Virus record (IMG/VR): IMGVR_UViG_3300032163_000056
Span: 1-37,234 of that record
Length of the DNA stretch: 37,234 bases
Reading direction: 5' to 3' (one strand)
Source: a virus
Shown: positions 1 through 37,234 of the stretch, one piece after another
How the letters are laid out: each line of letters begins with the position of its first letter
Numbering within the stretch: position 1 is the stretch's first letter
Notes under the pieces: model-generated
What the model was told of the DNA's origin: nothing
Seen by the model: the letters and a program-made list of their open reading frames with translations, nothing else
Databases searched by the model: none
Program-made: the position numbers and the translations under genes

Positions 1-1
1 A

Positions 2-385
2 TCAAAGAATGAATGTGCAGGAATATTAGCAGGTGCAGGAATTGATATACCAACGATGTATAAACTTGGTTACAATAACAATAACTGTATAGGTTGTGTA
101 AAAGGTGGTGCAGGATATTGGAACAAAATAAGAGTTGATTTTCCCGAAATATTTAAGCAAATGGCAGAAGCTGAAAGAGAAGTAGGTGCAAGTTGCTTAA
201 AGAATAAAGAAGGTAAAATTTATTTAGATGAATTAGACCCAAAGGCAGGAAACCCAACCGATTTAGTAACTGGTGAATGTGGCATATTTTGTCAAGTTGA
301 ATTTGCTCATATTATGTCAAAAAGAACAAATGATATTTTGGAAGGCAAAGTTTCAATTTATGATGAACGTAGCTCTTTCGCCTAA
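2..385 (+). CDS. PAPS reductase-like protein, C-terminal fragment
   Basis: The reading frame is open to the left edge, so the gene is 5'-truncated; an internal ATG at 56 is probably not the true start. The visible ~127 residues contain MYKLGYNNNNCIGCVKGG followed by GYWNKIR and a C-terminal ECGIFCQ. This cysteine-containing pattern recurs in phage-encoded members of the phosphoadenosine-phosphosulfate (PAPS) reductase / adenine nucleotide alpha-hydrolase superfamily. The N-terminal ATP-pyrophosphatase P-loop would lie outside the window and cannot be checked. In phages the role of these proteins is unclear: sulfur assimilation, or DNA/tRNA thiolation-type chemistry, have been considered. It is the first visible gene of the rightward early operon. 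Family assignment is from the recognised motif; function is inference. Confidence 0.72.
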   Translation, partial: SKNECAGILAGAGIDIPTMYKLGYNNNNCIGCVKGGAGYWNKIRVDFPEIFKQMAEAEREVGASCLKNKEGKIYLDELDPKAGNPTDLVTGECGIFCQVEFAHIMSKRTNDILEGKVSIYDERSSFA

Positions 386-447
386 CTAATATATTCACGC
401 AATTAACTTCGCCTATTTAATTATAGATAACAATTAAAACAAAGACA

Positions 448-621
448 ATGACAACGATAGAAAAAATAATACAAGACGAGAAGAAAATGCCCAAGCCTAA
501 TAAAGACCTCATCAATAACTTAGAGGCTTTCATTAGCACCGGCACGATAACAATAACAGCATCAAACAACCATATGTGTATCAACAGCGACAATGGGAAT
601 TATAAAAATAATATAAATTAA
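448..621 (+). CDS. small hypothetical protein (57 aa)
   Basis: A short ORF starts at an ATG preceded by an A-rich leader (aattaaaacaaagaca), the usual start context in this window, and ends in TAA at 619-621. It fills the gap between the PAPS reductase-like gene and the DnaA-like gene. The product begins MTTIEKIIQDEKKMPKP and has a lysine/glutamate-rich N-terminus and a Thr/Asn-rich C-terminus. No family is recognised and no membrane segment or signal peptide is visible. It is supported only by start context, orientation and spacing. Confidence 0.45.
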   Translation: MTTIEKIIQDEKKMPKPNKDLINNLEAFISTGTITITASNNHMCINSDNGNYKNNIN

Positions 622-641
622 ATTGCTGTATTTATAAACAA

Positions 642-660
642 TTCCACTATCTTTGTGGAA
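642..660 (+). promoter_or_regulatory. putative promoter -7 box within a small hairpin, upstream of DnaA-like gene
   Basis: TATCTTTG at 648-655 matches the Bacteroidetes -7 element TAnnTTTG exactly. It lies inside a 6-bp inverted repeat (TTCCAC 642-647, GTGGAA 655-660). An ATTG at 622-625 could be a weak -33 box, although its 22-bp spacing is longer than usual. Transcription from here would give a very short leader before the ATG at 675. The inverted repeat could equally be an operator. Motif match only. Confidence 0.35.
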
Positions 661-674
661 ACAAATCAAATCAA

Positions 675-980
675 ATGAAATCAGACATCTTCAATCAGTA
701 TGCCTCTACTATAGCCGACATGTCAGGCATAGATAAGGAGGATTTGTTCTCAAAGAACAAGACAAGAACGATATCAGAAGCACGTCACTTGTTATACTAT
801 CTGTGTAACAAAAGGATGATTGCCGTATCGTACATCAAGAAGTACATGGAGGACAACGGCTACAAGGTTGGCTTCTTCCCAATTACTTATGGTATTAAGA
901 TAGCAAAGCAAAAGGTTGATAAAGACCCTGACTACCTATCGTTGATATCTAAGATAGACAAGAGAATCACTATTAAATAA
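675..980 (+). CDS. DnaA domain IV-like DNA-binding protein (101 aa)
   Basis: Residues ~15-80 read like the C-terminal helix-turn-helix domain of DnaA: an 'EDLFSKNKTR..SEARHLLYYLCNKR' helix (23-47), a 'YIKKYMEDNGY' helix (53-63), then an 'ITYGIKIAKQKVDKD' recognition-like helix (70-84). Cellular DnaA domain IV binds DnaA boxes. Here the AAA+ domain is absent, so the protein could only bind DNA, for example at a phage origin or promoter. Small DnaA-C-like proteins are common in Bacteroidetes phages. It begins directly after a short leader with repeated AAATC units and is followed 22 bp later by the annealing-protein gene. A second protein of this type is encoded at 8901-9419. Fold call is moderately sure; role is inference. 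Confidence 0.55.
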   Translation: MKSDIFNQYASTIADMSGIDKEDLFSKNKTRTISEARHLLYYLCNKRMIAVSYIKKYMEDNGYKVGFFPITYGIKIAKQKVDKDPDYLSLISKIDKRITIK

Positions 981-981
981 T

Positions 982-998
982 AATCAAATCAAATCAAA
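982..998 (+). repeat. AATC/AAATC tandem leader repeat
   Basis: AATCAAATCAAATCAAA sits just before the ATG at 1003. A near-identical stretch (663-677) precedes and runs into the ATG at 675. The two genes therefore share an A-rich, Shine-Dalgarno-free leader made of AAATC units, probably a translation enhancer of the Bacteroidetes kind. Confidence 0.4.
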
Positions 999-1002
999 CA
1001 AC

Positions 1003-1614
1003 ATGGCAGACAAAAATTCAATCTTTCAAACGCTTTCGTCCATTAGCGTAAAGGACAAAATTGAGCGTAAGGGTAATCTTGATTACCTGTCTTGGGCAAA
1101 CGCTTGGGGAACGCTAAAGGCTAATTACCCTGACGCACAGCGTAGGGTGTATGAGCATGACCACACCGGATTCAATTACTTTACTGATGGTAGGACTGCT
1201 TGGGTAAAGGTAGGTATAGTTATCGGCGACTTAGAGCACGTAGATTACCTACCTATTATGGACTTCAGAAACAATGCCATACCTATTGAGAAGATAACAT
1301 CAATGGACGTTAACAAGGCTATACAGCGTAGCACAGCTAAGGCTATCGCTATGCATGGTCTTGGACTAAGCCTATGGACAGGCGAAGATGTACCTGAGTT
1401 GACTACTGACGCACCTGCAAAGGCAGACAAGACTGATAAGGCAGTTAAGTTAATTACGCTAAGCAAGGGATCAGAGAATTGGGACAACGTAGTTAAGTAT
1501 GTTGAGACTAACAAGGAGTTAGGCTTTGAGAAAATCAAGCAGCAGTTGTCAAGGAAGTACGCACTTAGTCCTGCAGTAGTAAAGGAACTATCATCTTTAA
1601 CCGATAAATCTTAA
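1003..1614 (+). CDS. DUF1071-type single-strand annealing protein (recombinase)
   Basis: The 203-aa product has the conserved core of the DUF1071 family: LDYLSWANAWGTLK (~27-40), TAWVKVGIVI (~66-75), then IQRSTAKAIAMHGLGLSLW near 107-125 and GEDVPE. This family belongs to the Rad52/ERF-like phage single-strand annealing proteins, which coat ssDNA and anneal complementary strands during recombination and replication. The last ~75 residues are a charged tail, likely for partner contacts. The gene is followed after 3 bp by a PD-(D/E)XK exonuclease and then an SSB-like gene, the typical recombination cassette. Start: ATG at 1003 after the AAATC leader. Family is quite sure; activity is inferred from family and context. 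Confidence 0.85.
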   Translation: MADKNSIFQTLSSISVKDKIERKGNLDYLSWANAWGTLKANYPDAQRRVYEHDHTGFNYFTDGRTAWVKVGIVIGDLEHVDYLPIMDFRNNAIPIEKITSMDVNKAIQRSTAKAIAMHGLGLSLWTGEDVPELTTDAPAKADKTDKAVKLITLSKGSENWDNVVKYVETNKELGFEKIKQQLSRKYALSPAVVKELSSLTDKS

Positions 1615-1617
1615 TCC

Positions 1618-2379
1618 ATGGAAAATATGATTTTTGATACACTACAAAGTGAACTCATAGAAAAATTAAAAGACGACAAAGAATATTATTCAGGCATTGG
1701 AAAGAATTACCTATCCAATTCTGACATCGGAATCCTGCTTAACAATCCTAAGGACTTTGGAAAACCAAGAGAAGACAACAAGAATTTTGCTGATGGACGT
1801 TATTTTCATCAGCTTCTTCTTGAGCCTGAAAAGGCTGATGTTGCTCATGTTGTGGACGTAAGTACACGCACAACGAAAGAATACAAGAACTATTGTGAGG
1901 ACAATAACATAGCTTTTTGTATGTTAAAGAAGGAGCAAGATGAAATTAAAAAACTTGTCTCAATAATTAGAGGCAATATTCAATTTTATGACGATATTTA
2001 CGCTCCGGGAAACGAATTTGAGGTGCCTTCCATTGGAGTTATTCATGGTATGAATTGGAAAGGTAAAGCTGACATAGTAGGGAATGATTTTATCATAGAC
2101 TTAAAAACAACAAGTGATGTACACAAATTCAAATGGTCAGCAAAGTCATATAACTATGACTCTCAGTGTTACATCTATCAGCAGTTATTTGGACGTCCGT
2201 TGGCTTTCTACGTTATCGACAAAGGTACCGGTCAACTCGGGATATTCAGACCTACAGAAAATTTCATTAAAGGTGGTGAGGTGAAGGTTGCAAAAGCTAT
2301 TGAAGTATATAACAAGTTCTTTAGCGATGATTCACATGACGATATCGCTAACTACTATATTGACGAAACACTAGATTAA
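1618..2379 (+). CDS. RecE/exonuclease VIII-like PD-(D/E)XK nuclease
   Basis: The 253-aa product starts with a YLSNSDIGILLNNPKDF segment, the substrate-side helix typical of RecE/Exo VIII-like phage nucleases, followed by FADGRYFHQLLLEPE. The catalytic motif is visible as D152 (GKAD) and D161-L-K163 (IIDLKTT), with a following Q-x3-Y helix (YDSQCYIYQQLFG). Such enzymes resect dsDNA ends to give 3' ssDNA for the partner annealing protein, encoded 3 bp upstream. The ATG at 1618 is nearly fused to the previous stop, suggesting translational coupling. Length fits the family. Confidence in the nuclease fold is high; polarity is inferred from relatives. Confidence 0.87.
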   Translation: MENMIFDTLQSELIEKLKDDKEYYSGIGKNYLSNSDIGILLNNPKDFGKPREDNKNFADGRYFHQLLLEPEKADVAHVVDVSTRTTKEYKNYCEDNNIAFCMLKKEQDEIKKLVSIIRGNIQFYDDIYAPGNEFEVPSIGVIHGMNWKGKADIVGNDFIIDLKTTSDVHKFKWSAKSYNYDSQCYIYQQLFGRPLAFYVIDKGTGQLGIFRPTENFIKGGEVKVAKAIEVYNKFFSDDSHDDIANYYIDETLD

Positions 2380-2399
2380 AATGCTTGTCAGTTTACTTA

Positions 2400-2437
2400 G
2401 CCTCAGGGGTGTACTGATAAGATAAATAGACTGAGGC
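2400..2437 (+). promoter_or_regulatory. inverted repeat upstream of SSB-like gene
   Basis: GCCTCAG (2400-2406) and CTGAGGC (2431-2437) form a perfect 7-bp stem around a 24-nt loop, in the 78-bp gap before the ATG at 2458. No T-run follows, so it does not look like a terminator. It may be an operator or an mRNA structure controlling the SSB-like gene. Confidence 0.35.
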
Positions 2438-2457
2438 AAATTTAAAAATTAAAAAAA

Positions 2458-2778
2458 ATGGCACAAGACGAAAAAATCTTTGCAGACGGATTCAGTTTCA
2501 AAAGAAATGAAAACGCACCCGACTTTGTAGTTGGAAGACTTTCAATGAAAGTAGATGACGCTATCGCTTTTATGCGTGAGCATGACAAGAAAGGATGGAT
2601 TAACCTAAGTATTAAAACAGCACGTAGTGGGAATCATTACGTTGAGTTGGATACGTTTGAACCCAAAGGTTCAGCAGGTAAGGATTCAGACAGCAGCAGT
2701 AGCGTTAGTAAAAAATCATCAAGACCAAAAGTAAAAGAGGCTATTGAGTCTGATGATGACGATAAGTTGCCGTTCTAA
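2458..2778 (+). CDS. SSB-like protein with acidic C-terminal tip
   Basis: The 106-aa protein has a compact N-terminal half (FADGFSFKRNENAPDFVVGRLSMKV, then GWINLSIKTARSGNHYVELDTF). A Ser/Lys-rich linker (~75-95) follows, and the end is ESDDDDKLPF. This plan of small beta domain, flexible linker and acidic tip ending in Pro-Phe is that of bacterial and phage single-stranded DNA-binding proteins, whose tip recruits repair proteins. The core is too divergent for me to assert an OB fold. Position after the annealing protein and exonuclease supports an ssDNA-binding role. The start has a strong A-rich leader (taaaaattaaaaaaa). An intrinsic terminator follows. Confidence 0.62.
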   Translation: MAQDEKIFADGFSFKRNENAPDFVVGRLSMKVDDAIAFMREHDKKGWINLSIKTARSGNHYVELDTFEPKGSAGKDSDSSSSVSKKSSRPKVKEAIESDDDDKLPF

Positions 2779-2800
2779 CCTATTACCGAAGCCTAAAAAT

Positions 2801-2824
2801 GGGGAGCTAGTCTCCCCTTTTTTT
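2801..2824 (+). terminator. intrinsic terminator after recombination cassette
   Basis: GGGGAG (2801-2806), loop CTAGT, CTCCCC (2812-2817), then seven T (2818-2824), 22 bp after the SSB-like stop. This is a textbook rho-independent terminator that ends or attenuates the first rightward transcript before the primase gene. The following 173 bp to the next ATG are very AT-rich and may hold its promoter, but I see no clear TTTG/TAnnTTTG pair there. Confidence 0.85.
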
Positions 2825-2997
2825 ACCACTTTACTATGCCAATAATGATAAATAAAGACCCCCTACTCTTTCTATATATATTTATATACTCTTTTCTTTT
2901 TTATTAATTACGTTTTGAATTTAAAATCGACATAAAAGACATTAGTAATAGTAATCAATTAGTTACAAAAATTAATCAAACATAAAAACGGTATAAC

Positions 2998-5424
2998 ATG
3001 GCATTACATGACATAACTATATTTAAAAACATCAGAGACACTGATACTCCCTTCTTCAGGCCTGTTCAGGCAATCCTTGAAAGGATTAAGGATGGAGCGA
3101 CAAAGGAACTCATAAAGAAGATTAGACTAGAGAAGAGCAAGTCAGATAGGAATGAGATGAAGAAGCTACTGCCGGCTATATGCTTCAGCGGTACGTTTAA
3201 TAAGAGGGCTGACAATGCACTCATAGAGCACAGCGGACTATTATGCTTGGACTTTGATGGATACGACAAGCAGAAGACCCTACTGCAGGATAAGGAGAAC
3301 TTATCAAGAAGCAAGTACGTCTACTCAGTATTCATATCACCCTCAGGAGATGGCTTAAAGGTGCTCGTAAAGATACCTGCCGACCCTGAGAATCATACAA
3401 ACTACTTCAATTCGCTAGAAAGGCACTTTAATTCGCCTTTCTTTGACAAAACGAGTAAGAACCTTAGTCGAGTGTGTTATGAGTCCTATGACCCTCTAAT
3501 ACACGTAAACGAGAACTCGTCCATTTGGGACCTCATAGAGGAACCGGAATACAACGAGGTAAGCAAGGTTAAAGACTCCCCTACTATACCAATCACGGAT
3601 GAGAATAAGATAGTAGAGATACTTGTTAAGTGGTGGACAACTAAGTACCCAATGCATGAGGGGCAACGTAACCACAACGCCTACGTTTTAGCTATGGCAT
3701 TTAATGACTTCGGTATTAACAAAAGCCTTGCGTCCTACGTGCTGAATCAGTATGCTACTAGCGACTTCCCTATCAGGGAGATAGCCATTACGATTGACTC
3801 GGCATACAAGAATACCTCAAACTTCGGAACTAAGTACTACGAGGATGAGGAGCGTATCAATCAGATAAAGGGAAAGATTAGACGTGGTGTATCAAAAAAA
3901 GAGATTCGCTTCCAAATGCAAGACTCCAACTTGGATAGCGATATAATAGACGCAGTCCTTAATAAGATTGAGGAAGAGAACGCAAAGCAAACATTTTGGA
4001 CAAAGAACGATAAGGGAGTTATCAAGATAGTACACATACTATTCAAGCAGTTCTTGGAGGACTCAGGGTTCTACAAGTATTGCCCGGAGGGTGGCAAGAA
4101 CTACATCTTTGTTAAGGTAACGAACAACCTGATAGACCATACCTCAGAGAAAGAGATAAAGGACTACGTACTTACTCACTTGTTAGAGATTGACGACATC
4201 AGCATATACAATTACTTTGCTGACAACACCCGGTTCTTTAAGGAGGAGTTTTTGTCTATGCTATCAACCATTGACATATACTTCATCGAGGACAATAAGG
4301 ACGTTTCGTACCTGTACTACAAGAATTGTGGCATTAAGGTTACTAAGGATGAGATTATACCAATAGACTACCTTGACCTTGGTGGTTACGTATGGAAAGA
4401 CCATGTTATTGACAGGAACTTTAACCTATGCAGCGTGACTAGCAGATGTGACTTCAAGAAGTTTATCAGCAACATCAATGGCGGAGATCAGAACAGAGTC
4501 AAGTCTATGGAGAGCACAATGGGATTCCTTATGCACGGATACAAGAACCTATCGTTCTGTCCTGCGGTAATCCTAAATGACGAAGTAATCAGCGACAATC
4601 CTGAGGGAGGTACAGGCAAGGGTTTAATTATGAACGCACTAAGCAAGATGAAGAAGCTCGTGGTTATAGATGGCAAATCGTTTGCCTTTGAGAGAAGCTT
4701 CGCTTATCAGTTGGTGTCAGCAGATACGCAGATACTTTGCTTTGATGACGTGAAGAAACATTTTGACTTCGAGCGACTATTCAGTGTCGTTACAGAAGGA
4801 TTGACGCTAGAGAAGAAGAACAAGGACGCTATTAAGATACCATTCAGTAGGTCGCCTAAGATAGCTATAACAACTAACTACGCTATCAAAGGTGCTGGCA
4901 ATTCATTCGCAAGACGTAAGTGGGAGTTAGAGTTACATCAGTTTTACTCAAAGGCTTTTACGCCACTTGATGAATTTGGTAAGCTGATGTTTGGCGATTG
5001 GAACGATGACGATTGGTGTGAGTTTGACAACTACATGATTGGATGCTTAAAAGATTACCTGAAGACAGGACTTGTCAAGTCAAAGTTTGTCAACTTAAAG
5101 ATAAGACAACTATCAGCAGAGAGCTGCCACGAGTTTATCGAATGGTGCGGACTTGTTCATGGTCAGGACAGAAGTATGTCGCTTGACTCAGGCATACGGT
5201 TATACAAGAACGACTTATACTATAACTTTATAGACGAGTATCCTGACTACGGACCGAAGGCTAAGATGACTATAAGCAGAACACGTTTCTACAAATGGTT
5301 AGTGTCTTATGCAATCTATAAGGAAGGCGTGATGCCGGAGGAAGGTAGAGACCAAGCAGGCCGTTGGATAATAATAAGAAAGAAACAAGATTCTGAATAT
5401 CAAAAACAATTAGATTATGAATAA
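2998..5424 (+). CDS. primase-helicase (VirE_N/BT4734-like N-domain plus SF3/AAA+ helicase)
   Basis: The 808-aa protein appears to combine priming and unwinding for phage DNA replication. The N-terminal ~180 residues resemble the BT4734-like VirE_N domain (archaeo-eukaryotic primase type), with D85-F-D87 (LLCLDFDGYD) and SPSGDGLKVLVKI at 114-126. A helical region follows (~205-270), like a primase C-terminal linker. The helicase half has a P-loop-like EGGTGKG (~536-542), a Walker B-like LCFDD (~582) and a sensor-like IAITTNY (~622-628), with conserved ARRKWELELH after it. The P-loop has Gly where Ser/Thr normally follows Lys. The gene starts after an A-rich leader; its end overlaps the next ORF by 8 bp. 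Confidence 0.82.
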   Translation: MALHDITIFKNIRDTDTPFFRPVQAILERIKDGATKELIKKIRLEKSKSDRNEMKKLLPAICFSGTFNKRADNALIEHSGLLCLDFDGYDKQKTLLQDKENLSRSKYVYSVFISPSGDGLKVLVKIPADPENHTNYFNSLERHFNSPFFDKTSKNLSRVCYESYDPLIHVNENSSIWDLIEEPEYNEVSKVKDSPTIPITDENKIVEILVKWWTTKYPMHEGQRNHNAYVLAMAFNDFGINKSLASYVLNQYATSDFPIREIAITIDSAYKNTSNFGTKYYEDEERINQIKGKIRRGVSKKEIRFQMQDSNLDSDIIDAVLNKIEEENAKQTFWTKNDKGVIKIVHILFKQFLEDSGFYKYCPEGGKNYIFVKVTNNLIDHTSEKEIKDYVLTHLLEIDDISIYNYFADNTRFFKEEFLSMLSTIDIYFIEDNKDVSYLYYKNCGIKVTKDEIIPIDYLDLGGYVWKDHVIDRNFNLCSVTSRCDFKKFISNINGGDQNRVKSMESTMGFLMHGYKNLSFCPAVILNDEVISDNPEGGTGKGLIMNALSKMKKLVVIDGKSFAFERSFAYQLVSADTQILCFDDVKKHFDFERLFSVVTEGLTLEKKNKDAIKIPFSRSPKIAITTNYAIKGAGNSFARRKWELELHQFYSKAFTPLDEFGKLMFGDWNDDDWCEFDNYMIGCLKDYLKTGLVKSKFVNLKIRQLSAESCHEFIEWCGLVHGQDRSMSLDSGIRLYKNDLYYNFIDEYPDYGPKAKMTISRTRFYKWLVSYAIYKEGVMPEEGRDQAGRWIIIRKKQDSEYQKQLDYE

Positions 5425-5752
5425 ACAACAAACAATGCATGTTGGAATGATGAACTCATACAATTTGATTATGGATAAAGTATCAATAGATACAGTAGTG
5501 CAATCAGGCATAGGAGTATTCGCACACATACCTGATGCAGAACCTGAACTCAATGACATACAAATGATGATTATATACTTTCAAGACCATGACATGTATG
5601 AGATATGTTCAGACCTTGTAAGTTATATAGAGCAGAACTACAACGATAATGGTTGTCTAAAAGGAAGCGAGTGCGACTGCGATTACCCAAACATAAAAGA
5701 ATACGCACGCAGAATGAGGTGCGGAGTATGTAACAAAAGAATTAGAAAGTAA
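5417..5752 (+). CDS. hypothetical protein with C-terminal Cys cluster (111 aa)
   Basis: No family is recognised. The middle is helical (QMMIIYFQDHDMYEICSDLVSYIEQ). The C-terminus has a cysteine cluster (GCLKGSECDCDYP, then CGVCNKR at the very end), possibly a small zinc-binding site. The start overlaps the primase-helicase stop by 8 bp and its last base is the first base of the helicase gene, so it sits in a translationally coupled chain between two replication enzymes. A helicase-loading or other accessory role is possible from position only. Confidence 0.65.
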   Translation: MNKQQTMHVGMMNSYNLIMDKVSIDTVVQSGIGVFAHIPDAEPELNDIQMMIIYFQDHDMYEICSDLVSYIEQNYNDNGCLKGSECDCDYPNIKEYARRMRCGVCNKRIRK

Positions 5753-6531
5753 TGGAAATAATAGAAAGGAGATTAGGATACAGCAATACAGATATGCTGA
5801 AGCACTGCGAAATATTAAAATCAGTTATGTCAAAATCAAAAGAAGCTAAGATAGGCAGAGGTAAAACCGTTCAGACAATTCAGATACCTAAGTACAAAGA
5901 AGATAAGGCTATTGTTGAGAAGATTAATAATAGCCTTTCTCATTATGCAAAGAACGATTTTGACTTTAGAGATTATCAGCGTGACATCATAAAGAGAGGC
6001 GTTGAGATAATACAGAAGCATGGCTTCTTGTACTTAGCCATGGAAGTACGTACAGGCAAGACGCTTACGAGTTTAGGAATCGCAAACGAAATAAACGCAA
6101 AGGTTGTTTTATTTATCACAAAGAAGAAAGCAGTTACATCTATTGCTGCCGACTACAAAGCGCTCAGTCCTGACTGCGATATAACTATCATCAATTACGA
6201 AAGCTTGCACACGGTACAAAACGATAGCAAATGGGATTTAATTATTTTGGATGAAGCTCACTGTTGTTTTTTGGGAAACACCCTAATTGATGGAATAAAA
6301 ATAAAGGACATAAAATTGGGCTATTACCTAAATAGTTTTAACTTTGAAGAAAACAGATATGAAAAAAAGAAAGTTGTAAATGTTTTTAAAAACAAATTAG
6401 ACGAAAACTTAGTTAAAATAAAATGTAATGGAAAAGAAATCGTATGTACCGAAAGTCACGAAATATATACCAAAAGAGGATGGGTTAAAGCAAAAGACAT
6501 CTTACCCTCAGATGATTTGCAGGTGGTGTAA
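5752..6531 (+). CDS. DEAH/SNF2-like helicase N-part fused to split-intein N-half
   Basis: Residues 1-171 are the N-part of an SF2 helicase: YQRDII (75-80), motif I EVRTGKT (98-104), FITKKKAVTSI (121-131) and motif II DEAH (167-170), then C171. From C172 to the stop, 88 residues form an intein N-half: block A CFLGNTLIDG and block B T62-E-S-H65 (intein numbering). Three stops in a row (6529-6537) end the frame. The rest of the helicase continues in the same frame from 7069. A functional helicase therefore needs trans-splicing of this product with that of 7069-8160. Related compact phage helicases read DEAHxxGAFPKP, which places the insertion between two cysteines. Start: ATG overlapping the previous stop. 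Confidence 0.88.
   Translation: MEIIERRLGYSNTDMLKHCEILKSVMSKSKEAKIGRGKTVQTIQIPKYKEDKAIVEKINNSLSHYAKNDFDFRDYQRDIIKRGVEIIQKHGFLYLAMEVRTGKTLTSLGIANEINAKVVLFITKKKAVTSIAADYKALSPDCDITIINYESLHTVQNDSKWDLIILDEAHCCFLGNTLIDGIKIKDIKLGYYLNSFNFEENRYEKKKVVNVFKNKLDENLVKIKCNGKEIVCTESHEIYTKRGWVKAKDILPSDDLQVV
6265..6528 (+). other. split intein N-half (IntN, 88 aa) coding segment
   Basis: It begins with Cys1 (TGT at 6265) right after DEAHC. Seen: block A CFLGNTLIDG, KIKDIKLGYYL (the usual 'I.diklGd.v' region), KIKCNGKEIVCTESH with the block B Thr and His needed for the N-S acyl shift, and a terminal VKAKDILPSDDL segment. The length, 88 residues, equals that of the IntN of gp41-1-type phage split inteins, so it looks complete and not broken. 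The DNA is more A-rich than the flanking helicase, consistent with insertion. Confidence 0.88.
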
Positions 6532-7189
6532 TAATAAACTAAGCCATAATCAGATATATGAATTTTTAAGAGGTAAAACAAAAGGCAACTCTTGCAGCAA
6601 AAGTTGCTCTATGATGATCATGAATTATAAGACTAAAGAACTGTATGATAAAGCAAAAACTTTTAAATGTAAAAATTGTAGTCTGTTATTTAAGAATACA
6701 AAGGAGCATAAAATTTTTACGTGTTCTAAAAAATGCACAAATGAGTTGTCTTCTAAAAGAATGACAAGTAATAACCCAATGTCTAGTAAAGACACAAGAA
6801 TAAAAGTATCTAATACATTAAAAAAAATAAATCATAAACCTAAAATTCAAGGAGGGAATGGAAGGGTGGCTACAATTCATCAATTGTCAATGTATAATGA
6901 ATTATCTAAAATAGATAACTCGTTTGTAATGGAATTAATAGAAAAGACATCTCCATACACAAAAGATTTTAATTCTCCATATCATTATAAAATAGATATA
7001 GCAAGTAGATTTTATAAGATAGCAATAGAAATAGATGGAAGTAGTCATAACTCAAAAAAAATAAAAGAATGCGACAGTCGAAAAGAAAAACTATTAAGTT
7101 TGAAAGGGTGGAAAGTATTGAGATTATCAAACTTTCAGATACAGAAAGAATTAACGAGTTGTGTGAAGATGGTATTGTCTATGATGTAG
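6512..7189 (+). CDS. Vsr-like (EDxHD-type) homing endonuclease, free-standing, overlapping the split intein
   Basis: This frame differs from that of the helicase/intein. I choose the ATG at 6512 because the in-frame stretch from the ATG at 6428 looks like an out-of-frame reading of IntN. The 225-aa protein has two zinc-ribbon-like cysteine pairs (C3xxC6/C28xxxC32 and C53xxC56/C71xxxC75), a NUMOD3-like segment NPMSSKDTRIKVSNTLK, and a C-terminal nuclease core: IEIDGSSH (E-x-D-x3-H), then CDSRKEKLLSLKGWKVLRL. This matches the Vsr/DUF559-type fold of homing endonucleases found in fractured split-intein genes, which cut intein-free alleles to spread the insertion. The start overlaps the IntN end by 20 bp and the end overlaps the IntC ORF by 121 bp. 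Confidence 0.82.
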   Translation: MICRWCNNKLSHNQIYEFLRGKTKGNSCSKSCSMMIMNYKTKELYDKAKTFKCKNCSLLFKNTKEHKIFTCSKKCTNELSSKRMTSNNPMSSKDTRIKVSNTLKKINHKPKIQGGNGRVATIHQLSMYNELSKIDNSFVMELIEKTSPYTKDFNSPYHYKIDIASRFYKIAIEIDGSSHNSKKIKECDSRKEKLLSLKGWKVLRLSNFQIQKELTSCVKMVLSMM

Positions 7190-7239
7190 AAGTAGAAGAT
7201 AATCATAATTACTTAGCAGAAAATATTCTTGTTCATAAT
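7069..7239 (+). other. split intein C-half (IntC) coding segment
   Basis: From the ATG at 7069 the C-half is 57 aa. The conserved core is about 44 aa (from 7108, VESIEIIKLS) and ends H-N just before TGC (Cys+1) at 7240. The core resembles phage IntC pieces of ~37-44 aa. Bases 7069-7189 are also read in another frame as the end of the homing endonuclease. A GTG at 7108 is an alternative start but has no better leader. Confidence 0.85.
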
Positions 7240-8160
7240 TGCGGAGCATTTCCTAAACCTAACAAAAGGTCAACTATGGTTAGAGACCTTATAAGAAAGC
7301 TAAGACCAAAAGTAATACTCCTATCAGGAACACCAACGCCTGAGTCTTACTCTCAGATGTACCATCAGGTATACGCCATACCGGGAAATCCTTTTGCTGA
7401 GTTTCCTAACTTCTATCGATTTTGCGATAAGTATGTTAAGGTTAAGGAAAAGAAAGTGAATGGGCTTATGATACGTAACTACACTGATGCGTATGAGACG
7501 ATACTTGATAAGATGAGACCATATACCATCAACTACACACAGCAAGAGGCCGGGTTTATGACTGAGACTATAGAAGAGGTGCTTGAGGTTGTTATGAAGC
7601 CATCGACTTATAATATAATCAAGAAGCTTAAGCGTGACTTGATTGTGGAAGGAAAGGATGATGTGATACTCGCCGACACGCCTGTTAAACTTATGATGAA
7701 GGTACATCAGTTGTGTTCAGGAACTATAAAGTTTGAGAGCGGTAACTCAATGATACTTGACCTGACTAAGGCTGAGTTTATCAAGGAGCACTTTGATGGA
7801 TTTAAGATTGGAATCTTCTATAAGTTTAAGGAAGAACTCAACGCGCTTCAGCAGGTGTTCGGAGATAATATCACAACAAATCTTGATGAATTTAACGAAA
7901 CAAATAAAATCATAGCTTTACAAATAGTTTCAGGTAGGGAAGGCATATCGCTAAAGGCCGCTGATTATTTGGTATATTACAATATTGATTTTAGTGCGAC
8001 AAGTTATTGGCAGTCAAAGGATAGGATGACAACAAAAGACAGATTGTGTAATAAAGTGTATTGGATATTTAGCAAAGGAGGAATAGAGCACGATATATAT
8101 AAAGCTGTTACAAAAAAGAAAGACTTTACAATTAATCATTTCAAAAAAACACTATGCTAG
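7069..8160 (+). CDS. split-intein C-half fused to helicase C-part
   Basis: The frame is the same as that of 5752-6531 but opens only after a TAA at 7048-7050; the first ATG is at 7069, preceded by an A-rich leader (tcaaaaaaaataaaaga). Residues 1-57 carry the intein C-half, ending in block F VYDVEVEDNHNYLA and block G ILVHN. The C-extein starts at Cys58 (CGAFPKP) and has 306 residues with motif III LLSGTP, a helical region, the motif V-like SGREGISL and motif VI QSKDRMTTKDR. Splicing gives DEAHC-CGAFPKP and a 477-aa SNF2-like helicase, probably for phage replication or recombination. All splicing residues (penultimate His, terminal Asn, +1 Cys) are present, arguing for activity. Confidence 0.87.
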   Translation: MRQSKRKTIKFERVESIEIIKLSDTERINELCEDGIVYDVEVEDNHNYLAENILVHNCGAFPKPNKRSTMVRDLIRKLRPKVILLSGTPTPESYSQMYHQVYAIPGNPFAEFPNFYRFCDKYVKVKEKKVNGLMIRNYTDAYETILDKMRPYTINYTQQEAGFMTETIEEVLEVVMKPSTYNIIKKLKRDLIVEGKDDVILADTPVKLMMKVHQLCSGTIKFESGNSMILDLTKAEFIKEHFDGFKIGIFYKFKEELNALQQVFGDNITTNLDEFNETNKIIALQIVSGREGISLKAADYLVYYNIDFSATSYWQSKDRMTTKDRLCNKVYWIFSKGGIEHDIYKAVTKKKDFTINHFKKTLC

Positions 8161-8258
8161 AATTTTTAATAATACCTGCGACTATGTTTTTAGTTGCATG
8201 TATTGGATACATTTATACTATTATTATTTACTCTAAAGACGATAAAAATGGAAAATAA
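8154..8258 (+). CDS. small single-pass membrane peptide (34 aa)
   Basis: The ATG lies within the last codons of the helicase gene and the stop lies 9 bp inside the next gene. The product MLEFLIIPATMFLVACIG continues as a hydrophobic stretch to YTIIIY, then a short charged tail SKDDKNGK. It looks like one transmembrane helix with the charged end inside. Overlaps at both ends fit a coupled operon gene. Function unknown; the short length keeps confidence modest, although a chance ORF with such a clean hydrophobic helix is less likely. Confidence 0.45.
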   Translation: MLEFLIIPATMFLVACIGYIYTIIIYSKDDKNGK

Positions 8259-8535
8259 AAGAAACGGATTAGCAGGGAAGCACCCATCATATGACAAACT
8301 AAATATGTCTCCTGAGAGAAGAAAAAAGAAGATAGCATACGATAAAAAGTATGCTGCCACTGATGAAAGAAAGAAGTACAGGGTAGAACTTAATAAAGCC
8401 AACAGACAGGCAGGGACTTATGGTAACGGAGACGGTAAGGATATGAGCCATACTAAAGTTGGTAAGCTTATATCAGAAAGTGCTAGAAACAACAGAGCAA
8501 GAAATGGTCAGAACGGAAAATCTACCAAAAAATGA
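8248..8535 (+). CDS. basic hypothetical phage protein (95 aa)
   Basis: I choose the ATG at 8248, preceded by gacgataaa; an upstream ATG at 8194 would add hydrophobic residues read from the overlapping small membrane ORF. The protein is very basic: GKHPSYDKLNMSPERRKKK near the start, then a conserved-looking NKANRQAGTYGNGDGKDMSH and a C-terminal NNRARNGQNGKSTKK. I recall similar GNGDG/DxSH proteins from other phages but know no function. The charge suggests nucleic-acid or virion DNA binding. The stop overlaps the next start (ATGA). Confidence 0.68.
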   Translation: MENKRNGLAGKHPSYDKLNMSPERRKKKIAYDKKYAATDERKKYRVELNKANRQAGTYGNGDGKDMSHTKVGKLISESARNNRARNGQNGKSTKK

Positions 8536-8714
8536 CACAAGAAGTAAAGCAAATCCTCAGAAACATAAGAGAAAAGAAAATAGAAAATCCTGTGTTTTTG
8601 TGGGAAACCTATTACAACAAGGCACTAGATGAATGTATAGATGAGTGCATAACACAAGGAAAGAATGAGAGAGCAACAAATACAGTCGAAGAAAATAAAG
8701 GAGTTAGAAGCTGA
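8532..8714 (+). CDS. small hypothetical protein (60 aa)
   Basis: It starts in an ATGA overlap with the previous gene and overlaps the VRR-NUC gene by 50 bp at its end. The product is charged and helical (VKQILRNIREKKIENP, then ALDECIDECITQGKNERA). No family recognised. Overlap coupling on both sides and consistent strand support it being translated. Confidence 0.55.
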   Translation: MTQEVKQILRNIREKKIENPVFLWETYYNKALDECIDECITQGKNERATNTVEENKGVRS

Positions 8715-8904
8715 GGGGTATTATGTTATTAAGCTTATCAGTACCAATAAGAATGGAATACCTGACCTTATAGCCATTCCTCCCGGCTCAGATGTATTAT
8801 TCGTTGAAGTAAAAGGACCTAATGGAAGACTCAGTAAACTACAGGAATTTAGAATCAAAGAACTCGAATCATATCAAATCAAAACAGAAATACACAAAGG
8901 ATGA
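8665..8904 (+). CDS. VRR-NUC domain nuclease (79 aa)
   Basis: The protein is a stand-alone VRR-NUC domain. P33-D34 (NGIPDLIAI) and E48-V-K50 (VLFVEVKGPNG) with Q60 (LSKLQ) form the PD-(D/E)XK active site, and the N-terminus has the usual helix followed by GYYVIKL. Length is normal for phage single-domain members, some of which cleave branched DNA such as Holliday junctions. It overlaps the previous ORF by 50 bp and shares ATGA with the DnaA-like gene after it. A role in resolving replication or recombination intermediates before packaging is plausible. Family is sure; substrate is inferred. Confidence 0.88.
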   Translation: MREQQIQSKKIKELEAEGYYVIKLISTNKNGIPDLIAIPPGSDVLFVEVKGPNGRLSKLQEFRIKELESYQIKTEIHKG

Positions 8905-9419
8905 AAACGCAAGACGAACAAACAATACTATCGGATATGGATTTGCTTAAAAGCATTGTTGAAGGAGCATTTTCAACAAATTTATTATCTAAAAATAGAA
9001 GAAGAGATGTGGTAGATTGTCGTATGATTTTCTCAAAGATAATTAGAGAGAGAGGACATACGTTTAAGTCAATAGGCAACTACCTATATAAAGACCACTC
9101 TACTATAATGCACTATATTATTCAGGCATCTAACCTGATAAAGACGGATAGGAAGATTATGGACATCTATATAAACTGCCGTAATAAGTTCCTAGAGAAT
9201 AGAGAACCATTGGTGTTACACACTGACAGAGACTTAGTTAGAGAAGTGTTATCTTTAAGGAACCAAATTGATGACTTAGTGTTTCAATACGAGGAAATCA
9301 AAAAGATAGAAAAGAAATACGATAGGCTTAGTGATATTATAAATTTAATCGAAAACCGTACTCCTGTGGGTAAGGAGAATCAAATCAAAAAGAAAATCAA
9401 TGAAATGTTTAACGAGTAA
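8901..9419 (+). CDS. DnaA domain IV-like replication/regulatory protein (172 aa)
   Basis: Residues ~12-75 match DnaA domain IV: RRRDVVDCRMIFSKIIRE helix (33-50), TFKSIGNYLY (54-63) and K64-DHSTIMH71, equivalent to the bacterial signature GGRDHTTVLH that contacts the DnaA box. No Walker motifs are present. The C-terminal half (~100-172) is a charged, probably coiled-coil region suited to dimerisation or partner binding. It could bind the phage origin or recruit the primase-helicase, or act as a repressor of host DnaA sites. It is coupled by ATGA to the VRR-NUC gene. The domain call is firm; the role is inference. Confidence 0.8.
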   Translation: MKTQDEQTILSDMDLLKSIVEGAFSTNLLSKNRRRDVVDCRMIFSKIIRERGHTFKSIGNYLYKDHSTIMHYIIQASNLIKTDRKIMDIYINCRNKFLENREPLVLHTDRDLVREVLSLRNQIDDLVFQYEEIKKIEKKYDRLSDIINLIENRTPVGKENQIKKKINEMFNE

Positions 9420-9422
9420 AGT

Positions 9423-9617
9423 ATGGAGCAAAATAAAAATCTTGATAATGATAGGGCCTATAGGATACACCTAAGGATTCATCATTGTCACATAACCCTA
9501 TCTAACATCTATGAGAATTTAGTAGATAGAGATTTTAACTCCGTAAATAAAGACGCTAAACTAATTATAACTGAAATCAAATTTATTTTAAAAGCATTAG
9601 AAGATGATGACTTTTGA
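9423..9617 (+). CDS. small hypothetical protein (64 aa)
   Basis: It starts 3 bp after the DnaA-like stop and overlaps the next gene by 14 bp. The product is helical with a His-rich segment (RIHLRIHHCHITLSNIYENL) and an acidic end (LEDDDF). No family recognised. Supported by tight operon packing. Confidence 0.55.
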   Translation: MEQNKNLDNDRAYRIHLRIHHCHITLSNIYENLVDRDFNSVNKDAKLIITEIKFILKALEDDDF

Positions 9618-9987
9618 TACGCCTGAAGACCTAAGAAGAGAAAAAAAAGCAATAGAATTGTTTGTAAATATGTTCAGCGGTTCCTACCAAAAGCTTGACC
9701 CCCAAGATGTAGACTATAAAGTCTTTGATAAAGATAACAAGCTGATTGCTTATGCTGAGGTTGTTAGCAGGGCAAGAACAATGGTCACATCATATCCTCT
9801 TCCTATACCGGCAAAGAAACTTGTAAAGCTATTTGATAAAAGAATAACCCCTCTCATTATATGGTGTTGTGATGATGGGATAATATATGCCAAAGCAAAC
9901 GAGCTCAGAGGGGAAATCATTTCCGACTCTGAGCTCATTGTTTATTATAGCAAACAAAAAGAATTTAAGTACATTAGGTTTACTTAG
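9604..9987 (+). CDS. hypothetical protein, possible nuclease-like fold (127 aa)
   Basis: This is the last gene of the rightward operon. The order D53-x-KVFDKDNKLIAYAEVV, a helix YPLPIPAKKLVKLFD, then LIIWCCDDGIIYA resembles the core of PD-(D/E)XK-fold phage proteins, with a beta strand carrying E-V-V. The expected Lys after the acidic pair is not seen, so catalytic activity is doubtful. The start is ATG at 9604 (ATG at 9607 also possible). The last ~30 codons contain a strong hairpin, and the stop overlaps that of the convergent giant gene by 4 bp. Confidence 0.62.
   Translation: MMTFDTPEDLRREKKAIELFVNMFSGSYQKLDPQDVDYKVFDKDNKLIAYAEVVSRARTMVTSYPLPIPAKKLVKLFDKRITPLIIWCCDDGIIYAKANELRGEIISDSELIVYYSKQKEFKYIRFT
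9901..9936. terminator. strong hairpin at operon convergence (possible bidirectional terminator)
   Basis: GAGCTCAGAG (9901-9910) pairs perfectly with CTCTGAGCTC (9927-9936), and inside it GGAAA (9912-9916) pairs with TTTCC (9920-9924) around a TCA loop. The 15-bp near-perfect stem is symmetric, so it forms in either transcript. It lies within the last gene of the rightward operon, 48 bp before the convergent stops. T-runs are weak (TTGTTTATT rightward, GTTTGCTTT leftward), so termination is inferred. Confidence 0.5.
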
Positions 9988-12900
9988 TATCCTCTTAACT
10001 TAATTTTTAGGTAACTTGATTTATAAGTTCCGTCTTTATTCTTTGCTCTTTTTTTACTTTTATGATAATTATACTCTTCATCTTTCATCTGCCTTTTTTC
10101 TTTTCTTAAATCAGATTTGACTTCCTTTTCTGCATCGTCTTCTTCTCCAAATGTTTTATCATATAGGTCAGGATCGTATCTCTTCATATCAGATTTGCTA
10201 TCGTATCCTTGAAGCTGTTCTTCTAACTTTTCTTTCTCTTCCTTTCTTGTTAGTTTCTCTTCTTCATTTTGTTCGGTTCTTTTATAAGGGGCCTCCTTTG
10301 CCTCTCTTATCATCACTCTTATTTCTTTTATTTTAGTAGCATCTGTTTCATCATTTAACATTCTTCTAAGCGCCTCTACCTCTTCTTTCATTTTAGCTTC
10401 TTTCTTTTTAAAAACCTCTGCTTTTTTTTCTGATGATTGACGAACAGAAGCTTCTTTACCACCCTCTTTTGTGCTACTATTTTTCTTTGCTAATCTAAGT
10501 GAGTTTCTAAGAATAGCGTTCATCTCCGCAGGAAAGCCAATAAGAGAACTACCTGTAGATAATAATGCAACATCTCCTAACGCACTAGCGGTTTTATTTG
10601 ACACATATTTTTCTCTTCCGTACTCATCTATATACTTACCGGTTGTAGATATTTCAAACGCCTCAATTATTTGATCGGCTTTATCAATAGCTATACCATA
10701 TAAACCCAAAGACTTTGCTCCATTTTTCTTAATACTCGTCATGAGATGAAACTTATCCTCGTCATCTATGTTCTCTAAATCTTGAAAATAACTCATTACC
10801 TTATCAGTAGCTACAGCTACCGGAACATCCAACATAGGCAATGGAGAAAGTACATCAGTAACCATGCCTGTAGTTTGAGACCTTTTTAATATCTCTTCTC
10901 TTTTCTTTTTATCATCATCTGTCTCATTTATACCCATTGCTTTAACTGCGACATTTGCTAACGTAGAAGCAATAACATATTGCAAATACTTAAACGTAGC
11001 CATTTCTACGGCATAACCTGCAAGTGACCTTCTTGCGGTTGCCCTGTCTTCTTTTGTAGCTTCACCCTTTTTTGAAAAAGTAGTTTTCAAGTCGCTATAC
11101 ATTCTCATTGTCTGATTCATTCTAAAGCTTGCAAATGGCATCACCGTTTTTACCATTACATTTTTCAATGGGTCTTTGGTATTCATAAGTTTACCTTGCA
11201 AGTCGGCATCTGATATGTTCTGTTGTCTATCAACCATATCTTGAGCGTAATCCGCGGCCTCTTCATTTATCTTATCTTTTCCATAATCAAACTTTGATGG
11301 GTCTATACCTTGCTTCTTTAATCCTTTTTCATAATAAGTAATCCAAGAAGCTTTTGCTATCCATACGTCAGGCCTTTCAATAAATATTTTTAACGCTATC
11401 TCATTTGCCTTACCTAAAAAATCAATTATTTTTGATGCATTTGATGTATCAGCAGCCTCAGCTAATTTATTTATGGAATCAACATTAACTCTAGACTTGC
11501 CACCCCTGATAGCAATTGCTCTTTGTGAATTATTAATAAAGTCTACCTTGTCTTTGTTCATAAAATAACGAAAATCAGGCATCCTTCCGGCATTGAGAAG
11601 TGTATTTATAGCAACAGGAATAGTTTGCTTAATAGGCTGAGTTATACCTGCCAATGCAGTAGCTGCACCTGCTGTACCGAGATTGCTAAGTTTTCTAAGA
11701 ACACTTGTCAACTCATCTGTCTGAACAACTTGTCTTTGCCTTGTGGTTCTTATCAAGTCAGGAATAACTCCTTCCTTTCCGCTATTTCTAAATAACAAAT
11801 CACGGTCTTCTTTATTAGGTATTATTTTCTTTATGGCTTTAGAAGAAAAGAACGACTCTATTTGTCTTACTGTTCCTGCAGTATTAATGTCCATCAAAGC
11901 ATCCTGATATGCATTAATCATGTTCCTGTCAAAAGACAAGTCAAAGTATCTATCTTCCATACCATCAGCTTCAGGCCTTGTTGACTTCTCAAGTACGCCT
12001 GCCTTCTTTTTGTATACACCCTTGCCAAATATGTCGTTATTGCTATTATGGAATATTGACTCTCTTGAAGATGGCTCAATGGTTTTCTCGCCTCCTGAAA
12101 GTAAGGAGAACTTAAAGTTAGTGTAGTTCAAATCTCTGTCTAACTTTTTATTGTAGATACTCTCAGACACATCAGCCAATTGGTCGTATATATCAGACCA
12201 CTTATCAATCCACCAATCAACAGCCTCAATGTTTTTATCGTCTGATTTTTTTAATACCTCATCAACTGTATTAGAATCTTTCAAGACTTTGTCGTATGCC
12301 TTCTGATATACATCAGCTAATTTACGCTCCTGCTCTGTTCCATCTCTCAAAAGCTCTATACTCTTTTCTGCTAACTTTTTCTTTCTTACAAACTCAGCCT
12401 TCTGCTGCTCTGGAGTTCCGGGTACGTCTCTTTTCATGGCTGCAATAATGCCTCTCTCGGCTACATTCTCAGCCGTATCAAATGCCTTGCCATTTGCTTT
12501 TTGTTTGTAGAACTCTTTAATGAATGAATCAGTAAGCACATTCATTGTTCTTTGTACGGAAGCCTTTTTGTTTACTAACTCAGTAATGCCCGACAGTCTT
12601 TTAAACTCTTCTGATGCCGCTACACCACGGAACATCTGCTCTGTTAAATTAGGTAGCGTTGATATCTGCTGACCAAATGCTCTACCTGTTTTTTTGCTGA
12701 AGAATAATTTTAGTTTCTTAGCTACTACATTGTTTTCTATTGCCTTTGCTAAATTGTCTTTTGCTTTGTAGTCGGCATAAACGGTCTCCATGCTTGCAAC
12801 TGATCCATTTCGAATGAAATTGTTTAGCGCATCAATAACACCAAGCTTTTCTTTGTCGCTAAGGTCTTTCATGTCCATAGACATAAACCTTTCAACAATC

Positions 12901-15900
12901 TTCTTTCTACCTTCAGACAAATCAATGTCCTCTCCGGTTAATGGGTCCTTGCCTGTGCGAAGTATCTCATCAACCATGGCAGCACTAGAGTCAAATATCT
13001 TGTTTACTCTTTCGGTTATCTTCTTAAGAAGACTATCATCTACCTTCTCGTTGCCTTGAACTTGACCTGTCTTAATTAATTCAAGAACCTCGTCATCACT
13101 AAGGAACGTAGCGTCATCGCCCATTATTCCTCTTGCTGATTTTATTAGCTTGTCTTTATCAATTTTGTACTGCGCATCAAGCATCTTGTCAACATAATCG
13201 CCCATCTTAGCGATGTCAATCATGTCCGCTATTTTTATGGAATTATTCTTGTCCTTTGTAATTTTAGACCCTTCCAATGACTCTCTTATTTTCTTGGCCA
13301 TCTCATTGTACTCGTCAATATTTTCAACATCAGATGGACGTATTTTCAAGAATTGTTTTGCAAACACAGATAGGTCTGCATTTTTCTTTTTATTGCTTGC
13401 AAGTGCTTTTATTGCTGCTCTTACGCCATTGGCATCATTTAATTTATTATCATACTCAGCATCTTCAAATAATTTCTCAGCATACTCAATAACTTTTTCA
13501 ACTGCTGCATCATCCTCTAAATTAACCTTACTTATTTTGTTGAGTAAGGCGTCTACTTTTTTTGTGCTAATAGCTCCTGACTTCTCTATTTGCTTGATGG
13601 CTTCTGCAAATACCTTTCTTCTCTCCATTAAATCCTTGGCAGTCTTTAATCCTTCTTTTACACCTCTGCCAAATGCCTTTATCTGCTCTTTAAGTGCAGT
13701 CTTCTCTGTCATGGTAACAACTTTAGGCGGCTCAACACCAAGTATTGTTTCAGGACTTGGAGACTTCTTTATTCTCTCGCCAAACTTCCTAACTACTTCC
13801 TTTACCATTGCATCTTGCTGAACTTGACTAGCGGTCTTGTATTCATTTGACTCTGTTAATATCTTCAATGCTTCTTCTTTAGAATCAGCAACATCTTTCT
13901 TATACGCTTCAGCTTCTGCCTTAGCCTTATCAAGCGCTTTCTTATTAGCCTCACTCTTATTGATTCTGTACTTATCCTTAGCTTTCTGCAAATCTCTATC
14001 AACATACTCCTTATACTTAGGTATTAGCAGTTCAATATCATCCATTACTCCTGTCTTAGTCTCACGACCTTCAGCCATGGTAACATCGGTAGGCTTGCCA
14101 CTTGTAGTAGCGGTAGCACCGCCTGCACCAACGGTAACTGTAGTGCTTTCGGGTTTAACTTCTACTTTTGTTTCTATTTTTTCAGGTATTTCAATTCCTG
14201 CATCTTTTGCAAATGCTCTGAATTTAGCTTCACTATCTTCGTAATCAAAATACTCATCTGATATTATATAGTTAGCTAATTCTCTAAAAGTATCGTTTCC
14301 GGTTAACTTGTGTGAATTATCTTCACGAGTAAAAAATTTATCAAAATGCTTTCTATATAAATCTCCAAATTTCCTGAAAGACATTTTACGTAATGCATTG
14401 CCTAATTGCTCTCTAATATATTCTCCTTTTAGCTTTCCACTTTTATAATAAATATCCTCTCCTCCTGTCTTAGTCTCCGTTCCTTCAGTCATAGTAACAT
14501 CGCCACGAGTTTTTGGTTCCCTGCTCATTGGAACAGCTTCAGATTCGTTTTCTAAAGCATAGTCAATTAGTTCCTGTTCTGTTTTAAACTCTCCACCAAA
14601 AACATCTTCAAAATCAACCTTAAAACCATTCTTTTTATAAAAGTCAATCAACTGCTCCTTGCTTAATCCTTCTCTACCAAAAGGTTTTGCATCAAGCGTC
14701 AGTTTAACTCCAAGCGCATCAGCAGCATCTATTATATCTTTCATAACAGCCTTACCTACACCTTTACCTTTATCAAGAGATAATATTGATTCAATAGATA
14801 CCTCATTCTTATCTCCTTTATCAAACCTATTAAATTCTAAAGAAGCCTTATCTCCATAAACAAACGACTTGTTGTCAATAGGATTTTTTTGAAGCGGATT
14901 TAAGCTGTTAAGTTTGTTAAGAAACCTATTTAGTATGTTGTCTTTTGTAAATTGTACTTTTTGAGGTTCTTCTTTTTGAGGCTCTTGTTTATTAGTTTCT
15001 TTGTTTCTTTTTATTAACTCATCAATAGCTTCTTGCTTAGACTCTCCAAGTATATCTCCGTAAACCCATTTAAATGAATTAGGCTTTTCTCCTACTCTAC
15101 TAAAGTTTGCATTTTGCCAAGTTTTTTGACTTGGGTCATAGTACATCTTACCTATCTCTTCCCCATTAAGCGTAACCGTGTGCTCATTATCTTCATTCTT
15201 TTTGGTTTTAACTACATCTGTACCACTTGTCTTAGTCTCCGTTCCTTCGCCACCGGTAGTAACCTCAGTAGGACCACCACTTGTAGTAGCGGTAGTACTG
15301 CCGCCGGCTTGAATGGTTGTGCTTTCAGGCTTAGCCTCAGCAGCTTTATGCGCCTCAAGTGCAGCTTTGGCTCGATCAAGTATACTTACACTTGTCTCAT
15401 CGTTTGGATTATCCTTAACATCTTCTTCCCAAAATTTAACCTTATCCTCTAGGTAAGCAATAGGGTTATCAAAGTATCTTTTAGCATCTTCCACATCTTG
15501 CTCATCGTAAGGATTGTCTAACTTTTCTTGTTGGTACGCATCTTCATCAGTGATGGCTTGCTTTTGTTCGGGAGTGAGGTTAGATTCGGCGTCTCCTTCG
15601 CCCACTTTTTGCAATCCCAATTCGGGTTGTTGGCCGAGTAACACGCTTTCATCTGTTGTTTGCTTTTGAATGGCATCTTCTTTTTGTTTATTGGTCATTA
15701 ATTCGGTTAGCTCATTATTCAACTCTCCAAGCCTTGTTTTCTTGGCATCAATAAATGCTTTTATAGACGCTCTTTCTGAAGGTAATTTTGAGTCTGTAAA
15801 CTTCTCTGACAAATCACTAAGCTCAGTATCCAAATTTATTATCTCTGCATTCAGTTCTCTTTTTCTTGTACCAAACTCTGAATTGTCATAAGCATCGGCA

Positions 15901-17636
15901 ATAGCCGATATCTTATCAATTATCATCTTCTTCTCGCTTACGCCAAAACTCTTATTGTTGTTTATTAAGTCAATAAGTGCATCTCTATGCTCAATAATGT
16001 CGTTAACTGTATTATGAGCATCTATTTTATTTTGCAACTTAACAGCCTCATCTCCAAGAGTCTTCTTTTTTTGCATGTCAGGTTCCTTGAGGATAGCTTT
16101 TTTTATAGCATCCCTTGCAGTCATCATAGCCTGTATGTCATCTTGAGTAAGATTTGGGTCATAAGATACATCAAGGTTTGCCTTAGTCTCATTTATAACC
16201 CTTCCAAGCGAGTTAATAGGATTGTCACTTAGTACGCTCTCATAGTAGTGGTTAGCTTCATTTTGGTTCTTATATATTGACCCGGCATGCAGTAAACTAA
16301 ATCCAACGCCAGTGCCTGCCTCCATGATCATCTCCTCAGTCGTCAATGCTCTTCTTTCTGTGGCAGCAACCCTCAATGCCTTAGCTGATGTAAACACACC
16401 TGCATTGGCAAGTGGATTTGATATAGCCGTAGCTATAGCACTATTAAGGCCTGTCTTTGATATAAATTTAGCTATAGCAGGAGAAACCTCACCTGCAGTC
16501 ACACCAAGCACATGCATATACGCACCTTCAGCCGCACCTTCTAATGCCCCATACAATGAATTAACATATACGTTCTCTCCCTCTTCAGTCTCAGCCATGC
16601 CTTTTACAGCACCTTTAACTGCCATGATTTTAGTAAATGGAGAAGTAGCTGATTCTTTTACAAGCTTTGTCGTCTTAGACAAATACTTTTCTGTTATTTT
16701 AGCTGCTGTTTTAGAATACTTCTCAATAACGGGAACTGCTTTTTTAGTTGTGGTTTCTGCCCATTTAGCCGCCGCTGATTCAGCATACAAAGGGTTCTCA
16801 GACGCTGCTGCTAATCCCAAATCAACCGCCATTCCTGCTATGTTCTTAGTAATCTCATAAGGCACCTTCATTACTCCCTCAGGCGCAACTTTCTGTTGAT
16901 AATCCTCTATGTCTTTAACTTGGTCTTTTATGCTTGAAGAAGCATTTGCAAGACCTAATACTAATTTATTTTTTTCTTTTTGAGGTAAGACCGAATTTAT
17001 TATTAAAGAAGATATATTACCAACCCCTGTCAGTATAGCCCTTGGTTCTATAGGAGACATGTCTCCTCCTTTTTTCTTACTTAATTGCTCTAATTGCTTT
17101 TTTACAGCATCGCTCGCAGGTTTATCCGTATCAGGTATATCTTCTCCAAAAAAATTGGTTTCTCTCAATTGGTTTTTAAAAGCATTCAATACGTCATCAG
17201 CAGGTTTTAAGAAACCTTCAGACCATATATTTGAAGCTATACCTCCCACTGCATCAGTTACTTTTTTTGCTCCCATAAGAGTAGCGGCCTCTGCTTTAAG
17301 TGCAGCATTACCAATCTTAGATAGGATACCATCATCCTCAGTCTCTTGCGATGATGATGCCGATGAAGCATCTGCCGAAGACGAACCCGAAGCGACTGAA
17401 TTTTTTTTTTCAACGGAAGGCTGTTGAGTACCGCCTCCAACTTCTCCAATAAATTTATCTATTGGATGTCTTTGCGAAAAAGTATTATCCTTTGTACTTA
17501 TCCATTGATGCATCTTAGTGGCATAATTCGTATCCTGCATTTTACTTGTAAAATCCTGAAATGAATACCTACCTTCATAAGAAGTGTCTTTAGTCTTAAT
17601 CCAATTGTATAAATCTTGTAAATATTTCTCGTCCAT
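9984..17636 (-). CDS. giant multidomain internal virion / polyvalent-type protein (2550 aa)
   Basis: This is the most distal gene of the structural operon. The N-terminus has two copies of a ~30-aa motif (LYNWIKTKDTSYEGR and MHQWISTKDNTFSQR). Small-residue-rich, partly hydrophobic stretches occupy ~260-450. A modular middle follows: three Thr/Gly linkers (~769-804, ~1046-1058, ~1160-1196) separate a GNAT-like domain (~900-1040; GKGVGKAVMKDIIDAA near 955) and two small modules. Long Lys/Glu helices fill ~1200-1850. The C-terminal third has a hydrophobic helix (KYLQYVIASTLANVAV, ~2212) and ends in a highly charged coiled coil. It resembles giant ejected or 'polyvalent' phage proteins carried in the virion. 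Exact function is unknown; I see no RNA polymerase motif. Confidence 0.8.
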   Translation of the reverse strand: MDEKYLQDLYNWIKTKDTSYEGRYSFQDFTSKMQDTNYATKMHQWISTKDNTFSQRHPIDKFIGEVGGGTQQPSVEKKNSVASGSSSADASSASSSQETEDDGILSKIGNAALKAEAATLMGAKKVTDAVGGIASNIWSEGFLKPADDVLNAFKNQLRETNFFGEDIPDTDKPASDAVKKQLEQLSKKKGGDMSPIEPRAILTGVGNISSLIINSVLPQKEKNKLVLGLANASSSIKDQVKDIEDYQQKVAPEGVMKVPYEITKNIAGMAVDLGLAAASENPLYAESAAAKWAETTTKKAVPVIEKYSKTAAKITEKYLSKTTKLVKESATSPFTKIMAVKGAVKGMAETEEGENVYVNSLYGALEGAAEGAYMHVLGVTAGEVSPAIAKFISKTGLNSAIATAISNPLANAGVFTSAKALRVAATERRALTTEEMIMEAGTGVGFSLLHAGSIYKNQNEANHYYESVLSDNPINSLGRVINETKANLDVSYDPNLTQDDIQAMMTARDAIKKAILKEPDMQKKKTLGDEAVKLQNKIDAHNTVNDIIEHRDALIDLINNNKSFGVSEKKMIIDKISAIADAYDNSEFGTRKRELNAEIINLDTELSDLSEKFTDSKLPSERASIKAFIDAKKTRLGELNNELTELMTNKQKEDAIQKQTTDESVLLGQQPELGLQKVGEGDAESNLTPEQKQAITDEDAYQQEKLDNPYDEQDVEDAKRYFDNPIAYLEDKVKFWEEDVKDNPNDETSVSILDRAKAALEAHKAAEAKPESTTIQAGGSTTATTSGGPTEVTTGGEGTETKTSGTDVVKTKKNEDNEHTVTLNGEEIGKMYYDPSQKTWQNANFSRVGEKPNSFKWVYGDILGESKQEAIDELIKRNKETNKQEPQKEEPQKVQFTKDNILNRFLNKLNSLNPLQKNPIDNKSFVYGDKASLEFNRFDKGDKNEVSIESILSLDKGKGVGKAVMKDIIDAADALGVKLTLDAKPFGREGLSKEQLIDFYKKNGFKVDFEDVFGGEFKTEQELIDYALENESEAVPMSREPKTRGDVTMTEGTETKTGGEDIYYKSGKLKGEYIREQLGNALRKMSFRKFGDLYRKHFDKFFTREDNSHKLTGNDTFRELANYIISDEYFDYEDSEAKFRAFAKDAGIEIPEKIETKVEVKPESTTVTVGAGGATATTSGKPTDVTMAEGRETKTGVMDDIELLIPKYKEYVDRDLQKAKDKYRINKSEANKKALDKAKAEAEAYKKDVADSKEEALKILTESNEYKTASQVQQDAMVKEVVRKFGERIKKSPSPETILGVEPPKVVTMTEKTALKEQIKAFGRGVKEGLKTAKDLMERRKVFAEAIKQIEKSGAISTKKVDALLNKISKVNLEDDAAVEKVIEYAEKLFEDAEYDNKLNDANGVRAAIKALASNKKKNADLSVFAKQFLKIRPSDVENIDEYNEMAKKIRESLEGSKITKDKNNSIKIADMIDIAKMGDYVDKMLDAQYKIDKDKLIKSARGIMGDDATFLSDDEVLELIKTGQVQGNEKVDDSLLKKITERVNKIFDSSAAMVDEILRTGKDPLTGEDIDLSEGRKKIVERFMSMDMKDLSDKEKLGVIDALNNFIRNGSVASMETVYADYKAKDNLAKAIENNVVAKKLKLFFSKKTGRAFGQQISTLPNLTEQMFRGVAASEEFKRLSGITELVNKKASVQRTMNVLTDSFIKEFYKQKANGKAFDTAENVAERGIIAAMKRDVPGTPEQQKAEFVRKKKLAEKSIELLRDGTEQERKLADVYQKAYDKVLKDSNTVDEVLKKSDDKNIEAVDWWIDKWSDIYDQLADVSESIYNKKLDRDLNYTNFKFSLLSGGEKTIEPSSRESIFHNSNNDIFGKGVYKKKAGVLEKSTRPEADGMEDRYFDLSFDRNMINAYQDALMDINTAGTVRQIESFFSSKAIKKIIPNKEDRDLLFRNSGKEGVIPDLIRTTRQRQVVQTDELTSVLRKLSNLGTAGAATALAGITQPIKQTIPVAINTLLNAGRMPDFRYFMNKDKVDFINNSQRAIAIRGGKSRVNVDSINKLAEAADTSNASKIIDFLGKANEIALKIFIERPDVWIAKASWITYYEKGLKKQGIDPSKFDYGKDKINEEAADYAQDMVDRQQNISDADLQGKLMNTKDPLKNVMVKTVMPFASFRMNQTMRMYSDLKTTFSKKGEATKEDRATARRSLAGYAVEMATFKYLQYVIASTLANVAVKAMGINETDDDKKKREEILKRSQTTGMVTDVLSPLPMLDVPVAVATDKVMSYFQDLENIDDEDKFHLMTSIKKNGAKSLGLYGIAIDKADQIIEAFEISTTGKYIDEYGREKYVSNKTASALGDVALLSTGSSLIGFPAEMNAILRNSLRLAKKNSSTKEGGKEASVRQSSEKKAEVFKKKEAKMKEEVEALRRMLNDETDATKIKEIRVMIREAKEAPYKRTEQNEEEKLTRKEEKEKLEEQLQGYDSKSDMKRYDPDLYDKTFGEEDDAEKEVKSDLRKEKRQMKDEEYNYHKSKKRAKNKDGTYKSSYLKIKLRGY
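14050..14158 (-). repeat. Thr/Gly linker repeat, copy 3
   Basis: This encodes KPESTTVTVGAGGATATTSG followed by KPTDVTMAEGRETKTG (~residues 1160-1196 of the giant protein). It aligns along its full length with copy 1 and shares with it the exact 18-mer CACTTGTAGTAGCGGTAG. Confidence 0.8.
14464..14501 (-). repeat. Thr/Gly linker repeat, copy 2 (partial)
   Basis: This encodes DVTMTEGTETKTG (~1046-1058), the C-terminal third of the repeat. It follows the GNAT-like domain and shares TGTCTTAGTCTCCGTTCCTTC with copy 1 almost base for base. Confidence 0.7.
15226..15332 (-). repeat. Thr/Gly linker repeat, copy 1
   Basis: This encodes KPESTTIQAGGSTTATTSGG followed by PTEVTTGGEGTETKTSG (~769-804). It is the first of three related linkers separating the modules in the middle of the giant protein. 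Confidence 0.8.
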
Positions 17637-17647
17637 TATTTTTGTTT

Positions 17648-19489
17648 TTATGGTGCTTGATCAGGATTTGGTGCAGGTTCTTTTTTTGCTTGTTTATCAG
17701 GATTGTTCACAAAAAATGTCTCAGCTTCTATTTGATTTGCATTTTGAGTTATCCATTCTAATATTTTTTTAACCTGTGATTTGTTATCTACAGAAAACCT
17801 AACCCCCTTATCTTTTGATGCATCCTGTCCTTTCTTGTATATAATAATATCGTCCGTATTTCCAAAAGTAGGGTCTTCAAAATCAAATGTAAAACCAAGA
17901 CCCCCAAATTGCGCATTAAGATTAGCTGCTGTTTCTGTAGCATTATCAAGTATTATCTGACTATCTAAATTTGAAGAAACATAGCTGCTTATGTCTTTAG
18001 CATAATTCTTAGGACCCTCGTATCCTCCCCCTACTGCATCAAAAGTAACATTCCTACCTCCTGCTTCTTTTATTGCTGCATTGAGCACTTTATCTTCAAG
18101 CAATTCTTTATCTTTTATTAAAGTTCCTATACCTGCTACTGCTGATTTAATTAATTCACCAGTTTTTTGTTTTGGATCATAATCAAAACTTTTTCCCTCA
18201 TTGTTATAAAACCTAATCATTGGTTTCTCTGTTCCATCAGCCTGCTTAACCTTTACTTTTTGAGTTTGTATTCCAAACTGTTTCAAGTATGTGTTTGCAT
18301 TTGTAGCAGTTGTTATATCCCCTGTAAGATATTTACCCAATTGTTGTCCTAAATTTTCAGAATCTGTTTTAGTATCAGTTCTTGCTAACATTGTTGCGCT
18401 TGGCTCATTACGAGATGTTTGACCTGTAGATGTCTGTATCTTTTTACTCTTATCAATTCTACTTACAATTTGGTTTCTTGCATAGTCAAAGGCCTCTTCT
18501 CTTTGCTCTTTATAATGAGAACCTGTATCATCTATAGTATTCAATCCTGTAGATGGGTCTATCTTTACCAATATCTTACTTTTATCTTTATCAGCAAGTG
18601 CTCTATCGGTAGTAAATGAATCAGCTCCATACTTACCTGTGTTCTGAGTAAGAATAGATGTTAGATTGTATGGGATTGCCAAGTATTTTTCTACGTGATT
18701 GTTTATGGCTTTGTTAAACTCCTCAACAGCTTTTTTCCCCTCAGGGAATTTAGCCTCAAACATTGAAGGAGAGTTTATATATTCAGTAACACTACCTGCT
18801 CCTGCTATTGTAGCAGCTCTTTCTATATCCACTTTCAATGGAGCTAATGAAGCGGCATCTCTCTCAGCATTTTTATCTAAATAAAATGTCGCTATCCTTG
18901 TTGACATATTTCTCATGGCTGTACCTACAGGAACGATGTCATTTGTCACCTCCATTATACCTTTTTGAGGATTCATTTTTAATTTAGCCAATTTTACCTG
19001 ACCTGATTTCGGGTCTAAAAATGCTCTTGTTTTTGAGAAGTCAGCAAATCCGTCTATCGTAGACATATTAAAAATGTTAATAGCTTGCAATGAACCTTCA
19101 TTAACCCCTTCCATCATACCCTTATATTCCTCCTGATATTTCTTCTGAAGGTTGAATAATGTAGTAGTTCCGTCTACAGCATTATTTGTTTTTAATACGT
19201 AATCTTTCTCTTTTAAATAACCTGCCTTAAATAATTTTGAATCAATAAGTCTTTGCTTAGTCATATTATCAACATAGTTGGAAATGAAATCATTGCCATC
19301 CTTATACTGACCATATTCAGGATTGGCTAACTTATTAGCAAGTTCTCTATCTTCAGCATCATAAGCGGCCTTCTTATCTTCTCTTCTCTTATTCTCCGTA
19401 GCGAGCATGTCGGTAAACCCTTTGGCCGCCTCCGCCCAATTCACATATCCTTCTTCACCGCTAGCTTGGTATCCGTATCCTATTGGCAT
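17648..19489 (-). CDS. probable internal virion protein (613 aa)
   Basis: No family is recognised with certainty. The sequence starts MPIGYGYQASGEEGYVNWAEAAKGF and is then helical and charged, with no signal peptide or clear transmembrane helix. It ends in a Lys/Pro tail (KQAKKEPAPNPDQAP). It lies between a T7 gp14-like Ala-rich protein and the giant protein, 11 bp and 3 bp from its neighbours. In podoviruses this order of small, medium and very large protein is that of the ejected internal virion proteins, so a role as an ejection protein is inferred from context and composition. Confidence 0.62.
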   Translation of the reverse strand: MPIGYGYQASGEEGYVNWAEAAKGFTDMLATENKRREDKKAAYDAEDRELANKLANPEYGQYKDGNDFISNYVDNMTKQRLIDSKLFKAGYLKEKDYVLKTNNAVDGTTTLFNLQKKYQEEYKGMMEGVNEGSLQAINIFNMSTIDGFADFSKTRAFLDPKSGQVKLAKLKMNPQKGIMEVTNDIVPVGTAMRNMSTRIATFYLDKNAERDAASLAPLKVDIERAATIAGAGSVTEYINSPSMFEAKFPEGKKAVEEFNKAINNHVEKYLAIPYNLTSILTQNTGKYGADSFTTDRALADKDKSKILVKIDPSTGLNTIDDTGSHYKEQREEAFDYARNQIVSRIDKSKKIQTSTGQTSRNEPSATMLARTDTKTDSENLGQQLGKYLTGDITTATNANTYLKQFGIQTQKVKVKQADGTEKPMIRFYNNEGKSFDYDPKQKTGELIKSAVAGIGTLIKDKELLEDKVLNAAIKEAGGRNVTFDAVGGGYEGPKNYAKDISSYVSSNLDSQIILDNATETAANLNAQFGGLGFTFDFEDPTFGNTDDIIIYKKGQDASKDKGVRFSVDNKSQVKKILEWITQNANQIEAETFFVNNPDKQAKKEPAPNPDQAP

Positions 19490-19492
19490 ATA

Positions 19493-20275
19493 TTATTGAT
19501 TTAATGGATTAAAGTAATTGTAGTCTCCACTGTTATTGTACATGTAATTACTATACTGATCAAGTGTAGATGTAGGCGCTTTAGCAACAGAACCGGCTAC
19601 AGCTCCTGCTGACATGGTACTGCCTGCCGCCCCAATTGCTTTTCCTGCATTCTGTATTTGATTGGGCGTTGCTTTGCCTATTTTTTCTCCTGTAAGTGGG
19701 TCTCTACCTCTGTGTTTTAAATATAAAGGAACAAATGTCTCAACGCCTGTTTTTACAGCCTCCGTAACACCCTTTGTTCCCTCTTGAATTAATTTAGCCC
19801 TTGCCTCTTTAGCCTCCTTAGCTGCAGCCTGATAACCTTGCGCTTGACTAAGGCTTAATCCTGCAAGAGTATCTTTTATATTTGTATCTTCTGTTGCACT
19901 TAATTTAGCCATATCTTGCAACTCTTTACTCATATCTGTTCTAACACCTGCCTGAGCCTCATTCTGAGCCATTTGAATACGTCCTGCAGTTGCTGCCGCC
20001 CCTCTATCTCCTTCTTGCCCTGCAGCAATAGCTTGAGCCCCCTGAGAAAGGAAAGCCTGCCTCTCTAACTCGTATGCTTCTTTTGGAATACCAAGCGCAT
20101 CCCATGGATTTACATTTATTTGTCGTTTAGCCTCTTCGTATGCTTTGCTCGCGTCTTGCTCGGCTTGTCTTTGCAATTTCATTTGCTTGCTTGCTTGTAT
20201 AAAATTAGCTCCTGCCCCTCCGATAGACGCTGCCGTACTCGCTAATCCTATTATTGCTGTTGTACCTAATGCCAT
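19493..20275 (-). CDS. internal virion/ejection-like protein (260 aa)
   Basis: The N-terminus is a small-residue hydrophobic segment (TTAIIGLASTAASIGGAGANF) followed by long Ala/Gln/Glu-rich helices (QASKQMKLQRQAEQDASKAY, then EGDRGAAATAGRIQMAQNEA). A Gly/Ala-rich stretch is at the C-terminus (GKAIGAAGSTMSAGAVAGSV), and the end is Asn/Tyr-rich. This plan matches small ejection proteins of podoviruses (T7 gp14-like), which insert into the outer membrane during DNA injection. It is packed 1 bp after the GNAT gene and 3 bp before the 613-aa gene. Homology is by architecture only. Confidence 0.6.
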   Translation of the reverse strand: MALGTTAIIGLASTAASIGGAGANFIQASKQMKLQRQAEQDASKAYEEAKRQINVNPWDALGIPKEAYELERQAFLSQGAQAIAAGQEGDRGAAATAGRIQMAQNEAQAGVRTDMSKELQDMAKLSATEDTNIKDTLAGLSLSQAQGYQAAAKEAKEARAKLIQEGTKGVTEAVKTGVETFVPLYLKHRGRDPLTGEKIGKATPNQIQNAGKAIGAAGSTMSAGAVAGSVAKAPTSTLDQYSNYMYNNSGDYNYFNPLNQ

Positions 20276-20276
20276 A

Positions 20277-20687
20277 TTATAAAATTTTAATCATTTCAGA
20301 TGAATAGCTATCTCCTTTTACGTAACCTAATTCTTCGTAAAACTCTATAAGACCACTATGCTTTATTAAAGCATAAGCGTATTTGTTTCCCAAATTTCTG
20401 CTAATATTTGTAAGTGTATCTATGAGTAGTTTAATAGCTTCTTTGCGCTCAGGTTTTTTTCTATAGTTCTTATTGGATATAATCCAATCTATCCAAACTG
20501 CTTTAGAGTTTGTTATATACATAAAACCTGCGCATACCGGAGTTTCTTCATCGAATACTATACAGCCTCCTGCTCCATCACTAGGAAGAAAATCTTTTTG
20601 AGGAGGGTCCCATCCCCAATCCTTCCACCAACCTACTAGGATTTCATCGTAATCTGAGCTATTTAGTATTCGTATATCTAGTGCCAT
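20277..20687 (-). CDS. GNAT-family N-acetyltransferase (136 aa)
   Basis: The protein has the size and strand order of a small GNAT enzyme: an N-terminal beta-alpha (DIRILNSSDYDEILVGWW), GGCIVFDEETPVCAGFMYI, AVWIDWIISNKNYR, a helix (AIKLLIDTLTNISRNLGN), and the C-terminal motif HSGLIEFYEELGYVKGD typical of motif B. The usual Q/RxxGxG/A acetyl-CoA loop is poorly kept (NYRKKPERKEA). GNAT genes within structural modules occur in many Bacteroidetes phages; substrate is unknown, perhaps a virion protein. A second GNAT-like domain lies inside the giant protein. A TATATTTG element is just upstream. Confidence 0.75.
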   Translation of the reverse strand: MALDIRILNSSDYDEILVGWWKDWGWDPPQKDFLPSDGAGGCIVFDEETPVCAGFMYITNSKAVWIDWIISNKNYRKKPERKEAIKLLIDTLTNISRNLGNKYAYALIKHSGLIEFYEELGYVKGDSYSSEMIKIL

Positions 20688-20695
20688 ATTGATTA

Positions 20696-20703
20696 CAAAT
20701 ATA
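20696..20703 (-). promoter_or_regulatory. putative leftward promoter -7 element (TATATTTG)
   Basis: In the 23-bp gap upstream of the GNAT gene the minus strand reads TATATTTGTAA, an exact match to TAnnTTTG. The same 11-mer occurs upstream of the connector gene (29172-29182). No good -33 TTTG is seen at 19-21 bp, so strength is uncertain. Confidence 0.35.
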
Positions 20704-20710
20704 TCAATTA

Positions 20711-21535
20711 TTAAGGAAAACTTTTCATGACCTCTGATCCTACTGAGAATAACTCAATCTTGCTTGCAGAATAGTTATACATGTCAAAAACACAATAGTG
20801 CCCTAATACGCCATGTGATTCAGCAACAGAATTTTTTACACAGAAGAAATATGCAGTTTGGATCGATATTGGTACTGTTAATGGTACAGCCGTATTAACT
20901 ACTATCCTATTTAAACCACCCGGATAATTTTGTATTATATTAGATACAATGCCTGCAAAGAATGTTGTACCATAAGCAGGCGGTATAGCGAAGTAAACGC
21001 TATCCCCAATACTTATTACGCCACCTATTGCAACCAATGGCGATATGGAAAAGTTTACCTCCGTGCCTCCACCTGTAACGCTAAGACTTCTGCCTATACC
21101 TGTAACTGCCCTAGTTGACAACTCTCCTGACGAGCCATTTCTTATAAAGGCAAAATACGTTTGCTCTTTCTTTTCAAACCATGACGCACTAATACCTCCT
21201 GAGTTTTGAATGTCAGTTACTAACGTAGCATCCCACTGAGAGTCCCCTTGTAATACAATAGTCTTGAATAACTTATTATCAAGTATGGCATCATTAATAA
21301 CACCAACTAACCTAGTTGGGACAAATGGTCCGGGAGGTGGAGGAGGGAATGGAAACTTTGCCCACCACTGCTCGTAGAATGTATTTCTAGTCTCGTTCAC
21401 ATTATGCTTATACAAGTCTCCGCCTTTGAATGTGTACAGATAGTTGTTCATCCCTATTATCCAATCAGGGTAATAGGAATAAAAAGAAGGCCATCCTTTT
21501 ACTGATTCGCTATATGTTAATGTATAGTATGACAT
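20711..21535 (-). CDS. tail-associated protein (274 aa)
   Basis: It begins YTLTYSESVKGWPSFYSYYPDW, then NNYLYTFKGGDLYKHNVNETRNTFY. As I remember it, this pattern is found in the C-terminal domain of large tail/stabilization proteins of crAss-like and related phages; here it is a separate gene. A Pro-rich stretch (FPFPPPPPGPF) follows, then beta-rich sequence (KKEQTYFAFIRNGSSGEL) and a conserved-looking GHYCVFDMYNYSASKIELF end. It probably forms part of the tail nozzle or fibre attachment. Position two genes after the 1683-aa tail protein supports this. Homology is from memory of the motif, not from a search. Confidence 0.6.
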   Translation of the reverse strand: MSYYTLTYSESVKGWPSFYSYYPDWIIGMNNYLYTFKGGDLYKHNVNETRNTFYEQWWAKFPFPPPPPGPFVPTRLVGVINDAILDNKLFKTIVLQGDSQWDATLVTDIQNSGGISASWFEKKEQTYFAFIRNGSSGELSTRAVTGIGRSLSVTGGGTEVNFSISPLVAIGGVISIGDSVYFAIPPAYGTTFFAGIVSNIIQNYPGGLNRIVVNTAVPLTVPISIQTAYFFCVKNSVAESHGVLGHYCVFDMYNYSASKIELFSVGSEVMKSFP

Positions 21536-21557
21536 GGTTTATTTGTTGTCTAAATTA

Positions 21558-22178
21558 TTAAATACACTCATCAAAATATGTGCAAACCGTATTACTCTGT
21601 GTTACCGATGTAAAAGCCGTTCCTGTACACGTTACATTAACGCTTCCTACCTGAGCGCATATTTTGTTTACATCGCCTCCGTATGCAATAAGCGTTTGAA
21701 ATACGCCATACATATCATAGTATGTAATAGTGCAAGTTGAAGTCAAATCGCCGGCGGTCGTTTGTAAAGTATGACATTTAGGAACATTGCAAGCAGGATA
21801 AGCATTAGTTCTATCACACGTGTCTCCTATTATCCATGTAACCGAACCGGGCAAATCGTCTGTGCTTGGATTAGACCCACATGCCTTAAATGTACCAAAT
21901 GGAGGTATAAAATATACTGGGTAAGAAAATACATCAGGACACTGCACCCATCTAGCAATCTGAGGGATTGCAGTATTGTTTATAAATGTTATACATGTAC
22001 AAGTGCAATCAGGGCAGGTATTCTCGGGAAGCAATACGCACCCCACCTGCTCTCTAGTTATAGACCCATCTGAATAAAATCCATCATCTGCACATAATGT
22101 AAGTGCGGCATCTAAAAATACAGCAGTTGCAGAGGCAAGTGATGGTCCGTTTATATAGAACGGTTGTTGTATTGGCAT
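21558..22178 (-). CDS. cysteine-rich protein next to tail gene (206 aa)
   Basis: Sixteen cysteines in 206 residues, several closely spaced (CPDCTCTC, then ACNVPKC). The N-terminal ~60 residues (QQPFYINGPSLASATAVFLDAALT…GFYSDGSITREQVG) look like a short repeat seen in Bacteroidetes adhesin-type or tail proteins. There is no signal peptide. It starts 15 bp after the 1683-aa tail protein, whose C-terminus is likewise Cys-rich, suggesting a shared disulfide-linked or metal-binding surface assembly. A host-receptor role is possible. No family recognised. Confidence 0.65.
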   Translation of the reverse strand: MPIQQPFYINGPSLASATAVFLDAALTLCADDGFYSDGSITREQVGCVLLPENTCPDCTCTCITFINNTAIPQIARWVQCPDVFSYPVYFIPPFGTFKACGSNPSTDDLPGSVTWIIGDTCDRTNAYPACNVPKCHTLQTTAGDLTSTCTITYYDMYGVFQTLIAYGGDVNKICAQVGSVNVTCTGTAFTSVTQSNTVCTYFDECI

Positions 22179-22193
22179 AGTTTATTAAATTTA

Positions 22194-25100
22194 TTATCTA
22201 CAAGTGCATGAATCAAATATTATAACTCCATCTGTTGATGATGCAAATGGTTTGTATGAAACCTGACAGCAATAGTTTCCTACTTCTAATGGACTTAATG
22301 TTGTAGTCACAATACTACCATCGCAATCTTTGTAAGTAAAATCAACATTAGCAGTGCTACTTGAATTATAAAAAGTCCAACTTACACACTGATCTCCTGA
22401 TTTATTACAACATCCACAATAAGGCATTTTTGAAATTAATACGTTATCAAATGATGATATATCGCCAATTGCACATACCATTTTACTAACGCCTGCATTT
22501 ATTATTTCATCAACAGGTTCTTCTCTACAATTTAAGTAACCTAAAGTACAAGAGCCGCTTACGCATGTAACATACCAAGTATGACAATCTAAACTACAAG
22601 CATTACATCCACACCCTCCAATTGTTATTACCGGATTACCTGATAAAACAGTGTATCCCAAATCACGAGCAGGTCTGTATATGCATATCTTATAAGAGTC
22701 ATTTGCATTTACCTTAAGTATATATGGAACACCCTGAAGTGTACCACATAATCCTCCCGGTATATATATAAAACAAGGAGTTGCACCTGACTCAACAGTT
22801 ATTTCATAGCAATCATTATCACATGGACCACAATCACAGCAAGCAGATGATTCTAATGTTTCTGAGTAGCACAACAACTGTGGATTTGATTTTCTGAAAT
22901 CCCAAATTAAATAAAGATAATTGCCTGTTGGCGGAACAATAAAATCTGCATGATAAGTATTGCCCCCTCCTGATATTGGAGCAGCTAAGCTTGAAGCAGA
23001 AATCATCGTAGTTATATCTACGCTATTGTTAGCATAAAGAGTACTGCTTCTTAAATATCTAAATTTATCGTATGCAGGATCAAAATTAAATGTATCAAAT
23101 CCAATCTTATTGCTTTGAAGTCTCATAGTGCTTCCTGCAGGAGGGAATGTACCTGACCCTACATAGCCCGATATGGCATTGTACCAAGATACAATAGGGC
23201 TTGATGTACTACTTGCAAATGTTACAAAATTTGACTGCCATGGACCAACAAAGCTTCCATTTGTGTATTTATACTCAGCATGTATAGTTTCTCCCGATTG
23301 GTAGTTGCTAGTCAATACGACCTCTACTATTGTCATTTCTTCAGCTACAGGACAATTGACAAGCAAATCTAACACAACACTTCCTGTATAGACTATAGAT
23401 ACATTTGCTATGTCTACAAAATTCAAGTCTTTATAGAAAGTAAAGAAGTCGCTATAATCTATAAGACCTGATTCATAAGTAATTCCATTATATACTATTA
23501 TTACATTAAACTCCGCTCCGGGGTCTATGCTTATCACGTTCCAAGATACAGTTGTCTGACCTATAAGTGGTCCTAAGTCTACACAATAGGTTTTAGTTAT
23601 GTCTCCTGATAGTGTAAATACTTGAGATACACCACATGCCAAGCATGATGGGTTTTGAGGCAAGTCCCTGTCTGTTGTTGTCAATACATACTCATTCATG
23701 TACGGGTCAAATCCTCCAAGCTTTTGAGTTCCAAAAGAAGCATTGAATGTATCTCTAAACCATGTCCTCATGTTCAAATCAGATATGACATTCAATTGCT
23801 CATTAGAGTATGAGTTACCCTGAAGCTGAATTACTGCACCTCTTTTGGCATCAGTAAAATACCTGTCGTATCCCCACTGAACATAACTTTCAGGATTAAA
23901 GCTAATGCCATACTTCTCTGTTCTTGCAATCTGTGTGCCTAATACCTCAGGTACTGATGTAATCGCTCCTCCTGCGGCTGAATCAGACAATAGATTCTTA
24001 CCTGCTAATACATAAGATATTTTATCCTCTTGCAAAACAAGCACGTCAGTCTCTCTGCCATCCAATACATATATCTCTCCAAATGATAACTCTAGGTTCT
24101 TATAGTTAAGTAGTCCTGAGTTAAATTCATTTAACTTATTAAGATTGGTCTCAGGATTATAAACACCACTATATGTAATATCAGCAAATCTATCGGTCTC
24201 TTTATAGTCTTGAGCAGCAACAGTTGTAACTCTGTTTCCTAAATTAAATGACCTACCTGTAATTGAGTCTCTAATCTTATAACTTTCAACTCCATTGCCA
24301 AAAGAAAAGCAATTGAAAAATTCAGTATTAACTATACCCGGAGTCCCTGCTGCTACATCTTGGTCTTGAACATTACCCATATGGTTTCCATCAATATCTA
24401 TTGCGAACGACAAGTCATTCTCAAAGAAAACATCAGGCAGTGCATCACTAGGTTCTGTTTCAAAAACAAAAATATTTTCAGCACGAAAAACTTGAATATC
24501 TAATATTATTGATGACTTTCTTTTATCAGTGTTTGCACCTCCACAAGCCTCAACTGCTCTTACGTTAAGACTAAGTGCATTATTTAATTCTCTAGAAAAT
24601 TGCCAAATATTCGTATTGAAATCATACCCAATAGAAAGTGGACTTGAAAGAAGGGTTGGGTAATATACGTTACCAACAGGTCCTGCTCCGCCACCTACAG
24701 TTGATGTTCCATTATTAACAAATTGACCAATATTATCCCCATTAAACCAATCAAACATATTGTTATAATTAGCAGAAGATATAAAGTTCTGAGACCAAGT
24801 ATATATTCTTTTTTCACAACTTCTATTGCCATCTCCCGGACCTAGTCTTTGAGTTGTAATATTTATCGAAATCTTACTTCCTGCAGGAACCGTGTAATCT
24901 ATATACGTGCCCGGAACTGCAGTATCCTCAATGTTCATTGGGTACTGCATGATTGGACCGATACCATCGTCATAGGTACCAACAGTTTTTGTACCGGGAG
25001 CAATTATAGCTAGTGGGTCATTAGTTACAGAAAACGAGTTTGGGTTTATTTTCATATACACACCACCGGGAGGAGTTACGCCTGTTGCAGGGACTATGAA

Positions 25101-27245
25101 CCCTTGCACCTTAGCTTCCTTCTCAAGAACTGTAGCATATATACAACTTTTTGTGGGACCGTTGGAATCTCTTTTTACAACATACCTATCACCCTGCTCC
25201 ACCTTTCTTGCATTCTCTCCTTCAAGTAAAAAATATACATCATTGCTTGTTGGACTCAAAAAGAATATGCTGCTATATATTGTTTCATAATTCTCTTGGT
25301 CAGGCTTAATTACAAACTTGTATCTCTTTGCCCAAGCAGGAGCAATCTGACTTGTAGGTATTATTACTTGAATTGAATTTTTTGCATCAGAATCTGAGCA
25401 TGAAACATACTCGACATTATTTTGACTAACCAAAGCAGTACTTGCTCTATTAAACTCATCCATATACACCATACCGATTTCATACCCTCTATTGCTATGC
25501 AAGCTTCTTGGACTAGAAATCTCTTGATATGTAGCATCAGCAGAAATCACTTTATAATACTCATAAGCATAAGTAGTAGGAGTTACAAGGTCATCCACAT
25601 ACTTCATAGCAATAACCTGAAATCCTATTATATCACTACCGGGACTTGTTATTATTTTAATAGGCTGAGCTACAGCAGATATGCCGCTAGCGTATTTTGC
25701 CAAAGAACCTCCTGAATAAGTTAAGTTGTTTAGCAAATTACAATTCATCTTATCAGTAAACGTGTATCCATCACAAGGATTTGTAAGTCCTAATGGATCA
25801 TATACAGGAAGAATATTTGCAATAGTTCCTACTGCCTCTTGAAATTCAGGACTTATTGCCATCTGATAAACAGAAGTATAGTCTTGAAGAAGATTAAAGA
25901 AAAGGGAAACTTTTACATTTGATGTTAATTCTGTTGGAACAGTAGGTCCTGAAAATGAATCATGTGTAATTGTTATGTCTAATGAAAATGACCCACCTTG
26001 TTTCAAATTTAAAGATACTGAGCTAAAATCTATATTTACAATTGAATCAACTACAGTTCTACTTCCGTCTATACTATAACTTCCTGTAGCTGCAGTATCT
26101 ATTAACTGAGTATCTCCTATAATTTCACTAATAAGATTTGTAGTATAGGTAAACCTTGTTGGGTTCCCTTGCTTGTCAATTAAATCATATCCATCCACAT
26201 AGTTTCCATACATAAGCCTATTGCCCATAATTGTCTGAGCCTTTGCAAATCTTGGTACATTATCATAAAGTCTCAATATTTCTGAATCAGGAAGTATTGT
26301 GAATATCTTGCTATTATCAAAAATGTATTGATAATCTGTATTATTGCCTAACCCTAATTCTTGCTTATCAAGCTTCTCTATGATTTTTATTATATTGCTA
26401 TTTGCTTGTTTAAATAACAAATCAACACCAACCACAAGTAATCCACCTGAGTTATAAGTAATCTTTGCAGCGTTACAAAGGTTTACCATCCCCTCATTTA
26501 AAAAACTATTAATGCTAAACTGAAATGCTTGTGGAATAAATGCAGGAGCAGACCATTGCGATGTAGCTGAATACTCTCCATCAGCATACCTATATCTATA
26601 TGCAAAGCATATAAACCTTGTATCCATATAGTTCTGCTGACCGCCTGTAATTATTGGCAGCACAGCAGGAGATTCAGTAGGAGGTCTTTTAATCACAAGT
26701 AACCTCTCTGCGCTGAATTGGTCTATATATGCAATTGGATTTGGATAGTTTGCAGTTACATTTATAAATCTTGGAGCATTAAAATCATCAGTAAAGAAGA
26801 TTAAATTCTCAATCTTATTAACACCTGTGATTAAATATTTAGGATCAAAATTAAGTGTAGTATTTACGCCTCCACCATCATCTGTACTTATAACATTATA
26901 AGTAAGTATCCCTGTGTTTACGTTCAAGGAAACTATCATATCTAGCTTACCTGTCGTGCTAGAAACAAACCCTGAGTCATGAACAAACCAATATATAGTT
27001 TCATTGGCACTATCTGCTACAGCACCAATGCATAAAGCATCAGTGCTTAATGGCGTACCATCTGTATAGGTTAATAATGTTAATGCAATATTTCCCTTAG
27101 TATTCTCAATGACTCCAACCTCAGAATTTTCAGTCGACCCCATGCGGATATTCATTGCGTCTATGTATTCCCCATTTGGAACTACACGTTGGTCAAAAAC
27201 CTTATTCATTCTACCTGCTAAAAAATTCCTTGTAAGTTTTGTCAT
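22194..27245 (-). CDS. large tail nozzle/stabilization-like protein with Cys-rich C-terminus (1683 aa)
   Basis: The N-terminus (FLAGRMNKVFDQRVVPNGEYIDAMN, then VGVIENTKGN) resembles the start of podoviral stabilization/tail-nozzle proteins (P22 gp10 / T7 gp12-like and crAss-like homologues) that cap the portal-connector channel. A long beta-rich body follows, with propeller-like segments such as LIFFTDDFNAPRFIN and RLMYGNYVDGYDL. A tail-protein segment sits around residues 1130-1200 (YVQWGYDRYFTDAKRG, FGTQKLGGFDPYMNEY). The last ~210 residues hold about 26 cysteines (CCDCGPCDNDC, GCGCNACSLDC, CGCCNKSGDQC). It starts 1 bp after a connector gene. Function is inferred from these motifs and gene order. 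Confidence 0.78.
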   Translation of the reverse strand: MTKLTRNFLAGRMNKVFDQRVVPNGEYIDAMNIRMGSTENSEVGVIENTKGNIALTLLTYTDGTPLSTDALCIGAVADSANETIYWFVHDSGFVSSTTGKLDMIVSLNVNTGILTYNVISTDDGGGVNTTLNFDPKYLITGVNKIENLIFFTDDFNAPRFINVTANYPNPIAYIDQFSAERLLVIKRPPTESPAVLPIITGGQQNYMDTRFICFAYRYRYADGEYSATSQWSAPAFIPQAFQFSINSFLNEGMVNLCNAAKITYNSGGLLVVGVDLLFKQANSNIIKIIEKLDKQELGLGNNTDYQYIFDNSKIFTILPDSEILRLYDNVPRFAKAQTIMGNRLMYGNYVDGYDLIDKQGNPTRFTYTTNLISEIIGDTQLIDTAATGSYSIDGSRTVVDSIVNIDFSSVSLNLKQGGSFSLDITITHDSFSGPTVPTELTSNVKVSLFFNLLQDYTSVYQMAISPEFQEAVGTIANILPVYDPLGLTNPCDGYTFTDKMNCNLLNNLTYSGGSLAKYASGISAVAQPIKIITSPGSDIIGFQVIAMKYVDDLVTPTTYAYEYYKVISADATYQEISSPRSLHSNRGYEIGMVYMDEFNRASTALVSQNNVEYVSCSDSDAKNSIQVIIPTSQIAPAWAKRYKFVIKPDQENYETIYSSIFFLSPTSNDVYFLLEGENARKVEQGDRYVVKRDSNGPTKSCIYATVLEKEAKVQGFIVPATGVTPPGGVYMKINPNSFSVTNDPLAIIAPGTKTVGTYDDGIGPIMQYPMNIEDTAVPGTYIDYTVPAGSKISINITTQRLGPGDGNRSCEKRIYTWSQNFISSANYNNMFDWFNGDNIGQFVNNGTSTVGGGAGPVGNVYYPTLLSSPLSIGYDFNTNIWQFSRELNNALSLNVRAVEACGGANTDKRKSSIILDIQVFRAENIFVFETEPSDALPDVFFENDLSFAIDIDGNHMGNVQDQDVAAGTPGIVNTEFFNCFSFGNGVESYKIRDSITGRSFNLGNRVTTVAAQDYKETDRFADITYSGVYNPETNLNKLNEFNSGLLNYKNLELSFGEIYVLDGRETDVLVLQEDKISYVLAGKNLLSDSAAGGAITSVPEVLGTQIARTEKYGISFNPESYVQWGYDRYFTDAKRGAVIQLQGNSYSNEQLNVISDLNMRTWFRDTFNASFGTQKLGGFDPYMNEYVLTTTDRDLPQNPSCLACGVSQVFTLSGDITKTYCVDLGPLIGQTTVSWNVISIDPGAEFNVIIVYNGITYESGLIDYSDFFTFYKDLNFVDIANVSIVYTGSVVLDLLVNCPVAEEMTIVEVVLTSNYQSGETIHAEYKYTNGSFVGPWQSNFVTFASSTSSPIVSWYNAISGYVGSGTFPPAGSTMRLQSNKIGFDTFNFDPAYDKFRYLRSSTLYANNSVDITTMISASSLAAPISGGGNTYHADFIVPPTGNYLYLIWDFRKSNPQLLCYSETLESSACCDCGPCDNDCYEITVESGATPCFIYIPGGLCGTLQGVPYILKVNANDSYKICIYRPARDLGYTVLSGNPVITIGGCGCNACSLDCHTWYVTCVSGSCTLGYLNCREEPVDEIINAGVSKMVCAIGDISSFDNVLISKMPYCGCCNKSGDQCVSWTFYNSSSTANVDFTYKDCDGSIVTTTLSPLEVGNYCCQVSYKPFASSTDGVIIFDSCTCR

Positions 27246-27246
27246 T

Positions 27247-28170
27247 TTATTTTATTGTCTTGTCCATACCTCTAAGATTCATTAATAATCTGCCGGGATG
27301 AATGTTACTCATTCTTATTTTTGCATTTCTAAGTAAAGCACCTCTTTCCTTTCTAGCTCTGTTTACAATATACTCTTGAACGCCATATTTTGTATTTAAC
27401 ATCTCAAATTTAATGGCTGCATAGATATACTGCTCAAACAACTTATTAACTGTAATTAAGGAATTATCTCCATTCTCCATTCCATCAGATACGTATTCAA
27501 GGATACATATTTCTCCTGCCATTCCTGAGTCAAAGTTAATAACACCATTCTTCTTATCAATATTAAACGTAGGGTTAAAATTAGCCGTTTCTGTGTTGAG
27601 TCCAAACGCAGCGCCTATGCCATAGTCAAAGTACCACATACCGTCTACATTATATCCCCACTGCCCATTAAATTGATGTCCTTGATTGAGATAAATACTC
27701 TTCTTTGTCTTATGTATTCTATCGTAGTCAATGTTTGAGTCTTGAGGACGAAGTATATTCCCAAATTGGTCAAAGAGAATATTTCCTTTATTGTCCTGTA
27801 AGTAAGCACTTGATGACAAAGTTTGAATATTTTCTGTTAATGGTCTTAGTATTCCATCTTTATAAAGAGATATTCTAACCCAATTCACAAAGTCTTGTGG
27901 AAGAACATATCTTAAAGAGTCCACCACAGATAATTCTAGGACTTTAATCTCCTTAAAAGCGTCATAGTTTAATTCTTGTATAGCTCTTTTTGCATGAAAC
28001 AACACCTTGTATCTTTCCTCGTTATTTATCAAGGAGTGATTACCAGTATGCATCAACATAAAGTTGTTTACAATATCAAACAGACTAACGTATTGATATG
28101 AGCCCCAATTTGCATTTTGGGGTGTATTGCCTGAGTTTGCGTAGTATTGATAATCTGATATATATGCCAT
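27247..28170 (-). CDS. head-tail connector / ring-like protein 2 (307 aa)
   Basis: The protein has a helical N-terminal half (YVSLFDIVNNFMLMH, ERYKVLFHAKRAIQELNYDAF) followed by DSLRYVLPQDFVNWVRISL. This arrangement is typical of adaptor/ring proteins that sit below the portal in crAss-like and T7-like podoviruses. The middle beta segment (GVINFDSGMAGEICILEYVSDG) is followed by helices (AAIKFEMLNTKYG, RARKERGALLRNAKIRM). It lies between the first connector gene (6-bp gap) and the nozzle gene (1-bp gap). Position and sequence type support this; exact equivalence to a characterised ring protein is uncertain. Confidence 0.7.
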   Translation of the reverse strand: MAYISDYQYYANSGNTPQNANWGSYQYVSLFDIVNNFMLMHTGNHSLINNEERYKVLFHAKRAIQELNYDAFKEIKVLELSVVDSLRYVLPQDFVNWVRISLYKDGILRPLTENIQTLSSSAYLQDNKGNILFDQFGNILRPQDSNIDYDRIHKTKKSIYLNQGHQFNGQWGYNVDGMWYFDYGIGAAFGLNTETANFNPTFNIDKKNGVINFDSGMAGEICILEYVSDGMENGDNSLITVNKLFEQYIYAAIKFEMLNTKYGVQEYIVNRARKERGALLRNAKIRMSNIHPGRLLMNLRGMDKTIK

Positions 28171-28176
28171 ACCTTA

Positions 28177-29160
28177 TTATTGTTGTTGACTGAATGTTGG
28201 TTGTTCGTGTTGTTCTTGAGCCATTGCAAATTGAGTAACTTCATTCTCACGTATAGAAACACCACAATATTGCAATATTTTCATTATTAATTTAAACTCA
28301 TCTTCCTGAGGCAATTCAAAATCTTGATAATCAGGTTGAGATTGGTCAAATACAGGTTCTCCTGCAGCAAGTGTAATGTAAGTCCACTTTGGTTCCTTTG
28401 GATATCTAAAATACTGTGCCTGAAGTTGCCCTAATTTGGCAACTGAGTAAGTAGCTGTAAATGGATATACTTGCAGTTTTATGGTCTCTAAGCTATAGGC
28501 AGGAAACATAGCACTAGGAGCAGTAAGATTAGATAGGCCTAGCATTGTAAGCTTGGCGTTATTTATCTTCTCAGACTCCTTATACTCTTGAGCTGATATG
28601 ATATAGTAGCTATCTCCAAATGTTTGAAATATATCAGCACTAATCTGAAGCTGAGTGTTGCTTATAACTAAATAAACAATAGCTGTTTGGCGCGTAGTTA
28701 AATTAACAACAATATCTCCGGGATTAACTAGGCCTACAAAGTTGGCATTGCTATCTTCTAACAAATCAGGTATTACTAAGCTACATATACCATTAGTTAA
28801 TTCAATAGGATAGCACACAACTCTGTTTATCATGTAAGCTTCATTACCAGTTGTAGTAAGAGATGGTATATAATACCTTGCTCTACTTACCTCAGGAAAG
28901 TCATAGTCAAATGGAACTAAAAAATCTGTAACTAAAAAAGATTCTATGGTTTCAGAAGTAGCTTTGTTGATATCTGCATAATCTGTTCCTGAAGTCCTTA
29001 AATTCTCCATGTTTATGCCCTTATTAAAATTACTAAAGTACTCTTCATACGCCTCTAGTTGAGCTTGCTTTGCATATAAATTAAAATCCGATGGAGATAT
29101 ATATCCGTAGTTATTTTTATTAAGAACAGATAATACTGTATTTCTAACTGAGTTTATCAT
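28177..29160 (-). CDS. head-tail connector / ring-like protein 1 (327 aa)
   Basis: It begins with NTVLSVLNKNNYGYISPSDF and continues NLYAKQAQLEAYEEYFSNFN. As I remember, this start is shared by ring/head-closure proteins of crAss-like and related Bacteroidetes phages. The middle is beta-rich (ARYYIPSLTT, MINRVVCYPIEL) and the C-terminus has a helix (DEFKLIMKILQYCGVSI) and a Gln-rich end. It is the first gene after a terminator and a putative promoter (29175-29212) and is followed 6 bp later by the second connector. Role inferred from order: capsid, then connectors, then nozzle. Confidence 0.72.
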   Translation of the reverse strand: MINSVRNTVLSVLNKNNYGYISPSDFNLYAKQAQLEAYEEYFSNFNKGINMENLRTSGTDYADINKATSETIESFLVTDFLVPFDYDFPEVSRARYYIPSLTTTGNEAYMINRVVCYPIELTNGICSLVIPDLLEDSNANFVGLVNPGDIVVNLTTRQTAIVYLVISNTQLQISADIFQTFGDSYYIISAQEYKESEKINNAKLTMLGLSNLTAPSAMFPAYSLETIKLQVYPFTATYSVAKLGQLQAQYFRYPKEPKWTYITLAAGEPVFDQSQPDYQDFELPQEDEFKLIMKILQYCGVSIRENEVTQFAMAQEQHEQPTFSQQQ

Positions 29161-29174
29161 TGCTCACTTTTTTA

Positions 29175-29205
29175 CAAATATACAAAAAAAAAGGGGGCGT
29201 AGAAA
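29175..29205 (-). promoter_or_regulatory. putative leftward promoter for connector/tail genes
   Basis: On the minus strand, TTTC (29202-29205), a 19-bp spacer and TATATTTG (29175-29182) match the Bacteroidetes TTTG-N19-TAnnTTTG layout with one mismatch in the -33 box. It overlaps the terminator at 29184-29212 and lies just upstream of the ATG ending at 29160, giving a leader of about 10 nt. Confidence 0.42.
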
Positions 29206-29212
29206 CGCTCCC
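29184..29212 (-). terminator. intrinsic terminator (imperfect stem) after post-capsid gene
   Basis: Minus strand: GGGAGCG, loop TTTCTA, CGCCCCC, then nine T. The 7-bp stem has one A·C mismatch, but the T9 run is strong. It lies 48 bp after the 248-aa gene and before the connector genes, so it probably lowers read-through and does not block it. Confidence 0.65.
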
Positions 29213-29259
29213 GATTTAATCATTAATCAAAACAATAAACGAAACATAGAATAAAAATC

Positions 29260-30006
29260 TTATTTACCTAGCGAGGTCTCTAACATCTTTAGTGAGTCTA
29301 TACCTTCGTCACTCTGCAAGTAAGATGCAGCTGCATCATAAGCATCGTCACCAAAAGGAATTGACATCATTTTTTTCTTATTTGTAGCAGTATTGAACCA
29401 AATTTCCTTGTCGTTGTTTTTAAGCGTCAACAATCTTGATTCAAAGAACTGACGAATTTTAGCTTGGAATTTTAATTCAGGATCATTTATAATGTTTAAG
29501 AACTCTTTAGGTTCATTCTTAGCAAACACTAATAAATCTCTCTTTAATTCAGCAGTAGATAGTATTGATGGGTCTTTACCAAATATAACTCTTGAAAGCA
29601 TTTCAATCTGCTCTATAGTTAATTGGCGAGCCTCTACTAGCGCATCTACCTCTATATTCAAATCAAAAACCTCAGCAGATGCATCTTTCTCTTTATTTAC
29701 CTCAGTAAATACTACATTATTTAATGGATGGTAATGCAAAAACTCTTGCAATACAGGATTGTTCTTTGGAACACTAAGCATACCATCTTCAAAAATAATT
29801 GGTTCTAAGATAGCATTTCCGTCCTGTTGGTCTTCAAATGGAGACTTTTGATTTACTGCATATCTCAATGCTCTATTAATATTATTCTTCTCATCATACC
29901 ACATCAAAGGAAATCTAGGATGGTTTCTTGAAGCGAGTGTGTAAGACAACGGCGTACCGTTTTTTAATTTATATACCTTATCAGAAGGCAGTATATTTTT
30001 TGACAT
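29260..30006 (-). CDS. hypothetical post-capsid protein (248 aa)
   Basis: No family of known function. Seen: an N-terminal segment (YKLKNGTPLSYTLASRNHPR), a beta/loop part, a strongly acidic helix with LNIEVDALVEARQLTIEQIEM, GKDPSILSTAELKRDLLVFA, and a C-terminal NKKKMMSIPFGDDAYDAAASYL. A gene like this directly after the major capsid gene is a recurrent feature in Bacteroidetes podoviruses; head completion, decoration or an assembly factor are possibilities. It is isolated by terminators on both sides (30036-30066 and 29184-29212). Confidence 0.68.
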   Translation of the reverse strand: MSKNILPSDKVYKLKNGTPLSYTLASRNHPRFPLMWYDEKNNINRALRYAVNQKSPFEDQQDGNAILEPIIFEDGMLSVPKNNPVLQEFLHYHPLNNVVFTEVNKEKDASAEVFDLNIEVDALVEARQLTIEQIEMLSRVIFGKDPSILSTAELKRDLLVFAKNEPKEFLNIINDPELKFQAKIRQFFESRLLTLKNNDKEIWFNTATNKKKMMSIPFGDDAYDAAASYLQSDEGIDSLKMLETSLGK

Positions 30007-30035
30007 TTTATAAGATTTAATTTGATTAAAATATT

Positions 30036-30066
30036 AAAAAAAGCAGGGGATTTTAATGCCCCCTGC
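30036..30066 (-). terminator. intrinsic terminator after major capsid gene
   Basis: Minus strand: GCAGGGG (30060-30066), a 10-nt loop, CCCCTGC (30043-30049), then seven T (30036-30042). A perfect 7-bp GC-rich stem with T-run starts 21 bp after the capsid stop. It would enrich capsid transcripts over downstream genes. Confidence 0.9.
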
Positions 30067-30086
30067 CTTTGTATTCATCCTATATA

Positions 30087-31505
30087 CTATCCATAACGGA
30101 AAAGTACAAAGTTGTTTGCACCCAAGGTACATACGCAACGCTCAGAAAGGAAGTTGACCTCCATTGCATCCAAGTCGCTAGTTTGAGCCCCACCGGCAGA
30201 ACCTGTAATCCAAGTCTTGTAACGTCTGTCTTCAGCTTCAGAAGCTCTGTAACGAACGTGCAAGAATGGACGCTTAGCGTTCTTACCCATGATTTGATCG
30301 TAAACTGAGGTAGAACCTGCAGGAACTAACAAACCTGTAACGGTACCAGTTGCAGTAGCAGCACCTGAGCTACCAACTAAACCACCACGCATTGTTGGGT
30401 CATTCAAGTATTTCCAATCTGATTTGTAGAAATCGTAACCTCTACGGAAACCTGTGAAACCAAGATTTAGCGCCATGCTTACATCATTGTCAAACAGACC
30501 GAAAGAAGCAGACTGAGAAACACCACCTGAAGTGAAACCATTTAAGGTAGCCAACATGTTGTCGATGTCAAAGCTCAATCCACGATTTACGAATACTACG
30601 TTCTCTTCGATAGCACCTTGCTTATCTAAACGAGAAACAATTGTATCCCAATCAGTCAAGGTAGTTGGAGTACCACCACCCCATACGTTACCACGAGAGT
30701 TTACAACGTAGAAGATACCTTCAGATCCTTTTGCAACAGCAGCGTTTGTTACATTATCCATAGGTACAGCTTCAATCATTGCAGTCTCAAGATAATCTTC
30801 AAAACGAAGACGAGTCTCATGCTCTGACTTCAAATACCAAAGGTATCCTGTAGCACCATTTTCAGATGTTACTTCAACCCAACCGATTTGAGCCATATCA
30901 GAACCATTAACGGCGTAACGGTCTTTGATGATGATTGGAGAATTTGAGAAGATGCTATCTTCTGCTTCCAAAGAACCAACCATCCCGTTAGTTCCTTTTT
31001 TAAATTCAGAACCATAAATGAACATTGTACAAGCAGCACTTGCACCAAAAGCCTGTCCACCTACTTCATAGTATGCTACTACGAATTGAGTTGCGCTGTT
31101 TACAGCAGTAACGATTGCTTTGTTGTAAACACCTGTGGTGTTTAACTGAATCATTATTGTCTGTCCAACACGAACTGCTATATAAGTAACACCTGCGTCA
31201 TTTACAGTCAAAGTAGCTGTAGCAGAAGCAGCAGCAGCGCCTGATGTGACATTGATGTACTTAGTGTGTAGACGACCTTGTTCTGCCCATTTTACTTGGT
31301 CAGAGTTAGAAGGCATTTCAGCTCCTACCATACGTAAGAATGAAGATACCGTTCTGTTACCATATCTTTCAAATTCTTTCTCATAAGTATCAGGTAGATA
31401 CTGATTTAAGAAGTCGAAGTTGGTAATGTAATTTGTTTGTAACGCTACTTGCTCCGGTGCAGGTTGCAGGGCATATGTAGGCGCCGATAATAAAGCACTT
31501 GCCAT
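30087..31505 (-). CDS. major capsid protein (472 aa)
   Basis: The order TerL, portal, scaffold, then this gene, and the strong terminator behind it, mark it as the major capsid protein. The N-arm contains NYITNFDFLNQYLPDTYEKE then FERYGNRTVSSFLRMVGAEM, which I associate with crAss-like-type capsid proteins. An inserted beta domain (~90-160; Thr/Ala/Val-rich VNDAGVTYIAVRVGQTIMIQ) could be a surface domain. The C-terminal half has typical P-domain helix and strand sequence (KQGAIEENVVFVNRGLSFDI). An HK97-type fold is expected from the family, not seen directly. Start: ATG after an A-rich leader (taaaaatttaaaaac). Confidence 0.85.
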   Translation of the reverse strand: MASALLSAPTYALQPAPEQVALQTNYITNFDFLNQYLPDTYEKEFERYGNRTVSSFLRMVGAEMPSNSDQVKWAEQGRLHTKYINVTSGAAAASATATLTVNDAGVTYIAVRVGQTIMIQLNTTGVYNKAIVTAVNSATQFVVAYYEVGGQAFGASAACTMFIYGSEFKKGTNGMVGSLEAEDSIFSNSPIIIKDRYAVNGSDMAQIGWVEVTSENGATGYLWYLKSEHETRLRFEDYLETAMIEAVPMDNVTNAAVAKGSEGIFYVVNSRGNVWGGGTPTTLTDWDTIVSRLDKQGAIEENVVFVNRGLSFDIDNMLATLNGFTSGGVSQSASFGLFDNDVSMALNLGFTGFRRGYDFYKSDWKYLNDPTMRGGLVGSSGAATATGTVTGLLVPAGSTSVYDQIMGKNAKRPFLHVRYRASEAEDRRYKTWITGSAGGAQTSDLDAMEVNFLSERCVCTLGANNFVLFRYG

Positions 31506-31526
31506 GTTTTTAAATTTTTAATGTTA

Positions 31527-32651
31527 TTAAATACGTTTTATACTGCGGATTTTCAGGCTTTTACCTGAATCAGGGTTTACCGCCCTCACCTGCATCCCAT
31601 CACTTGTCTTAGAAACCTCAGGCGCTCTGCGTTCAGACATATTTATATTCTTAGTCTTTCTCATCACATCCTCAGTTGCGTCAGACATTCCTTGCTCGTA
31701 AAAATACTTTGCAAATTTGTCGGGGTGCATCGCAATAGCTAAAGACTTATGGTATCCTACCGCATCTTTTATAAGTCCATTCTCATCTAAGAATTTCCCA
31801 ATAAAACTAGAAGGATTAGATTGAATGCTTTTCAACTCAGAGGCATCTCCCGGAGAAAACGAAAACGACTTGTCATTTATCTTGAACTCAAAACCTTTGA
31901 ACTCATTACTAAATACGTCATTTGTTTTTTGGTCGAACCAACTGCGCTTACGTTCATTTTCTTCTTGAACCGTCTTAGCCTGCTTTGTATATTGTTTATA
32001 AGACTCATACTCTTCTTTTTCTTCATCAGGAACAAACGCCACGCTTGACTCAAGGGGTACTTTGTACATTTCCTTCTGTTCGTTAAAGAATTTCTTAGCC
32101 TCAGCCACAATTTTCTTTTTAGCAATCTTAACCTTTTTTACAGCAGACTCATCGTCAATATCCTCGTCATATCTGTAATCATCCATCAGCGTATCAATGT
32201 CATCCTCATCAAGTCCTTGCTGAGTAGAAGTAAGGTATTCTTTTAATAATTTCTCTGAATCCATTGTGTCGAAATCCTTTTTTAATTTAAGGAAATCTTC
32301 AAACCCTCTGCCTGTCTCTTTCTTATATTTCATATAAGCAGCTACATCTTCAGGTAAAGCCTCAGCTTCTTTTCGTTCAGCAACCAAATCATCAAAAGAA
32401 TTTATTTGCTTGTTATATCTCTTACCAATATATGAAAGAACTTTTTGTTCATCCAACTCCTCCTCTTGTTGTATCTGAGGTTCTACCTCTACAATAGGTT
32501 CTGGTGTTGGCTCAGGCTTAGAACCACCTGATAAATCAACCTTTAAAATTCCATTTACTTCTTGTTCATGTCTTTCAAGAAGTTCCTGCTCTACTTGAGC
32601 TACTCCTTTCTCTTGTCCTTCTCCTACTAATTTTACTGATTTAAACTCCAT
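31527..32651 (-). CDS. capsid assembly scaffold-like protein (374 aa)
   Basis: The sequence is highly charged and helical: an N-terminal Glu-rich part, a Pro/Glu linker (KPEPTPEPIVEVEPQIQQEE), coiled-coil segments (SAVKKVKIAKKKIVAEAKKFFNEQ) and a basic C-terminal tip (SGKSLKIRSIKRI). Scaffolds act inside the procapsid and bind the capsid protein through a basic C-terminus; this composition and the location between portal and capsid genes fit. No protease motif is seen. A TAAATTTG element lies in the 48-bp gap upstream. Confidence 0.72.
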   Translation of the reverse strand: MEFKSVKLVGEGQEKGVAQVEQELLERHEQEVNGILKVDLSGGSKPEPTPEPIVEVEPQIQQEEELDEQKVLSYIGKRYNKQINSFDDLVAERKEAEALPEDVAAYMKYKKETGRGFEDFLKLKKDFDTMDSEKLLKEYLTSTQQGLDEDDIDTLMDDYRYDEDIDDESAVKKVKIAKKKIVAEAKKFFNEQKEMYKVPLESSVAFVPDEEKEEYESYKQYTKQAKTVQEENERKRSWFDQKTNDVFSNEFKGFEFKINDKSFSFSPGDASELKSIQSNPSSFIGKFLDENGLIKDAVGYHKSLAIAMHPDKFAKYFYEQGMSDATEDVMRKTKNINMSERRAPEVSKTSDGMQVRAVNPDSGKSLKIRSIKRI

Positions 32652-32672
32652 TAGATTTGATTTTATTTGTTA

Positions 32673-32680
32673 CAAATTTA
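32673..32680 (-). promoter_or_regulatory. putative leftward promoter -7 element (TAAATTTG)
   Basis: In the AT-rich gap between portal and scaffold genes the minus strand reads TATAAATTTGTAAC, matching TAnnTTTG and sharing TTTGTAA with the two other leftward candidates (20696, 29175). No clear -33 TTTG is present at the right distance. It could drive scaffold and capsid expression. Confidence 0.35.
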
Positions 32681-32699
32681 TATTAAATTTTTGACTTTT

Positions 32700-35135
32700 T
32701 TATCGAGGCTCAAACTCGCCTAAGTCAAACCCATCTAAGCTATCTTCATTTGATTCAAAGTTTAATGGAGGAAGATTATTTTTCCTTTGGTCTATAAGCT
32801 TTGATTGCTGAGTATTTTGTATGCTTATTCTTTTGTTCTTCTCATCTTCTTTCATCTTATCTCTCTGAGAAATCTTTCCTACTTCCATATCATGCAATTG
32901 CATATTATAGTTAAATTCTTCAGCCATCAAATGAGATTTGAATTGCATTTCTTGCTCTAATTTCTGTATATCAAACTGAATCTCTGCTTGCTTAATAGTT
33001 ATCTTTGCTTTAGTCTCTGCTTCTATTTTCATCATTGCAGTTTGCGCTGCCATTTGCTGAGATTGTATTTGTTGCTGATTTACCATGGCTTGCTTTTGCA
33101 TCTCCATTTTGTTTGCATCATCTTGCTTCTTAACCCTTTTAACCTTCAATAACTGATTGGCAAGTTTCAAGTTTTTAATCTCTCTTATGTCAATAGCGTC
33201 CTCAAGATTAATGTCTCCCTTTGATAATGCCATTTGGATATTACCTTCAAGCTGTGCTTTTTGTTCTTCATCGGGAGAAACTTCAATGAATATTCCAAAA
33301 TCGTAAATGTATAAATCTGATATTTCATTTAGTATAGATACATTGTATTTGCCAATTTTATTGACAAAGTCATCTTTGAAATCAGCATACTCAAGAATAT
33401 CTGCAACTCTATATGTTAAAGCTTCAGCCATAGTTCTATATACAAATAAACTTCCCTCAAGAATATGTCTTGTTGCTGTATTTGAATTAAGTGCAGCCAA
33501 TTTCTGTAGACCAACTAATGAATCAGGATCAGGCATTGAGCCATCCCTAGCTTCATTAAGTCCGGTTACAGACCTAATCATATCCATATAATGATTATAG
33601 TTGGCTATAAGCATTTGAGTTTTACTTGCGCCTGAATTAGACGTCAACTGCGTAATAGGAACTCTTGCATTATTAAACTCTCCATCTTGAGTATAACTAC
33701 GCCCAATAACACTACCTGTTTGGAAATATAACCTAAGTGCATCTTCAGGATTGTACGCATTACCTGAACCTAAGTCAACCTCATTCAATCCATCTGCATC
33801 TATAAATACACCATCAGGAACAACACGAGCAATTACTTGCTGCAGTTTTAAATGAGTAATCTGAATTAAATCAGCAAATGGAATCATTCTTCTAACTAAA
33901 GACTCAATAACTCCCTTGTACATACGTGGAGCACAAGCCACATAGTTAGGTATTGCATGTTGAGAAGCAGACTTTGGACGAACCATATTTTCTGCTAATT
34001 CCCATTTAATAAGAATACTTGTACCCATTACCATAATGCCCTCATACCAAACATCAATGGTTTTTTCCATCTTCTCAAAATTACCTTCCTCCATCATCTC
34101 TGTAGGAGGATTAAATGTGTCATCTTTCTCAATAACACGAGACCCACCATTCTCAAGTATCTTCTTCTTATAAACAATCTTTTTTGTTGACTTATAATTG
34201 AAGTACATCAACGTACAAGTATCACGATGAAAAAGACTATTTTGATAATATTGAGCAACATTATAGTAGTCATACCAACCCTGACTGTATTGAGATATTT
34301 CTTGTAAATCTTCTCTTGTTAATGATTGGTCAATCTTCATCAACTCAGTAATTGGCATCGTCTTAATCTCTCCCCAATAGAAACAATCTCTAAAGTATGG
34401 GTCCTCAGTATAGCTATACACCACATTAGCAGGGTCAACATAAGATATTTTTACTCCTGCTCCGGGAAGAAATTCATGCTTTGCTATAGCTATTCCCACA
34501 ACAGTCATATCATAATCAAGTCTCTTTCTAATGTCTTGATAGTGACTTTCTTCAAATATGGTATTAATAGCTTCTTCTTCAGCAATCTCAATAGCAGGCT
34601 TATAATTAAGTTGCATGTAAAGATTTAATTCCTCGTCATTATTTGGAAGCTGCTCAGGATCCATTGTGAACCCATTAAATCCAGTCTTTTCTTTTACAAT
34701 ATTCAACACATCTTTTGAAATCATCTGAGCCTCAATCATGTCTTGATACTTACTTCTCTTTGCTTGAGACATAGCATCTTGAGAAAATGCTTTTACTTTG
34801 AATAGCCTGTCAGACATTCCGTTTACAACAATATCAACAAACTTGGGGATTATTGGAACAGGCGTCCAATCTAAATTCAAATAAGATAAGTCGCCATCAA
34901 TAGCTAATTCGTTTTTATACTTAGCTACAGACTGCTCTCCTCTTGCGTATAATCTTACTTTATGGAAGTCTCTCCATTGAGCATAGTACCGGCAAGAGCT
35001 ACTATCCTTTCTGAACCATTCGTACTGAATTGCCTGACCTACTTGGAGTCCAAACTCTTGTGACGCCTTTTCCGTGTCAGAAGCTAATTGACTTGGAAAT
35101 GTTGTAGATTTTATGTCTATTACTATATTTTTCAT
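32700..35135 (-). CDS. portal protein (811 aa)
   Basis: The gene follows TerL with an ATGA overlap (35132-35135). The N-terminal half has features of large podoviral portals: YYAQWRDFHKVRLYARGEQS, DWTPVPIIPKFVDIVVNGMSDR and a helical stem region with VTGLNEARDGSMPDPDSLVG. From ~residue 640 the protein becomes a long Gln/Lys/Glu coiled coil (QQQIQSQQMAAQTAMMKIEA), probably the barrel and crown inside the capsid, then an acidic tail (SLDGFDLGEFEPR). Length fits crAss-like-type portals. Twelve copies would form the DNA channel and bind terminase. Identified from sequence character and from the TerL-portal-scaffold-capsid order. Confidence 0.87.
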   Translation of the reverse strand: MKNIVIDIKSTTFPSQLASDTEKASQEFGLQVGQAIQYEWFRKDSSSCRYYAQWRDFHKVRLYARGEQSVAKYKNELAIDGDLSYLNLDWTPVPIIPKFVDIVVNGMSDRLFKVKAFSQDAMSQAKRSKYQDMIEAQMISKDVLNIVKEKTGFNGFTMDPEQLPNNDEELNLYMQLNYKPAIEIAEEEAINTIFEESHYQDIRKRLDYDMTVVGIAIAKHEFLPGAGVKISYVDPANVVYSYTEDPYFRDCFYWGEIKTMPITELMKIDQSLTREDLQEISQYSQGWYDYYNVAQYYQNSLFHRDTCTLMYFNYKSTKKIVYKKKILENGGSRVIEKDDTFNPPTEMMEEGNFEKMEKTIDVWYEGIMVMGTSILIKWELAENMVRPKSASQHAIPNYVACAPRMYKGVIESLVRRMIPFADLIQITHLKLQQVIARVVPDGVFIDADGLNEVDLGSGNAYNPEDALRLYFQTGSVIGRSYTQDGEFNNARVPITQLTSNSGASKTQMLIANYNHYMDMIRSVTGLNEARDGSMPDPDSLVGLQKLAALNSNTATRHILEGSLFVYRTMAEALTYRVADILEYADFKDDFVNKIGKYNVSILNEISDLYIYDFGIFIEVSPDEEQKAQLEGNIQMALSKGDINLEDAIDIREIKNLKLANQLLKVKRVKKQDDANKMEMQKQAMVNQQQIQSQQMAAQTAMMKIEAETKAKITIKQAEIQFDIQKLEQEMQFKSHLMAEEFNYNMQLHDMEVGKISQRDKMKEDEKNKRISIQNTQQSKLIDQRKNNLPPLNFESNEDSLDGFDLGEFEPR

Positions 35136-37234
35136 CTAATCAATTGACTTGTGTTTCCATCATTCCTATACCTCGCGAAGTTAATACTAATTTTCGACTC
35201 TTTTTTTTCAGGCATGTACATATGTTTTTGATTTGCCATGATGGCTAATCCTGAACTTATACAAGCATCAAAACGAGTCCTATCGTTTATGTCAAACTTT
35301 GCCCAATCCTCTAGTGTTCTTGTGAATGGCATCGTTCCCATTTCATCCTGCGGCCTATACATCCCTGTAAAGTCAATCCCTACGAACTTTTCTATGTATG
35401 ATTCTATTGCCGCAGCGTGCACTTGTTTAACATCTTCTGAAGAGTTTGGTATTCCTCCAAGTTCTCTTTCTGTAGCATTGAGTTTATTATATTGCTTATC
35501 AGGTCTATTCAAACAGAAACCTCTGTACCCCCTGTTCTTAAAATGATATAAAAGTCTTGGCTTATTATTCTCTATAAGTATTGGCATACCATAAAATATA
35601 CAAGCCATCAGCACCTCTTCAAAAAATATCTCAGCAGTCTGAGGCCTTGCTACATATTCTAGGAAGAATTCGTTAGTAGGCGCTTCATCCATGTGAAACT
35701 TAGTCATTCCATGCAACGCACCATTCGAACCTCGCCCTCCAACAACAGCAGATATATCATAGGAATCACATCCAAATGACCCTATATGCTCATTGCCCGG
35801 ATACTTAATGCCATTTCTATCATGAACATTGTTCTGAAGATGTTTTTGCGGTGTCCAACTAACTAGAAATCTACCTGATGAATTTGGAGACCATACAACC
35901 TTTGTATCTTTTACTCCATCCTGCCATTGGAAAGACCCACGAGTTAGGTAATGCGCCTGAATCATGGAATCGTTATAGTCAATCTGATGATAAATCTTTG
36001 TAAGGTTAAATAGCGACTGCTTGCTCTCATCTCTAAAAGCATGCGATTCTGTTCTTGGAAACTGACGATAAAATTCATTGAGTGCATCTGCGTCATTCTT
36101 TAACGAGTCTACCTCTGCCTCCCAATAGTCTATAGCCCCATTTCTAATCCAACCTCCATCAACTCCTTTTATCTGCTCATCAGGCTTAGCAAAAACAGGC
36201 ATGCCATACAAATCAATAAATCCCTCCATGTTCCATTCCATCGGTATGAATAATGAATATAGTCCACTCTTAGTTTGCCCATTGGCATTGCGAGTAGCAG
36301 CATTAGAATCCTCATAAATATCTTTAAAGTTCTGACCTCCTTTGCTTAATGCATTTGAGGTAGAACCCATCATACACTTTCCAATAATCTTACTGCCCAA
36401 TCTAAGACATGTCTTTGTTACACGCCAATTCTCTTTTATATTCTGAGGCTTAGTCCATTTTCCACTCTCGTCATGAGCCAAGAATAATAACTTCTCTCCA
36501 TCATATGAGTTATCCTCGGTATTCTTCCAATCTATCGTAGTATCTAATCCCTTTATATCCTCAGTCTCTATCTCATACATATTCTTCTTGGTAATCTTAG
36601 AGGCAGGAACCCTGAACGCTAATTCAGTCTTTGGCTTATCCATACCATCCATGATTGGCTTAAAGAAGAAAGGCAGCCTGCTGTTAATTGGAACAACCTT
36701 GTCTGTAAACATCTTCTTTGCATCACTACCGGTCTTTGACAACATACCAACACGAGCATCGCTAGCAAGCGTTCCTATGTTGATACACTCTGATGATGCC
36801 ATGAATGAGAAGCCTGAGCGTCTTATCTTCAAGTATATCATCCCAAATGCCCTAGTATCCGCCTTGCATGCCTCCCAAAACAGCCAATATACCCTATTGG
36901 CTTCTCTAAAGTCAGGGTATCCAATGTCGATACTTGCCCACTGAAGATACATCCAATGAGACCCGGTTATATAGGTATATTTCCCATTGTTCATAAACCA
37001 AAAGCCTTCCTCTCTATAGTCAAACTGCTTCTCAATATAATCAACCCAATGGTCTTTAAATTGAGCAGGCTTTTCATTCCAATGAAATATTGATTGAATC
37101 TTAGAAAGTTCTTTTGGATATGGGTCTCTTTGCCAATGCTGTTCGGCTTTCTTTTCGCTTTTTTTATAGCAATCTTTTGGAGCAAGAGGAAGTGCTACGT
37201 TTAATCCTGATATATTGTACACCTCTCCAATCTG
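35132..37234 (-). CDS. terL: terminase large subunit, N-terminus at window edge
   Basis: This is the DNA-packaging motor. A GTG at 37220-37222 could start a 696-aa protein, but the frame stays open to the edge (QIGE before it), so the true start may lie outside. Numbered from the GTG: a P-loop-like segment KIRRSGFSFMASSE (132-145), Walker B LLFLAHDE (245-252) and a motif III-like GKCMMGSTSN (281-290). The RNase H-like nuclease starts near GSFGCDSYD (D486), with an ILIENNKPRLLYHF segment (548-561) and a late acidic site near RTRFDACIS. The P-loop lacks the usual GK(S/T) and reads RRSGFS, a variant I associate with terminases of this phage group. Overlaps portal by 4 bp. Confidence 0.88.
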   Translation of the reverse strand, partial: QIGEVYNISGLNVALPLAPKDCYKKSEKKAEQHWQRDPYPKELSKIQSIFHWNEKPAQFKDHWVDYIEKQFDYREEGFWFMNNGKYTYITGSHWMYLQWASIDIGYPDFREANRVYWLFWEACKADTRAFGMIYLKIRRSGFSFMASSECINIGTLASDARVGMLSKTGSDAKKMFTDKVVPINSRLPFFFKPIMDGMDKPKTELAFRVPASKITKKNMYEIETEDIKGLDTTIDWKNTEDNSYDGEKLLFLAHDESGKWTKPQNIKENWRVTKTCLRLGSKIIGKCMMGSTSNALSKGGQNFKDIYEDSNAATRNANGQTKSGLYSLFIPMEWNMEGFIDLYGMPVFAKPDEQIKGVDGGWIRNGAIDYWEAEVDSLKNDADALNEFYRQFPRTESHAFRDESKQSLFNLTKIYHQIDYNDSMIQAHYLTRGSFQWQDGVKDTKVVWSPNSSGRFLVSWTPQKHLQNNVHDRNGIKYPGNEHIGSFGCDSYDISAVVGGRGSNGALHGMTKFHMDEAPTNEFFLEYVARPQTAEIFFEEVLMACIFYGMPILIENNKPRLLYHFKNRGYRGFCLNRPDKQYNKLNATERELGGIPNSSEDVKQVHAAAIESYIEKFVGIDFTGMYRPQDEMGTMPFTRTLEDWAKFDINDRTRFDACISSGLAIMANQKHMYMPEKKESKISINFARYRNDGNTSQLIR

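What the first reader, a model, noticed from the sequence alone, without database searches (positions are those of the whole stretch)
5752..8160. Phage helicase split by a trans-splicing intein ('fractured gene')
Seen: one SF2 helicase is encoded by two separate ORFs in the same frame. The first ends in a complete 88-aa intein N-half (block A Cys1, block B TESH). The second begins with an intein C-half ending VHN|C. Joining the exteins restores DEAHC-CGAFPKP and a 477-aa helicase. All catalytic residues are kept, so it looks active and not decayed. Known: fractured genes with split inteins and an intervening endonuclease were described from environmental phage metagenomes (gp41-1, NrdJ-1 and IMPDH-1 types). 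I do not recall a DEAH-box SNF2-like helicase of this kind as host. Such inteins are among the fastest known.
Basis: partly seen in the sequence, partly recalled or inferred. Interest (0 to 1): 0.9.

Follow-up and report, generated by a model that had tools for sequence, protein, structure and literature searches.

The report
Split intein hiding an out-of-frame endonuclease
A phage DNA helicase gene is cut in two by a self-splicing protein element (an intein) whose DNA also encodes, in a shifted reading frame overlapping both intein halves, a DNA-cutting enzyme thought to spread the element; close to a hundred relatives show the same shifted overlap, usually with the intein still in one piece.

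Summary
An SF2 helicase is encoded by two same-frame ORFs. The first ends in an 88-aa intein N-half and the second starts with an intein C-half ending HN|C. The joined exteins (477 aa) match the length of intein-less relatives exactly.

The endonuclease between the halves (two Zn-binding motifs plus an EDxHD/Vsr-like domain) lies in the +1 frame. It overlaps the end of IntN by at least 20 nt and IntC by 121 nt.

Ninety-four distinct loci in phages and bacterial contigs share this register: intein in frame 0, endonuclease in +1. In 87 the intein frame is open across the whole endonuclease: 0 stops in 78 independent clusters, against 8-12 expected per locus. The intein is then one piece with a disordered linker, and the endonuclease is hidden out of frame. 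Only the window's clade has stops, at chance density, and is therefore split.

Known fractured loci (gp41-1, NrdJ-1) do not show this overlap. In the searchable literature I found only one analogue, an out-of-frame HNH in a non-intein insertion. Splicing and cleavage are inferred from homology, not shown. I rate it a new variant of a known kind.

The parts
5752..6264 (+). Helicase N-extein (171 aa; Walker A GKT, motif II DEAH; ends DEAHC)
   Evidence: ORF and Pfam ResIII/DEAD; uninterrupted relatives
6265..6528 (+). Intein N-half IntN (88 aa; Cys1, TESH block B); stop TAA 6529-6531
   Evidence: Pfam PF14890 1.5e-7; alignment A2; hits to solved inteins
6512..7189 (+). Homing endonuclease gene in the +1 frame (225 aa; two Zn-binding motifs, invariant ExDGxxH and D of the EDxHD type). 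In-frame ATG at 6428 is an alternative start (253 aa)
   Evidence: DUF559 1e-9; conserved columns in A1/A4; AF2 pLDDT 88.6; fold match to I-Bth0305I, prob 1.00, TMt 0.69
6512..6531 (+). IntN/endonuclease overlap in two frames (104 nt if the start is 6428)
7069..7239 (+). Intein C-half IntC (57 aa, ends HN); A-rich upstream region like the window's other genes
   Evidence: Pfam PF14890 7.6e-8; start MR[QR] conserved in the split clade except L101
7069..7189 (+). Endonuclease/IntC overlap in two frames (121 nt), covering the C-terminal end of the nuclease domain and the first part of IntC
7240..8160 (+). Helicase C-extein (306 aa; starts with Cys+1; motifs SGTPTP and QSKDR)
   Evidence: Helicase_C; relatives
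6021..6264 (+). Upstream part of a mosaic tract: helicase flank 48-78% nt identical to L002, whereas most of the rest of the gene is 82-98%
   Evidence: boundaries approximate
7240..7326 (+). Downstream part of the same mosaic tract (about 70-73% identical)

Best explanation
This is a mobile intein in motif II of a phage SF2 helicase. Its homing endonuclease (EDxHD/Vsr-like, with Zn-binding motifs) is not an in-frame domain of the intein. It is a separate gene in the +1 frame, laid over the end of IntN, the linker and the first part of IntC. In most relatives the intein frame is kept free of stops, so one polypeptide is made, the HINT halves fold around a disordered linker and splice in cis, while the endonuclease is translated from its own start. 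In the window's clade the intein frame has stops right after IntN and a start codon for IntC, so two polypeptides are made and must splice in trans to give the 477-aa helicase. The endonuclease would cut intein-less helicase genes at or near motif II and spread the element by recombination. Shown here: anatomy, frames, conservation, selection on both frames, predicted folds. Inferred: splicing, nuclease activity, homing. The direction cis to split is favoured weakly, not proven.
For: Intein halves and exteins. Intein-less relatives of identical length. Endonuclease family and fold. Same register (IntN and IntC in one frame, endonuclease +1) in 94 of 94 distinct loci. Intein frame open in all 78 cis clusters (0 stops; expected 8.1 by codon permutation, 11.5 by synonymous redraw, per locus), whereas the five split clusters carry about chance numbers (window 35 against 35.4). 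Ten of eleven further endonuclease loci are also open. Between close relatives, substitutions fall mostly on endonuclease codon position 3, so the endonuclease is the conserved product. Shine-Dalgarno-like motif before the endonuclease start in 36/81 cis loci against 6-7% of control ATGs (p about 1e-21). AF2 of the CP-T1 one-piece intein: HINT halves pLDDT mostly >90, linker 94-301 about 40. Split clade monophyletic in the endonuclease tree (SH-aLRT 99). Mosaic tract around the insertion.
Against: No expression, splicing or cleavage data. The mosaic tract does not say which allele was replaced. The outgroup in the splicing-domain tree is too long-branched to root it, so split could be ancestral. 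The Foldseek E-values for the endonuclease are weak (0.01) although the probability is 1.00. IntC in L101 lacks the conserved start and would need a downstream ATG. More than half of the cis loci show no SD-like motif at the rule-chosen start.
Confidence: 0.85

Rival explanations
1. Ordinary fractured gene of the gp41-1/NrdJ-1 kind: a free-standing endonuclease gene inserted between the halves of a split intein, with the overlaps incidental.
For: Same parts in the same order; EDxHD/Vsr-like endonucleases are reported from fractured genes (Dassa et al. 2009, as cited in PMC12350094).
Against: In the gp41-1/NrdJ-1 loci measured, the ORFs over 100 aa between the halves hardly enter the intein halves (the NrdJ-1 endonuclease overlaps the IntC start by 31 nt) and the IntC/IntN frame is 0, 1 or 2. 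Here the register is fixed in 94 of 94 loci and the endonuclease ORF runs about 90 nt into the IntC region.
Confidence: 0.08
2. Frameshift-fused intein: ribosomes shift +1 into the endonuclease and back again, so one long intein with an in-frame endonuclease domain is made.
For: The frames overlap at both ends, so two shifts could join all three parts.
Against: In the cis relatives frame 0 is open throughout, so no shift is needed. The endonuclease often has its own start with an SD-like motif. IntC has a conserved ATG in the split clade. I did not search systematically for slippery sites.
Confidence: 0.05
3. Decay or assembly error: a broken intein whose helicase is being lost.
For: 35 stops in frame 0 between the halves.
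Against: Same layout in six further diverged loci; splicing residues, helicase motifs and endonuclease catalytic residues all intact.
Confidence: 0.02

Closest known systems
Fractured genes with split inteins and Vsr-like endonucleases (gp41-1, NrdJ-1, IMPDH-1; Dassa et al. 2009, NAR 37:2560)
   Same: Split intein breaks a phage DNA-metabolism gene; endonuclease gene between the halves, of the EDxHD/Vsr class in part of the cases; canonical IntN/IntC split
   Different: Here the endonuclease overlaps both halves in a fixed +1 register and has one-piece relatives with the same overlap; the known loci measured here lack the overlap and the fixed register. The 2009 full text was not available to me
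ShiLan-domain hidden HNH endonuclease (Arsenault, Gosselin and Gogarten 2025, PMC11855218)
   Same: Homing-type endonuclease encoded out of frame inside an insertion that stays open in the host-gene frame
   Different: That insertion has no splicing domain and is not an intein; HNH family; described from mycobacteriophage methylase genes
I-Bth0305I, EDxHD homing endonuclease (PDB 3R3P)
   Same: Catalytic domain fold and E-D-H-D residue pattern
   Different: I-Bth0305I is encoded in a group I intron, not overlapping an intein (own knowledge and the review PMC3943268)
Canonical inteins with an in-frame homing endonuclease domain
   Same: HINT splicing domain; endonuclease at the same place in the element
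   Different: There the endonuclease is a domain of the intein; here it is a separate out-of-frame gene, and in one-piece relatives the in-frame linker is predicted disordered

Membership tests
Intein (HINT splicing element) | Blocks A and B with Cys1 and TxxH; block F/G ending HN; Cys/Ser/Thr at +1 | tested here: met
   Window: Cys1, TESH, VHN|C. Family: Cys1 92/94, TxxH 92/94, HN 88/94
Intein (HINT splicing element) | HINT fold | tested here: met
   Pfam and PDB profile hits for both halves; AF2/Foldseek for the CP-T1 one-piece relative.
Naturally split intein (trans-splicing) | Two separately encoded halves; frame closed between them | tested here: met
   Stop at 6529 and 35 stops in the intein frame over the endonuclease
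Naturally split intein (trans-splicing) | Halves associate and ligate exteins | not testable with these tools
   Needs co-expression
Fractured gene (Dassa et al. 2009) | Gene broken by a split intein with an endonuclease gene between the halves | tested here: met
Fractured gene (Dassa et al. 2009) | Endonuclease gene free-standing, clear of the splicing blocks (as seen in the gp41-1 and NrdJ-1 loci measured) | tested here: not met
   Window endonuclease overlaps IntN by at least 20 nt and IntC by 121 nt; compare
EDxHD (Vsr-like) homing endonuclease | E-D-H-D residues and Vsr-like fold | tested here: met
   ExDGxxH and the following D invariant in A4; I-Bth0305I fold match prob 1.00
EDxHD (Vsr-like) homing endonuclease | Cuts the intein-less allele | not testable with these tools
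   Only indirect: intein-less relatives and a mosaic tract around the insertion
ShiLan-type hidden endonuclease insertion | Insertion without splicing domains | tested here: not met
   Intein splicing domains present

The most novel reading that the evidence does not exclude
There is a widespread, previously undescribed class of dual-frame inteins, in phages and bacterial contigs of many phyla, in which the homing endonuclease is a separate gene hidden in the +1 frame of the intein; the in-frame product is a stop-free disordered linker, and a Shine-Dalgarno for the endonuclease is often embedded in intein codons. The window's clade shows how releasing the stop-free constraint turns such an intein into a naturally split one (or the reverse), linking cis inteins and fractured genes.
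Probability: 0.7. Interest if true: 0.85.

Novelty: new variant of a known kind. Interest (0 to 1): 0.8.

Why it matters
The origin of naturally split inteins is an open question. Here one family holds both states with the same overlap register, so the step between cis and trans splicing can be studied directly. It also shows a way for an intein and its endonuclease to evolve as separate proteins while sharing DNA, and it means that annotated one-piece phage helicases (CP-T1, phi673, MR14, many Vibrio phages) carry an unannotated nuclease gene. The split clade offers new candidate IntN/IntC pairs for protein ligation.

Tried and rejected
Misassembly or decay: rejected by L043 and six diverged split loci. 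Alternative genetic code to read through: not pursued, because 35 stops at chance density make it implausible. Ordinary gp41-1/NrdJ-1 type: compared on known-type loci, register differs. Openness of frame 0 by codon bias: rejected by synonymous tests, and the third frame has 15 stops on average. Outgroup rooting of the splicing domain with gp41-1/NrdJ-1: uninformative, long branches. Which helicase allele was replaced in the mosaic tract: undecided. Plasmid, E. coli genome, PHROGs, padloc and Rfam searches were not run. Full texts of Dassa 2009 and Taylor 2011 are not held, so absence of an earlier description is only partly checked.

Full report
OBSERVATION. The two ORFs are real: 5752-6531 and 7069-8160, both in frame 1. 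IntN (6265-6528) and IntC (7069-7239) each match Pfam Intein_splicing (1.5e-7 and 7.6e-8) on complementary parts of the profile, and profiles of the two halves hit solved inteins, among them DnaX, RecA and NrdJ-1. The joined exteins give 477 aa. Eighty viral relatives of the helicase were found; nearly all are uninterrupted. The closest, L002/L003, read DEAHGIGAFPKP where the window reads DEAHC|CGAFPKP, so splicing would restore the length exactly. A second assembly, L043, carries the same locus.

WHAT LIES BETWEEN. The ORF 6512 (or 6428) to 7189 is in frame 2. It matches DUF559 and has two Zn-binding motifs and the invariant ExDGxxH...D pattern. Its AF2 model (pLDDT 88.6) matches the catalytic domain of the homing endonuclease I-Bth0305I (prob 1.00, TMt 0.69). 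It overlaps IntN by at least 20 nt and IntC by 121 nt.

RELATIVES. Searching with the endonuclease alone gave phage records, most annotated as one-piece helicases: Vibrio CP-T1, 1.088.O, 159E43 and K391, Corynebacterium phi673, Pseudomonas MR14. In the eight inspected, the helicase ORF contains a contiguous intein and the endonuclease lies in its +1 frame. Scans of viral and genome contigs and a profile scan extended this to 94 distinct loci. IntN and IntC are in the same frame in all 94, with the endonuclease +1 in all. The insertion is mostly DE^C in motif II of SF2 helicases (77 of 94 have DE before Cys1); terminase large subunits also occur as hosts (L087, L127).

TWO FRAMES, TWO CONSTRAINTS. 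In 78 clusters (70% identity) the intein frame has no stop across the endonuclease. Codon permutation expects 8.1 and synonymous redraw 11.5 stops per locus; the third frame has 15 on average. Locus selection did not use openness, and ten of eleven further endonuclease loci without both halves detected are open too. The exception, L119, is a free-standing endonuclease gene next to an intact helicase. Between close relatives, changes fall mostly on endonuclease codon position 3; in pairs of about 80% nt identity the endonuclease protein is 80% identical but the frame-0 protein only 57-59%. So the endonuclease is the conserved product and the linker part of the intein frame is kept merely open. 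AF2 of the CP-T1 intein agrees: HINT halves mostly above 90, linker 94-301 about 40. A Shine-Dalgarno-like motif precedes the endonuclease start in 36 of 81 cis loci against 6-7% of control ATGs.

THE WINDOW'S CLADE. Only the window, L043, L098-L103 and L174 have stops in the intein frame, at about chance density, so the constraint is gone. Stops sit immediately after IntN and, except in L101, a conserved ATG begins IntC. The clade is monophyletic in the endonuclease tree (SH-aLRT 99) and next to the cis loci L105/L138 (94). The splicing-domain tree could not be rooted reliably, so cis to split is favoured but not proven. L174 comes from a Lacinutrix MAG and the window's gene starts are A-rich without a clear Shine-Dalgarno, which fits a Bacteroidota host (inference).

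HOMING. The window helicase is 92-98% identical to L002 near its 5' end and 82-95% in its 3' part, but only 48-78% in about 240 nt before and about 70-73% in about 90 nt after the insertion. This fits co-conversion of flanks, though which allele changed is undecided.

COMPARISON WITH THE KNOWN. The gp41-1/NrdJ-1 loci fetched here have their endonuclease ORFs between the halves, with little or no overlap, and any relative frame. The nearest idea in the literature is the out-of-frame HNH of the ShiLan insertion, which is not an intein. No paper in the searchable library described an out-of-frame endonuclease inside an intein, but the 2009 and 2011 key papers could not be read.

VERDICT. The larger finding is the fixed out-of-frame overlap. 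Splicing, cleavage and homing remain to be shown.

Noticed in passing
L119:3358-5626: Free-standing endonuclease of the same family directly upstream of, and overlapping, an intact intein-less SF2 helicase
   Followed up: partly
L087, L127: The same out-of-frame endonuclease/intein sits in phage terminase large subunit genes; L127 also shows a LAGLIDADG domain near the contig start, so that gene may hold two inteins
   Followed up: partly
L198:3652-4254: Short intein (201 aa) in which only a 62-codon remnant of the endonuclease is detected; a possible degenerating or mini form
   Followed up: no
L108:2854-4482: Two IntN matches in one ORF, possibly tandem inteins in one helicase
   Followed up: no
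L056, L066, L067: Helicase relatives whose N-terminal part is in another frame with extra DNA between the parts; possibly a different gene break
   Followed up: no
window 9984-17636: A 2550-aa ORF on the minus strand next to the virion gene block
   Followed up: no
L176 (Ktedonobacter racemifer DSM 44963): An isolate bacterial genome carrying the one-piece dual-frame intein; a possible test case outside the phage collections
   Followed up: no
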